From Salminus brasiliensis (lineage: Eukaryota; Chordata; Actinopteri; Characiformes; Bryconidae), in NCBI RefSeq assembly GCF_030463535.1, contig NC_132892.1, forward strand, positions 31,164,436-31,228,435: a stretch of 64,000 nucleotides of DNA, in the 5' to 3' direction. Position numbers and translations under genes: made by a program. The notes beneath the pieces were generated by a model. It saw nothing but the letters and a program-made list of their open reading frames with translations, was not told the origin of the DNA and ran no database searches. This document shows, one piece after another, positions 1 to 64,000 of this stretch. Position 1 is the first letter of the stretch. Every line of letters starts with the position of its first letter.

Positions 1-232
1 TGGGGGGCTTTACACCCCCCTCTAGCCCACGCCTGGGATTATTAGGCAGCATGGTGCCAATAGGATCAAGATGTTTATTATCTGCTCCAGAGAGTCCTAA
101 TCTATTGGCAGTAGTTCTTCTCTACAGGGACTAGACAGTCTGTGTACATCTGTGTTAGAAATGGGTGCAACCTAAAGTAGCTGAATGCATTCATTAGAAG
201 GGGTGTCCACAAACATTTGGACATATAGTGTA
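1..232 (+). mobile_element. MITE family A, right part (cut by window edge)
   Basis: This is the right-hand part of a roughly 440-550 bp non-autonomous DNA transposon that recurs through the window (15279-15713, 20249-20655, 32216-32548, 38514-39066, 52112-52562, plus fragments). Shared landmarks are a GGGGGGCTTTA-like stretch, GGCAGCATGGTGCCAATAGG and the terminal GTGTCCACAAACATTTGGACATA. The ends form an imperfect inverted repeat resembling Tc1/mariner MITE termini. No coding potential is seen. Confidence 0.75.
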
Positions 233-880
233 TATCTTTATTAGAAGACAGACTGGACACTCAGCTTTTATTTTAATATCATTTATACATGCAGTTTAGA
301 TACCGGACAACAGAGAGCTTAGCAATTCCTTTAATGTACAGTAAATAAATGAGCTCAGAATGGCATTGTGTCTTAACATTGAGCAGATATCTCAGACCCA
401 TCAATGTTTGACTCCACCTGATTCCACCTGGGACCCCCTCAAACGTCTGTGTTTATTAGCTCGGGGTCATGGGCGCTCGCCTAGGGCCTAATATCTCAGT
501 TCTGCAGTATCAGCAGCGTCATCACTGTTTCATCAGCTGCTGGTGACAGACAGGGACTGCAGGGGTGTTCTGTTAATGCAGCTGCAACCATGTAAAAGAG
601 CAGATTCAGCGACCTTCAGAGTCTGTCCGTTCCTCACTCAACACTCTGAACTTGACCCTGAGCGAGTTTACATGCACAAAATAATCTGATCACTGCAAAA
701 ATAATCAATAATGCCATTATCACATTCACAAGCACTTAAATCGTCTGATAGTGAGAATAACTTTATGTATGTGGAATGAGGATTTCACCTTGGTGGGACT
801 TTCCCTAATTCAATTAATCAATCAATCCATAAATAAAACTCAGACAATCGCTAAATCCACCAAATAACCAACCAATAAAT
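233..880. other. Intergenic stretch, no gene recognised
   Basis: AT-rich single-copy-looking DNA without a convincing exon on either strand. It lies 3' of the zmat4-like gene. I see no tRNA-like fold and no supported open reading frame. Confidence 0.5.
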
Positions 881-2030
881 CAATCAACACAGACAATCAA
901 TCAACTCAGGAAGTTAACTCAATCAACACAGACAATCAATCAACTCAGGAAGTTAACTCAATCAACTGAGACAATCAATCAACTCAGGAAGTTAACTCAA
1001 TCAACTGAGACAATCAATCAACTCAGGAAGTTAACTCAATCAACACAGACAGTCAATCAACTCAGGAAGTTAACTCAATCAACACAGACAATCAATCAAC
1101 TCAGGAAGTTAACTCAATCAACTGAGACAATCAATCAACTCAGGAAGTTAACTCAATCAACACAGACAGTCAATCAACTCAGGAAGTTAACTCAATCAAC
1201 TGAGACAATCAATCAACTCAGGAAGTTAACTCAATCAACTGAGACAATCAATCGACTCAGGAAGTTAACTCAATCAACACAGACAATCAATCAACTCAGG
1301 AAGTTAACTCAATCAACACAGACAATCAATCAACTCAGGAAGTTAACTCAATCAACTGATACAATCAATCCACTCAGGAAATCAATCAATTTATGCAATC
1401 AATCAACTAAGCCAATCAACCATTAACATCAGAAAAACAATCAACCAACTTAGACAATCAATAAAGCAAGCAAGTAATCAATCAACTCGAACAATCAAGC
1501 AATCAATAAACTCAGGAAGTTAACTAAATCAACTTAGACAATCAACTCAGACAATCAATACACTGAGGCAATCAATTAACTCAGGCAACAAATCAATCAA
1601 CTCAGAAAAACAATTAATCAATCAATCAACCAACTCAGACATTAAATAAATCAAGCAAGCAATTAATCAACTCAAACAATCAAGCAATCAACCCAAACAA
1701 CCAAGTAATCAATCAACTAAGGCAATCAATCAACTCAGAAAACAATTAATTAATCAATCAACCAACTCAGGCAAGCAATCATTCAAGCAAGCAATTAGTC
1801 AACTCAAACAATCAAGCAATCAACTCAAACAATCAAGCAATCAATAAACTCAGGCACTCAACCCGGACAATCAACTCAGACAATCAATCAATTCAAACAA
1901 TCAAACAATCAATAAACTTAGGTAATCAACTCAGTCTATCAACGAAGACAACCAAGCAATCAATAAACTCAGTCAACTCAGACAGTCAATTAACCCAATC
2001 AATTAACTCAGACAATCAATGAACTCAAAT
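880..2030. repeat. 39-bp minisatellite with degenerate flank
   Basis: From about 880 to 1380 a 39-bp unit containing AATCAACTCAGGAAGTTAAC repeats about 12 times with an ACACAGA/ACTGAGA variant. From 1381 to 2030 the same CAATCAA-type motif continues as a degenerate array. It lies just downstream of the zmat4-like gene. Confidence 0.9.
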
Positions 2031-2296
2031 TTAAAATTCATCTTGAGTTAGGTAGGTTCAGAAGGTTCTTGCACGGTGGGTCTCTCTCCACTGTGAACAG
2101 GATGTCTTGGATATTATGGGATATCTTGATCATCATAGGATCTTCCTTCAAACATCATCTATCCATGGCACCTCGTCAGGCAACCTTTCACACAGATATT
2201 GGACTTGAACTTCATGGCTAGCAACAAGCCTCGTATAACAGATCCATTCATCCTGCATCAGCTCCTCCGGTCACTAGAGGGCAGTGCTCACATGTT

Positions 2297-2321
2297 CTAC
2301 AAGTTCTGCTTCAGCTTCAGG
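2297..2321 (-). CDS. zmat4: zmat4-like last coding exon
   Basis: A short terminal exon after a TTTTTCAG acceptor. It completes the codon split after the fourth finger and encodes NLKLKQNL then TAG, comparable to the short basic tail of human ZMAT4. It is too short for an ORF scan and was placed by splice phase. Confidence 0.8.
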
Positions 2322-2654
2322 CTGAAAAACCAACGTCAGAGAATCTTAACATGTGATTAAGAGAGAGAGAGGAACTAAAGCAGAGCCACAGAGCCAGAGC
2401 CACGGTCATGCTGCTCCATCAGCATGGTCATGCTGGTCATGCTGGTCCATCAGCATGGTCATGCTGGTCATGCTGGTCCATCAGCATGGTCATTTGTCAA
2501 CCCCATTTGACCCCATTAATAATATACCTAGTAAAGGCCGGTACTCACTTGGCCTGGTGTTTGGACCCCTGGAGGTGGGCGTGGTACTGTTCTACAGAGT
2601 TCAGAGACACTGTACACACACTGCAGGAGTAACTGCCTCTCACACCTGCGGGTC

Positions 2655-2689
<35 letters not shown>

Positions 2690-5537
2690 TTTATTACTGC
2701 CCCCATAAGTGTGTACTTCTGTCTTCTGTATGAGTGTGTGTTATACACTATTGGGATAGTGTGAGTGGTCTAGGCCTTTGACCTGTGGTTGCCATGGTGT
2801 CCGGTGCCAGGTGTCCGGTGAGTTGCCGTAGTAACTGTGCTCTGGCTGTGTTCCTGCTGTGTTTCTTCCCTCTGTAGTGCTGTCGGGCCATCAGAGGGTT
2901 ATTAAAGCATGCTCCACACAGACAGCAGAAACGCACCTCCTCCTCCTCTGCTGTGCTGCTACTGGACCGGGGAGGGGGCGGGGCTACAGGAGAATCAGAG
3001 ATGAAGGTGGTCCCAGGGGTGGAGTCTGCTAAAAACAAGGCACAAGTAAACAACAGATGTGTTTATTATTGTATGAAGTATTTTTAATTATTCAGCAACT
3101 GCTGTAAAACTAAACATGATATATATATATATATATACATATATATGTATATAAATTATTTAGTGTGTACTAAAATTTATTTGGTACGTCGTATAACATT
3201 TTCAGTTCCTAATATAATAATTTCAGTATATACTATAAATGATTAACTAAATATGCTATAAATAAATATGCTATGAATTATTCACTAACTACCATAAAGT
3301 ACCATGAAGTATTCAACTGTCAATTATTTGGTGTCTACTATAAATTATTCAGTATTTGCTATGAATTATTTAGCATCTACTATAAATTATTCTGTATTTA
3401 TTATACATTATTTAGTACCTACCTAAGAATCTACTACAAATTATTTAATATCTACTATTAATTATTCAGTAACTTTATTTAATATCTACAACAAAATATT
3501 TAGTAACTAGGAGATTCCTTTCAGAATACACTAAAACTTATTCAGTTATTACTTTAAATAATTCAGTACCTACTACAGATGATTCAGTATCTACTGTAAA
3601 TTATTCAGTATCTACCGTAAATGATTCAGTACCTATTATAAATTATTCAGTATCTACTGTAAAATATTCAGTACCTACTACAGATTATTTAGTATCCACA
3701 GTGAATTATTCAGTATCTACTGTAAATTATTCAGTATCTACTATAAATGATTCAGTACCTATTATCAATTATTCAGTATCTACTGTAAAACCTTCAGTGC
3801 CTACTACAGATTGTTATGCAGTACCCTCTATCAATTATTCAGCATCTATTATAAAATATGCAATACCATCTACAGATGATTCAGTATCTACTGTAAATTA
3901 TTCAGTATCTACTATAAATGATTCAGTCTCTACCATAAATGATTCAGTACCTATTATCAATTGTTCAGCATCTATTATAAAATATTCAGTACCTACTACA
4001 GATGATTCAGTATCTACTGTAAATTATTCAGTATCTATTGTAAATGATTCAGTACCTATTATAAATTATTCAGTATCTACTGTAAAATATTCAGTACCAT
4101 CTACAGATCATTCAGTATCCACAGTGAATTATTCAGTATCTACTGTAAATTATTCAGTACCTATTATCAATTATTCAGTATCTACTGTAAAACCTTCAGT
4201 GCCTACTACAGATTGTTATGCAGTACCCTCTATCAATTATTCAGCATCTATTATAAAATATGCAATACCATCTACAGATGATTCAGTATCTACTGTAAAT
4301 TATTCAGTATCTACTATAAATGATTCTGTCTCTACCGTAAATGATTCAGTACCTATTATCAATTATTCAGCATCTATTATAAAATATTCAGTACCTACTA
4401 CAGATGATTCAGTATCTACTGTAAATTATTCAGTATCTATTATAAATGATTCAGTACCTATTATAAATTATTCAGTATCTACTGTAAAATATTCAGTACC
4501 ATCTACAGATCATTCAGTATCCACAGTGAATTATTCAGTATCTACTGTAAATTATTCAGTACCTACTATAAATGATTCAGTACCTATTATCAATTATTCA
4601 GCATCTATTATAAAATATGCAATACCATCTACAGATGATTCAGTATCTACTGTAAATTATTCAGTATCTACTATAAATGATTCTGTCTCTACCATAAATG
4701 ATTCAGTACCTATTATCAATTGTTCAGCATCTATTATAAAATATTCAGTACCTACTACAGATGATTCAGTATCTACTGTAAATTATTCAGTATCTATTAT
4801 AAATGATTCAGTACCTATTATAAATTATTCAGTATCTACTGTAAAATATTCAGTACCATCTACAGATCATTCAGTATCTACTGTAAATTATTCAGTATCT
4901 ATTATAAATGATTCAGTACCTATTATCAATTGTTCAGCATCTATTATAAAATATTCAGTACCTACTACAGATGGTTCAGTATCTACTATACATTATTAAT
5001 TACCTACCATAAATTGTTCATTACCTATTATCAATTATTCAGTATCTACTACACACTACACACTTGTACTGGTAATGGCAGTGAGTAACCGATCTATCCA
5101 GGTTCGGCCTACAAATGAGGTCTTTTGCAGCTCAGTTGTTAAGTTGGACAGATTTTCTTAAATCTATTAGAATTTGTAGCACTCCGCTGTGTTGTGGTCT
5201 GTAAAGTCTCTCCAAGTTGGCAACTGTGTTTACTAAACCCACACATTATAGAACAGAGCAAACTGACGGCTGGGGTAGTCTGTGGTGAGGCTGTTGTCCA
5301 GGGCTGGGGTGTCTTCTTTATCTGCTAGGAAACAGAGAACAGACATCTGGCCCACTGCCTGCTCTGCTCCGCAGTACCTGTGTGCTGGTGCCGGGTGCTC
5401 TCTGCCTCCCCCTGCACCAGCCGAACTCTCTTGGCGTGTATTTTGCCGCGGTAATGCGACTGAGCCACCACCGGAGAGGTGAAGAACATGTTACACAGAG
5501 TACAGCACTTATTAACATCCACCTCTTCTGTACTGTC

Positions 5538-5574
<37 letters not shown>

Positions 5575-5737
5575 ACTACCACACTGATATCCACAGGATT
5601 CGGTATGGACAAAAGTATTGGGACACCTGCTCATTAACTGTTTCTTCTGAAATCAATGGTCTTAAAAAGAGTTTCTCCTGCTTTTGGTGGAGTGACTGTC
5701 TCTACTGAGGGGGGAGTGTATGAGCCGATGTGTCAAA

Positions 5738-5775
<38 letters not shown>

Positions 5776-7223
5776 GAAAACACTCAGGATGAGGACAATG
5801 TCTCTCAGGCTCAGGTGTGATTTGGACCCACTGAGACTTTGTGGGGGAACTGTCAATCATTTTGTACCCTGTTAGCCTCCCTGAGGGCAGCCATGCTAAC
5901 AGTAAAAACAACATCCAGCTCGTAGCTCCAGGCTAACCAATGCTCCCCACACAAGCTTCAGTCCACAGGCACAGCGCAGCGAGAGCAGTGAAGACAGCAG
6001 CTTTCTCAAAACCCAAAAACTTTTCACTGACTGAAGACCCTCATGGGCCCTGCAGGAAGCTGCAAGAACGTCCTAAATGATAAATAATATAGTCTAATTA
6101 TGGAATTATAGTATTTGTATTATACAGTAGTAAACACATCATTTTATCACCATGTTTTAAAAATGAGGCATTCCAGATAATACCTTTATTATTTAAATGT
6201 ATTTATTTAAATGTACCTAGTAAAGGCTGGTACTCATTTGGCCTGATGTTTGGACCCCTGGAGGTGGGCGTGGTACTGTTACATATAATTATTTACATTT
6301 ATTTATTATTTAAATATTGCACAAAGATAACACAAGTAAACACAAAATGTCGTTGAAGGTTAAATGAAGGTTTTTATTATTAAGGGGAAAAAATCCAAAC
6401 CTGTGTGAAAGAGTGATTGTCCACTAAACCTAATACCTGGTTGGGCCACCCTTAGCAGCAACTACTGCAATCAAGTGTTTGTGATAACTTGCAATGAGTC
6501 TTATACAGCGCTGTGGGAGAATTTTTTGCCCACTCCTCTTTGTAGAATGATTGTAATTCAGCCACACTGGAGGGTTTTTGAGCATTAACCACATTTTTAA
6601 AGTCATGCCACAGCAGCTGAATCAGATTCAGGTCAGGACTTTGACTAGGCCACTTGCTGGTGTGTTTTGGGTCATTGTCCTGCTGCAGAACCCAAATGCG
6701 CTTCAGCTTGAGGTCTCGAACAGATGGCCAGACATTCTCCTTCAGGATGTTTTTGGTAGTCAGTAGAAGTCTTCCAGGTCCTGAAGCACAGTGTCATGTA
6801 GGTTTGGACCCCCCCCCCCTAATAATAAAAACCTTCATTTAAAACTGCATTTTGTGTTTAATTGTTATCTTTGTGTCATGTTTAAATTTGTTTGATGATC
6901 TGAAACATTTAAGCGCAACAAACTTGTAAAAATGTAACTTAATGGCATTAATATCGCAACAATATTCTGTGATTAATTCATTCTGATTATTCACGAGTTA
7001 AAATGCTAGCTAGCACCTCCTTGAATTTTTGGGCGGGAGAACAAGTAAACGTGCCTAATAAAACATCTGGGGTTTTTTTCTTTTAATATCTGAGTGAAGT
7101 TTAGAGAATTTTAGCTCCAACACAAAAGCTTTAACAGAGAAAAAGCTTCACCAACTTTTTGAGAGATACATGAATGATCAGTGATTGGGAAGAGACTAGG
7201 AAGAGCAGCAATGTGTGTGTGTG

Positions 7224-7276
<53 letters not shown>

Positions 7277-8201
7277 ATGAGAGTTATTAGTTATGAGATT
7301 GAATCTATTTTCCAGCATTAATAAAGTGTAATCTACCCTCTAAACTCAACAGTAGGGACGCTGCGTTTACATCGCTAAGTAAAAGCGCTAATCCGTCACT
7401 AGCCTCTGTAACGAGAGAGATAGAGGCCTACGGGAGGAAGTTGGGGCCCAACTAAGATTATTAATTTGCATTAAAAAGAAAGGTTAACACATTAAAGTTC
7501 GCAAATTAATCAATAAATATAAATATATATATATAACGTGTCTCAATAATGTACATGCACACACACACACATGCGCTCTTACAGGGTTGTCTGGTCTGAG
7601 GCGTTTGGAGGGTGGGCCGCCGTCCTCAGGGTGCAACATGTAGAACAAACGGACTTTACTGGCATGCTTCTTACTCTGCAACACACACACACACACACAC
7701 ATTTATTTAGGCAAACCACTGATAAATTATTATTATTTACAATGGAGAACACACACACCATGGTGTTAATTCTGGGTATAAAATAGTTAAACACACAACA
7801 AATCTGGTCGATCTGCCAAGATCTGGGCTTGCGAGGCTAATTTAGCTAGCTAGCTAGCTAACAACTCATGGAAGCCTATACCCCGCCAACTAGCATGTTG
7901 CTAACTGCATGTGTAAATGATCACACACTCTCCTCAAACCCCGTGGAGGTGTTCAGTCATCTCTAATAGACTTGCTTCTGTGGTTTCTGACACTGTAGGA
8001 CTCTATCTAGAACTGCTATCTAGAACCATGGACTACAGTGGGGAATACGCAACACACTAAAACCCAGAGGACAGACAGTCCGAGTGTGTGTCTGACCCGG
8101 TAGTGTGCGATGCGCTGTGACGGGGAGATGAGCTGAGCGTTACAGATGCTGCAGTACGTCTCTGTGAGCAGAACACCCTCACACACTCCCGCAGACTTCA
8201 T
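2297..8201 (-). CDS. zmat4: zmat4-like: matrin-type zinc finger protein, 240 aa
   Basis: Joined minus-strand CDS: 8201-8097, 7675-7583, 5537-5378, 3025-2783, 2645-2549, 2321-2297 (723 nt, stop TAG included). All introns have GT-AG ends and phases match. The product has four U1/matrin-type C2H2 fingers of pattern C-x2-C-x12-H-x5-H: C17/C20/H33/H39, C78/C81/H94/H100, C153/C156/H169/H175 and C208/C211/H224/H230. It closely resembles human ZMAT4 (229 aa), including the segments [14 protein letters not shown] and EQYHAHL. Fingers of this class are usually linked to double-stranded RNA or DNA binding in the nucleus; the exact role of ZMAT4 is not well established. The start ATG is the first codon of the second exon, directly after a CAG acceptor. 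The gene is head-to-head with zfyve27. Confidence 0.93.
2408..2494. repeat. 36-bp tandem repeat of palindromic CAGCATGGTCATGCTG
   Basis: About 2.4 copies of a unit built from CATCAGCATGGTCATGCTGG, itself nearly self-complementary. It lies in the last intron of the zmat4-like gene, 87 bp from the terminal exon. Confidence 0.85.
2549..2645 (-). CDS. zmat4: zmat4-like exon, fourth zinc finger
   Basis: Encodes the finger C208/C211/H224/H230 with the family segment [18 protein letters not shown]. Acceptor CAG at 2648-2646, donor GTGAGT at 2548-2543. Part of this exon and its donor flank is duplicated at 6214-6280. Confidence 0.93.
2655..2687. repeat. (AC)n microsatellite
   Basis: Pure CA repeat directly upstream, in the sense direction, of the fourth-finger exon acceptor of zmat4-like. 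Confidence 0.95.
2783..3025 (-). CDS. zmat4: zmat4-like exon, third zinc finger
   Basis: Encodes a Pro/Ser-rich linker, an EEEE run and the finger C153/C156/H169/H175 ([18 protein letters not shown]). Acceptor AGCAG, donor GTCAAA. The linker carries more Pro and Ser than I recall in human ZMAT4. Confidence 0.93.
3240..5055. repeat. 21-bp minisatellite in zmat4-like intron
   Basis: AT-rich array of the unit ATTATTCAGTATCTACTGTA and variants (TCAGTACCTATTATAAATTA and others), about 85 units. Because 21 is a multiple of three, a 432-codon frame (NYSVSTV heptads) stays open from 3701 to 4999. That frame has no splice context, promoter or non-repeat sequence, so I treat it as a by-product. Higher-order blocks of several units recur within the array. 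Confidence 0.93.
5378..5537 (-). CDS. zmat4: zmat4-like exon, second zinc finger
   Basis: Encodes [20 protein letters not shown] and the finger C78/C81/H94/H100. The acceptor follows a long (CT)n tract on the sense strand (5540-5571, read as (GA)n on the plus strand). Donor GTACTG. Confidence 0.93.
5603..5708 (+). mobile_element. MITE family A, left-end fragment
   Basis: Begins with TATGGACAAAAGTATTGGGA, the family A left terminus, and runs through the TTTCTTCTGAAATCAATGG block before breaking off at TGTCTCTACTG. Located in a zmat4-like intron. Confidence 0.75.
5739..5773. repeat. (CA)n microsatellite
   Basis: CA dinucleotide run in the intron between the first-finger and second-finger exons of zmat4-like. 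Confidence 0.95.
6214..6280 (-). pseudogene. Duplicated fragment of the zmat4 fourth-finger exon
   Basis: These 67 bases match 2525-2591 at 64 positions with no gap, in the same orientation. They cover the 3' part of the fourth-finger exon, its donor and 18-24 bases of intron. The copy sits about 3.7 kb upstream in transcription, between the first-finger and second-finger exons. One mismatch changes the donor GTGAGT to ATGAGT, and the 5' half of the exon is missing, so it should not be spliced in. Confidence 0.85.
6290..6830 (-). mobile_element. Tc1-like transposase remnant
   Basis: Read on the minus strand this is a decayed 3' part of a Tc1/mariner transposase: frames give [12 protein letters not shown]-like and SPDLNLIQ-like catalytic-region motifs around 6600-6720, and further matches towards 6480. 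Frameshifts and stops are present, so it is inactive. Located in a zmat4-like intron. Confidence 0.8.
7219..7270. repeat. (TA)n microsatellite
   Basis: Long AT/TA dinucleotide run in a zmat4-like intron, flanked on the left by a short (TG)n. Confidence 0.95.
7583..7675 (-). CDS. zmat4: zmat4-like exon, [13 protein letters not shown] segment
   Basis: Encodes residues 36-66, starting [20 protein letters not shown], which carries the last histidine (H39) of the first finger. Its acceptor follows a (TG)n run ending TTGCAG; donor GTAAGA. Both ends are phase 0. Confidence 0.93.
7815..8035. repeat. Dispersed repeat family E (GCTAGC/TCTAGAACC type)
   Basis: Contains GCTAGCTAGCTAGCTAAC and a CACACACTCTCCTCAA...GGTTTCTGACACTGTA block that recurs at 22020-22135 and, in part, at 40140-40190. 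Other pieces of the family occur at 19975-22140 and 51290-51490. It overlaps the intron just 3' of the first coding exon of zmat4-like. Confidence 0.6.
8097..8201 (-). CDS. zmat4: zmat4-like first coding exon
   Basis: Encodes residues 1-35, including [20 protein letters not shown] and the first three ligands of finger 1. The ATG directly follows a TCCAG acceptor, so the 5' leader sits in a separate upstream exon. Donor GTCAGA. Confidence 0.9.
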
Positions 8202-8499
8202 CTGGAGAGCACAGGTGAAGGTTATCAGGTGCATGCAGGGGGTTTACAGCCAGGCTTATTGTTCTTATAGCTTCACCAGTGGTCATCACCATTACACACA
8301 AAACCTACACAAACAAGTTCAATGGCTATAAATGTGTTGTAGGCATGGTGACCCCTGGTGACCCCATTCACCACCAGGTAAAGAAAGCTGAACTGGTAAG
8401 TTTCTCTACAGTGAACCACTACAGTCTCCCATCAGTCCTGCAAATCTACATGCTACTGTAAATACATTAGCATAATAACTCAATATTAGTATTATACCA

Positions 8500-9250
8500 G
8501 TATATATATATATATATATATCAGTAATCCATTAAATCTGGTTCCCTTAAGGACATTTAGTGTGTGGATAATGTGAATATAAATATATTTTTATAAATAA
8601 TTGTTTCTGTTGATAAAATAATTAAAATGATTTCTTTTCTTTACTGTTTATATTAACACTTGTTTTTTATTTGATAAAAATTCAATAATTTAAAAAGTTA
8701 TTTTAAATCATATTTTTTTTATTATTATCATTTTTTGGATCCAATTTTAGAGCCATCTACCCAACTCACTCAGTTGTTAGTACCCCGTACCCCCATCACT
8801 GGGACAGGGACTCATGCAGGCCTCTTCCCTCATATACATCGGCCAGCAGATGCCTGTGCCTGCCAGCTAATTGTGTTCTCTTAGGCTCTAATTATTATTA
8901 TTATTGTTGTTATTATCATTATTATTATTATTATTGTTGTCAATAATAATCATAATAAAAACTCGTTATTATTCTCACAACCCATGCAATATGAGTTGTT
9001 TTTTTTTAAATCAAAGATTTAATTAAGTTTTTAAGTATTATTTAATTGAACACATTAACAATCCCAGGGTCTATCGAACATTCCAGGTGGGTCCAAACAT
9101 TGATTACACACTTTAATACCTTATTAATTAATCAGTCCGCTGGTTTGCACTGCGGTCACTGTAGTTAAGGAATGATGGGTCTAACCTCTTACACTGTGAC
9201 CTGTGCTCACTCTATATGGTGACTCTACATTAGACTCTACATAAAGACTG
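8500..9250. other. AT-rich zmat4-like first intron, no gene
   Basis: Low-complexity AT-rich DNA with a TATA run at 8503-8521 and an (ATT)n stretch around 8893-8960. No exon-like segment is visible. Confidence 0.5.
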
Positions 9251-9264
9251 TAAACCCGTCTTAC

Positions 9265-9415
9265 CTTTCGCTGTCTTCTTCACACTCACTTCACTACACA
9301 CACATCTCCTCCCTCCTCTCTGATGCACACACACACACACACACACACACACAGCACTCGTAGTTGGAAAATTAAATTATAATGAAGAAGCTGCTCGTGT
9401 TTCACATGTTGCTCT
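9265..9415 (-). other. zmat4: Probable non-coding first exon of zmat4-like
   Basis: On the minus strand a GC-balanced segment ends GACAGCGAAAG|GTAAGA, a strong donor at 9264. It contains a (TG)n tract (9327-9352). The start at about 9415 is inferred from a TATAAAA motif roughly 30 bp further upstream. No transcript evidence is available. Confidence 0.5.
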
Positions 9416-9444
9416 CCTCTATAACACGGCAGACGAGCCCCTGC

Positions 9445-9451
9445 TTTTATA
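9445..9451 (-). promoter_or_regulatory. TATA box of the zmat4-like gene
   Basis: TATAAAA on the minus strand, about 30 bp upstream of the inferred 5' end and about 185 bp upstream of a strong donor. Its position fits a core promoter facing away from zfyve27. Confidence 0.45.
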
Positions 9452-9529
9452 GCACAAGCATGAGAGGGGTGTTATGATGGGAGGGGCAACTCTGGGTGGG
9501 ATCTGCAGCCCCTTGTGAGATGGTAAACA

Positions 9530-12110
9530 GTGTTGCAGGAACACCTACTCTGTTAAAGGGACGTCTACAGTGTTGAAGGGACATTTACAGTTATGAAGGG
9601 ACACATATAGTGTTGATGGGACACCTACTCTGTTCAAGGGACACCTACAGTGTTTATGGGACATCTACATTGTTAAAGGAACACATACAGTCTTGATGGG
9701 ACATCTATAGTATTAAAGGGACATCTACAGTTATGAAGGGACACCTATAGTGTTGATGGGACACCTATAGTATTAAAGGAACACCTACAGTATTGAAGGG
9801 ACAACTACGGTGTTGAAGGGACATCTACCATTATGAAGGGACACCTATAGTGTTGATGGGGCACCTATAGTATGAAAGGAACACCTACAGTGTTAAAGAG
9901 ACACCTACAGTGTTGAAGAGACATCTACAGTTATGATGGTACACCTACAGTGTTAAAAGAACATCTAGTATTGAAGGGACACCTACTGTGTTAAAGGACA
10001 GTGTTGAAGGGACATCTACAGTGTTGAAGGAATACCTACAGTGTTAAAGGACAGTGTTGAAGTGACACCAACAGTGTTGAAGGGACACCTACAGTGTTAA
10101 AAGAACATCTAGTGTTGAAATGGACACCTACTGTGTTAAAGGACAGTGTTGAAGGGACATCTACAGTGTTGAAGGAATACCTATAGTGTTATAGGACAGT
10201 GTTGAAGGGACACCTACTGTGTTAAAAGACACCTACAGTGTTAAAGGGCAGTGTTGAAGGGACACCTACAGTGTTGAAGGGACACCTACAGTTTTAAAGG
10301 GATACCTACAGTATTAAAGGACAGTGTTGAAGGAACACCTACAGTGTTGAAGGGACACCTACAGTGTTAAAGGACAGTGTTGAAGGGACACCTACAGTGT
10401 TGAAGGGACACCTACAGTGTTAAAGGACAGTGTTGAAGTGACACCTACAGTGTTGAAGGGACACCTACAGTGTTAAAGGACAGTGTTGAAGGGACACCTA
10501 CAGTGTTAAAGGACAGTGTTGAAAGGACACCTACAGTGTTAAAGGGACACCTACAGTGTTAAAGGACAGTGTTGAAAGGACACCTACAGTGTTAAAGGGA
10601 CACCTACAGTGTTAAAGGACAGTGTTGAAAGGACACCTACAGTGTTAAAGGACAGTGTTGAAAGGACACCTACAGTGTTAAAGGACAGTGTTGAAAGGAC
10701 ACCTACAGTGTTAAAGGACAGTGTTAAAGGGACACCTACAGTGTTAAAGGACAGTGTTGAAAGGACACCTACAGTGTTAAAGGGACACCTACAGTGTTAA
10801 AGGACAGTGTTGAAAGGACACCTACAGTGTTAAAGGACAGTGTTAAAGGGACACCTACAGTGTTAAAGGACAGTGTTGAAAGGACACCTACAGTGTTAAA
10901 GGGACACCTACAGTGTTAAAGGACAGTGTTGAAAGGACACCTACAGTGTTAAAGGACAGTGTTAAAGGGACACCTACAGTGTTAAAGGACAGTGTTGAAA
11001 GGACACCTACAGTGTTAAAGGGACACCTACAGTGTTAAAGGACAGTGTTGAAAGGACACCTACAGTGTTAAAGGACAGTGTTAAAGGGACACCTACAGTG
11101 TTAAAGGACAGTGTTGAAAGGACACCTACAGTGTTAAAGGGACACCTACAGTGTTAAAGGACAGTGTTGAAAGGACACCTACAGTGTTAAAGGACAGTGT
11201 TAAAGGGACACCTACAGTGTTAAAGGACAGTGTTAAAGGGACACCTACAGTGTTAAAGGACAGTGTTTAAAGGACACCTACAGTGTTAAAGGACAGTGTT
11301 GAAAGGACACCTACAGTGTTGAAGGGACACCTACAGTGTTGAAGGGACACCTACAGTGTTGAAGGACAGTGTTGAAGTGACACCTACAGTGTTGAAGGGA
11401 CACCTACAGTGTTAAAGGACAGTGTTGAAGGGACACCTACAGTGTTAAAGGACAGTGTTGAAAGGACACCTACAGTGTTAAAGGGACACCTACAGTGTTA
11501 AAGGACAGTGTTGAAAGGACACCTACAGTGTTAAAGGGACACCTACAGTGTTAAAGGACAGTGTTGAAAGGACACCTACAGTGTTAAAGGACAGTGTTGA
11601 AAGGACACCTACAGTGTTAAAGGACAGTGTTGAAAGGACACCTACAGTGTTAAAGGACAGTGTTGAAAGGACACCTACAGTGTTAAAGGGACACCTACAG
11701 TGTTAAAGGACAGTGTTGAAAGGACACCTACAGTGTTAAAGGACAGTGTTAAAGGGACACCTACAGTGTTAAAGGACAGTGTTGAAAGGACACCTACAGT
11801 GTTAAAGGGACACCTACAGTGTTAAAGGACAGTGTTGAAAGGACACCTACAGTGTTAAAGGACAGTGTTAAAGGGACACCTACAGTGTTAAAGGACAGTG
11901 TTGAAAGGACACCTACAGTGTTAAAGGGACACCTACAGTGTTAAAGGACAGTGTTAAAGGGACACCTACAGTGTTAAAGGACAGTGTTTAAAGGACACCT
12001 ACAGTGTTAAAGGACAGTGTTGAAAGGACACCTACAGTGTTGAAGGGACACCTACAGTGTTGAAGGACAGTGTTGAAGGGACACCTACAGTGTTAAAGGG
12101 ACATATAGCT
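9530..12110. repeat. 2.5-kb minisatellite between divergent promoters
   Basis: The left part (9530-10300) is a diverged array of about 20-bp units around ACACCTACAGTGTTGAAGGG. The right part (10300-12110) is homogenised into alternating 20-bp (GACACCTACAGTGTTAAAGG) and 13-bp (ACAGTGTTGAAAG) modules, giving 33-bp and larger higher-order units. It fills the space between the zmat4-like promoter and the zfyve27 promoter. Confidence 0.93.
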
Positions 12111-12384
12111 ATAGTGTGGAGGGTGTTAATGGTACACATTTCAGGACCGTCTCTGGAAGACATCTGGACAGGCACTCAACCCCAGTTCATTAAATTCAGT
12201 GACGGACTCCAGCGACACCTACCGGCCGACTGTGAGCGTGTCTCTGCCGCTTTGCCTGGAAGGAGATGACATAAATCATTGCAGGCGTCTCTCTCAAAAA
12301 CATCCACATTTAATATTAAACACGAAAAAACATCAAAAACTAAAATAAATCAAAAGAAAACAGACAGAGGGATCAAAACGACTC

Positions 12385-12642
12385 CATCGGTGTTTAACTC
12401 CACGCCCTGCGCGCGCTCTGATGCGGCTCTCGGCGATCTGCTCGTCGGCCTGCGTGCTACGGAAGGAGCTCGGAGCAGCGGCTTAGCGACAGTTTCTACA
12501 GTTTAACTCTAATTTCAGTTCGATTTTAGTGGATTAATTTAATAATTACAACTCTGCAGAAGAGGCAGACCCGCCTGGATGGAGCCGGGCGTGTTAGGAG
12601 CTCAGTAGAGGCCGTGTTGAGCAGAATTAGCTGCAGTTTCAG
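12385..12642 (+). promoter_or_regulatory. zfyve27: zfyve27 CpG-rich promoter and non-coding first exon
   Basis: A CpG-rich block (about 12395-12490) precedes a transcribed-looking stretch that ends TTTCAG|GTGAGT with the donor at 12643. No ATG of the protrudin frame is present, so this is read as a 5' UTR exon joined to the exon starting at 13722. The exact transcription start cannot be fixed; no clear TATA box is seen. Confidence 0.6.
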
Positions 12643-13199
12643 GTGAGTCAGGAGGGACAGGGAAGGTCGCTGTTGTTTACTCTTCATTAATGTCCATTAT
12701 AAAGTTGTTTATCTGCCTTTTCTGAGATTCCTATGTTATTAATGAGGGCTTATTATTTTAACTGTTTAATGAGAGGTGATGTCATTAGTCTTGGTGTCCT
12801 CCTGGCAGTGAAGGGGGGCATGGGGGGAGGTTTAGAGAAGCTGTTCTGGGTTATTAGTGAATTACAGAGGAGATTCAGTGCATTTGACTGTATTTAGATA
12901 TTAATATTGAAATATTTTAATATACATATACTAGAAGTCATTTATATAATTCAATTGATTTGACAATACATTTTCTGACTCTTGAGCAAAAATCATTCAT
13001 AAATGACATAATAATAATAAACATTAATCCATAATTATGATGCTTATCATTTCTGTATCCACGTGTTGTCCGGTCCTGAGCACAAATCATGAGACGTCCA
13101 AATCGGTCAAACTGCAGAGTGAAAATGTTAAAATGCCTAATCAGTGTAATCTTTTGACAAGACACATTGGACACAGATTGGAATTTGGCTTCAGTGCAG

Positions 13200-13207
<8 letters not shown>

Positions 13208-13238
<31 letters not shown>
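13208..13238. repeat. (AC)n microsatellite
   Basis: CA run in zfyve27 intron 1, immediately before a SINE-like element. Confidence 0.95.
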
Positions 13239-13239
<1 letters not shown>

Positions 13240-13254
13240 AGTGAAACACACACA

Positions 13255-13430
13255 CACTCAGTGGACAATGAGCACACGTGCCCGGAGCGGTGGGCAGCCA
13301 TTGCAGAGAGGGTGAAGGGCCTTGCTCAAGGGCCCAACAGTGGCAGCTTTGCTGAGCCCGGGTATCGAACCCACAACCCTGTCTTTAATAGCCCGGAGCT
13401 CGAACCGCTGAGCCACCCCCCCCACCCCCC
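13255..13430 (+). mobile_element. SINE-like fragment
   Basis: Carries CCTTGCTCAAGGGCCCAACA, GTATCGAACCCACAACCCT and CTGAGCCACC, a block common in fish genomes and recalled as a SINE-type or tRNA-like module with a GGTATCGAACC B-box-like motif. Decayed relatives are seen at 52975-53110 and 61545-61670. Confidence 0.55.
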
Positions 13431-13721
13431 CATTAGACTGTAGATTTAATAGTAATCAGACATATTTCTGTAATTTCAATAATGACAACATGCAAAACGT
13501 CTAAATTAGACGTTTGCATTTACATGTAAATATTTAATTACATGTGTTGTGAATAAACAGGTTCTGTGGCATCTCTTCTTATCATACTCAATTGACCTGA
13601 ACTCACCTATGTAGAGCATTAAAGAACTTTACAGTAAGAAATACATGCTAATGGAGAGACTTATTATTATTATTATTATTATTATTTATTTTTATATCTA
13701 TATTTTTTTACTGTCCTCCAG

Positions 13722-13959
13722 GGCAAACTGAAACTGTCCCGTCGCTGAGGATGCAGGAGGTTGTGCAGGGCAGTGGGGATCGGGCAGATGTGGCCCAGTC
13801 TCCCGTGAAAGACACCCAGTCTTTGGACTCCAGCTCCGAGCTGGGAGGCCCCCGAGCGCTGACTTTTGACCTCCTCGACATGGTGGTCTCCTACAAACGG
13901 ATGGCCATTTTTCTAGAGCCGGTGATGGACGCGCTGGAGGTGTTGCGATACCTGCTTGG
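13722..13959 (+). CDS. zfyve27: zfyve27 exon 2 (start codon, N-terminus)
   Basis: Acceptor CCTCCAG before 13722, 29 bases of leader, ATG at 13751. Encodes residues 1-69 and two bases of G70, including TFDLLDMVVSYKRM and LEPVMDALEVLRYLLG, conserved in protrudin. Donor GTCAGT; a T16 tract follows 20 bases into the intron. Confidence 0.93.
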
Positions 13960-14102
13960 GTCAGTAGCCTGTCTGTATGGCCTTTTTTTTTTTTTTTGGA
14001 GTCTTGGAACACTGACCTCATTGACCCATATTATTATTATTATTATGCATTTATGATGACTGAATAGAGAGCTAATGTTGTTATGCTGTAGTTAGCACTA
14101 AG

Positions 14103-14157
<55 letters not shown>

Positions 14158-15760
14158 GGAGGATACCTCTCTGTTCTCTGCTCTGTTGCATCCTCCTGAA
14201 CATCCTCTTCATCACCCTGAGTGAAGGTAAGTAGCTGTTGTGTTTATAGTGCTTAGATGTTCAGTTTTCGTTGATGTAGCTTCATCAATATCAATTCTAT
14301 TGTTCTATGAATGATTATGGACAGCTAATTAATAAATATAAATTAATAAATAAATTATTATTATTATTAATAAATAATAGTAAAAATTAAGCATCTCTCT
14401 ATCTTTCTCTCTCTCTAGTGGCTTGGTTCTCCCTGTTCATGTTGGTGGTGTCTGTCCCGGCTGTGCTGGGGTACCTTGGCGACCGTTGCCAGGGTGTTGC
14501 CAGTGATACGGCCGTGCAGAAGAAGAAGCATTACGCCGTTCAGCGCAGAGAACTGCAGACCGTCCACATAAGCCGGCAGGAGGCCATGCTGGAGGTCAAG
14601 GGCCTGTGAGTGGAACGTGAAGTCAGGCTTTGGTCAGATTTGGACGTCACACGTTTCTGAAAGATATGTCTGACCCGGCTCTGCTTGGGTTCAGGTTTCA
14701 CATCAGGGATTCTCTCCGCCTGTCTCCCACCTTTAACACCACACTGATGCACCTACACCCACTTCAGTTCAGGGACTGATGGGATCATTGACTCTGAACT
14801 GTCACACTTCAGTCTTCAGTATTACAGTGCTGTGGGTGCAGCTACCCAGAATCCTTTACTGAAAAATAAGAAGCTTATTTTCCATCAGTTCCCTCATACT
14901 AAATTCTGACCACGGTGGGAGTCCTAATGTTGGCTATATTGAGCCCTGAAATGGACATCTTGGTGGGCTCAGAGCTAACGGTCATATGTCAAAGACAAGA
15001 CATGTTAGAGACATGTGATACCAGAGAATAATAGGAGTTGTAATTCATTATGGTGGGTGTGTGGGTGTGTGTGTGTTGCAGACTGAAGCGACTGGACGAG
15101 CTCCTGACCCAGGCATGTGTGTATGCTGAATCTGTGTACAAGATCTTATACTGGGAGAGTCATGCGACTTCTTCTGTGTGAGTAACACACATGCACACAC
15201 ACATACAAACTTAACATCAAAGACTTGGTCAAACATATATATTTATATGATATATAAAACCTTTTATATACACATTAAATGGACAAAAGTATTGGGACAC
15301 CTACTCAACTTTCTTCTGAAATCAAGGGTATTAAAAAGAGTTTTTCCAGCTTTTGTTGGAGTAACTGTTTGGAGCATTGCTGTGAGGATTTGATTGCATC
15401 CCAACTTATCCTAAACGTTTCAGATGGAGCACCATCCACCATCCCAGTTCTTCCACTGCTCGACAGTTCAATGCTGGGGGGCTTTATACCCCTCTAGCCC
15501 ACGCCTGACATTAGGCAGCATGGTGCCAATAGGTTTATGATGTTGATCTGCTCCAGAGAGTCCTATTCCATTGTCAGTACTTGTTCTCTACAGGGACTAG
15601 ACTAGCTGTAGGTGTGTGTGTACATTTGCACATCTGTGTCAGCAATGGCAAACTTAAAGTAGCTAAATGCATTATTTAGAAGGGCTGTCTACAAACATTT
15701 GGACAGAGTGTATATTAGCTTGTGGTTAGTGCAATAATTCAAATAGAATTATGAAATTAT

Positions 15761-15805
<45 letters not shown>

Positions 15806-17957
15806 GGTTTTACGGTTTTCTGCTGATGATGGTGTGTATGCTGTACACCGCACCTGTGGGCTGGAGCCTATCTCTGATCAACAGCGCCCTCTTCCTGTGG
15901 AACCGAGACTTCTGCAGAGGTCAGTCTACACACCCTCTTTAGAAACAATAAACAGTCATTTAAGAGTGGGAGTGTCTAAAGCGTAAGTCCCGCCCCTTTT
16001 TCCTGCTCATTTTTTTAGGGCTTTACTCAGCCAAGGTTTTCCTGAGACAGGTGGAAAATCCCTCACATCTCTTGCGTTACTATAGTAACGACAACACATC
16101 CGTCCAGTTTAGACTGTAATCACAGAAATAGGAATCAGGGAAATGGGAACAAACATACCAACAAACAACACCTCAAAACTCTTAAATAGAAAAGGCGGTT
16201 CTCTGAAGAACCACAACAACTCAAAGAATCATTTGGACGCTTAAAAGGTTCTTCACATCGGTGGAATTTCTTTTAGACAGCACCAGAAGGTTCCAGTATC
16301 GGTCAGGTTGTCAAAGAAGCCTTTTTTCAGAACTATATAGAAGCCCTACTGGTTATTGAGAGACTGCTGTTCCCAGGAAAGACAGTAAATGAGAGACACA
16401 TAGAGGAGAGTGAGGGACGTCCCGGCAGGGGTGTTACACTCTAATGCACTCACTCATCACTCTCCTCATTGATCTCGCACAGATTGACATACTGTGGACT
16501 CCCCCCTCCCCCCCCCCTCTCCCTGCAGTTGTGCTGCAGCTGAAGCGGGTTTTACACTCGTCTCCATCACAGCCTGCAGAGGGAGACACTGAGAAGAGTG
16601 AAACAGAACCGGGCAACTTACCGGACCGGACCCCCACACCCACCAGTCTGGAGGTGAGAGAGAAAACAAGGACAACAATGGAGGGAGAGAGAGGGGACAT
16701 GGGAAATTGAGCATGAGGACAAGGGTAAAGTAAAGTAGAGATGGAGAAAGAGGACAACATGATAGCAAGAGAGGAGACAAGGAAAGAGAAAGAAAGAGAG
16801 TGTGATCAAGTACAAATTGAAGGGGACAGAAAGGGGGACAAATTAAAGAGACAGAAGACATAGAGAAATGAGGGCGGGAGGAGACGAGAGAGAAAGGGGA
16901 CAAGGAATGAGAGAGACAGGTGGGGGGAAGGGAGAGGACAAATTAAAGAGACAGAAGACAGGAAAGTGAGGGAGGGCAGAGGGGAAAAAGGACAAAGGAA
17001 AGAGAAGATAAAAGGGAGCAAATGGGCAAAGAGGAAAGAGAAGGAGACAGAGGTTAGAGAGGACAAAGGAAACAGAAAGGGACAATGAAAAGAGAGAGGA
17101 CAAAGGAAAGGGAGACAAAATTAAAGAGACAGAAGACAGGAAAGTGAGGGAGGGCAGAGGGGAAAAAGAGGACAAAGGAAAGAGAAGATAAAAGGGTTGC
17201 TCCCTTTTATCTTCTCTTTCCTTTGTCCTCTTTTGGCCAAAGAGGAAAGAGAAGGACACAGAGGTTAGAGAGGACAAATGAAACAGAAAGGGACAATGAA
17301 AAGAGAGAGGACAAAGAAAAGCAAAGGAGAGCGTGGGAAGAAAGAAGGGACACTAGAGAGAGAGAGTGATCGAGTGGTGAGTTCTGTCTCTTTGCAGGAT
17401 CTCTCACCTGGAAGTGTTGAAGAGGCGGAGGAGGCGGAGCCTGATGACGAGTTTAAAGATGCCATAGAGGTACACCTGCCCCTCCCCCTTCTCTCTCTTT
17501 CCCTCTTTTCCTCTCTCTCCCCATCTCTCTCTCTCTCTCTCTCTCTCTCTTATGTGCTGTGTCTGACTTGTTCTCCTATCTCTGCTGTCTGCCTGCGTAA
17601 GGAAAACCAGCTGGCCCTGCAGGTGAGTAGCTCCCTCTAGAGGATTGGAGGAGCACTTCAACCTCGAGTGTAAACCTCCCAGTGTTCTAGATAGGTTTTA
17701 ATGTTTTTAATATAATAACAATGAGATATAAGAAATAATCGAGACGCTGAGTTTCCCAAAAGCATCGTAGCACATAGCTGATTCTCACAGGGTTAAGCGA
17801 GCATCACATTGAATACTTTCACTTTCTCTCTCTCTCTGCCTGTTAAGAGGATCCTAAAATAAAGAAGCTTTGGGGAAACTGGGCCCTGATTTGTAGCGAC
17901 TTCAGTCACTAATAGCAGCCACTAACTCCCATCCTGCCTAGGTCATAGCTTAGCATG

Positions 17958-17994
<37 letters not shown>

Positions 17995-18495
17995 ATGTAA
18001 AATAATGCATTCTTCTAAGCTGGAGAAGCTACAAAAACAGATTGCTTCTTTGATTTGATGAGAACCAGCTTCTTTATCTCCACCTATTCAGCCTACCACA
18101 GTTTAGCCACGCCCACTCACACGGCAGTCCTCAGGAGTGGTTCAGCTCTGGGTGCTTTTTGAATGAGGCACAGTGACAGGGCAACCAATCAGAATAGAGC
18201 CGTGCTAAAGGTCCACCTCCAGACCCTCTGATACTACCTTTCAGTCTCTGAAGGACTCTGATTAATTGATCAGTTGATAAATTAATCCATACTAACTATC
18301 CAGTACTTATAGTAGTAACAGCACTAGGTTAAGTGTGTGTGTGTGTGTGTGTGTGTAGTTAAGTAGCTCACCTCTTTGCTTTGCTCTCAAATGAATCACA
18401 GCTGGCTTTTGTGGTGAGTAGCTGCTGGTTCAGTCTGATTTGATAATCTTTTCCATTCATGTAAATGACGATACGAAAATCTGCACTCTTGCATG

Positions 18496-18549
<54 letters not shown>

Positions 18550-21500
18550 CCTGCACGTAAGTATTCTACCTATTCTGAGCATGTGCACCAAGTTGCAGAG
18601 AATGATGATGAGTGATCTTGGTGAGTGAAATCTGGTCTAAATATCTGATATTTATTTGAATGCTGTTGATCCAAAAATCTGCTGAATTTTAAATATTATT
18701 CTATAATATTCTAGATTTAAGATCATTTCACTTACTGAAGTGTGTTGTTTGCAGTGTGTGAGTGTGTGTACTGCATCTGTGAATGGGTGTCCATGTTTAA
18801 AGTTGTTATTCAACTCACGGAGGCACTTCTCATTTGTGTGCATGAGTGTTGTTTGTGTGTATTTATTTTTTAGAATTGTTTATTTTGTGTGGATTATTTT
18901 GTAATAGGAAATATTACAAAATATGTATTTTAAAAAATCATAATGTTCAGTCATTTTAAACGTGATTTAGATATTTATGTATATATTATTTCATTTTATT
19001 TATTTATTATTATTTTTAAGACATTTGCATTTCCCCTTTAAGTGGTTTATATAATTGACATGTCCTTGCCCCACCCACAAATGCATTGTTACATTGTTTA
19101 ATAGCAACTGTTGCTACATTAGACAAGCTTTACAGATCTCTGACCCGAATCCCATTCAACACATTTTTTTGGGTTTTTTGTATTCAAATATGCCAAGAAA
19201 AATAGTATATTTAATTTAATTGGTATTTATTTATTTATTTTTGGTGTGTAAACAGAGTGAGTGGTTGTTTTGTAATTGTTTTTTAATCTGCTTAGTTTCG
19301 ATTAGCTACGTTAGCACAGTCCAGTTTCCCATTAGTCTCAATAGACTTTTTGCTGACGTTCTGTAAAGCATGTCTTAACCCAGCTGCAGTATTTGTGGGC
19401 GGGGCAAGGACAAGTCAGTTCCATATGTAAACGCCCCCCCCCCCCCCCCCCTTTTTGAATATAGGTGTTGCCTGCAGTAATCGGGCTGACCAAAGCCCTG
19501 TGGAGACGCATAGCTCATAAGGTGCCCCTCCCACTCCGTCAGTCATCTGTTCCGGGTGTTCTAACTAAGCCTCTTCCAAGCCTTTCCCTCGTTTTATTGG
19601 CTAAAACTCACAATGATGTCACAATGGTGGTGGCTTGGTAACCCAGGAATACCGGGCTCTAATTGGTCCCCATGTTCCACCTCTTTGGTGTAGAGTTCAT
19701 TGCGAGAGCTACGATGTTACATGGGTTGTGTGAAGAAAACTGAGAAAATCATAACGGGCGGTGCCATATTTAGTGGGCTAAAAGCTTCTTTTAAAGGAAT
19801 ACTCCAGCAAGTTTCAACACAGCCTCCATGCGCTGTAGAGGTGGGCAATATGGCGGTACTAATGAGCGGTATGCTCTTCTGGACGTGTTGTGGATATTGT
19901 CAACACTGGCCAATTGTTTCCTGTTTGATTGGACGCCGGGCAGCAAATTCTGAATGAAAACAGCTGGCTGATGTGCATTGATTTAGACATGTTGTTAGCA
20001 CCGTAGCACCATGCTAATTCCTTAACTTCTCAGCATTAACCTAAAAAAGCAAACTTTAGACACCAAATATGACAATCAGCCAAGACAGGTTTAGGGCCTG
20101 GAGTTTGCTTCGTTAGTTTTACACTGGTGCTACAAGGCTAACGTAGCTAAGAAGTAATGGAAGATTAGCATCCAGCTAGCCTTATATTAACTGCAACTGC
20201 GAGGATGTCGGCTACATGAGCCAGGGTCAAAATGCCTTAATAAAATAAAGTCCCTGTAGAGAAGAAGTACTGCCAATAGATTAGGAGCACTCTCTGGAGC
20301 AGATAATAAACATCATGACCCCATGGCACCATGCTATAGAGGGGTATAAATAAAGCCCCCCAGTATTGAGAAGCTGTGGAGCAGTGGAAGAACTACTGTG
20401 ATCTCTGGAATGATGGATGGTGGAGCTCCATCCAGTACTTGGTGGGGTGGTGATCATCATCAACCAACATCCTGACCTCACTAACGCTCTTGTTGCTGAA
20501 TGATCAATCAAATCCTCACAGCAATGCTACTCCTAAATGAGGTAGAAAGCCTTCTTCCTTGGACAGTAGAGACTGCTCCTCCAACAAAAGCAACTCTGAT
20601 GATTATTATTACAGTATAATAAATAAGCAGGTGTCCCAATACTTTTGTCCATATAAGACAGGCATTGTTTTATTGTGGAAATGTCTATAACAACTATGAA
20701 TATAATATTGGTGCCATATCGCCCACCCCTAACATTTGGTGTCAGGGGAAAGTTGAGGGGGTCGTTCTCTGCACAGCACAGATATAAAATCAGAGATAAT
20801 GTTGAAAGATGAATATTCCTTTAAGTTTTTACAGTTTATATTAATTTAAACAGCTAATACAGACATCGCCCGCTACATATGGTGCCTGTAACACAAACGC
20901 TAACATCCGAAATTGATCTCTCAGTTAGAGGAACCTCCACACTGCCTTGGCTTGAGCTTTTCAGTTTGGTGCAGTTGCGCTGTAATGGCGGCAAGGCTGG
21001 ATGTTCGCAATATTACTTTAATAAATTCAAATATACATAATTTTCCTCCCTCACTTCAATGCAGTCGGTCATTAAAATCATATTTGGTTTCTGAAGTTTT
21101 GAAGCTTCTTTCGTTTTACACTGATGCTACAAAGCTAATGTAGCTAATGCATGAGCTGAGGTTGTTGTTAGCAACATTAGCTTCTCAACTAAAGAAGCAA
21201 ACTTTAGACACCAAATTTAACCAAACGGCGTCTGAAAGTAGCTTCTTTAGTTTTACACTTGAGCTAAACCGCATGATTGATTAAAGTATGCTAATTCATT
21301 GGTTGTTAGCTACATTAGCTTAATAGGTCCAGCACAAAACTAAAGAAGCAAACTTCAGACCTAATATGACCAACACAGGCTAACATCAGCCAAGGCTAAT
21401 GTTGCTAACATGCAATAGAAGCTCATACCTCACCAATGATGCTAACTGTATGATTGAGGTGTGCTAATTACATTAGCTCTTAGCTAAATTAGCTTCAAAC

Positions 21501-23932
21501 TCAAGCACAAATCTAAAGAAGCTAATTTTAGTCACCAAATTTGACACACAAACACGGTCAGCCAAGTCCAGTTTTACACTGGAGCTACGAGGCTAATGTT
21601 GCTAACAAGCAATCGAAGCTCATACCTCACCAATAGTGCTAACTGCATGATTAAAAGATGCTCATTTCATTAGTTGTTAACTACATTAGCTTTGTTGCTC
21701 CATTATAAACCTAACAAAGCAAACTTCAGACACTAAATATGACCAAATATGATCTGCCACATTTATTATTATTTAATTATTCATTTTTGAACACACCAAC
21801 ACAGTTTAGATGGAGTGTGGGATTGGATATATTGTTAGCACCAAGCTAATTCCATTACTATGTTAGCTACGTTAGCCATGCTGCTTTAGCATAAAACAAA
21901 ACAAGCTTCAGACACCAAATATGATATTATTGAGGTTTGAGGTTTGCTTCCTTAGTGTAACACTGGAGCTACAAGGCTAACGTAGCTTACAGGTATTGGA
22001 AGATTAGCATGGTGCTAATGCCTAAATTATCACACACTCTCCTCAAGCAGTGGAGGTGAGCGGTAGTCTCTAATGGACTCGATTATGTGGTTTCTGACAC
22101 TGTATGACTCGCTGTTATCTAGAACCATGGGCTGAAGTACAAGCTGAAGGGATTGTTAGCTGTTGTTAGCTATGCTAATGTACCTCAGCCCTGAGCTCAA
22201 CTACATAGGCATGTTTTGGCTGATCGACTGGATTTGAGGGAGTAAAATGTGTAAATATGATATTTATGTTTATATATATTTATTTATGACCAGTAATGAC
22301 CAGAAGACACAAAATTAGCCGTTAACTAAAGGCTGTTGGACAGACTTTCTTCTCGAGCCTGTATGCAGTTGGTGTGTGGGTTCCTCTGTGCTAAAGACTA
22401 ACCGAAGGATGCCTCTAAACGGACCCATTCAGAGAACTATACTGGATGTGGGTGCAGGACGAGCTGTTTCTGGAGGTTCTTTATTATTGGACTAAGTGGT
22501 CACCCTCTAGTGGTCACTGTCCGAACTGCACTGCATGAGTTAATATTCAAGTTGTTCTCTCTCTCTCGCTCTCTCTCTCTTTCTGTCTCCCCCTCCCTAT
22601 CTCTCCAGGACGATGAGGAATCGGTGTCCGTGTGCAGTTCTGATTATGACTCCGTATCTGATAACGGCCTGTTGAGCAGGAACGAGCCCATACGCAGCAA
22701 GGTGTCCAAGCTAACGGAGAAACTCCGCAAGCGCGTGCCCACCAACTCGACTGGTCAGAACTCACTCACTGTAAAATGCTACATGTCATTGGACAAGCTA
22801 ATCTACTCACTAATTATTATATTTTCATAATTACTTTTTTAATTAATGCATTCATAAATGAGTTCAATGAGAAACCGGGCACTGCTAATCACCTGCCCAA
22901 TTCCATCCCTACAGTGAACCCAATGGTCACTCTTGCTAAGCTCCAAAGATCCTGTGTGCAGATGGGACAAACTTTCAGAAGGTCAACCATCACAAGCTGG
23001 GCTTTGCTGTAGAGTGGCCAGACAGAGGCCTCTTCTCAGTAAAAAAAAAAAGGTCTCTCAGACTGAGAGAAACCAGATTCTCTGGTGTGATCAAACCAGG
23101 TTTGAGCTTTCTGAAGCATGGTGGTGGTAGAGTCATGCTGGGAAGGGACGGGGAGACCTCCATGCTTCAATGTAAGGATTATTTTTGGGTTTCCTCCAGA
23201 CATGACGCTTAGAATTTAGGCCAGAAAGTTCAAACCTGGTTTGATCAGACCAGAGAATCTGGTTTCTCTCAGTCTGAGAGACCTTTAGGAGCTACCATGT
23301 GTCTTTTACTGAGGAGAAGCTTCTGTCTGGCCACTCTTCCATTAAGTGCTGCAGGGATGGTTGACTTTCTGGAGGTTTGGAGTGAGCTTTGTGTTCTGGG
23401 TTTTGGGTTCACCTCTCTTACCAAGGCCCTTCTACCCTGATTACTTGTGCTTTAGGGAACTTACAGTGCAGTAGCCCTCTCCAGATCTGTTCCATCACAT
23501 AATCCTGTCTCTGAGCTCTTGGCATGGTCAGCTGTGAGATCTTATATACGGGTGTGTGTATTTTCAAATCATGTCCAGTCAACAGAATCTACCACAGGTA
23601 GATTCCAAACAGGATGTAGAAACATCTTAAAGACGATCAGGAGAAGTGAGAGGCCCTTGGAGCTAAATTTGAAGTTTCATATCAAAGCGTCTGAATACTT
23701 ATGTCCATGCGAGTTTTTCCTTTTTGATACATTTGCAAAAAAATACAGTTGATGGAAGAAAGAATGTATTGTATAAAAAATAATAACTAGGTAATACATG
23801 TTCTCGTCCTCTCTAGGTAACTGCTCCAGCTGTTGTGCAGCGTTCTCTGTGCTGAAGAAGAGGGTAAGTTGAACCCACAGTAAGAAACTACAGAAACTTC
23901 TGCTGGTTACCTGCTGCTCTGGCACTGCTGTG

Positions 23933-23980
<48 letters not shown>

Positions 23981-25275
23981 GTGTGTTCTGCAGAGGTACT
24001 GCACTAACTGTGGCGTTAGCTTCTGTTCTCGCTGCTGCTCCTACAAAGTATTCAAGTCTACTATGGGAGCCACAGGTGAGGCCAGCATCTCCTTCTAGAA
24101 TTAGCACCATGATGAGGTTCTAGCATCAGTAATGATTATCCTGAGATTGTAAACATTTGGATGCTCAAATAGTTCTTTGCCTGGTTAAAGGGTTCTTCTC
24201 ACCCTTGAGGCAGTCTAATATTAGGGGTTCTTCACAACCTTGGGACAGTCTAAAATAAGGGGTTCTTCACATGTTTGGGACAGTCTAAAATAAGGGGTTC
24301 TTCACATGTTTGGGACAGTCTAAAATAAGGGGTTCTTCACAACCTTGGGGTAGTCTAAAATAAGGGGTTCTTCACAACCTTGGGGTAGTCTAAAATAAGG
24401 GGTTCTTCACAACCTTGGGACAGTCTAAAATAAGGGGTTCTTCACATGTTTGGGACAGTCTAAAATAAGGGGTTCTTCACATGTTTGGGACAGTCCAAAA
24501 TAAGGGGTTCTTCACAACCTTGGGGTAGTCTAAAATAAGGGGTTCTTCACAACCTTGGGACAGTCTAAAATAAGGGGTTCTTCACAACCTTGGGGTAGTC
24601 TAAAATAAGGGGTTCTTCACAACCTTGGGGTAGTCTAAAATAAGGGGTTCTTCACATGTTTGGGACAGTCTAAAATAAGGGGTTCTTCACATGTTTGGGA
24701 CAGTCCAAAATAAGGGGTTCTTCACAACCTTGGGGTAGTCTAAAATAAGGGGTTCTTCACATGTTTGGGACAGTCTAAAATAAGGGGTTCTTCACATGTT
24801 TGGGACAGTCTAAAATAAGGGGTTCTTCACATGTTTGGGACAGTCTAAAATAAGGGGTTCTTCACAACCTTGGGGTAGTCTAAAATAAGGGGTTCTTCAC
24901 ATGTTTGGGACAGTCTAAAATAAGGGGTTCTTCACATGTTTGGGACAGTCCAAAATAAGGGGTTCTTCACAACCTTGGGGTAGTCTAAAATAAGGGGTTC
25001 TTCACATGTTTGGGACAGTCTAAAATAAGGGGTTCTTCACAACCTTGGGGTAGTCTAAAATAAGGGGTTCTTCACAACCTTGGGGTAGTCTAAAATAAGG
25101 GGTTCTTCACAACCTTGGGGTAGTCTAAAATAAGGGGTTCTTCGCATGTTTGGAACAGTCTAAAATAAGGGGTTCTTCGCATGTTTGGAACAGTCTAAAA
25201 TAAGGGGTTCTTCACATCCACCAAGAGGATGTGTCCAAACTTTTGAATGGTTTGGTATTTCCACATTTGCATATT

Positions 25276-25316
<41 letters not shown>

Positions 25317-25385
25317 GCTCCAGAGGCTCAGAGAGAGACAGTATTTGTGTGTGCTATGTGTAATGCCACACTCAGCAGCAAGTAG
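13751..25385 (+). CDS. zfyve27: zfyve27: protrudin, 411 aa
   Basis: Joined CDS: 13751-13959, 14156-14226, 14419-14605, 15082-15177, 15807-15919, 16529-16653, 17398-17469, 17602-17622, 22609-22753, 23817-23863, 23994-24075, 25318-25385 (1236 nt). All junctions are GT-AG and in phase; the length equals that recalled for human protrudin. Domains: cytosolic N-terminus (1-70), two close membrane segments (about 73-112), a third hydrophobic hairpin (about 190-222), acidic EEAEEAEPDD stretch, FFAT motif EFKDAIE (285-291), coiled region with SKVSKLTEKLRKR, and a FYVE-type zinc domain with CxxC pairs 349/352, 365/368, 373/376 and 401/404. Protrudin is an ER membrane protein binding VAP through FFAT, and it promotes directional membrane traffic and neurite growth. 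The FYVE lacks the canonical RHHCR box (here KKRRYC), as in other protrudins. Confidence 0.97.
14107..14153. repeat. (TG)n abutting the zfyve27 exon 3 acceptor
   Basis: TG microsatellite that ends in TAG to form the acceptor itself. Confidence 0.95.
14156..14226 (+). CDS. zfyve27: zfyve27 exon 3 (first membrane segment)
   Basis: Encodes WRIPLCSLLCCILLNILF and ITLSE, a hydrophobic helix at about residues 73-91. The acceptor is only (TG)n followed by TAG, so the usual pyrimidine tract is replaced by a TG microsatellite (14107-14153). Confidence 0.93.
14419..14605 (+). CDS. zfyve27: zfyve27 exon 4 (second membrane segment)
   Basis: Encodes VAWFSLFMLVVSVPAVLGYL, a second hydrophobic segment, then a cytosolic QKKKHYAVQRRELQ stretch. 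Donor GTGAGT at 14606. Acceptor after (CT)n. Confidence 0.93.
15082..15177 (+). CDS. zfyve27: zfyve27 exon 5
   Basis: Encodes LKRLDELLTQACVYAESVY and KILYWESHATSSV, matching the human LEAFLSRLC...YRVLHWE region. Acceptor after a short (TG)n and TTGCAG; donor GTGAGT. Confidence 0.92.
15279..15713 (+). mobile_element. MITE family A, near-complete copy
   Basis: Both ends are present: ATGGACAAAAGTATTGGGAC on the left and CTACAAACATTTGGACAGAG on the right. It fills most of zfyve27 intron 5. No coding potential. Confidence 0.85.
15807..15919 (+). CDS. zfyve27: zfyve27 exon 6 (hydrophobic hairpin)
   Basis: Encodes FYGFLLMMVCMLYTAPVGW and SLSLINSALFLWNRDF, the re-entrant hairpin associated with ER shaping in protrudin. 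The acceptor follows (TG)n then (CG)4 and CAG, with no pyrimidine tract. Donor GTCAGT. Confidence 0.93.
16529..16653 (+). CDS. zfyve27: zfyve27 exon 7 (variable cytosolic linker)
   Basis: Encodes VVLQLKRVLHSSPSQPAEGD followed by a Thr/Pro-rich stretch. This is the least conserved part against human protrudin. A C-rich acceptor tract precedes it; donor GTGAGA leads into a GA-rich intron. Confidence 0.88.
16654..17397. repeat. GA-rich intron 7 tract of zfyve27 with duplicated block and hairpin
   Basis: Purine-rich minisatellite-like DNA (GAGAGG, GACAAAGG modules). A block at about 16920-17100 is repeated at about 17100-17330; the second copy contains a 33-bp perfect inverted repeat (17164-17196 / 17202-17234). 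Confidence 0.85.
17164..17234. repeat. Perfect 33-bp hairpin with TTGCT loop
   Basis: Arms 17164-17196 and 17202-17234 pair without mismatch around a 5-base loop. The second arm is a pyrimidine block inside an otherwise purine-rich tract. The parallel block near 16990-17020 lacks the second arm and reads AAAGGGAGCAAATGGG there. Confidence 0.95.
17398..17469 (+). CDS. zfyve27: zfyve27 exon 8 (FFAT motif)
   Basis: Encodes DLSPGSVEEAEEAEPDDEF then KDAIE. The acidic tract leads into the FFAT motif EFKDAIE, residues 285-291, which binds VAP proteins on the ER. Both ends are phase 0. Confidence 0.95.
17602..17622 (+). CDS. zfyve27: zfyve27 21-nt microexon (ENQLALQ)
   Basis: A phase-0 microexon of seven codons between GCGTAAG and GTGAGT. 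It extends the FFAT region by ENQLALQ (292-298), similar to ELALQ in the human protein. Three TGC motifs lie within 20 bases of the acceptor, a layout typical of SRRM4-dependent neural microexons. Skipping it would leave the frame intact. Confidence 0.85.
17623..19970. other. zfyve27 intron 9, first half, no gene
   Basis: Non-coding sequence with TG microsatellites (about 17961-17991, 18333-18357, 18501-18543) and a pure C run at 19434-19452. Exon-like open frames have no conserved sequence. Confidence 0.6.
19434..19452. repeat. Poly(C) run
   Basis: About 19 consecutive C bases in zfyve27 intron 9, a probable G-quadruplex/i-motif-prone site and a place where assembly length may be wrong. Confidence 0.9.
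19975..22140. repeat. Degenerate tandem array of repeat family E in zfyve27 intron 9
   Basis: Units of roughly 150-200 bp carry GCTAATGTAGCTAAC-like blocks and AAAGAAGCAAACTTCAGACA followed by CCAAATATGACC. Copies of the same sequence appear singly at 40025-40190 and 51290-51490. A family A MITE (20249-20655) interrupts it. Confidence 0.75.
20249..20655 (-). mobile_element. MITE family A, reverse copy
   Basis: Starts at AGTCCCTGTAGAGAAGAAGT and ends with GTGTCCCAATACTTTTGTCC and ATA, the family left terminus in reverse. The other terminus is missing. In zfyve27 intron 9. Confidence 0.82.
22609..22753 (+). CDS. zfyve27: zfyve27 exon 10 (acidic and basic linker)
   Basis: Encodes DDEESVSVCSSDYDSVSDNG and then SRNEPIRSKVSKLTEKLRKR, matching the human LSKNEVLRSKVSRLTERLRKR region. 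Preceded by a 5-kb intron; acceptor CTCTCCAG. Confidence 0.95.
22914..23750. mobile_element. Foldback element in zfyve27 intron 10
   Basis: About 200-bp arms (22914-23120 and 23228-23430) are reverse complements with indels; a shared core is GAGAGAAACCAGATTCTCTG. The right flank ends with TCTGAATACTTATGTCCATG, typical of Tc1-like termini. A short decayed transposase-like phrase (AAGCATGGTGGTGGTAGAGT) lies beside the loop. Confidence 0.7.
23817..23863 (+). CDS. zfyve27: zfyve27 exon 11 (FYVE, first CxxC)
   Basis: Encodes GNCSSCCAAFSVLKKR with the first zinc-binding pair C349/C352. Acceptor CTCTCTAG, donor GTAAGT. Confidence 0.95.
23935..23979. repeat. (TG)n before the zfyve27 exon 12 acceptor
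   Basis: TG run ending 14 bases before exon 12, followed by TTGTGTGTTCTGCAG. Confidence 0.95.
23994..24075 (+). CDS. zfyve27: zfyve27 exon 12 (FYVE core)
   Basis: Encodes RYCTNCGVSFCSRCCSYKVF and KSTMGAT with pairs C365/C368 and C373/C376. Its acceptor TTCTGCAG follows a (TG)n tract. Donor GTGAGG. Confidence 0.96.
24205..25215. repeat. 35-bp minisatellite with two unit types, zfyve27 intron 12
   Basis: About 28 units share TCTAAAATAAGGGGTTCTTC. They differ in the variable part: type A has ACAACCTTGGGGTAG, type B has ACATGTTTGGGACAG. A TCCAAAA variant of B recurs three times, always as the second B and always before A (B-B*-A), pointing to block duplication. Confidence 0.95.
25318..25385 (+). 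CDS. zfyve27: zfyve27 last exon
   Basis: Encodes APEAQRETVFVCAMCNATLS then SK and TAG at 25383-25385; C401/C404 complete the zinc domain. The acceptor follows a (CT)n tract (25279-25312). Confidence 0.96.
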
Positions 25386-26790
25386 GACCTGCGTCCCATA
25401 ATAATCCATCCCCTCCATCGCGACTCAGCAAAAATCTCCTCGGCAACAGGAGCTGTGGGTGGAGCCAGACGTGCACCGACGCTGTAATGAAACCCAGATC
25501 TTTGCTTCCTGCTTCCATCCTGCCTGGTTTCTTCTGTTCCTTCTGTATTTCACCCTAAAGCCCCATCAGTGATTCTACGATCCTGCTACAGCTGCTTTCA
25601 GAACTAAGCCTTCCAGCAGAGAAGGGTCTGTCCAATCCTCAAAGGACATGAGGGGACCTGAGAGAACCTTATGTTTTTGACCACTGCAATATGGCTACAT
25701 GTACCATTAGCATGCTCTCTGTTGATCAATGCAAGTATGGTTCTGGAGGGCCTCCAGAACACTCTTTTAGCAGAACTTTTATTTGTCCATATTTATTGGG
25801 TGAAGCCCACCAGATCAGGTGGTCTTTCAGGTGGCTGGGAAGTCTTAACCCCTAGAACTTCAAAGCTCCCTTTTAATCAGTCCTAATTGTAGCCAGACCC
25901 TGGCATTAACAAGTGTGGCTACCTTGTCCTACCACCACCTACTCCTATTGTGATGTTCTGGAACCATCAGCTGCTGTTGTGATGTTCTAGAACCACCATC
26001 TGCTGTTGTGGCTTCATGTTCTGGAACCCTCAGGTGTGATTGTGACATCATGTTTTAGAAACATCAGTTACTACTGCAGCGTCATGTTCTAGAACCACCA
26101 TCTGTTGTTGTGGCATCATGTTTTAGAACCATCAGTTACTACGGCAGCATTATGTTTTAGAACCATCAGCTGCTGCTGGGAGTGTTCTAGATCCAGCAGT
26201 TACTGTTGTGACATCAATTTCAAGAACCATCAGTCTCGTCTGTGACAGCATGTTCTAGGTCCATAAGCTACTGTCGTACATCATGCTCTAGAACCGCCAG
26301 CCACTAATGAAACATCATGTCCCAGAACCATTCCGTCAGTTGTGACTGTGTCACATTTTAGAGCCCATGAGGTACGACTGGAACATCATCAGCTGCTCCT
26401 GTGTCATCATGTTCTCGAACCACGGACTACTACTGTAACATCATGATTGAGACATCATGGTTTGTGGAGTCCTTGTTGCAGTGCCTGAGGTGAGACGTCC
26501 AACGGTTGTTCCTCAAGTGAGAACATTTTGATGGTTTCAGGAGGTTCCACAGCTTTTTGTGTGAGATCACTGGTTTGCTACTGTTTTATTGACCTTGATT
26601 CTCCAAGTGGTTTAAGAAGATCTACTGGTTTTATTTATTTGGCTTGTGCTATCATCACTCACTTTTAATAGAGCTAGTTTTTTAAATTGGGGACAGGCTT
26701 TAACAGATATTCGGATTTCCTTTCGTACGGATTTGAGATCATCGTTTCTAATTTAGATATTTTTTTTGTGTATTTGCTTTCTTTTTTTAA
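25386..26790. other. zfyve27 3' flank / probable 3' UTR with degenerate repeats
   Basis: Non-coding downstream sequence. From about 25925 to 26460 a degenerate ~50-bp motif (CATCATGTTCTAGAACCACC-like) repeats around ten times. I see no nearby AATAAA; the first obvious one is at 28515-28520, so the 3' end is unresolved. Confidence 0.5.
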
Positions 26791-26805
26791 AACTATATAG
26801 GCAAA

Positions 26806-27235
26806 ACGTATTGGGACACACAAACATTACACCTCCCACAACCCATAGGCTGTATTAATATGGAGTTGGTCCTTCTTTGCAGCTCTAACAGCAGCAGCAG
26901 GTCTGGAGCTCTGCTGCAGTTACTGAGTCAGTTGGAGGCTTTTCTGCACTCTGCTCTGAGCTCAGCACTCGGCCCTGACCCCGCTCTGTAACTTTACGTG
27001 GTCTGACAGACACTCGGTGGCTGAGCTGCTCTCTGTGAGCTGTTCCTCCTAAACTCTTCCACTGTTCAATAATAACACCTGATGGAGCACAGCTGATGGA
27101 GGAAGATCTAGGAGGGAGGAGATTTCACCAGCTGACTTCTTGTAGTTTGTGCAGTTGTGTCTCCTATTACATACAGAACCACGCTGAAGATTAGTGGTGC
27201 TCGGGGTGTCCAAACTTTTGCATGTCACTCTTTAT
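26806..27235 (+). mobile_element. MITE family B
   Basis: Begins CAAAACGTATTGGGACACAC and ends GGGTGTCCAAACTTTTGCAT. Its interior (AGCAGCAGCAGGTCTGGAGC, CAGCACTCGGCCCTGACCCC) matches the reverse complement of 50270-50712. A different interior from family A but similar termini. Confidence 0.8.
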
Positions 27236-27239
27236 ATAC

Positions 27240-28600
27240 ACCAATCAGCCATAACTTACCTAATATTATTCCAGCCCAATATTACCCCCCCACCCATGGA
27301 CCCCCCAGTTGCCCGGCCAAGGCATGGACTTCACAAGACCTCTGAAGGTACCAAGTCTAACATTAGCAGCAGATCTTTGAAGTCCATGAACGGTTGTCCT
27401 TCCTCTGTAGATACCGACCATTTTTGGTAGGTACTGACCACTGACCACTGGAGTATTCTGGGCCAGTAGACCTTGAACATCACAGCCATCACAGTTCCTC
27501 AGGCTCCTCTGGTCAAAGTTGCTGTTCACTTATATGTCTAATATCTCCACTCTTTGACAGGAGCCATTGGAACCAGATCGGCAATGCTGTTCACTTCACC
27601 TGTCGGTGGTCTTATTGTTATGGCTGATCTGTGTGTATGTTTTGCTGTAGGTTTATTTTTTTTCTCTTTCTTTCTACTGTACTAATCATATGGATGACTG
27701 CTGATTGGTCGTTGTCGTTGTTATTGGTTCTTATCAGCCAATCAGGATTCACGAAAAGGTCACGTTCGAGTCATCATGTGGATTCTGGTCAAATCTGATC
27801 AAGTCTTTGTGTGTGTTGATCTAATCATTATCTGTCAGTGGATCACTCTGAGTGATGTCCTCCTTCTAAAGCTGCTCGTGATTGTTCTGATCCTTCATAT
27901 CAAGGTATTTTATTGAAGCGCACACAGATGGATTATGAGAGGCACAGTCGAGTCGAGTGTTTTCTCATGCGTGTTCGTGTTTTTGTTTAAAGCAGAGCTG
28001 AATGTAAGACTTGCGATATTTTACCTGCTGTTGTTCAGTGTGATCTGTCTGTACTGTAATACAGCTGTGTTCCAGCCATCCTCACTGTAAATCTCAGTCT
28101 TTCACCGATTCAGCAGGCCTGTAGCCTGAGCCCATGCGCTGTTTTAATCGATTCAGTAAACACAGTTACGGGAATAAGTCTGTCTTGCGTGGGAACTTTC
28201 TTCACTCGAAATATATAATAATATAATATGTTCGCATTTCTGAAGCGGAAAACCTGTCCTTCAGTGAAATATTTAACCCACTGTGAAGGAAGCAGCCCAG
28301 CTGTAATGCATGATTCATGATCTGTCTGAATAATTAATGAACTCCTCATTATCTTCAGAATTGGTTAAGGGGCAGTATTATGGGAAACTGAATTATCCTC
28401 TTAAACAGAACAATTTCATATAAATCTAAATACTGGGTTTTATGTTTATTTACTGTTTATTAATCAGAGTGTTTGAAGGTTTTACAGTGTCACTCACTTG
28501 TTTTTATTTAATATAATAAATCTCTTATCTTTCAGCATTAGTGTTTTTGTTCCCACCCTTTTAAAAGACAACTTTATTTTAATTATAATGTCATATATGA
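27240..28600. other. zfyve27-golga7b intergenic, no gene seen
   Basis: Single-copy-looking sequence. No exon of sfrp5 (cysteine-rich Frizzled-like or netrin-like domain) is visible on either strand. AATAAA occurs at 28515-28520. Confidence 0.5.
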
Positions 28601-28616
28601 AAACCAATCACCATAT

Positions 28617-28730
28617 ACTATGCAGGCAAAAGTATTGGGACACCTGCTCCTTTACTGTTTCTTCTGAAATTAAGCTTATTAAAAAGTTTTATCCTGCTTT
28701 TGTTGGAGTAACTGTCTCTAGTGTCCAGAG
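28617..28730 (+). mobile_element. MITE family A, left-end fragment
   Basis: GCAGGCAAAAGTATTGGGAC through the GAAATTAAGCTTATTAAAAA block; breaks off at CTCTAGTGTCC. Confidence 0.75.
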
Positions 28731-28929
28731 AAGAAGATTTTCTATTAGATTCAGCGAACAGCAGTTTAGCCCCGCCCCCTCACATGGCTTGTTTAGCTCA
28801 GGCTGCTTTTTTCAGAGGTACAGTCCACCACGGTCAAGCAGAACAGAGCTTATTTACATGATTAGTGTAGTAACATTATCATTATCACAGTGACAAAAAC
28901 AGCCGTGTCATTTGACTGTTGAATATGAA

Positions 28930-30020
28930 CTACATGGAGACGGTTGGATGAATGAATGGATAGATAGATGAGTTGATAGACAGATAGATGAATGGGTGGA
29001 TAGATAAATGAGTAGATGGATGGAAAGATAGATGAGAAGATGGATGGATGGATAGATAGAAAGATAGTTAAGTAGATGGGTGGATGGATAGAAAGATACA
29101 TGAGTAGATGGATGGGTGGATGGATGGAAAGATACATGAGTAGATGGATGGGTGGATGGATGTATAGAAATTAGATGAGTAGATGGATGGATGGATGGAT
29201 AGATACATGAGTAGATGGGTTGATAGATAGATAGAAAGATAGATGGATGAGTAGATATATAGACAGATAGAAGAATGGGTGGATAGATAACTGAGTAGAT
29301 GGATGGAAAGATAGATGAGAAGATGGATGGATGGATAGAAAGATAGTTAAGTAGATGGGTGGATGGATGGAAAGATAGATGAGAAGATGGATGGATGGAT
29401 GAAAAGATAGATGAGTAGATGGATGGGTGGATGGATGGAAAGATAGATGAGTAGATGGATGGGTGGATGGATGGAAAGATAGATGAGTAGATGGATGAAT
29501 GGGTGGATGGAAAGATAGATGAGTAGATGGATGGATGGGTGGATGGATGGAAAGATAGATGAGTAGATGGATGGGTGGATGGATGGAAAGATAGATGAGT
29601 AGATGGATGAATGGGTGGATGGATAGAAAGATAGATGAGTAGATGGATGGAAAGATAGATGAGTAGATGGATGAATGGGTGGATGGATAGAAAGATAGAT
29701 GAGTAGATGGATGGATAGACATAGATAGAAATATAGATGAGTAGATGGATGGATGGTTGGATGGATGGAAAGACAGATGAGTAGATGGATGGATGGGTGG
29801 ATGAATAGAAAGATAGATGAGTAGATGGATGAATGGGTGGATGGATGGAAAGATAGATGAGTAGATGGATGGATGGGTGGATGGATGGAAAGATAGATGA
29901 GTAGATGGGTTGATAGATAGATAGAAAGATAGATGGATGAGTAGATATATAGACAGATGAGTAGACAGATAGACAGATGAGTAGACAGACAGATAGATAG
30001 GCAGACAGACATATAACTAC
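28930..30020. repeat. GATA/GATG tetranucleotide-derived array
   Basis: About 1.1 kb of GATGGATGG, GATAGATGAG and AAAGATAGATG modules with a higher-order period near 44-48 bp. Long minus-strand frames (up to 414 codons of [12 protein letters not shown] type) arise only from the repeat. It ends about 400 bp upstream of golga7b exon 1. Confidence 0.95.
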
Positions 30021-30192
30021 ACATACAGATAGAAGGCAAATGTAGGATGTGTCTTGGCTCAGTTCTCCAGGTCTTATGCCTACATTTGCATACACATATA
30101 TAAACACACCCTCCATCACAGCTCTGCTCCGCCTCTTTCCAGTCATCATCACGGCCTCCCCCCAAGCCTCTCCCTTTCTAATTTATTTTCCC

Positions 30193-30441
30193 ACCCGTAT
30201 TCCGAAAAGCCACGCCTTCCTGCATTAGGATAGGTTGGAAATAACCGAAACTACCCCGCCTCCCGCGCTCGGATTGGCTAGTATTTCACACTCGGGACAC
30301 TACAAGCCAAGCCCAGCTAATCCTAGGGCGGGGGGCGTGGCTTTACTAATACGGGTATGAAAAGATAACGTCCATCAATCCTGCCTGTAATCCGTCTCTC
30401 CCGTGTCCTGTGAAACCGATTTCGGCCACCGAGCCAGAAAC
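30193..30441 (+). promoter_or_regulatory. golga7b: golga7b CpG-rich promoter and 5' leader
   Basis: CpG-rich DNA with GC boxes (CCCCGCCTCC, GGGCGGGG) and an inverted CCAAT box (GATTGGCT), followed by the ATG at 30442. No TATA box is obvious. CpG density continues into intron 1 to about 31420. An imperfect inverted repeat (30193-30216 / 30334-30356) flanks the GC and CCAAT boxes. Confidence 0.7.
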
Positions 30442-30453
30442 ATGGCGACAGAG
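30442..30453 (+). CDS. golga7b: golga7b exon 1 (MATE)
   Basis: Four codons, ATG GCG ACA GAG, then donor GTGAGA. It matches the human GOLGA7B start MATE and is far too short for an ORF scan. The 5.6-kb intron that follows holds three repeat arrays. Confidence 0.92.
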
Positions 30454-32657
30454 GTGAGAACCTGCTCTTCTTCTAGACCGGCTCGTGTTGTAGCCTGTTG
30501 TGGGCTGTGTTTTCGGTGGGGCGGAAACGGCGTGCTGACCGCCTCGGTTCTCTGAGAACTCCTCGGTGGAAGCTCTACTGTGTCTTATCGCTGAGAGAAC
30601 GGCTGAACTAGCATTGTAGCCGCGCTCTGCGTTAACGGCAAAGCTTACAGGCGATACCGGGGAGCTAGCACCTCTCTCAGTTACAGCATGTTCACAGTCC
30701 GGGCTGAAACTTAGCCGGGCGTCGTCTTTTCACGACGAATTCAGCGTTTTTAAACGTTAGCTGTCGCAAGAAAATAAAAGAATGAATAAATTACAGCGAC
30801 TCACTCCTTAAAAAATCCCATTTCGACGTTAAATTGATGAGTTTCCAGTCAGAACAGGTGGACATCGTGTCCACAGCCGTTCACACCGCCTCAAAAACCA
30901 GTTTCGGTTAAAAAAAATCCGTTAAGATTTGAAAATCCGTTAAGATTTGAAAAAATCGAACGCGTGCAGTCGGTGCAGGCGCGCGCACGGGTGACGTAGC
31001 AACAACGTGGCCGAGATCAAAGCGGGCAGAAACGGCTCGCTACGCTCTTCACGTTCCCTCGCGCTTTTTGCTTGTTTGTTTTTGAATTTCTTTGGACCAA
31101 AACAAGTCACTTTTCCCGCCGTATCAGAGGGCAGTGATGATTCCAGCACCGCGGACAGCGACCGGCCGGACCGCGCTGCCATACTGTCACCAGTCTGTGA
31201 GCGAGCTTCTGATTTCCTCTCTTATGATTATGATTATTATTAAGGTGAAAAGTGACCGCGCTCGTGACGCCCTTGACCGCGTTCGCACTTTCCTCGCGCT
31301 TAGTTTAATTCTGTAGAATAACTTGTTTGTGGTTTATTTCGTTTACGAGACGTCACGAGACGTCACTAGAAGTAACCTTGAGCGCGCGGTTGTCTCGAGG
31401 CGCCCCGTGAGTGTTGCACCGACTGGTCAGAACAGCTGGGGTGTTTTATACAGTTACAGGGTGGTTTATATAGTGTGTGTGTGTGTGTGTGTGTGTGGTG
31501 TTAGGTTACTGATGTTATTATAATAATAACAGTTTTAAAAATCATAATAGTTATTGTTATTATTGCTGTTATTGTTATTATTGCTGTTGTTGTTATTGTT
31601 ATTATTGCTGTTGTTGTTATTGTTATTATTGCTGTTGTTATTGTTGTTGTTATTATTGTTATTATTGCTTTTGTAATTATTGTTATTGTTGTTGTTATTA
31701 TTGCTGTTGTTATTGTTATTATTGCTGCTGTTATTGTTATTATTGCTGTTGTTATTGTTATTATTGTTGTTGTTATTGTTATTATTATTATTGCTGTTGT
31801 TATTGTAGTACTGACAGAGGTCCCATTTGATCACTGTTTCATTAGAATCTATAGGGGAACCCTTCCCTTTTTGGGTGCTATATAGAACCTTTTAAAGAAC
31901 CCTCGCAGAACCTCTTATTTTAATACAGAATGGTTCTATGTAGTTCTGAAAAAGGGTTCTGTGTAGCCCTCATTAAGGAGTTATTTGATTTATAACAATA
32001 CTTTTGGTGCTATATAGAACCTTTTCTCAAGTTCTCATGGTTCTATACTGGAGAACACCTTATTTTAAAGTGTAGCACCTTTCATGCTACAATCTAAGGA
32101 AAACGTGTTCTATATAAAGGGGTTCTTTAATGTGGAACCAATTTGCTGATATGAAGGATAATGTTTTTTAAAGGTACTTCAAAGAACAATCAACCCTCAT
32201 CATCCCATCACCTCATCCCAAAAGTACTGGATGGAGCTCCTCCATCCATCACTCCAGAGAACACAGTTCCTCCACTGCTCCACAGCTTCTCAATGCTGGG
32301 GGGGTTTATTTATACCCCTCTAGCCCACGCCTGGCCTGGCATTATTAGGCAGCATGGTGCCAATAGGTTCATCATGTTTATCTGCTCCAGATGGTCCTAT
32401 TCTATTGGCAGTACTTCTTCTCTATAGAGACTAGACAAGCTGTGTGTGTGCATTTGCACATCTGTGTCAGCAATGGGTGCAACTTAAAGTAGCTGAATGC
32501 TTTTTTTAAAAGGGGTGTCCACAAACTTTTGGACATATCTATACATTCTCTAACAGTGACATAGGAAGACAGATGGACAGAGTAAAGGTCAGGTCAGATG
32601 GAGCACAGCAGCATTTACACACACTCTTAGAGAAGAGTGGAAATAATGCACAAGAGT

Positions 32658-32693
<36 letters not shown>

Positions 32694-35600
32694 GGAACAC
32701 GGCTCCCTGTTGCATTATCGATCTGCTGTGTTGTGTAGAGGGGTTGGCTGACGGCAGCACTGCTGTGCATCCATTATTAATGAAGCGTTCAGTGTCAACA
32801 GCCCAGAGCGTTTAGTCACGCCACGACGCGGAGGCTCAGTCTGCCCACCCAAATACACCAGAGACGCCCGGGAGACTTACACACACTCCACTGGTCTGAA
32901 ACGTGTGAGTTCATCAGACGTGATGATGAGTTTAATATTGAGACAGCGGCTATACACCGACAGTCCCACCTGAGTACAGCACAGGTTTACACTCACCTAG
33001 AATTGATCCTGGGCAGTGACACAGGCTAATGTGTTAATGAAATGAGGTGCTGTGTGTGTTAGTGTGTGTCATTACATTACACAGTAAAACCCCCAACCTC
33101 AGCTTGTTACCGTGTTACAGGTGACTGAGCACTGCACCTCATTGAATACACACCTCCAGTGTAAATTGTCCAGCTATCTGTGTTCATTATACTCCCTGGT
33201 GTTGATTCAGTACTATAAGTATTCATTCAGCGCTGTGTTCTTGCATTCAGTACTGTACCTGTTCATTCAGTACTGTATGTATTCATCAGTACTGTACCTG
33301 TTCATTTAGTACTGTACCTGTTCATTCAGTACTGTATGTATTCATCAGTACTGTACCTGTTCATTTAGTACTGTACCTGTTCATTTAGTACTGTACCTGT
33401 TCATTCAGTACTGTAGATATTCATTCAGTACTGTACCTGTTCATTTAGTACTGTAGCTGTTCACTCAGTACTATACCTGTTCATTCAGTACTATACCTGT
33501 TCATTCAGTGCTGTAGATATTCATTCAGTACTGTACCTGTTCATTCAATACTATACCTATTCATTCAGTACTATACCTATTCATTCAGTACTATACCTGT
33601 TCATTCAATACTATACCTATTCATTCAGTACTATACCTATTCATTTAGTACTGTAGCTGTTCACTCAGTACTATACCTGTTCATTCAGTACTGTAGATAT
33701 TCATTCAATACTATACCTATTCATTCAGTACTATACCTATTCATTCAGTACTGTAGCTGTTCATTCAGTAGTGTACCTATTCATTCAGTGCTGTAGCTGT
33801 TCATTCAGTAGTGTACCTATTCATTCAGTAGTGTACCTGTTCATTCAGTACTGTAGATACTCATTCAGTACTGTACCTATTCATTCAGTACTATACCTGT
33901 TCATTCAGTACTGTAGATATTCATTCAGTACTGTACCTGTTCATTCAGTACTGTAGATATTCATTCAGTACTGTACCTGTTCATTCAGTACTATACCTGT
34001 TCATTCAGTACTGTAGATATTCATTCAGTACTGTGCCTGTTCATTCAGTACTATACCTGTTCATTCAGTACTGTATGTATTCATCAGTACTGTACCTGTT
34101 CATTTAGTACTGTACCTGTTCATTCAGTACTGTAGATATTCATTCAGTACTGTACCTGTTCATTTAGTACTGTAGCTGTTCACTCAGTACTATACCTGTT
34201 CATTCAGTACTATACCTGTTCATTCAGTGCTGTAGATATTCATTCAGTACTGTACCTGTTCATTCAATACTATACCTATTCATTCAGTACTATACCTATT
34301 CATTCAATACTATACCTATTCATTCAGTACTATACCTATTCATTTAGTACTGTAGCTGTTCACTCAGTACTATACCTGTTCATTCAGTACTGTAGATATT
34401 CATTCAATACTATACCTATTCATTCAGTACTATACCTATTCATTCAGTACTGTAGCTGTTCATTCAGTAGTGTACCTATTCATTCAGTGCTGTAGCTGTT
34501 CATTCAGTAGTGTACCTATTCATTCAGTACTGTATGTCTTCATCAGTACTGTACCTGTTCATTTAGTACTGTATGTATTCATCAGTACTGTACCTGTTCA
34601 TTCAGTACTGTATGTATTCATCAGTACTGTACCTGTTCATTTAGTACTGTACCTGTTCATTCAGTACTATACCTGTTCATTCAGTACTGTATGTATTCAT
34701 CAGTACTGTACCTGTTCATTCAGTACTGTATGTATTCATCAGTACTGTACCTGTTCATTTAGTACTGTACCTGTTCATTCAGTACTGTAGATATTCATTC
34801 AGTACTGTACCTATTCATTCAGTACTGTAGCTGTTCATTCAGTAGTGTACCTATTCATTCAGTGCTGTAGCTGTTCATTCAGTAGTGTACCTATTCATTC
34901 AGTACTATACCTATTCATTTAGTACTGTAGCTGTTCACTCAGTACTATACCTGTTCATTCAGTACTGTAGATATTCATTCAATACTATACCTATTCATTC
35001 AGTACTATACCTATTCATTCAGTGCTGTAACTGTTCATTCAGTAGTGTACCTATTCATTCAGTACTGTAGCTGTTCATTCAGTAGTGTACCTATTCATTC
35101 AGTGCTGTAGCTGTTCATTCAGTAGTATACCTATTCATTCAGTGCTGTAGCTGTTCATTCAGTAGTGTACCTATTCATTTAGTACTGTAGCTGTTCATTC
35201 AGTACTATACCTATTCATTCAGTACTGTACCTGTTCATTCAGTACTATACCTGTTCATTCAGTACTGTATGTCTTCATCAGTACTGTACCTGTTCATTCA
35301 GTACTGTACCTGTTCATTCAGTACTGTAGCTGTTCATTCAGTACTATACCTATTCATTCAGTACTGTACCTGTTCATTCAGTACTGTACCTATTCATTGT
35401 CAGTGAGGGTGAGAGTGCAGAGTGTTCATTCTGACGAGGTTAGGGTGGATGTAGACCAGCTCGATCTGCCAGGCCCGTTCAGCATCAGTGCTACGACTAC
35501 AAGCCGTTCACCAAACACCCATGGAGCTCTGTTGGGTTCCTGCCTCGTTTCCTCACGTTCGGTGTCGCTGCGGTTTAGCAGAACATGATTAATGACCAGG

Positions 35601-37933
35601 TCCAGAGCGGTGGATCCAGGTGCAGCTGCATCAGCTGCAATTCAAGGTTAATGTAACGGAGATCGTGAGACACCTGCTGCTCCAGGGTGTCTTCTGAAAT
35701 CAAGGGTATCAATAGAGAGTTTGTCCCGCTTCACTGCATTAACAGCCCCCTGTCCTTCAGGAAAGACTTTACACTAGATGTTAGGATTTGGTTGCATTCA
35801 GCCACAGTAGAGCATCAGTGAGGTCAGGTCAGGTGCTGATGGTCACTCCACATCCCAACGCTGGGGGGGTTCATATTCCCTAGAGGGGGTTTGTACTCTA
35901 GTCAACACTTGTCATTGGGCAAGGTAAGCGCAAGCTCATGGGCAGCTGCTCCAGAGCATCCTGTTCAGCAGAAGGATCAGTAAGTAAAGGTCACCTCTCA
36001 ATCCCAATCCGGATTTCCTTGATGACACTGTGTATTCATCCTATGTGTGTGTGTGTTACAGTTCCATAACCTGCAGGAGCTGAGACACAGCGCCTCACTG
36101 GCCAATAAAGTGTTCATCCAGCGAGATTATTCAGAGGGAACCGTCTGCAAGTTCCAGACCAAATTCCCCTCCGAACTGGACAGCAGGGTGAGTCAGTGCG
36201 AGTGTGAGAGAGGGAGAGAGAGACTTATTTAATCGTATTATTTAATTATATTATTGATTATTAGTATTTATTGTCCAGTTCCCTTCAACTGTTGTTTAAC
36301 TACCTTTATTGATCACTTATAATCCTGTAATAAACTCAGGTTCCAGCTCCCTGATCAGTCTTAGTTTAGACTTAGTTTATATGATTCTATGATATATAAT
36401 CAATATCTTCATTATTAACATGTTAATGAACTGTGTTGGTCAGTGTATGTGTGTGTGGTTCTGTTCATGGACACAATGGGGGGGGGACATGAAGACAGCT
36501 ACAAAAACACAGTGAGAGAGAGATAGAGAGAACGAGGCAGAGAGACAGTGAAAGTAAGAGAGACAGAGACAGTGTGAGAAAGAGAGGCAGACAGAGAGAG
36601 ACAGTGAAAGTAAGAGAGGCAGACAGAGACAGTGTGAGAAAGAGAGGCAGACAGAGAGAGACAGAGACAGTGTGAGAAAGAGAGGCAGACAGAGAGAGAC
36701 AGTGAAAGTAAGAGAGACAGACAGAGACAGTGTGAGAAAGAGAGGCAGACAGAGAGAGACAGTGAAAGTAAGAGAGACAGACAGAGACAGTGTGAGAAAG
36801 AGAGGCAGACAGAGAGAGACAGTGAAAGTAAGAGAGACAGTGTGAGAAAGAAAGGCAGACAGAGAGAGACAGACAGAGACAGTGTGAGAAAGAGAGGCAG
36901 ACAGACAGAGACAGTGTGAGAAAGAGAGGCAGACAGAGAGAGACAGTGAAAGTAAGAGAGAGAGACAGTGAAAGTAAGAGAGGCAGACAGAGAGAGACAG
37001 TGAAAGTAAGAGAGGCAGACAGAGAGAAACAGTGAAAGTAAGAGAGACAGACAAAGACAGTGTGAGAAAGAGAGGCAGACAGAGAGAGACAGTGAAAGTA
37101 AGAGAGGCAGACAGAGAGAAACAGTGAAAGTAAGAGAGACAGACAAAGACAGTGTGAGAAAGAGAGGCAGACAGAGAGACAGTGAAAGTAAGAGAGGCAG
37201 ACAGTGAAAGTAAGAGAGACAGACAGAGACAGTGTGAGAAAGAGAGGCAGACAGAGAGACAGTGAAAGTAAGAGAGGCAGACAGAGAGAGACAGTGAAAG
37301 TAAGAGAGAGAGACAGTGAAAGTAAGAGAGGCAGACAGAGAGAGACAGTGAAAGTAAGAGAGAGAGACAGTGAAAGTAAGAGAGGCAGACAGAGAGAGAC
37401 AGTGAAAGTAAGAGAGACAGACAGAGACAGTGTGAGAAAGAGAGGCAGACAGAGAGAGACAGAGACAGTGTGAGAAAGAGAGGCAGACAGAGAGAGACAG
37501 TGAAAGTAAGAGAGACAGACAGAGACAGTGTGAGAAAGAGAGGCAGACAGAGAGAGACAGTGAAAGTAAGAGAGAGAGACAGTGTGAGAAAGAGAGGCAG
37601 ACAGAGAGAGACAGTGAAAGTAAGAGAGACAGAGACAGTGTGAGAAAGAGAGGCAGACAGACAGAGACAGTGTAGGAAAGAGAGGCAGACAGAGAGAGAC
37701 AGTGAAAGTAAGAGAGACAGTGTGAGAAAGAGAGGCAGACAGAGAGAGACAGTGAAAGTAAGAGAGAGAGACAGTGAAAGTAAGAGAGATAGTGAAAGAA
37801 CGAGAGGCACCTCCAAAGAGAGACAGTAAGAGAAAGAGAGATAGTGAAAGAACGAGAGGCACCTCCAAAGAGAGACAGTAAGAGAAAGAGACAGAGACAG
37901 ACAGACCGTGGGAGCAAGAGAGGCATATTTAGT

Positions 37934-37974
<41 letters not shown>

Positions 37975-38598
37975 TGTTGAGTAAAATAGATGGGGCTTGT
38001 CAGTCTGTTCTCGGATTGTGCTCAGCTGTATTGGAGGGTTTAGAATTCCCCACAGTGTCAGCAGAGCTGAGCTCTCACACACACTTACACACACACTCAC
38101 ACACACACACACACACACTCACACACTCACACACACTTACACACACACTCACACACACACACACACACACTCACATAGGCATTAAATGAGCTCTGGGGAG
38201 CGGGTATTAAATTATGACTGTTATCTGTAATGAGGCGTTTAAACGTGTTTGAGCACAAAGGGGTACAGTTACGGGGGGGGGGGGTAGAGGCGGGGTATCT
38301 GACTTTGGTTGTCCTCCAAGAGCAGTTGAGCTGCTGGGGAGCAGATCCTCATTACAGTAATTAGACTGTCAGTCATGTTGTCTCAGTGCTGACTGGGTTG
38401 TTTTACTGATTGGTTCAGACCTTAAAACCTCCAGACTTCCAACGTCAGCTGTCCTTCACACTGCCCAGACGCTTCACGCTGAGCGGACCAATAAAAACAG
38501 CCCAAAATTACGCATGGACAAAAGTATTGAGACACCTGTTTGTGGACACGCCTTCTAATGCATGCTTTCAGCCACTTTAATTTGCACCCTTTGCAAAT

Positions 38599-38632
<34 letters not shown>

Positions 38633-39929
38633 CTTGTGTAGCCCCTGTAGAGAAGAAGTACTGCCAATAGAATAGGACTCTCTGGAGCAGATAAACATGA
38701 GCCTACTGGACCATGCTGCCTAACGCCAGGCATGGACTAGAGGGGTATAAAGATCCCCTGTATTGAGAAGCAATGGAGCAGTGGGAGAACTGTTCTCTGG
38801 AATGATGAACGGTGGAGCTTCATCCAGTACTTTTGGGATGACTTGAGGGCTGGATCCAACATCCTGACCTCACTAATGCTGCTTTTGTCACTGAATGCAA
38901 TCAACTCCTCACAGCAATGCTCCTCCAAAATAGTAGAAAGTCTTCTTCCCTGGACAGTAGAGACAGTTACTCCAACAAAAGCAGGAGAAACTCTTTTAAT
39001 ACCATTGATTTCAGAAGAACCACTGAATGAAGCAGGCGTCCCAATACTTTTGTCCATATAGTGTATAACAGTAAAGTCAATAGGGAAGTGAACAGTTTCC
39101 CTTCTTGTATAAATTTACCATTCTGGAGATTCTTCAGAATTCCCTCCTGTTGTGATGCATCCTGATTGGCCGGCTGATCTGATATCTGCTATGTGATTGG
39201 ACAGATTGAGAAGACTCTGTTTGAGGACACGGTGAAGACGTTAAATAACTACTACGCGGAGGCCGAGAAGATTGGAGGCCACTCCTACCTGGAGGGCTGC
39301 CTGGCCTGCATCACCGCCTACCTCATCTTCCTGTGCATGGAGACACGCTACGAAAAGGTAGATGTATAAATTGGCGCATCTCGGAAGAACAGGAGCTGCG
39401 TCTGTGGCCCAGGCGTCTAGACGTCTGCTCCAGCACCAACACCAGAACGTCCTCACCCAGAGAAATGGCTCGGTTTTGCAGCTTTGTTGAAGCAGAAACA
39501 TTGGATTCTCTTGGCTAAATTAGCTCCTAAGCTAACACCTTATCTGATAGTCTCGCAAATACCTGATGCGTCCGCTTCACTGAAACCTCATAACCAAGTT
39601 TAGCAGACGTCTGGACGTCTGATTCAACGCCTTCAACCACAGACACAGCTCCTTTTCTTCTTTGGATGTGGTTAAGGTTACATAGCCTGTTATAATGTTG
39701 GGTTAGCACAGCTAGCTTTTGAAAAGGGGTGTGGCAGAATAAGGTGGATAACATGATTCAGGTGTAAGTGGACTGTAAATGTAAATGTGTGTGTGTGTGT
39801 GTGTGTGTGTGCAGGTCCTGAAGAAGATCTCACGGTATATTCAAGAGCAGAACGAGAAGATTTACGCTCCCAGAGGCCTGCTCATTACTGACCCTATAGA
39901 GCGGGGCATGAGGGTTGTATCCTTTCACT

Positions 39930-39973
<44 letters not shown>

Positions 39974-40878
39974 CTGTACTGTGATTGTCACTGTGCTGCT
40001 CTTCATTAAAGCCATAGTTTGGTCGATCAGCCAGGTTTGTTTGAGGTTTGCTTCTTTAGTTTTGCACTGAAGCTACGAGGCTAATGTAGCTCACAAATAA
40101 CAGAAGCTTATAGCCCCCAATTAGCGCAGTGCTAACTGCATGTCTAAACCATCACACGCTCTCCTCAGACCATGTGCAGGTGTTCAGTAGTCATAGTGGT
40201 TGCTATGGTGTTGCTTGGTGGTTGTTAGGTAGTGGTTATGTTGTTAAGTGGTGGCTAGATGGGTATTATAGTATTGCCAGATGGTTGCTATAGTATTCTT
40301 AGTGGTTGCTAGATGGGTACTATAGTATTTCAAGATGGTTGCTATGGTATTCCTTAGTGGTTGCTAGAGTGTTGCTCGCTACTTGCTTTGATATCCAGGT
40401 GGTTGCTATGGTGTAGCAATGTAGTTGTTAGGTTCATCCTATAGTATCCCAAGTGGTTGCTAACTCATTGCTAAGTTAGCGTTAAGTGTTTGCTATGGTG
40501 TTGCTAGGTGGTTACTAAATGGGTACTACTACAGTATTTCCAGATGGTTGTTATGGTATTTTAGTTGGTTGCTATGGTGTTGCTAGATAGTTGGTAGGTT
40601 GTTGCTATAGAATTCCTAGTGGTTGCTAAATGGTTGCTAGGCGATTGCTATGGTGTTTTTAAGTGGTTGCTATAGTATTTGCTAGGAGGTTGCAAAATGA
40701 GTACTATATTGTTGCATTGGTATTTTAGATGGTTGCTATGATGTTGCTCAGTGGTTGCTAGGATGTTGCTAGCCGGTATCCAAATGTCCTATGGCCGGTC
40801 ACATTCCTGAAGCCGGATTCTTATTAGTGCTTTTATCTACTACTGAAATGTCATTTTAAGTCCCCTATAGGCCTGATG

Positions 40879-40909
<31 letters not shown>

Positions 40910-41027
40910 TGTGTGGGTGTGTATTGCCTTGACTCATGTGTGTCAGATTGAGATCAGTATCTATGAAGACAGAGGCTCCAGTGGGTCCAGCTCAGGCAGC
41001 AGCACCACTAGCAGCAGCGGACGATGA
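30442..41027 (+). CDS. golga7b: golga7b: Golgin A7 family member B, 157 aa
   Basis: Joined CDS: 30442-30453, 36062-36187, 39205-39357, 39815-39916, 40947-41027 (474 nt, all phase-0 introns). The product begins [20 protein letters not shown], which identifies GOLGA7B rather than GOLGA7, followed by the Erf4 domain: [40 protein letters not shown] and [20 protein letters not shown]. Cysteines C78 and C81 correspond to the family's palmitoylation sites. Golga7 proteins are membrane-associated accessory subunits of DHHC palmitoyltransferases; GOLGA7B is reported to work with DHHC5. The Ser/Gly-rich tail ([16 protein letters not shown]) is somewhat shorter than in human (167 aa). Confidence 0.97.
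31540..31810. repeat. TTA/TTG trinucleotide-rich tract in golga7b intron 1
   Basis: ATT, GTT and GCT triplets on the plus strand; read in reverse they give a poly-Asn frame of about 80 codons, which is a repeat by-product. Confidence 0.93.
32216..32548 (+). mobile_element. MITE family A, 5'-truncated copy
   Basis: Starts within the CATCCCAAAAGTACTGGATG block and runs to the right terminus GTGTCCACAAACTTTTGGAC and ATA. In golga7b intron 1. Confidence 0.8.
32658..32690. repeat. (TG)n microsatellite
   Basis: Pure TG run in golga7b intron 1. Confidence 0.95.
33190..35400. repeat. 2.2-kb 20-bp minisatellite in golga7b intron 1
   Basis: About 110 units of TTCATTCAGTACTGTACCTG with variants (GTAGATA, GTAGCTG, CTATACC, shortened ATGTATTCATCAG). 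A block of about 700 bp starting near 33327 is repeated from about 34067 with the same order of unit variants, so there is a higher-order duplication. Confidence 0.94.
35685..35975 (+). mobile_element. MITE family A, highly diverged copy
   Basis: Retains TCTTCTGAAATCAAGGGTAT, TGCATTCAG...GAGGTCAGG, AACGCTGGGGGGGTTCATAT and GCTCCAGAGCATCCTGTTC landmarks in the family A order. Ends are lost. In golga7b intron 1. Confidence 0.55.
36062..36187 (+). CDS. golga7b: golga7b exon 2
   Basis: Residues 5-46, [20 protein letters not shown] through FPSELDSR. Acceptor TTACAG after a short (TG)n, donor GTGAGT. Confidence 0.96.
36515..37900. repeat. GA-rich minisatellite in golga7b intron 2
   Basis: About 1.4 kb of AGACAGTGAAAGTAAGAGAG and GGCAGACAGAGAGAGACAGT modules. 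Three overlapping minus-strand frames above 450 codons (LSLSVCLSF type) are repeat by-products. Confidence 0.94.
37935..38180. repeat. (GA)n followed by (CA)n-rich tract
   Basis: (GA)n at 37939-37970, and CA/CACT-rich repeats at 38077-38175, in golga7b intron 2. Confidence 0.92.
38514..39066 (-). mobile_element. MITE family A, full-length reverse copy with extra left terminus
   Basis: Right end GTCCCAATACTTTTGTCCAT and AT. At the left, CATGGACAAAAGTATTGAGA is followed directly by TGTTTGTGGACACGCC, so a second left-type terminus is joined to the normal right-type terminus. Contains a (CA)n run. In golga7b intron 2, ending about 140 bp before exon 3. Confidence 0.8.
39205..39357 (+). CDS. golga7b: golga7b exon 3 (palmitoylated cysteines)
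   Basis: Residues 47-97, with the Cys pair in [20 protein letters not shown]. Acceptor GGACAG, donor GTAGAT. Confidence 0.96.
39815..39916 (+). CDS. golga7b: golga7b exon 4
   Basis: Residues 98-131, [20 protein letters not shown] and [14 protein letters not shown]. The acceptor is (TG)n directly followed by CAG; donor GTATCC is a weak match and another (TG)n begins 20 bases later. Confidence 0.95.
40190..40800. repeat. Degenerate GTTGCTATGGT repeat in golga7b intron 4
   Basis: TGGTTGCTAGGTGGTTGCTA and TGGTTGCTATGGTATTCCTA type units of about 30 bp, strongly diverged. Preceded at 40025-40190 by a single copy of family E. Confidence 0.8.
40947..41027 (+). CDS. golga7b: golga7b last exon
   Basis: Residues 132-157, [20 protein letters not shown] then TSSSGR and TGA. 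Acceptor GTGTCAG. Confidence 0.95.
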   Translation: MEISIYEDRGSSGSSSGSSTTSSSGR

Positions 41028-43445
41028 TCCACACACTCTCTCTCACACACACACAGTCACACATGCATACAGGCTAGGGCCTGGCTGATATACATATCTT
41101 ATGGAAAATGACCCGGTTGGACCCCAAATTCAATTGTGCTGTAAACAGTGATCGGATATATCAGCCGGGCCCTAATGCACATACCCAGACAGACAGTATC
41201 TCTCCAGGACACACACTTACACACAAACACACACACATATGCCTTTTGCCTTCATGTTCCACCTCTATGAATGGTTTTGACCAAACCATCTGACCACCGC
41301 CATTCACAACGCAAGTCAAAAAACCGGACTGCACCTTCAGACTGCTCAGCGCCAGATTCTCCACAGATCTCACACTCATCAGGACTGGAGTCATCACACG
41401 ATCACAGTATTACAACCGTCCGTCCTGCACACGTAGAGATCTACAGACCACGCGTCAATCACTATAATAACTACAGTGTCTCATAAACCACGTTTACATG
41501 CGTTTACTTCCATCTCACCCTGCACAGGTGAAGAGCAGTAACTATGGCAACAGTGGAACTTCAAGGCATTTTCAGAGTTCTGTGGTTGCCAAGCAACCTG
41601 AAAAAAAAACAGTGCTTTAAACTGGCATGAATGGAAAAGCTGTCACGCTAAACCTTTTCTGGCTGTGACCGAAATAGATCCCTACTCCCTTATTAGTAGC
41701 ACTAATTCAGACTCTTCATCATCATCATCATCATCATCATGGGTCAGCACCGTCCACATTAACATACACCCCTGAATGTCTGAACCGTGTTTAAATCTCC
41801 ACACACACTCGAACTGAATTCTGAAGTAAAGTCGGTAAAGCTTCGAGCCGATCATGGACAAATCTCTGACTGTGATGTTGCTGAGCAACCTAGACCTACT
41901 GTTAATGTAGTACATGGGAGAATATCTGAACTTCATGACATCCAGTGACTCGTAACCATCACTGCTTAAATGAACAAATGCCATCGTCTATATTTTCTTT
42001 TTACTGTCTGTTTCTTAGTAAAAAAAAAAAGACTTGCAATGCATTCTGGTCCGCATTCAGCTCATGTATTGCGCAACACTGTTTACTAGAAATTTCCAGT
42101 GCCGTGTGGGAGATGCCTCAAAAAATGTAGTGCCTCAAAAAACACGCTCGGATTCCACTTTACTGTTCAGACATTTAGAGAAAAATGATATACTGATATA
42201 CTCAGTAGTGCTCTAAAGCGTACATAGGGAGACATTTCAGTCACAGCCCTGTATCCATAATTAAAACATCTACATTGACTTCCATTGAAAGTTCTCCTGT
42301 AAAGTTGCCATTTAGGAAACACATTCTTTTAGTTTGACAGCAAAGATGTCCTTGGACACATGTTAATCCTTTGAAGTCTAAACTGTCAAAAATATTTTAG
42401 GAATTTTAGTGTTTATTTGACCTTCTGACCAACTATTTAAAACTAATAATTATTATCATGATATTGGGTACAACAGGACTTTATTGCTTACAGCAGTTTT
42501 TAATTTATTCCCTAAAACTCTGAGCTTTAAAATGTAACTCAGATACGTTCAAACTTAGAAATCTGTATGTATGTTTCTGGTGCATGCACTGCACAGATAA
42601 TCCAGCAGGGGGTTTTATTTTCTCTTTGTAATTTATTTAATCAAATATGATTTATTTCATTTTATACACTGTTTATACAAATAGGTTTGCCCGTTCAACC
42701 TTGAAAAAAATCTTAATTAAGTTTATTCAACTCAGATAAATATAATAATAATAATAATGGTTCATTCAATGTATTTTTTTAATTGATTAAACCTAGTTTA
42801 ATCGCTTGTTTCCAGATGAACCACGTATTCGAGTGTATATTATTGTTATATATATATTTAAAATAATGCATTATTTAATTATCACACTGATGTTGCAGAG
42901 GTCTCAAGAATGTATTCTCTTAAATATGGTGCATTTGGCTTTAAAGGGTTAAAAATGTAAATTTACAAAAAAAAAAAAGAAAAGCTCTGTTTAATACTTG
43001 AGCTTTGAACCCTTTCTCAGCTTCACTGTTGCCATAGTGATGACTTATTGCCTTTGCAGGGCAGCACTGTATGCTCAATTATGCAACTCCATGTAGTTGT
43101 TTGTTGTTTTCTTTTTGTTGTTGTTGTTGTTGTTGTATGTAGCAGCCTGTAGGGCCTAGACAGAGGAGTCCAGAGGAGAGTCTTCCACAGCAGGTCAGCA
43201 GTTGGCCATGTTTGCACTTTTCCCATTCCGTTCCTTTTGTTAATCCAGTTTGAGAAGGCTGGTGGAGGTACTGTAGCCCGGAGAGAGGTCCTTCTCTCCG
43301 ATTCTGTGATTTTTGTACTGTTTTAGAGATCAGGGCCCAGAATGCCGGCCTGATTAGCGCCTGTAGCGTTCACACAGTGGTGATTAATAGGTGAAGAAAT
43401 GCCAAAATTAGATCAGAATACATTTACCTTAATTTTATTTAAAAT
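41028..43445 (+). other. Probable golga7b 3' UTR and downstream DNA
   Basis: AT-rich, non-repetitive sequence after the stop codon with no supported exon on either strand. ATTAAA hexamers occur at 42260-42265 and 42786-42791; I cannot tell which, if either, is used. Confidence 0.45.
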
Positions 43446-43451
43446 GTGTAT

Positions 43452-44445
43452 ATTGTCCAGCAAAAGTTTGGGGACACCTTGCCTTTTGGAAAATGGTTAT
43501 TTTTGGTTGCCTTTAGGGCAGCATGATGGTGGCGTAGATAATATGTGATAATGAGTGTGCTGCACATCAATTCTCAGTCTGGTGCATGTCTGGGAGAGCT
43601 AGCTCCACCTGGGTCTTCTTTCCACCTCCCAAAAACACATGGTAGGTGAGCTGGCTATGCTAAATTGCCCCTTACATGTATATGCAATACTGTGCCAAAA
43701 GTTTAGATAACTTAAAAGCTGCTGATCTGGTCAGTAAGTGTTCATTAGCTCAGTAAAACATTGATAGTAGAATAAACACTAATAAAAGTGGAGGAGGTTC
43801 TCCATCACTGTGTTCATCATTAGAACATCTCCAAAGTTCTCCTCTCTCATGGAGTCTAGTATTCTTTAGAGTTCTCCTCAGATCAACACCTGGTTTGATG
43901 GTAAATCAGGGCTTAATGATGGTAAATCAGGTGAGCTGCTGCTGCTGATGATGATGGAGGTGAACACATCCTCCACGCTGTGCTGGCTGGACTGGGGGGG
44001 GGGCGTCCAGGAGAACCCTGGAGGAGCCGAGCTCTGTTCTTCAGACTAGCTCACCGACAAGATCTCACTACTTTCTTTCTCCAGAATGAGAAACTCTTGT
44101 TTCTCCTTTTTACTGGATTTATGTTCACCTGCTTTATCTGTTCTGATGAGATCTGGAGCTTCTACTGTAAAAACTCACTGCTGAGAGACGTGACTTATAA
44201 TAATGTGATTTGGTACCTAAAAGATCTGCACAGTGCTGTATATGTATATACGGTCACTCAGCTTTGAGCTCGTTTGTGTCTTCCTTGTTATAAAGGGCAG
44301 ATTTTGCCTAAATAATAGGAAGTGAGGCCTTCCATCTGCTATTTCCTTTTCTTTTTGGATTTGGGCAGCTTTCTGTTTAGTATCTTGTCAGTGCTATGCT
44401 GAAAGGCTTGGTGTCCCCAAACTTTTGATTTCAGTGAATATAAAG
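43452..44445. mobile_element. Putative MITE/transposon family D, ~1 kb
   Basis: Ends are inverted: CAGCAAAAGTTTGGGGACAC on the left and GTGTCCCCAAACTTTTGATT on the right, followed by similar TATA-containing flanks. The interior has no intact transposase frame. Confidence 0.7.
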
Positions 44446-44609
44446 GTGTATACAGATAAAAAAACACTTCTGACTGACTGGCTGTCTTGTTAGACCCCCA
44501 TGTCGTAATTCATGGTTACACTCACCAGCCACTTTATTAAAACGCCCACCTATATATATGGTCAGAAAGTAAGTAGTGATGAATGGGGGAGGGGGCACTG
44601 AAAAAAATT

Positions 44610-45275
44610 GATTGACAGCAGTTTTTTAGTTAACTCAACTTAGTTTTTACTTCTGCATCTCAACTTGGTCAACAGTACACACTGAGCTGATCCTCAAAAT
44701 CATCCATCGTTAAATACTATGTAAGATTTAGAAGATTTAGAACTCTGTAGCTCCTCCCACTCAATCTGTTTACTGTTTATTCCCGTCTGCAGATTAGAGC
44801 TCCCCCTATCACATGAGAGGAAGGCCTCCTATGCTCCTGACTCCTGACCATGGAGTGCTGTTAGTGGTGTTTACGAGGTTTTGGACCTATGATCTCCTGA
44901 GTCTCTTGACGAGCAGGCAGTTAGACAGTCGCTCCACTCTAGAGCTATGAAGCGATGGCCATTTCTGTGTCTCAAATTTACTCAGAGCTGTGTTTGTATG
45001 TATTGTAATTCCACAGCTCTGGACCGGCCCTACGGTCTAACTGCTGCTTGTCATCAAGTGTGAGGAAATCATCAGTTCAAATCGCAGCAAGGCCTTTAGA
45101 GCGCCATTGTTAAGAACTTCCCAGTCTGAGGATGTCGTGTTAAAGGGGGTCTTTTAACCTGCAGATGGGAATAACCAGTAAACAGATGGAGGGGGCGATG
45201 TTGACGAGACTGAGATAAGACGTAAAAACGTGAGTTTTTGACCAAACTAAGTTGAGTTGACTCAAAAACGCTCCT
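44610..45275. mobile_element. Foldback/TIR element, complete copy
   Basis: The left arm (GTTAACTCAACTTAGTTTTT, then ATCTGTTTACTGTTTATTCC at about 44768) pairs with the right arm (TGGGAATAACCAGTAAACAG at about 45165, then AAACTAAGTTGAGTTGACTC at 45244). A tRNA T-loop-like CAGTTCAAATCGCAG occurs at about 45075. A truncated second copy lies at 46310-46705. Confidence 0.65.
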
Positions 45276-46309
45276 GGCTTTACACAGGTAAGATGAGCTA
45301 GCAGGTGAGTGTTTGAACTGGACTGGATGGTGAGTGTATAGCTGTACACAGCTCAGTCAGATGTATTCCTCTACAGTGACTCGAAGGGAGGAAGACTTGC
45401 GAGTGTGTTTCCAAGCTAGGACACATCAGCCTCATACTAACGCCTCATGACCATAAGCTTCCACTGCCATGTCACACAGTCCAGAACGCATTCTAGTGTT
45501 TTTATATGTCTGGTTTTTTTTTTTTGGCTTCACGTTTGTAACGTAGCCCAAAGTAAAGATGCAAAACTGACCTCTACAGTGTCACGATATACTGCCACTC
45601 TGCCAAACCCTCGCTATGAGCTTCCATTCCTTTACCGGGGGAACTGGCTCATATTTATGCAAACATACTAGTAGAGACAGATTTTCATACAGCGTGCGCT
45701 CACTGGAATACCAAGCTTGTTTGTTCCTTTTGTGTAGCAAAGCAAATAAACTCCCAGCTGAAGCTTCTGTTAAACCACTGCCTTTTCCTTTTTGTTTACA
45801 CCCCTTTAAAGGACAAGTAAACTCTTTAAATAATGGCTTATCTACGAGCACGTCATCACTGTCACACCAAAGCCGTGTATTTTCACCTTTCAGTATAATG
45901 TGAATTTGGCCTTTGTTCTTTACAGTGTGTCAAATTGATGAACTGACCAATAGAAATGCTCCAAAATGACTTGAATTAAATATGTTTACACTGACTTCCA
46001 TTGAAAGTTGAGAGGGCTTTTTCCTTCTCTTGTAAAGTTGCTGCATTTTAGGCATGCTAGTTGTTATGTTCTGCATAACAGCAGCAAAATTCATTTGGTT
46101 AAAACGTTGAAAAATTTGGATTTGTCCAAAATGAGCCGTTTTGCAAAGTGGGGACCACGCTTACTGTAGGCCGAGACAAGGGAGGAGTGGGGAACTCTTC
46201 TGAGAAACTGCTGGGGTGGTGGTGGGGTGTGAATATTCATCATAAGAAGGTGGGAGGAGAGGTGAGGGTTCTAAAGGGTGCGTAATACTGGAAATGGGGG
46301 GGAGGGGTA

Positions 46310-46705
46310 CTGAAAAAAAAATTGATCTAAGCTGATCCTCAAAATCATCCATCATCAAATACTGTGTAAGATGTTTACTTTGTAGCTCCTCCCACTCAAT
46401 CTGTTTACTGTTTATTCCTGTCTGCAGATTAGAGCTCCCCCTATCACATGGGAGGAAGGCCTCCAATGCTCAGACTCCTGACCATGGAGTGCTGTTAGTG
46501 GTGTTTACGAGGTTTTGGACCTATGATCTCCTGTCTCTTGACAAGCAGGCAGTTAGACAGTCGCTCCACTCTAGAGCTGTGAAGCAATGGTCATTTCTGT
46601 GTCTCAGAAAGAAAGGAAGGTAAATTTACTCAGAGCTGTGTTTGTATGTAGTGTAATTCCACAGCTCTGGACCGGCCCTACGGTCTAACTGCTGCTTGTC
46701 TCCTG
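46310..46705. mobile_element. Truncated copy of the 44.6-kb foldback element
   Basis: Matches about 44675-45051 with few substitutions, a short deletion near GTAAGAT, and an AGAAAGAAAGGAAGGTA insertion. It breaks sharply after CTGCTGCTTGTC, so the right arm is absent. Confidence 0.85.
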
Positions 46706-47414
46706 TAGGAGAAGATTTGGGCATTGTCCTTCTCCCATACTTTTTATATTTATTTTATATTTCGTCTTTTTTCTACTGATAAACTAAGCCTGTTGTTGCT
46801 TTAAACCTGGTTAGTGCACCCCCTAGGGGTTGAAAATCCAGTCATTTTTCATTTTCATTCAGAGGATTTTTCCCTTTATTACGCAGTAGTGGGGAGGCGA
46901 CCTTCCTAATGTTAATGCTCCCAAGCAAAAAAGCTTCTGATTGGCTGCCTTCTATCTTACCAGCTCCCTACTAAGCCCCGCCTCCACATACTCCCTATTA
47001 ATCCTCTAATGTGGATTTTTCAAAGGTGCTGAGAGGGCAATATGACAATATTTTATCATATTGTGATAAATGTTGTTATCATTTTGTTATCGTGGTAAAA
47101 AATATGCTTTTATTAGTGTATCGTGGATATGGTGCTTTCTAAGCACTGATTAACTGCACGTTTCATTAGAAAAAGTGTAATTAGTATTATTTAATTCAAT
47201 GAAGGGCAGCATATTTTGAGGAAATATCACGGTACTCAGTATGGTAGAGTTTAGAATGACAAAATATCGTATACCATAAAAAATGTCTTTAAATATCATG
47301 ATATAAAAATGTTCCATAAATCACGTCATAACCCAGAAACACAGTTTTTTGATGTTCACTGTTTACAGAGTGTTAAGATTAAATCTGACAGATGCTGAGA
47401 AATGTCTCAGGTTG

Positions 47415-47772
47415 TGTTTGTTAGTTTGTTTATTCTTTATTAGGAAAAAAAGTCCAGCATCACTTCAGTGTTAGCTGATATCAAGAAACGTCAGTTAAAT
47501 AAAAGCAAATGACGGACAAACATGAACGGAGCTTCAGACCATTTAAACAGTGTTTAGCTGTGCCACTTTCCTGGCTATGTCTGCTTCCCCGCTATTCCTC
47601 ACCCTAGAGCCCTGGTCTGGAGCCAGGTAAACACTGGTGTGCTTAAAAGGCATGATGGCAGAAATAGAGAGGATACAAGGAAGTGAAGTGAGCGAGTGAA
47701 CGAGAGAGAGAGAGAGAGAGTTACTGTACTGATTACTGTAAACCTCTTCCCAAAGAGGAGGATAATAAATAC
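47415..47772 (-). other. crtac1: crtac1 3' UTR with two AATAAA signals
   Basis: On the minus strand, AATAAA occurs at 47441-47436 and 47434-47429, about 330-345 bases after the stop codon. The 3' end is therefore placed near 47415. The gene is tail-to-tail with golga7b. Confidence 0.6.
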
Positions 47773-47888
47773 TCAAGCGCCTGGATATGTGATTTCCATC
47801 ACTGTGTTCATATCAGCTGGCATAACAGGGCGGGTCAGAGTGCGGCCATCCGGCCAGTAGACTTCAACCTTGGTGGCCTGGTCAGATC
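47773..47888 (-). CDS. crtac1: crtac1 terminal exon
   Basis: Encodes SDQATKVEVYWPDGRTLTRP and MPADMNTVMEITYPGA then TGA. The human protein continues past ILYP into the EGF-like domain; here the frame stops three codons after YP. Acceptor TTTCCAG. Confidence 0.93.
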
Positions 47889-50800
47889 CTGGAAACCAAT
47901 GAAAGCAGAAGTGAGGATTAGAGCAGGTGTAGGTGTGTTATACCTGCATTAGAGCAGGTGTAGGTGTGTTATACCTGCATTAGAGCGGGTGTAGGTGTGT
48001 TTTACCTGTATTAGAGCGGGTGTAGGTGTGTTATACCTGTATTAGAGCAGGTGTAGGTGTGTTATACCTGCATTAGAGCGGGTGTAGGTGTGTTATACCT
48101 GCATTAGAGCAGGTGTAGGTGTGTTATACCTGCATAAGAGCAGGTGTAGGTGTGTTATACCTGCATTAGAGCGGGTGTAGGTGTTATACCTGTATTAGAG
48201 CAGGTGTAGGTGTGTTTTACCTGTATTAGAGCAGGTGTAGGTGTGTTATACCTGCATTAGAGCGGGTGTAGGTGTGTTATACCTGTATTAGAGCAGGTGT
48301 AGGTGTGTTATAACTGTATTAGAGCAGGTGTAGGTGTGTTAGACCTGCATTAGAGCGGGTGTAGGTGTGTTATACCTGCATTAGAGCGGGTGTAGGTGTG
48401 TTATACCTGCATTAGAGCAGGTGTAGGTGTGTTATACCTGCATAAGAGCAGGTGTAGGTGTGTTATACCTGCATTAGAGCGGGTGTAGGTGTTATACCTG
48501 TATTAGAGCAGGTGTAGGTGTGTTATACCTGTATTAGAGCAGGTGTAGGTGTGTTTTACCTGTATTAGAGCAGGTGTAGGTGTGTTTTACCTGCATTAGA
48601 GCAGGTGTAGGTGTGTTTTACCTGCATTAGAGCAGGTGTAGGTGTGTTATACCTGCATTAGAGCGGGTGTAGGTGTGTTATACCTGTATTAGAGCAGGTG
48701 TAGGTGTGTTATAACTGCATTAGAGCGGGTGTAGGTGTGTTATACCTGTATTAGAGCGGGTGTAGGTGTGTTATACCTGCATTAGAGCGGGTGTATGTGT
48801 GTTTTACCTGTATTAGAGCGGGTGTAGGTGTGTTATACCTGCATTAGAGCAGGTGTAGGAGTGTTTTACCTGCATTAGAGCAGGTGTAGGTGTGTTATAC
48901 CTGTATTAGAGCGGGTGTAGGTGTGTTATACCTGCATTAGAGCAGGTGTAGGTGTGTTTTACCTGTATTAGAGCAGGTGTAGGTGTGTTATACCTGCATT
49001 AGAGCGGGTGTAGGTGTGTTATACCTGTATTAGAGCAGGTGTAGGTGTGTTATACCTGTATTAGAGCAGGTGTAGGTGTGTTATACCTGCATTAGAGCGG
49101 GTGTAGGTGTGTTATACCTGTATTAGAGCGGGTGTAGGAGTGTTTTACCTGTATTAGAGCGGGTGTAGGTGTGTTATACCTGCATTAGAGCAGGTGTAGG
49201 TGTGTTTTACCTGTATTAGAGCAGGTGTAGGTGTGTTATACCTGTATTAGAGCGGGTGTAGGTGTGTTATACCTGTATTAGAGCAGGTGTAGGAGTGTTT
49301 TACCTGTATTAGAGCAGGTGTAGGTGTGTTATGCCTGCATTAGAGCAGGTGTAGGTGTGTTATACCTGTATTAGAGCAGGTGTAGGTGTGTTTTACCTGT
49401 ATTAGAGCAGGTGTAGGTGTGTTTTACCTGTATTAGAGCAGGTGTAGGTGTGTTATACCTGTATTAGAGCAGGTGTAGGTGTGTTTTACCTGTATTAGAG
49501 CAGGTGTAGGTGTGTTATACCTGTATTAGAGCAGGTGTAGGTGTGTTTTACCTGCATTAGAGCGGGTGTAGGTGTGTTATGCCTGCATTAGAGCGGGTGT
49601 AGGTGTGTTATACCTGTATTAGAGCGGGTGTAGGTGTGTTATACCTGTATTAGAGCAGGTGTAGGTGTGTTTTACCTGCATTAGAGCAGGTGTAGGTGTG
49701 TTTTACCTGCATTAGAGCAGGTGTAGGTGTGTTATATTTGTGTTAGAGCAGGTGGTGTGTTTTCTTACCCAGTCCAAAGTGAGCCACTGGTTCCATCTCA
49801 CACAGGTATCCAGATCCTCCATCAATGATGCGTGTGTGGAGTCCGCTCTGTTTAGTGTGTATCACCACCTTGGCCCCGCGAGCAAATGCTCCGAATCGTG
49901 TCCGTGGCATCACCCGCAGCCAGTGATTACTGGAGGCCTGAGGAGAGGTCAGAGCAGTGCAGGTATGGTGATGTAGAGAAAGTGATAAGATGGGCAATAG
50001 GCAGCGTAGCACACCTGCTTGACTGGTTCCCTGTTAATCTACCAGGTACCAGGTTTAATAGCTGGTGACTGGCACCCTCTGCCCTGATTGGCTACCTGTG
50101 TAACTGATGTACCTGTTGGATTTTGTAGACAGAGATGGGCTGGGAGGCGCTCTCCCCGTGAGCCACCAGCAGGTCCAGGTATCCATCGCCATCAAAATCC
50201 ACCACCGTGGCACCTGTTACTCAGATATGACCAGTGAAGCAGTTACATCTGCACTGTACTGCACCGGATATGGACAAAAGTATTGGGACACACATCTTAG
50301 TCACTGACTTGAGGTGTTTCAATAAGTCCTATTGCCAGAGATGTATAAAATCAAGCCCCTAGTCCTGCAGTCTGCCTCAACAACAACAACAAGTCAGCTG
50401 GTGAAATTTCCTCCCTCCTAGATCTTCCTCCATCAGCTGTGAGTGGTGTTATTATTGAACAGTGGAAGAGTTTAGGAGGAACAGCTCACAGAGAGCAGCT
50501 CAGTGTACACCGAGTGTCTGTCAGACCACGTAAAGTTACAGAGCGGGGTCAGGGCCGAGTGCTGAGCTCAGAGCAGAGTGCAGAAAAGCCTCCAACTGAC
50601 CCAATAACTGCAGAGCTCCAGACCTGCTGCTGCTGTTAGAGCTGCAAAGGGTTTAGAATGGGATGTCATGAAAACTTGTGTAGGTGTCCCAATACTTTTG
50701 TCTTTATAGGGTATCTTGAGGCATATAACTGGCCTCACCTGTTCCCCGGCCCTGAGGCTCAGAGGCATCGCCGATGTTCAGCTCAGTGATCGTAGGTTCA

Positions 50801-53800
50801 GCGTTCTGCCTCCTCATAACTCTGAAAAAAACCCATAAACCATCATCAGGTCAGTCAAACACACAACAATATACCTACAGCCATAACATTAGGACCACTG
50901 AGGACATTGATTATCTTCATCTACAGTGGCTCCTGTGAAGGAGTGGACACACTGGACAGCAGGTGAACAGTCAGTTCTTGAAGGTGATGGAGGTGTTGAA
51001 GCAGGAACAATAGAGACACAATAGAGAACCAATGATGTTCTAGATGACTGGAGGGTCAGAACATCTCCAGAACATCTGGCAGGTCTTTTGGGATGTTCCT
51101 GGGGTGTATGCAGTGGTCGGTACCTACCAAAAGTGCTCCAAGGAAGGACTATCAGTGTGGTGGCAAAAGGGGGATCTACGTAATTTTAGCAGTGGTACTA
51201 ATGTTATGGCTGATCGGTGTAAAGTGATTTTTCTCTGGTCCTTTTGCTATCTGTTGCTACGCTAGTTTCTGCTATGCTAATATCACTAACGTCCATGTTT
51301 ACAGCTAACAGTGTCAGTAACCACTTTTATAGATTACTAAACACCTCCACGTACTTTGAGGAGAGTGTTTGATGGCTTGCAGTTAGCAACATGCTAATTA
51401 GCGGCCATAAGCTTCCATTGCTTTCTAGCTACATTAGCCTCGTAGCTCCTGTTTAAAACTAAAGAAGGAAACTTCAGACACCAAATAAATTCAGTGTGAA
51501 TCAGAGTTAATGTAAATTTGTACTGTGACATAACGCTGGGTCCTTAAGTATTTGGACAGGGACTCAGTTTTGGTAATTCTACCTCTGGTATCTATGAAGA
51601 GCTACCAGGTGCAAACTCAAAGCTCAATATCAACTCCAGAGCTTTTATCTCTTTAATATTTCATGAGATGATGAGGGAACACGCCACACCAGCCCATGAA
51701 ACTGCTTATCAGTCAACCGTCCAATTACTTTTGAGCCTGTAAAATCGGTTAATGCAATAGTTTTGTTCAACTCCTTGACTAAAAAGCTTAAAGTCTGAAC
51801 TTTAATCGCATATTGTGTCATTTCAAAGCCATTGAGGTGTCCAAATATTAATGGACCTGGCTGTATTTGTGAGTGGAACATGGTTTCAGGGAGGGTTGAG
51901 ATGAACCTGAAGATCCTGTTGGGTGCGTTTCCTCTGTAAGCGATGTTGTTGAAGAAGACCTCCAGCTGCAGGTCGTTGTCAAAGTCAGCAGCGATGACGG
52001 TGCGGACAGGGGACGGGACAGAGAAGGCCTTTGTGGCAATGTCCTAACACACACACACACACAAACACACACATTAATATTCAGCTTTTACAATACACAT
52101 TTAATTACATGTCCAAATGTTTGTGGACGCCCCTTCTAATGCTACTTTAAGCTGCACCCATTGCTGACACAGATGTGCAAATGCACACACTCACAGCTTG
52201 TCTAGTCCCTGTAGAGAAGAAGTACTGCCAATAGAATAGGACTCTTTGGAGCAGATAAACATCATGACCCTATTGGCACCATGCTGCCTAATGCCAAGCC
52301 AGGTGTGGACTAGAGGGGTATAAATAAAGCCCCCCAGCATTGAGGAGCTGTGGAGCAGTGGAAGAATCCTGACCTCACTAACGCTCTTGTCACTGAATGC
52401 AATCAAATCCTCACAGCAATGCTCCCCCAAAATCTAGTAGAAATCCTTCTTCTGGACAGTAGAGACAGTTACTCCAACAAAAGCAGGATCAACTCTTTTT
52501 AATGTTCTTGATTTCAGAAGAAACAATGAAGGAGAAGGTGTCCCAATACTTTTGTCCACAGTGTGTGCTATTTTTGTTCATGTGGAAATAATTCAGTAGA
52601 AATGAGAGTGTTACTGTCCACCTCTGGTAGACGGATTCAAAACAACTCACTCAGGCCCAGAGTGGACAGAAGAACAGGACGTCCAGCTCAGTGTCTCACC
52701 TTGAATGTCTTCTGGTCGCTCTGCAGGTATAGGCGATGGGGGCCGTTCCAGTTTCCATAGACAATGTCAATCCTCCCGTCACCATTAAAGTCAGCCAGAG
52801 CCACTCCTCTGCCGTGCTGATAACGGTCTTCTACACCTGACAACAGAAAGAATGCAGATCAATCAATGATCAATACTTGACTGATACCTGAAAAGTCTGG
52901 CAAACACTCTTTAGAGCCACTGTGTAGAATTCAGCCTCTGTCTTGAATACACACACTAGTGAACTGGCGAGCAGCAGGGCAGCCACCTTAGAGCCTGGGG
53001 AGCAACTGGCTGTGAATGCCCCTTCACTCCTGCTGCCCTAACTTCATGCCAGTCAGGGGGATCAAACTGGCAACCTTCTGGTACCACGCTCTCCTCTCAA
53101 ACCCTCAGACCACTGCTAAGTTTCTTCAGTTTTACTGTACGTTCACATCAGCAGCAAGCCTGCAGCAGCCTGCTCAGATCTCACTGGCTGTGGCTCAATT
53201 CTTATACAAGAGCATAGCCTTCAAAAGCTAAGGACTGGATAATAGATGGCTATGGATTGATAGATAAAGGGATCAATGGATAAAGGGGTTAATAAATAAA
53301 GGGATCAATGGATAAAGGGATTGATAGTTAAAAGGATCAATGGATAAAGATATTGATAGATAAAGGGATTGATAGATAAAGGGGTTAATAAATAAAGGGA
53401 TCAATGGATAAAGATATTGATAGATAAAGGGATTGATAGATAAAGGGGTTAATAAATAAAGGGATCAATGGATAAAGATATTGATAAAGGGATTGATAGA
53501 TAAAGGGATCAATGGATAAAGGGTCTGATAGATAAAGGGATTGACAGATAAAGGGATTAATGAATAAAGGGATTGATATATAACAGAATTAATGGATAAA
53601 TGGATTGATAAATAACAGGATTAATGGATAGAGGGACTGACAGATAAAGGGATTAATGAATAAAGGGATTGATATATAACAGAATTAATGGATAAATGGA
53701 TTGATAAATAACGGGATTAATGGATAGAGGGACTGACAGATAAAGGGATTAATGAATAAAGGGATTGATAGATAAAGGGATCAATGGATAAAGGGTCTGA

Positions 53801-56800
53801 TAGATAAAGGGATTGACAGATAAAGGGATTAATGAATAAAGGGATTGATATATAACAGAATTAATGGATAAATGGATTGATAAATAACAGGATTAATGGA
53901 TAGAGGGACTGACAGATAAAGGGATTAATGAATAAAGGGATTGATATATAACAGAATTAATGGATAAATGGATTGATAAATAACGGGATTAATGGATAGA
54001 GGGACTGACAGATAAAGGGATTAATGAATAAAGGGATTGATATATAACAGAATTAATGGATAAATGGATTGATAAATAACGGGATTAATGGATAGAGGGA
54101 TTGATAGATAACGGGATTGATAGATAAAGGGATTTGATAGATAAAGGGATTGATAGATAGAGGGATTGACACTTCTCAACTGTAAGTTAGTTCCATCCCT
54201 CTCACCTGCTTGAGCAGCCATGTCGGTGAAAGTGCCGTCACCATTGTTACGAAACAGGAAGTTGGGTCCATTTTCATTGTCGCAGAAGATATCAGAGCGA
54301 ACGTCATTAAGGATCGGTCCAACCACAACGCCACGCCCCCCTTCAGACAGAAAGACAGAGGGTTGGGAGTTTTGATTGAAAAGCTTACAGTAGTAACGCA
54401 GGTTGAAATGCTAATGGTGTCTGTGGATTTGACGCCCCGCCCCTCTGACCTGTGTACTTGTTGACCCTGGCCTGAGAGGCGACATCAGAGAGAGCGATGA
54501 TGCCCTTAGAAACATCACTGGCAGACTCGTCCATCTCGATCAGTGCATGAGCCCCAACGTTACCCCGAGCGTAGTTAGCCACGTAGATGGAGTAGCGGCC
54601 GGTACCCTACAGCAGAGAGATAAAGGAGGAATGAGGCAAATAAACATGATTAGTAACAGATAATATTAATAATAATATATACAAACATTTTATTTATATA
54701 ATAAAATAATTCAATATTAAATAGTGAAATAAATCATAATAAATAAATAACACACATTCCTGCAGAAACAAATAATATGAAATAATAATAAATGAATAAC
54801 AAAAATAACAATATTTACATAGTGAATAATAAGTGCTAAAATTGAAGGGGTGGAGGGACCAATGGGTAAAAGGATCAATGGATAAATGGATTGATAAATA
54901 AAGGAATTGAAGGATAAAGGGATCAATGGACAAAGGGATTGACAGATAAAGGGATCAATGGATAAAGGGATTTATAGATAAATGGATCAATGGATAAAGG
55001 GATTGACAGATAAAGGGACTGACAGATAAAGGGATCAATGGACAAAGGGATTTATAGATAAAGGGATCAATGGATAAAGGGATTGATAGATAAAGGAATC
55101 AATGGATAAAGAGATCAATGGACAAAGGGATTGACAGATAAAGGGATCAATGGATAAAGGGATTGATGGATAAAGGGACTGATGGATAAAGAGATCAATG
55201 GATAAAGGGATTAATAGATAAAGGAATCAATGGACAAAGGGATTGATAGATAAAGGAATCAATGGATAAAGGGATTAATAGATAAACGAATTAATGGATA
55301 AATGGATTGACAGATAAAGGGATTGATAGATAAAGGGATCAATGGATAAAGAAATTGATAGATAGAGGGATTGACAGATAGAGGGATGGATAGATAGAGG
55401 GATTGATAGATAAAGGAATCAGTGGATAAAGGGATTGGTAGATAGAGTGGTTGACAGATAAAGGGATTGATAGAGGAATTGACAGATAGAGGGACTGACT
55501 GATAGAGGGATTGATAGATAGCGGGATTGACAGATAGAGGGATTGATAGATAGAGGGATTAATAGATAGAGGGATTGACAGATAGAGGGATTAATATATA
55601 AAGGGATTGACAGATAGAGGGATTAATAGATAAAGGGATTGATAGATAGAGGGATTGACAGATAGAGGGATTGACAGATAGAGGGATGGACGGATAGAGG
55701 GATTGATAGATAGAGGGATTGATAGATAGAGGGATTGACAGATAGAGGGATTGACAGATAGAGGGATGGACGGATAGAGGGATTGATAGATAGAGGGATT
55801 GATAGATAGAGGGATTGACAGATAGAGGGATGGACGGATAGAGGGATTGATAGATAGAGGGATTGACAGATAGAGGGATTGACAGATAGAGGGATGGACG
55901 GATAGAGGGATTGATAGATAGAGGGATTGACAGATAGAGGGATGGATAGATAGAGGGATTGACAGATAGAGGGATGGATAGATAGAGGGATTGACAGATA
56001 GAGGGATTGATAGATAGAGGGATTGACAGATAGAGGGATGGATAGATAGAGGGATTGATAGATAGAGGGATTGACAGATAGAGGGATTGACAGATAGAGG
56101 GATTGACAGATAGAGGGATTGACAGATAGAGGGATGGACGGATAGAGGGATTGATAGATAGAGGGATTGACAGATAGAGGGATGGATAGATAGAGGGATT
56201 GACAGATAGAGGGATGGATAGATAGAGGGATTGACAGATAGAGGGATGGATAGATAGAGGGATTGACAGATAGAGGGATGGATAGATAGAGGGATTGACA
56301 GATAGAGGGATTGATAGATAGAGGGATTGACAGATAGAGGGATGGATAGATAGAGGGATTGACAGATAGAGGGATTGATAGATAGAGGGATTGACAGATA
56401 GAGGGATTGATAGAGGGATTGACAGATAGAGGGATGGACGGATAGATATGTTACCCTTCTGTCCACACATGCTACAGAGCGCCCCGCCATGCGACTGGCC
56501 ACTCCCCGGCGCACGTTGATGTCATCACTCAGCAGGTCCTCGAAGCGGCCGTTACGGAACTTAAACAGCTTATCGTAGTACGACGCCTGACCTTTAGAGA
56601 AACGCCTTAATTAATACAAGCAAAGACTCAAAAGTCCAGTTTGGACAGAACCTGAACTATAGATGTACCTGAAAAGGCATTGTTAGTATTGAGGAAGTAG
56701 ATCTCCTCCCTGCCGTCCCCGTCCACGTCGCAGGCAGTCACTCCGATAGCGTTGCCCTCCGGGTCTCTGAGGCTGTAGTACGGAGAGTTGCGGTCATCTA

Positions 56801-57370
56801 CCGCGATATTCACCAGCCTCTTCTGATCACGGTCATACTTCAGAACCAGGTTTGGGCCGTTGTACCTGAAAACAAATGATTAAAATCCACAGTGGTCAGT
56901 AAACTGGATCAGCGTGTGGAAACAGAGCTTCCTGTTGCTACCATGTAACTATCAGTGTATAAAACAGCTCTGTGCTGTCTTTACTGTTGGACACTATATT
57001 GACAAAAGTAATGGGACACCAGCTCAAACTTGGAGCCTGTAGCATTGTAGCATTTCTTCACGAAGAATATATAGTGTTATTTATACTACCCCTCCTTCAT
57101 CCATGTCCCACTAGGGGGGCTCAACCCATAGATTTAATACTTATGGTCTAATACATGAACTTGTAGTGTCAGATCAAACATGCATATTCACCCTGCCACC
57201 ACCACCTCCAGATCTCCATCACCATCCACATCCGTCACTGCCATCCCATAGTTCCGCTGAGTGGGGTTGTGGAATTCATGAGGAGGGAGAACCGTGTCTG
57301 TGACGGCCGAGAACATGGAGTGGACTCCGGAGAGACTCAGGCAGAGAAGGAACGTCCAAAAGACCCACAT
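47773..57370 (-). CDS. crtac1: crtac1: cartilage acidic protein 1, short form, 515 aa
   Basis: Joined minus-strand CDS: 57370-57192, 56865-56669, 56591-56455, 54606-54450, 54340-54206, 52836-52700, 52043-51907, 50821-50739, 50213-50113, 49937-49769, 47888-47773 (1548 nt, all GT-AG and in phase). The product has a signal peptide (MWVFWTFLLCLSLSGVHS), Ca-binding FG-GAP/VCBS-like repeats with DVDGDGDLE, DVDGDGREE, DFNGDGRID and DFDGDGYLD, and an ASPIC/UnbV domain (LRVMPRTRFGAFARGAKV, GYLCEMEPVAHFGLG). The human protein (661 aa) continues into a cysteine-rich EGF-like domain; here a TGA follows EITYPGA directly. It should be a secreted extracellular-matrix protein; human CRTAC1B/LOTUS antagonises the Nogo receptor. 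ATG choice: first in-frame ATG of exon 2, followed by a good signal peptide. Confidence 0.96.
47920..49740 (-). repeat. 31-bp minisatellite made of GT...AG units, crtac1 intron 11
   Basis: About 58 units. On the crtac1 sense strand each unit runs from GTATAACACACC (or GTAAAACACACC) through ACACCTGCTCTAAT to a terminal GCAG or ACAG. Unit borders are AG|GT in nearly every copy. The array reaches the exon 11 donor on one side and lies 33 bases from the exon 12 acceptor on the other, so it is essentially the whole intron. Confidence 0.95.
49769..49937 (-). CDS. crtac1: crtac1 exon 11 (ASPIC/UnbV domain)
   Basis: Encodes ASSNHWLRVMPRTRFGAFAR and IIDGGSGYLCEMEPVAHFGL. The donor GTAAGA runs directly into a 1.8-kb array of 31-bp units. 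Confidence 0.96.
50113..50213 (-). CDS. crtac1: crtac1 exon 10
   Basis: Encodes GATVVDFDGDGYLDLLVAHG and ESASQPISVYKIQQ. Donor GTACAT. Confidence 0.95.
50270..50712 (-). mobile_element. MITE family B, opposite-orientation copy
   Basis: Starts ATATGGACAAAAGTATTGGG and ends GTGTCCCAATACTTTTGTCT. Interior matches the reverse complement of 26806-27235. It occupies crtac1 intron 9, ending 26 bases from exon 9. Confidence 0.8.
50739..50821 (-). CDS. crtac1: crtac1 exon 9
   Basis: Encodes VMRRQNAEPTITELNIGDAS and EPQGRGT, matching human IRREHGDPLIEELNPGDALE. Acceptor TTTTTTCAG. Confidence 0.93.
50880..51490. other. crtac1 intron 8, repeat-like, no gene
   Basis: Contains a MITE-like block starting CTACAGCCATAACATTAGGACCACTGA-type sequence (from about 50875) to GTTATGGCTGATCGGTGTAAA (about 51225), and a family E copy (51290-51490). 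No exon seen. Confidence 0.55.
51907..52043 (-). CDS. crtac1: crtac1 exon 8
   Basis: Encodes DIATKAFSVPSPVRTVIAAD and FDNDLQLEVFFNNIAYRGNA. The acceptor is (TG)n then TTAG; the donor is AG|GTTCAT, the weakest in the gene, but the phase and the next exon require it. Confidence 0.92.
52112..52562 (-). mobile_element. MITE family A, full-length reverse copy
   Basis: Begins TGTCCAAATGTTTGTGGACG and ends GTGTCCCAATACTTTTGTCC. Lies in crtac1 intron 7. Confidence 0.85.
52700..52836 (-). CDS. crtac1: crtac1 exon 7
   Basis: Encodes VEDRYQHGRGVALADFNGDG and RIDIVYGNWNGPHRLYLQ, with a canonical DxDxDG-like FG-GAP loop. Confidence 0.96.
53240..54160. repeat. 16-bp minisatellite, crtac1 intron 6
   Basis: About 57 units of GATAAAGGGATTGATA and variants. 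The same repeat family occupies intron 4 (54840-56445). Confidence 0.94.
54206..54340 (-). CDS. crtac1: crtac1 exon 6
   Basis: Encodes GRGVVVGPILNDVRSDIFCD and NENGPNFLFRNNGDGTFTDM. Donor GTGAGA. Confidence 0.96.
54450..54606 (-). CDS. crtac1: crtac1 exon 5
   Basis: Encodes GTGRYSIYVANYARGNVGAH through ASQARVNKYT. Acceptor GCTGTAG, donor GTCAGA. Confidence 0.96.
54840..56445. repeat. 16-bp minisatellite, crtac1 intron 4
   Basis: About 100 units; the low-coordinate half has GATAAAGGGATCAATG forms, the high-coordinate half is homogenised to GATAGAGGGATTGACA. On the sense strand it is pyrimidine-rich. Frames of 303 and 307 codons (SLYLSIPLSI type) are by-products. Confidence 0.95.
56455..56591 (-). 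CDS. crtac1: crtac1 exon 4
   Basis: Encodes QASYYDKLFKFRNGRFEDLL and GVASRMAGRSVACVDRR. Donor GGTAACATA; a 1.6-kb 16-bp repeat array begins within about seven bases of the junction. Confidence 0.94.
56669..56865 (-). CDS. crtac1: crtac1 exon 3
   Basis: Encodes YNGPNLVLKYDRDQKRLVNI through DVDGDGREEIYFLNTNNAFS, nearly identical to the human segment. Confidence 0.96.
56993..57190 (+). mobile_element. MITE-like fragment in crtac1 intron 2
   Basis: Starts TATATTGACAAAAGTAATGG then GACACCAGCTC, resembling MITE termini of families A and B, but the interior differs. Right end not defined; the block reaches the exon 2 donor. Confidence 0.45.
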
Positions 57371-57376
57371 CTTCAC
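57192..57376 (-). CDS. crtac1: crtac1 exon 2 (signal peptide)
   Basis: Acceptor GTGTGGCAG, six leader bases, then ATG at 57370. Encodes residues 1-59 and most of G60: signal peptide, then MFSAVTDTVLPPHEFHNPTQ and the first DVDGDGDLE repeat. Donor GTGAAT. Confidence 0.94.
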
Positions 57377-57639
57377 CTGCCACACACAGGAGAGAAGGCC
57401 GTGATCTCGGCTGTGATTCGGTGGTAGTGGATCATCACAGCAGCATTATGTTACTCACGGTAACACACAGCGCCGAGTGGGCAACTGTGTTTATACAGCA
57501 ATTTTATAAAGTTAACATAAGCAACATTAGCCGGGAAGCACCGAACATTGTCTCAAACTTACGTTTTTAGTGTAGCCTGTTTCTTACGCCACAGAAAGTA
57601 GTTCCAGATGGTGCAGAGAAATGTGTTGTTATATAGCAG

Positions 57640-58230
57640 AACACCTTTCAACTAGATCCAAGATTATAATATATACAATAATACCCATAATATTTAGGAA
57701 TTTTTTAGGAATATATTATAGGTATAATGTATTTAGTAATCTAGAATTACAATGCAGAACATATACATTGTGTAGCATTCATGGTACTCTAATACCATGC
57801 CGAGTCTAATAACCTCTAATAACCTCTAAAAGCTACATAACAGGATCTTATTAAATAGCATGGTCATGGATCAGCTGCCTGATGTCTGGGACAATGTTTT
57901 ACCAGATGGAATTGTGCTTTCTAAATATATATATATTAATATATATATATTAAAGGTCCATTCTGGTGGAGGGATACATAGAGGGTGGTTGGGTGTAAAA
58001 GTAGTTCCAAAAGAAAACTTATAATTTTACCATTTTATCATCATCACCATCCCATATAAAACCATAAAACACATAAACAAACTGTACGGTTCAAAACTGT
58101 AAAACGTGTAAAACACATGGTGGTGGGAGTATCACTGTTGGGTTCAGATGGGTACAGTTCAACCACTAAATTCTGGAGAAATTATGGGAAATAAGCAGAA
58201 TCAGACACTGGACATTAATGTGACATCAGA
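57640..58230. other. crtac1 intron 1, AT-rich, no gene
   Basis: AT-rich unique-looking sequence with a short TATATATAT palindrome at 57927-57951. No exon seen. Confidence 0.5.
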
Positions 58231-58239
58231 AAGATGACT

Positions 58240-59240
58240 GACTTGCAATGTCAGAGAGATTTTTGGTAGGAAATCGAAGTCCCATATCTCTCAAACACCA
58301 ACACTGAGTTGACTTCAGATGTTGACGTTAGACAGACGTTAAATTTTGGTAGGAAATCAAAGTCCCATATCTCTCAAACACCAACATTGAGTTGACATCA
58401 GACGTGGACGTTAGACAGACGTTAAATTTTGGTAGGAAATCAAAGTCCCATATCTGTCAAACACCAACATTGAGTTGACATCAGACGTTGACGTTAGACA
58501 GACGTTGAATTTTGGTAGGAAATCAATGTCACATATCTCTCAAACACCAACATTGAGTTGACATCAGACGTTGACGTTAGACAGACGTTGAATTTTGGTA
58601 GGAAATCAATGTCACATATCTCTCAAACACCAACATTGAGTTGACATCAGACGTTGACGTTAGACAGACGTTGAATTTTGGTAGGAAATCAATGTCACAT
58701 ATCTCTCAAACACCAACATTGAGTTGACATCAGACGTGGACGTTAGACAGACGTTAAATTTTGGTAGGAAATCAAAGTCACATATCTGTCAAACACCAAC
58801 ATTAACTTGACATCAGACGTTGACGTTAGACAGACGTTGAATTTTGGTAAGAAATCAAAGTCATATATCTGTCAAACACCAACATTGAGTTGACATCAGA
58901 CGTGGACGTTAGACAGACGTTAAATTTTGGTAGGAAATCAAAGTCACATATCCATCAAACACCAACACTGAGTTGACATCAGACGTCGACGTTAGACAGA
59001 CGTTAAATTTTGGTAGGAAATCAAAGTCACATATCCATCAAACACCAACACTGAGTTGACATCAGACGTCGACGTTAGACAGACGTTAAATTTTGGTAGG
59101 AAATCAAAGTCACATATCTGTCAAACACCAACATTAACTTTACATCAGACGTTGACGTTAGACAGACGTTGAATTTTGGTAGGAAATCAACGTCACATAT
59201 CCATCAAACACCAACATTGAGTTGACATAAAGCTCCAACA
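58240..59240. repeat. 83-bp tandem repeat, crtac1 intron 1
   Basis: About 12 units with ACATCAGACGTTGACGTTAG, GTTGAATTTTGGTAGGAAAT and CTCAAACACCAACATTGAGT. Related but diverged sequence continues to about 59560. Confidence 0.93.
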
Positions 59241-59826
59241 TTAGCCAGATGTTGAATTGTGGTTACCTAACACACTGACTGACGACATATACATTTTATG
59301 TTGTGTGGACCTCAACATTACGTTGGGTTTAGGTCACCATACCTCACAACCAAATGCTGGTATTATACGTCAGTATGACGTTGGCTTGTGACGTCTGGAA
59401 GATGTTGGGTTTTGGTTACTGAACATCGCAACTCAAAACCAGCAGAACATCAACGTCAGCTGCCTGCTGTCACTGTTCTATCTCCAACTGACTGACTGGT
59501 GGTGGACATAGGACTTTGTCCAGACATTGAATTTTTGGTCACCTGAGGTCACGACCTGCATTCAAGCAGCTGGTTGGTGGCCAATGGTCGGTGCAATGAT
59601 ATTATCACTAATATAGTAATAATATATATTATATATAGAGACAGTATATTGAGCATTGCATTGTAAGTAAATACTAAATATATATACATATAATAATTTA
59701 TGCTCCATGCACACACACACAGTAAAGGCTAGCTTACTAAAGCTAATAAACCCCCAGGTTAAAGACTCAGGCTTACTACGCTGTTATTAACATTATTAGT
59801 GTGTGTTAAAGCTGTGCATTACTTAC

Positions 59827-59870
59827 GTGTGTGTGTGTGTGTGTGTGTTTCCAGCTCGTCCAGGCTGCAG
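59827..59870 (-). other. crtac1: Probable non-coding first exon of crtac1
   Basis: On the minus strand GACGAGCTGGAA runs into a (CA)n tract and ends ACACAC|GTAAGT, a consensus donor (59826-59821). The 5' end at about 59870 is inferred from a TATA box 30 bp upstream. It would splice to exon 2 at 57376. Confidence 0.6.
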
Positions 59871-59896
59871 CTGTTGTAATTTCACCTCGACGCCTG

Positions 59897-59985
59897 TTTT
59901 TATACCGCAGCCTCCACCTTACACAACTCCAGCAGCTCCGCTTTACACAAGCGCTTGTGTAAGCCGGCGTCCAATCACGTCGCGG
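59897..59985 (-). promoter_or_regulatory. crtac1: crtac1 core promoter: TATA box, CCAAT box, palindrome
   Basis: TATAAAA on the minus strand at 59903-59897; a 20-bp perfect palindrome TTACACAAGCGCTTGTGTAA at 59943-59962; an inverted CCAAT motif (plus-strand CCAATCAC at 59970-59977). A second CCAAT (ACCAATCAGC) lies near 60010. Nearby CpGs add support. Confidence 0.6.
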
Positions 59986-60499
59986 TGATTTAAATATTCC
60001 GGCGGCTCAACCAATCAGCTGTCTCTCCCGCTCACAGAGGCGTGAACTGACCCAACAGGCAGCTCCACTCTGCTGTACTGAGCCCAGAGGCGCCTGCAGA
60101 GGTGGGCCGAGGAGCCTAAAATGACACAGGAGTAAAAAAGTATAATTACTTCAATTAAATAATGACCCAATTAGAGGTCGAAAAAAAAGAAAACACCCAT
60201 AGTGACCCATAATAAACTCCAGTGGGTGTGAAAACGTATGTGCTGAGTTACTAATAGAGCGCGTCCAGCATCTGTCAGTCAGTATAGGCCTGAAGACTTG
60301 GAGTTCTGTATTTTTGGGGCCTGTTGGTCTAAAATAAATGGAGAAGCTTCAACGTGAGAGACGTGAGCAACAGTAAAGATCAACCTGCGTGCCGAGCTGT
60401 AATTTGTTTTTCTATATTTGCATATTTATGTTTATTAAAGATAAATATTTAGTCAAATTCTGTACCACCCATAGATAAAGCTATTAAATTAACCAGTTA

Positions 60500-61335
60500 A
60501 CCAACAGAATCTGTCTGGCAATGGAAAGCAGGCTAGAAGGTCTCCAGCGAACCATAGTAAGAGTCATTATCCATCATAGGAGAAAATTTGGAACCTCATG
60601 AACCTTCCCAGGAGTGGCCGGCCCTTTGAAATTTCACCAACAGCACATTAACGACTCGTCCAGGAGCTCACAAAAGAACCTAGACGAACATCTAAATTAG
60701 AAAAACTATTTAGGGGAAATATTACATGGACTGATGAATCAAGGATCTCACAAAAAGCAAACGTTGTATTCCGCCATTAGAACATCATTCAAACTGTCAA
60801 ACATGGTGGTGGTAGTGTGATGGAAGTGAGACATCCTACCTCTCCTGCAGCTTGGGAGTAGCGCCCACGAATTAAATACTGTATCCCGAAAATTCAGAAT
60901 TCTCTTGCTTGGTGTTACCTGGCTGAACTGTGGGATGTTTGTTAATGTCTGCCTGTCAGTTTGTGACTTAAAGCTCAAGCGCAGTTGGGTTATGCAGCAG
61001 GACAATGATCCAAAGCACACAAGCAGGTCCAGCTACGAATGGTTCAAAATAAACAAAATGAGGATGGCCAAGTCAAAGTTCTGACTCGAATCCTACTGGG
61101 CTTCTTTGGAAGATCTTAAATGGTCAGATCATGAATCAATAGGTTTTGAATAAATATTCATTTTCAATAAATGCACTGACCTTCTAAAAGCAGCACTGGG
61201 TGTTTACTCGTGTTGTCTTTATCTCATATTAATTTTAAATTAGCTGGATTATTTGAAACATTTCATTCTGACAAATTTTAAACTTAAAATCCGGGAGAAA
61301 TCTGAAAGAGGGCAAATACTTTTCACAGCATGGTA
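60500..61335 (+). mobile_element. Decayed Tc1-like transposase
   Basis: Plus-strand phrases of the family are visible: TGGACTGATGAATCAAGGAT (about 60728), AACATGGTGGTGGTAGTGTG (about 60800) and a frame [12 protein letters not shown] at about 60990. Frames are broken by stops and insertions and the right half ends at ATACTTTTCACAGCATGG. Inactive. Confidence 0.82.
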
Positions 61336-61544
61336 GCACAATAAATTTAACCCCTTCTAAAAAGGAATCAGGAGGTAAAAGGGGGTGGTTTTGCTAGCTC
61401 ATGTACGTTAATAGAAACCTCAAATGCTAACTTATAACGATAATAAGTGCTGTTGTCGTCATTACGGTGGTACACTATGCGTAAAATCCCTCTTTTACAT
61501 TTCAGAGCACAGGATCTGCTATTCTGCAGTACCTCTGGAGCCGA

Positions 61545-61670
61545 GAAGGCCTTGCTCAAGAGTGGCAGATTAGCAAACCTGGACATCAAACCTATAGACC
61601 TGTAATCAACAACCCAGTCCTACAACCCAGCGCAGTAACCCCGCACTGACCACTGAGCCACCACTGCCCT
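61545..61670 (+). mobile_element. Decayed SINE-like fragment
   Basis: GCCTTGCTCAAGAGTGGCAG, a gap, and CACTGAGCCACCACTGCCC resemble the block at 13255-13430, strongly diverged. Confidence 0.45.
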
Positions 61671-61679
61671 CAACCACGT

Positions 61680-62418
61680 CTTTCTCTTTCTACTTAATCC
61701 AGTAATTAAACACGACGCTGCTTGCTTTCTCACGGAGAGCTGCAGCTGCGTAAGAAGACCCCCCTGTCTTTGAGCTTGAGTGGGACAGTTTTTTGAGAGG
61801 TAAATTGGGACGATGAGAGAGAGCTATCAACAGCTTGTTATCCAGAGCTGATGAAAGTCTGCACACATGTTGGCAATGTCACTCCCTGTCAGGACCTGCT
61901 TATTATAAAAGCACAGAATTAGTGTCAATTAGTGTTTACTGCCAGGAGCTAAATTTGAAGGACTTATATAACAAATAACTGTAAAAATGCAGATTATTAT
62001 CCCATAAATATAGACCAGTGGAGGTATTTAACAGGTGAACATTTATCTTTAATATTTTTTTCATTTAAACATGAAGACTGGGCACAAATAAATAAATAAA
62101 TAAAAAAGAAATAAAAGTTAGCAATTGCTCTACAGGAAACAACTTTAAAATGGTAATTAGTTGCACATTTTAGACACATTGTTTTTTAATTGAACATATT
62201 GGAAAATACCAAACACATGCTATTCCTTTTTCACATCCCACATTTCCTATTTTTTGCAATATGTTAAAATATTATATAATATTATTAATATTAGACATAC
62301 AATTACTACATAATAAGTATTAGTGCTAATCATTACTATTATTATTATTACTACTAGGCCTGCTTCTACTACTAATAGTATGTTTATAGTTTGTAATAAT
62401 ATATTATAAACATTACAT

Positions 62419-62457
<39 letters not shown>

Positions 62458-62620
62458 TTAAAATGCATATCAAGACATGTTTGCAGTTTTTATCCCCCTT
62501 TGATTGGTATCATTTTATGCATTTTTTTATTTGTAAGTTTATTTATTTTTGCAGAAATCCACGTAACGTTGCCAAGGAAACCAGACCCTGAGGCTGCACC
62601 CGCATCCTGTTAGCCTCAGT
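61680..62620. other. Intergenic AT-rich DNA, no gene
   Basis: Contains an (ATTT)n microsatellite at 62417-62460. No exon on either strand. Confidence 0.6.
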
Positions 62621-62800
62621 GGTAGCTAGCTAACGTTGACGTAGATATACACGCCGTGTTACATATTTAACGAATAAAACATGCATAATGAGATCTATTT
62701 CTAGGCTATATGATTAATATAATCTATACCGATAAATATATATATATAAAAATATACAAATTAAACTCAGAACAGCAAAGCGTAGCTAGCTAGCTAAACA

Positions 62801-63050
62801 ACTACAAGCCCCATCGACCCTTTCGGTGTCGGTTACTACTGACGTCACCGAACGCCGTTCTCCAAACATCCGGCCGTGGTTTCAGTATTTCTGGTGTTCG
62901 GGTGGAGAAGAAAGTGGGTGAATTGGCTCCGAATCTTAAACCCTTTAATGATTTTAATAGCGAGCTCGGTTTGCTCGGTTGGCTGATCGAGTCCGCGGCG
63001 TTTGAGGCTCAGTGGTGAGGAGAGAGAGGCGGCCGCTCCGGCTGAAGCAG
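62801..63050 (+). promoter_or_regulatory. CpG-rich promoter and non-coding first exon of next gene
   Basis: A ZNF143-like ACTACAAGCCCCA (62801-62813) and a perfect CRE TGACGTCA (62840-62847) precede a CpG-rich transcribed-looking stretch that ends GAAGCAG|GTAATC with the donor at 63051. No long coding frame. By synteny with human 10q24.2 the next gene in this direction would be R3HCC1L, but the sequence itself does not prove it. Confidence 0.55.
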
Positions 63051-63324
63051 GTAATCCTCATAATAACAGCGGGGCTCAGTCTGACTGTCCGCAGCTCCTC
63101 ACTGGCTTCACTGGAGCTTTAAAGCCTTATTCCCATCAAGGAGATCCCAGTTAAACGCTTAAAGCTCTCTGCAAAACATTTGACACCCGAGCACCGAGTT
63201 TACAGAGATATATTTGTTATAGATTGACCAATAGTTAGAGACCTAAGATCCCCCTCGATTTTATAAGTCGTTCCTTCAGGCCAGTAAATCGTTCCCTCAG
63301 TTAGATTGATGGGAATTGGAAGTG

Positions 63325-64000: not shown

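Follow-up and report, generated by a model that had tools for sequence, protein, structure and literature searches.

A 31-bp minisatellite in register with the splice donor of a crtac1 intron, probably derived from the intron's own donor-to-branch segment

An intron of crtac1 in the window (the whole 64,000-nt stretch of Salminus brasiliensis DNA that was analysed) consists, from its donor to within 28 nt of its end, of a 31-bp tandem repeat whose units nearly all meet as CAG|GT. The explanation that we prefer, and regard as likely, is that the array is a donor-anchored minisatellite which arose from the donor-to-branch segment of a short intron, and that the intron is removed by one-step splicing, its internal borders being silent or little used.

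The gene was located by tblastn with a human CRTAC1 protein as query. A chain of 11 coding exons was obtained on the minus strand, from a signal-peptide exon near 57313 to a stop near 47773. Splice sites were picked to keep the reading frame open, and the donors chosen for introns i2, i4 and i7 are weak and less certain. FG-GAP families were detected by Pfam in both scanned minus frames (2/3) of 47801-62800, and Erf4 on the plus strand was the sole Pfam family in six frames of 17701-47700. The array-bearing intron, i10 (47889..49768, minus strand), is 1880 nt long, in phase 1, and separates coding exons 10 and 11 when the signal-peptide exon is taken as the first; the earlier note had called it the 11th intron, and in this count it is the 10th. 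The reading frame across i10 joins HFGL-G-SDQATKVEVYWPDG. The upstream coding exon occupies 49769..49937 and the downstream one 47773..47888 (both minus strand), the latter terminating in TGA (47773-47775). The last coding exon, 47782-47888, ends YPGA-stop, and no match on the minus strand was obtained for the EGF-like end of the human query. Together these two observations suggest that the gene here may be a short form of CRTAC1.

TRF reported the 31-bp unit in 59.4 copies with 93% matches (47917-49754), a head-to-tail array with a unit of tens of bp and high identity, as in an intronic minisatellite. From the authentic donor GTAAGA onward, i10 divides into 60 segments in unbroken register plus a 28-nt tail. 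All of the following features are on the minus strand. The authentic donor is TGG|GTAAGA (49763..49771), and the intron begins at 49768. Unit 1 (49738..49768; 31 nt) starts on this donor, is diverged, and ends at a junction that reads CAA|AT and so does not have AG|GT. Unit 2 (49707..49737; 31 nt) starts ATATAA, and its end is the first CAG|GT border. These are followed by 57 complete, homogenised units (47944..49706), 55 of 31 nt and two of 29 nt, and by a last partial unit of 27 nt (47917..47943) that ends in CTAAT. The branch consensus is yUnAy, and the authentic acceptor probably uses this last CTAAT (47917..47921) as its branch site. The motif starts 33 nt ahead of the intron end, the distance given in the earlier note, and is followed by no AG before the terminal CAG. 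The intron closes with a pyrimidine-rich, non-repeat tail of 28 nt, CCTCACTTCTGCTTTCATTGGTTTCCAG (47889..47916), whose acceptor is TTTCCAG|GAT.

The junctions were counted along the array. AG|GT, read as CAG|GT, was found at 54 of 59, in agreement with the earlier description of a string of CAG|GT-bordered 31-bp units in a crtac1 intron. The 58 junctions preceded by CAG comprised 36 CAG|GTATAA, 17 CAG|GTAAAA, one CAG|GTCTAA, two CAG|GC and two CAG|TT. That units occasionally lose their GT, as had been claimed, is correct, but there are five such junctions (two GC, two TT, and the one between units 1 and 2) and not the two that were named. Unit 1 has CTAAC as its branch-like motif and two of the 31-nt units have CTTAT; all the rest have CTAAT.

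The unit contains no exon or acceptor sequence. The tail of i10 has no similarity to it (20% of 2000 shuffles reach the tail's score), and neither do the last 31 nt of the upstream exon (85% of 2000 shuffles score as high). Since the exon end and the acceptor tail are both non-repeat, the array lies, and appears to have grown, between fixed functional ends; a donor copy stands at one of its limits and a copy of the likely branch site at the other. The segment that starts on the authentic donor can be aligned with the unit if two compensating 3-nt indels are allowed, with a local score of 35 against a maximum of 24 in 2000 shuffles. Unit 1 is a diverged homologue of the repeat unit, and the real donor stands in exact 31-nt register with the array, so the alignment of donor and unit that had been pointed out before was upheld. 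The exact register, the alignment of the donor segment and the last unit's supply of the branch site make the donor-to-branch segment the likely seed of the array. The earlier note had already proposed this origin, and the AG|GT borders point the same way.

According to this proposal, the process would have begun in a short pre-existing crtac1 intron, in which a stretch of about 31 nt from donor to branch point was duplicated. Slippage or unequal exchange would then have amplified it to about 60 copies, with homogenisation within the array and degeneration at its donor edge. The unit would open with GTA because its seed was the donor, and would hold CTAAT because the seed extended to the branch site. 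As AG stands before each later GT, the borders resemble recursive sites. An intron with a single unit pair would measure 86 nt, made up of unit 1, the 27-nt partial unit and the tail of 28 nt. Splicing would run from the authentic donor to the authentic acceptor in one step, branching at the last CTAAT. The internal borders would be decoys, silent or little used, and the array would be noise to the spliceosome while the authentic ends win. The intron probably preceded the array, because its true acceptor lies outside the repeat. Judged from the anatomy, the seeding order, the ancestral length and the single-step splicing are probably as given here. One observation speaks against the seed model, as the AG that precedes each GT is not derived from the exon, which ends CTGG.

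Eighteen arrays of the window, picked by the analyst and represented by one TRF consensus apiece, were compared, and the i10 array was the only one with AG|GT and CTRAY on one strand. Among the other 17, AGGT was present on one strand in four, for example as CAG|GTACAG at 33200-35398, which would fit an ordinary minisatellite whose AG|GT, CTAAT and expansion up to the donor were all due to chance. We consider this explanation very improbable, since CTRAY was on the same strand in 0 of those 17 arrays and since the unit 1 alignment, beyond all 2000 shuffles, is in exact register with the donor. Outside arrays, 374 AGGT sites were counted on both strands. Fourteen of them score as high as the common borders, both as donor and as acceptor, and none of the 14 is preceded by CTRAY at a distance of 12-45 nt. 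With score cut-offs fixed after the array was seen, the expectation is ~0.005 border-strength AGGT sites per 31-nt unit on one strand, CTRAY not required. The AG|GT copies are not independent, one amplified unit being one event and not 54. At up to three mismatches the unit was found nowhere in the window outside i10 (60 matches, all 47913 to 49755), and it had 0 exact matches in viral_contigs, a collection that is uninformative for a fish intron.

Two other crtac1 introns hold long arrays. In i3 (54607-56454) the array 54881-56446 lies 8 nt from the donor, and in i5 (52837-54205) the array 53254-54169 lies 36 nt from it. Both have a 16-bp unit, and the two units, optimally rotated, are identical at 15 of 16 positions; 0 of 5000 shuffles equalled this. 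The three crtac1 arrays lean to the donor end (joint p = 0.029 under random placement within the intron, with the i10 gap entered as 14 nt, from TRF). No AG|GT occurs in either the i3 or the i5 unit, so arrays near donors need no splice function. Such placement is a habit of crtac1, and the AG|GT layout is particular to the i10 array.

The window is very rich in tandem arrays, with 126 TRF rows, many of them overlapping. An array with an 83-bp unit and 94% matches lies at 58261-59228, upstream of the signal-peptide exon. The array at 33200-35398 consists of ~110 copies of a 20-bp unit. Its borders read CAG|GTACAG on the minus strand, which is antisense to the plus-strand Erf4/golga7-like exons at about 36110-36208 and 39199-39357. 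It is a possible neutral control for AG|GT arrays.

Splice-site scores were calculated with approximate human weights, not with a fish model. As donors, CAG|GTAAAA (17/58 borders) scored 3.21, the authentic donor 3.07 and CAG|GTATAA (36/58) 0.23. The ten real crtac1 donors scored -2.55 to 7.31, and CAG|GTAAAA exceeds seven of them. As acceptors, 53 of the 58 borders scored 3.36 (33 borders) or 2.78 (20), compared with 6.68 for the authentic acceptor; the ten real crtac1 acceptors ranged from -0.6 to 8.08, three of which the common borders beat. The median border acceptor score was attained by 6.4% of 251 other intronic AGs. Because these scores are comparable to those of real sites, the borders are not dismissible by strength. 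For every internal AG, the CTAAT that could serve it stands ~36 nt upstream, in the unit before; the one inside its own unit is too close. The U1 duplex energy was -9.2 for the authentic donor, which has a G at +5, -8.3 for CAG|GTAAAA and -7.2 for CAG|GTATAA. On score, then, the borders would be plausible splice sites but second to the authentic ends, and both the higher acceptor score and the stronger U1 duplex of those ends favour one-step splicing.

If the borders were truly used, as the earlier note considered possible, the array would be a bank of recursive or dual-specific sites, and the intron would leave piecewise via varying CAG|GT borders with the same mRNA at any copy number. We think this unlikely. 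It would fit the AG|GT at 54 of 59 junctions, the CTAAT 36 nt upstream of each internal AG and border strengths near those of real crtac1 sites. In the accessible text of one human study, AGGT sites double as donor and acceptor 3.1-fold above expectation, and repeat-embedded introns with a unit-multiple length are 8.4-fold enriched (PMC10809524). On the other side, i10 is a 1.9 kb intron with strong ends of its own, and its rare mutations strike the GT. A recursive jump would regenerate the donor as TGG|GTATAA (-3.72) or TGG|GTAAAA (-0.74), compared with 3.07 for the authentic TGG|GTAAGA, and a regenerated donor weaker than the one just used would be an extra difficulty for recursion. Most Drosophila ratchet points, as far as the available text of that report goes, regenerate strong donors (PMC8605326). 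The motif Y5+N0-4YAGGT, by which a published lariat study searched for recursive sites according to the part of it available (PMC10156609), has two matches in i10, against 54 AG|GT junctions; with four pyrimidines, one fewer, there are 56 overlapping matches. Many recursive sites from other studies also fail this motif, as listed in table 1 of the same partly available source (PMC10156609). Juxtaposed intronic AG|GT, as in recursive sites, is thus present in the i10 array, and its borders as a class have neither the search motif nor a strong regenerated donor, on these approximate weights.

Partial use is a related possibility, in which the intron would have copied its own donor-branch core ~60 times and would leave at least in part through ~54 dual-specific CAG|GT borders. 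Its lariats would then form a ladder with steps of 31 nt, and copy number would not affect the mRNA. We hold this to be unlikely. If it were true, i10 would offer a natural series for the birth of recursive sites.

The borders might instead leak. The authentic ends would dominate, with occasional cryptic exons of 31k nt or stop-bearing partial retention, and longer alleles would yield less productive crtac1 mRNA. Each inner unit is flanked by AG and, mostly, by GT, as such leakage would need. For inserts of 1-7 included units, a stop codon lay within the insert in 53/57, 54/56, 55/55, 54/54, 53/53, 52/52 and 51/51 placements, so retained units would be predicted to harm. The earlier suggestion that copy number has no effect on the mRNA therefore holds only if every repeat is removed, as 1-7 included units nearly always bring a stop. 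Exons of 31 nt are very short, which speaks against leakage. A parallel in its favour is the human CBS gene, in which a 31-bp VNTR at the exon 13-intron 13 boundary is associated with lower activity at more repeats, as given in the accessible portions of two reports (PMC5188458, PMC2630376). In the amphioxus repeats known as mirages, regular splicing is left undisturbed, in the text available (PMC3087553), which is a point against leakage. On balance we judge leaky borders improbable.

Variation among the units was examined for signs of upkeep. Common variants occupy three unit columns, at positions 4, 19 and 28. Eleven rarer base changes were found in the 55 units of 31 nt, five of them in the three GTA columns of 31 and none in CAG (binomial p = 0.0024; 3/6 when collapsed per column, p = 0.014, post hoc). 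The pattern speaks against upkeep of the donor half, although selection against donors would also fit, and the excess in the GTA columns is to be read with caution because homogenisation spreads changes and the test was post hoc. CAG never varies among the 55 units of 31 nt; either homogenisation or constraint could account for this. As in ordinary minisatellites, divergence is greatest in the edge unit, and the inner units share a few variants that recur in shuffled combination. Duplication of multi-unit blocks was also considered. No run of more than four units recurs; the longest, shared by units 40-43 and 50-53, contains rare unit types. However, 86 of 1000 shuffles gave runs of four or more, and the idea was set aside as weak.

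Concealment of the borders in hairpins was considered as a mechanism and dropped. The unit can fold as ACCUG-CUCUAAUA-CAGGU, which places the branch motif in the loop (z = -2.08; 4/200 shuffles as stable). The predicted openness of the GU averaged 0.026 and 0.036 at the borders, compared with 0.354 at the authentic donor and 0.017 to 0.447 at the other real crtac1 donors. Shuffled units bury the GU about equally, because the RNA is G-poor: 18-37% of 300 shuffles per allele were at or below the observed value, and a second method was similar. In 20 of the 55 units of 31 nt, T19 is replaced by C, which breaks one stem pair; A30 is invariant, and no other change compensates. The association of the weak-stem C19 with a stem-strengthening G28 was not significant (p = 0.16; p = 0.06 including the two 29-nt units), nor was that of strong donors with an intact stem (p = 0.23).

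With dozens of near-identical AG|GT borders that fall into a few donor alleles (GTATAA, GTAAAA, GTCTAA, GC, TT), this one intron amounts to a natural titration. The intron could show how strong internal sites must be for use, and whether array length alters splicing. It further suggests how, by simple amplification of its own donor-branch segment, a plain intron may become filled with recursive-like sites.

Literature searches, with most subscription papers outside their reach, found no fish intron of this kind. The human 6-16/G1P3 minisatellite reportedly supplies multiple splice donors from a 12-bp unit at an exon end, and in yielding several donor sites it would resemble i10; we know of no branch motif or AG|GT layout in it. 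Tandem arrays or duplication of AGGT are also said to give rise to introns (Zhuo 2007). Such introns would share the tandem duplication of AG|GT with i10, but both of their ends would be repeat-derived, whereas the acceptor tail of i10 is not repeat, by the shuffle comparison given above.

Recursive sites and ratchet points have the juxtaposed intronic AG|GT of i10 (PMC10156609, PMC8605326). In the accessible text of these papers they are single or few and are supported by lariats or junctions, whereas the candidate borders of i10 number dozens and would regenerate weak donors. The human UBC gene has an array of dual-specific splice sites in which AG|GT bounds each tandem unit, as at the unit limits in i10 (PMC10809524). 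According to the part of this source available, the UBC units are coding, its intron is a multiple of the unit, and both intron ends lie in the repeat; in i10 the acceptor lies outside the repeat, and 1880/31 is 60.6.

The nearest known systems are the amphioxus mirages and the human CBS 31-bp repeat. The CBS VNTR, c.1444_1467+7(16_21), shares with i10 a 31-bp unit at an exon-intron boundary in the donor position; unlike i10, its unit has 24 exon bases by its name, and in the portions of the reports available it is present in 16-21 units and varies among people (PMC2630376, PMC5188458). Mirages are minisatellites that sit on the intron-exon boundaries of several genes, Adh3 and globin among them, and their AG/GT repeats leave regular splicing undisturbed on the authors' RT-PCR and cited Adh3 data, according to the accessible text (PMC3087553, PMC3902484). 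By analogy, and within what that text covers, this would support one-step splicing of i10. Like i10, with its 54 of 59 junctions, mirages are tandem repeats at a splice boundary with AG/GT signals in many units. The Adh3 units are 10-72 bp, with exchange within the cluster and the cluster edge excluded, likewise in i10. Mirage units, as described in the same partial sources, span the boundary and include exon sequence, whereas the i10 unit starts exactly at the donor and has none, and i10 differs further in its ~60 units with a branch-site motif in each. The i10 array is thus best described as a variant of these systems in which no exon sequence was copied.
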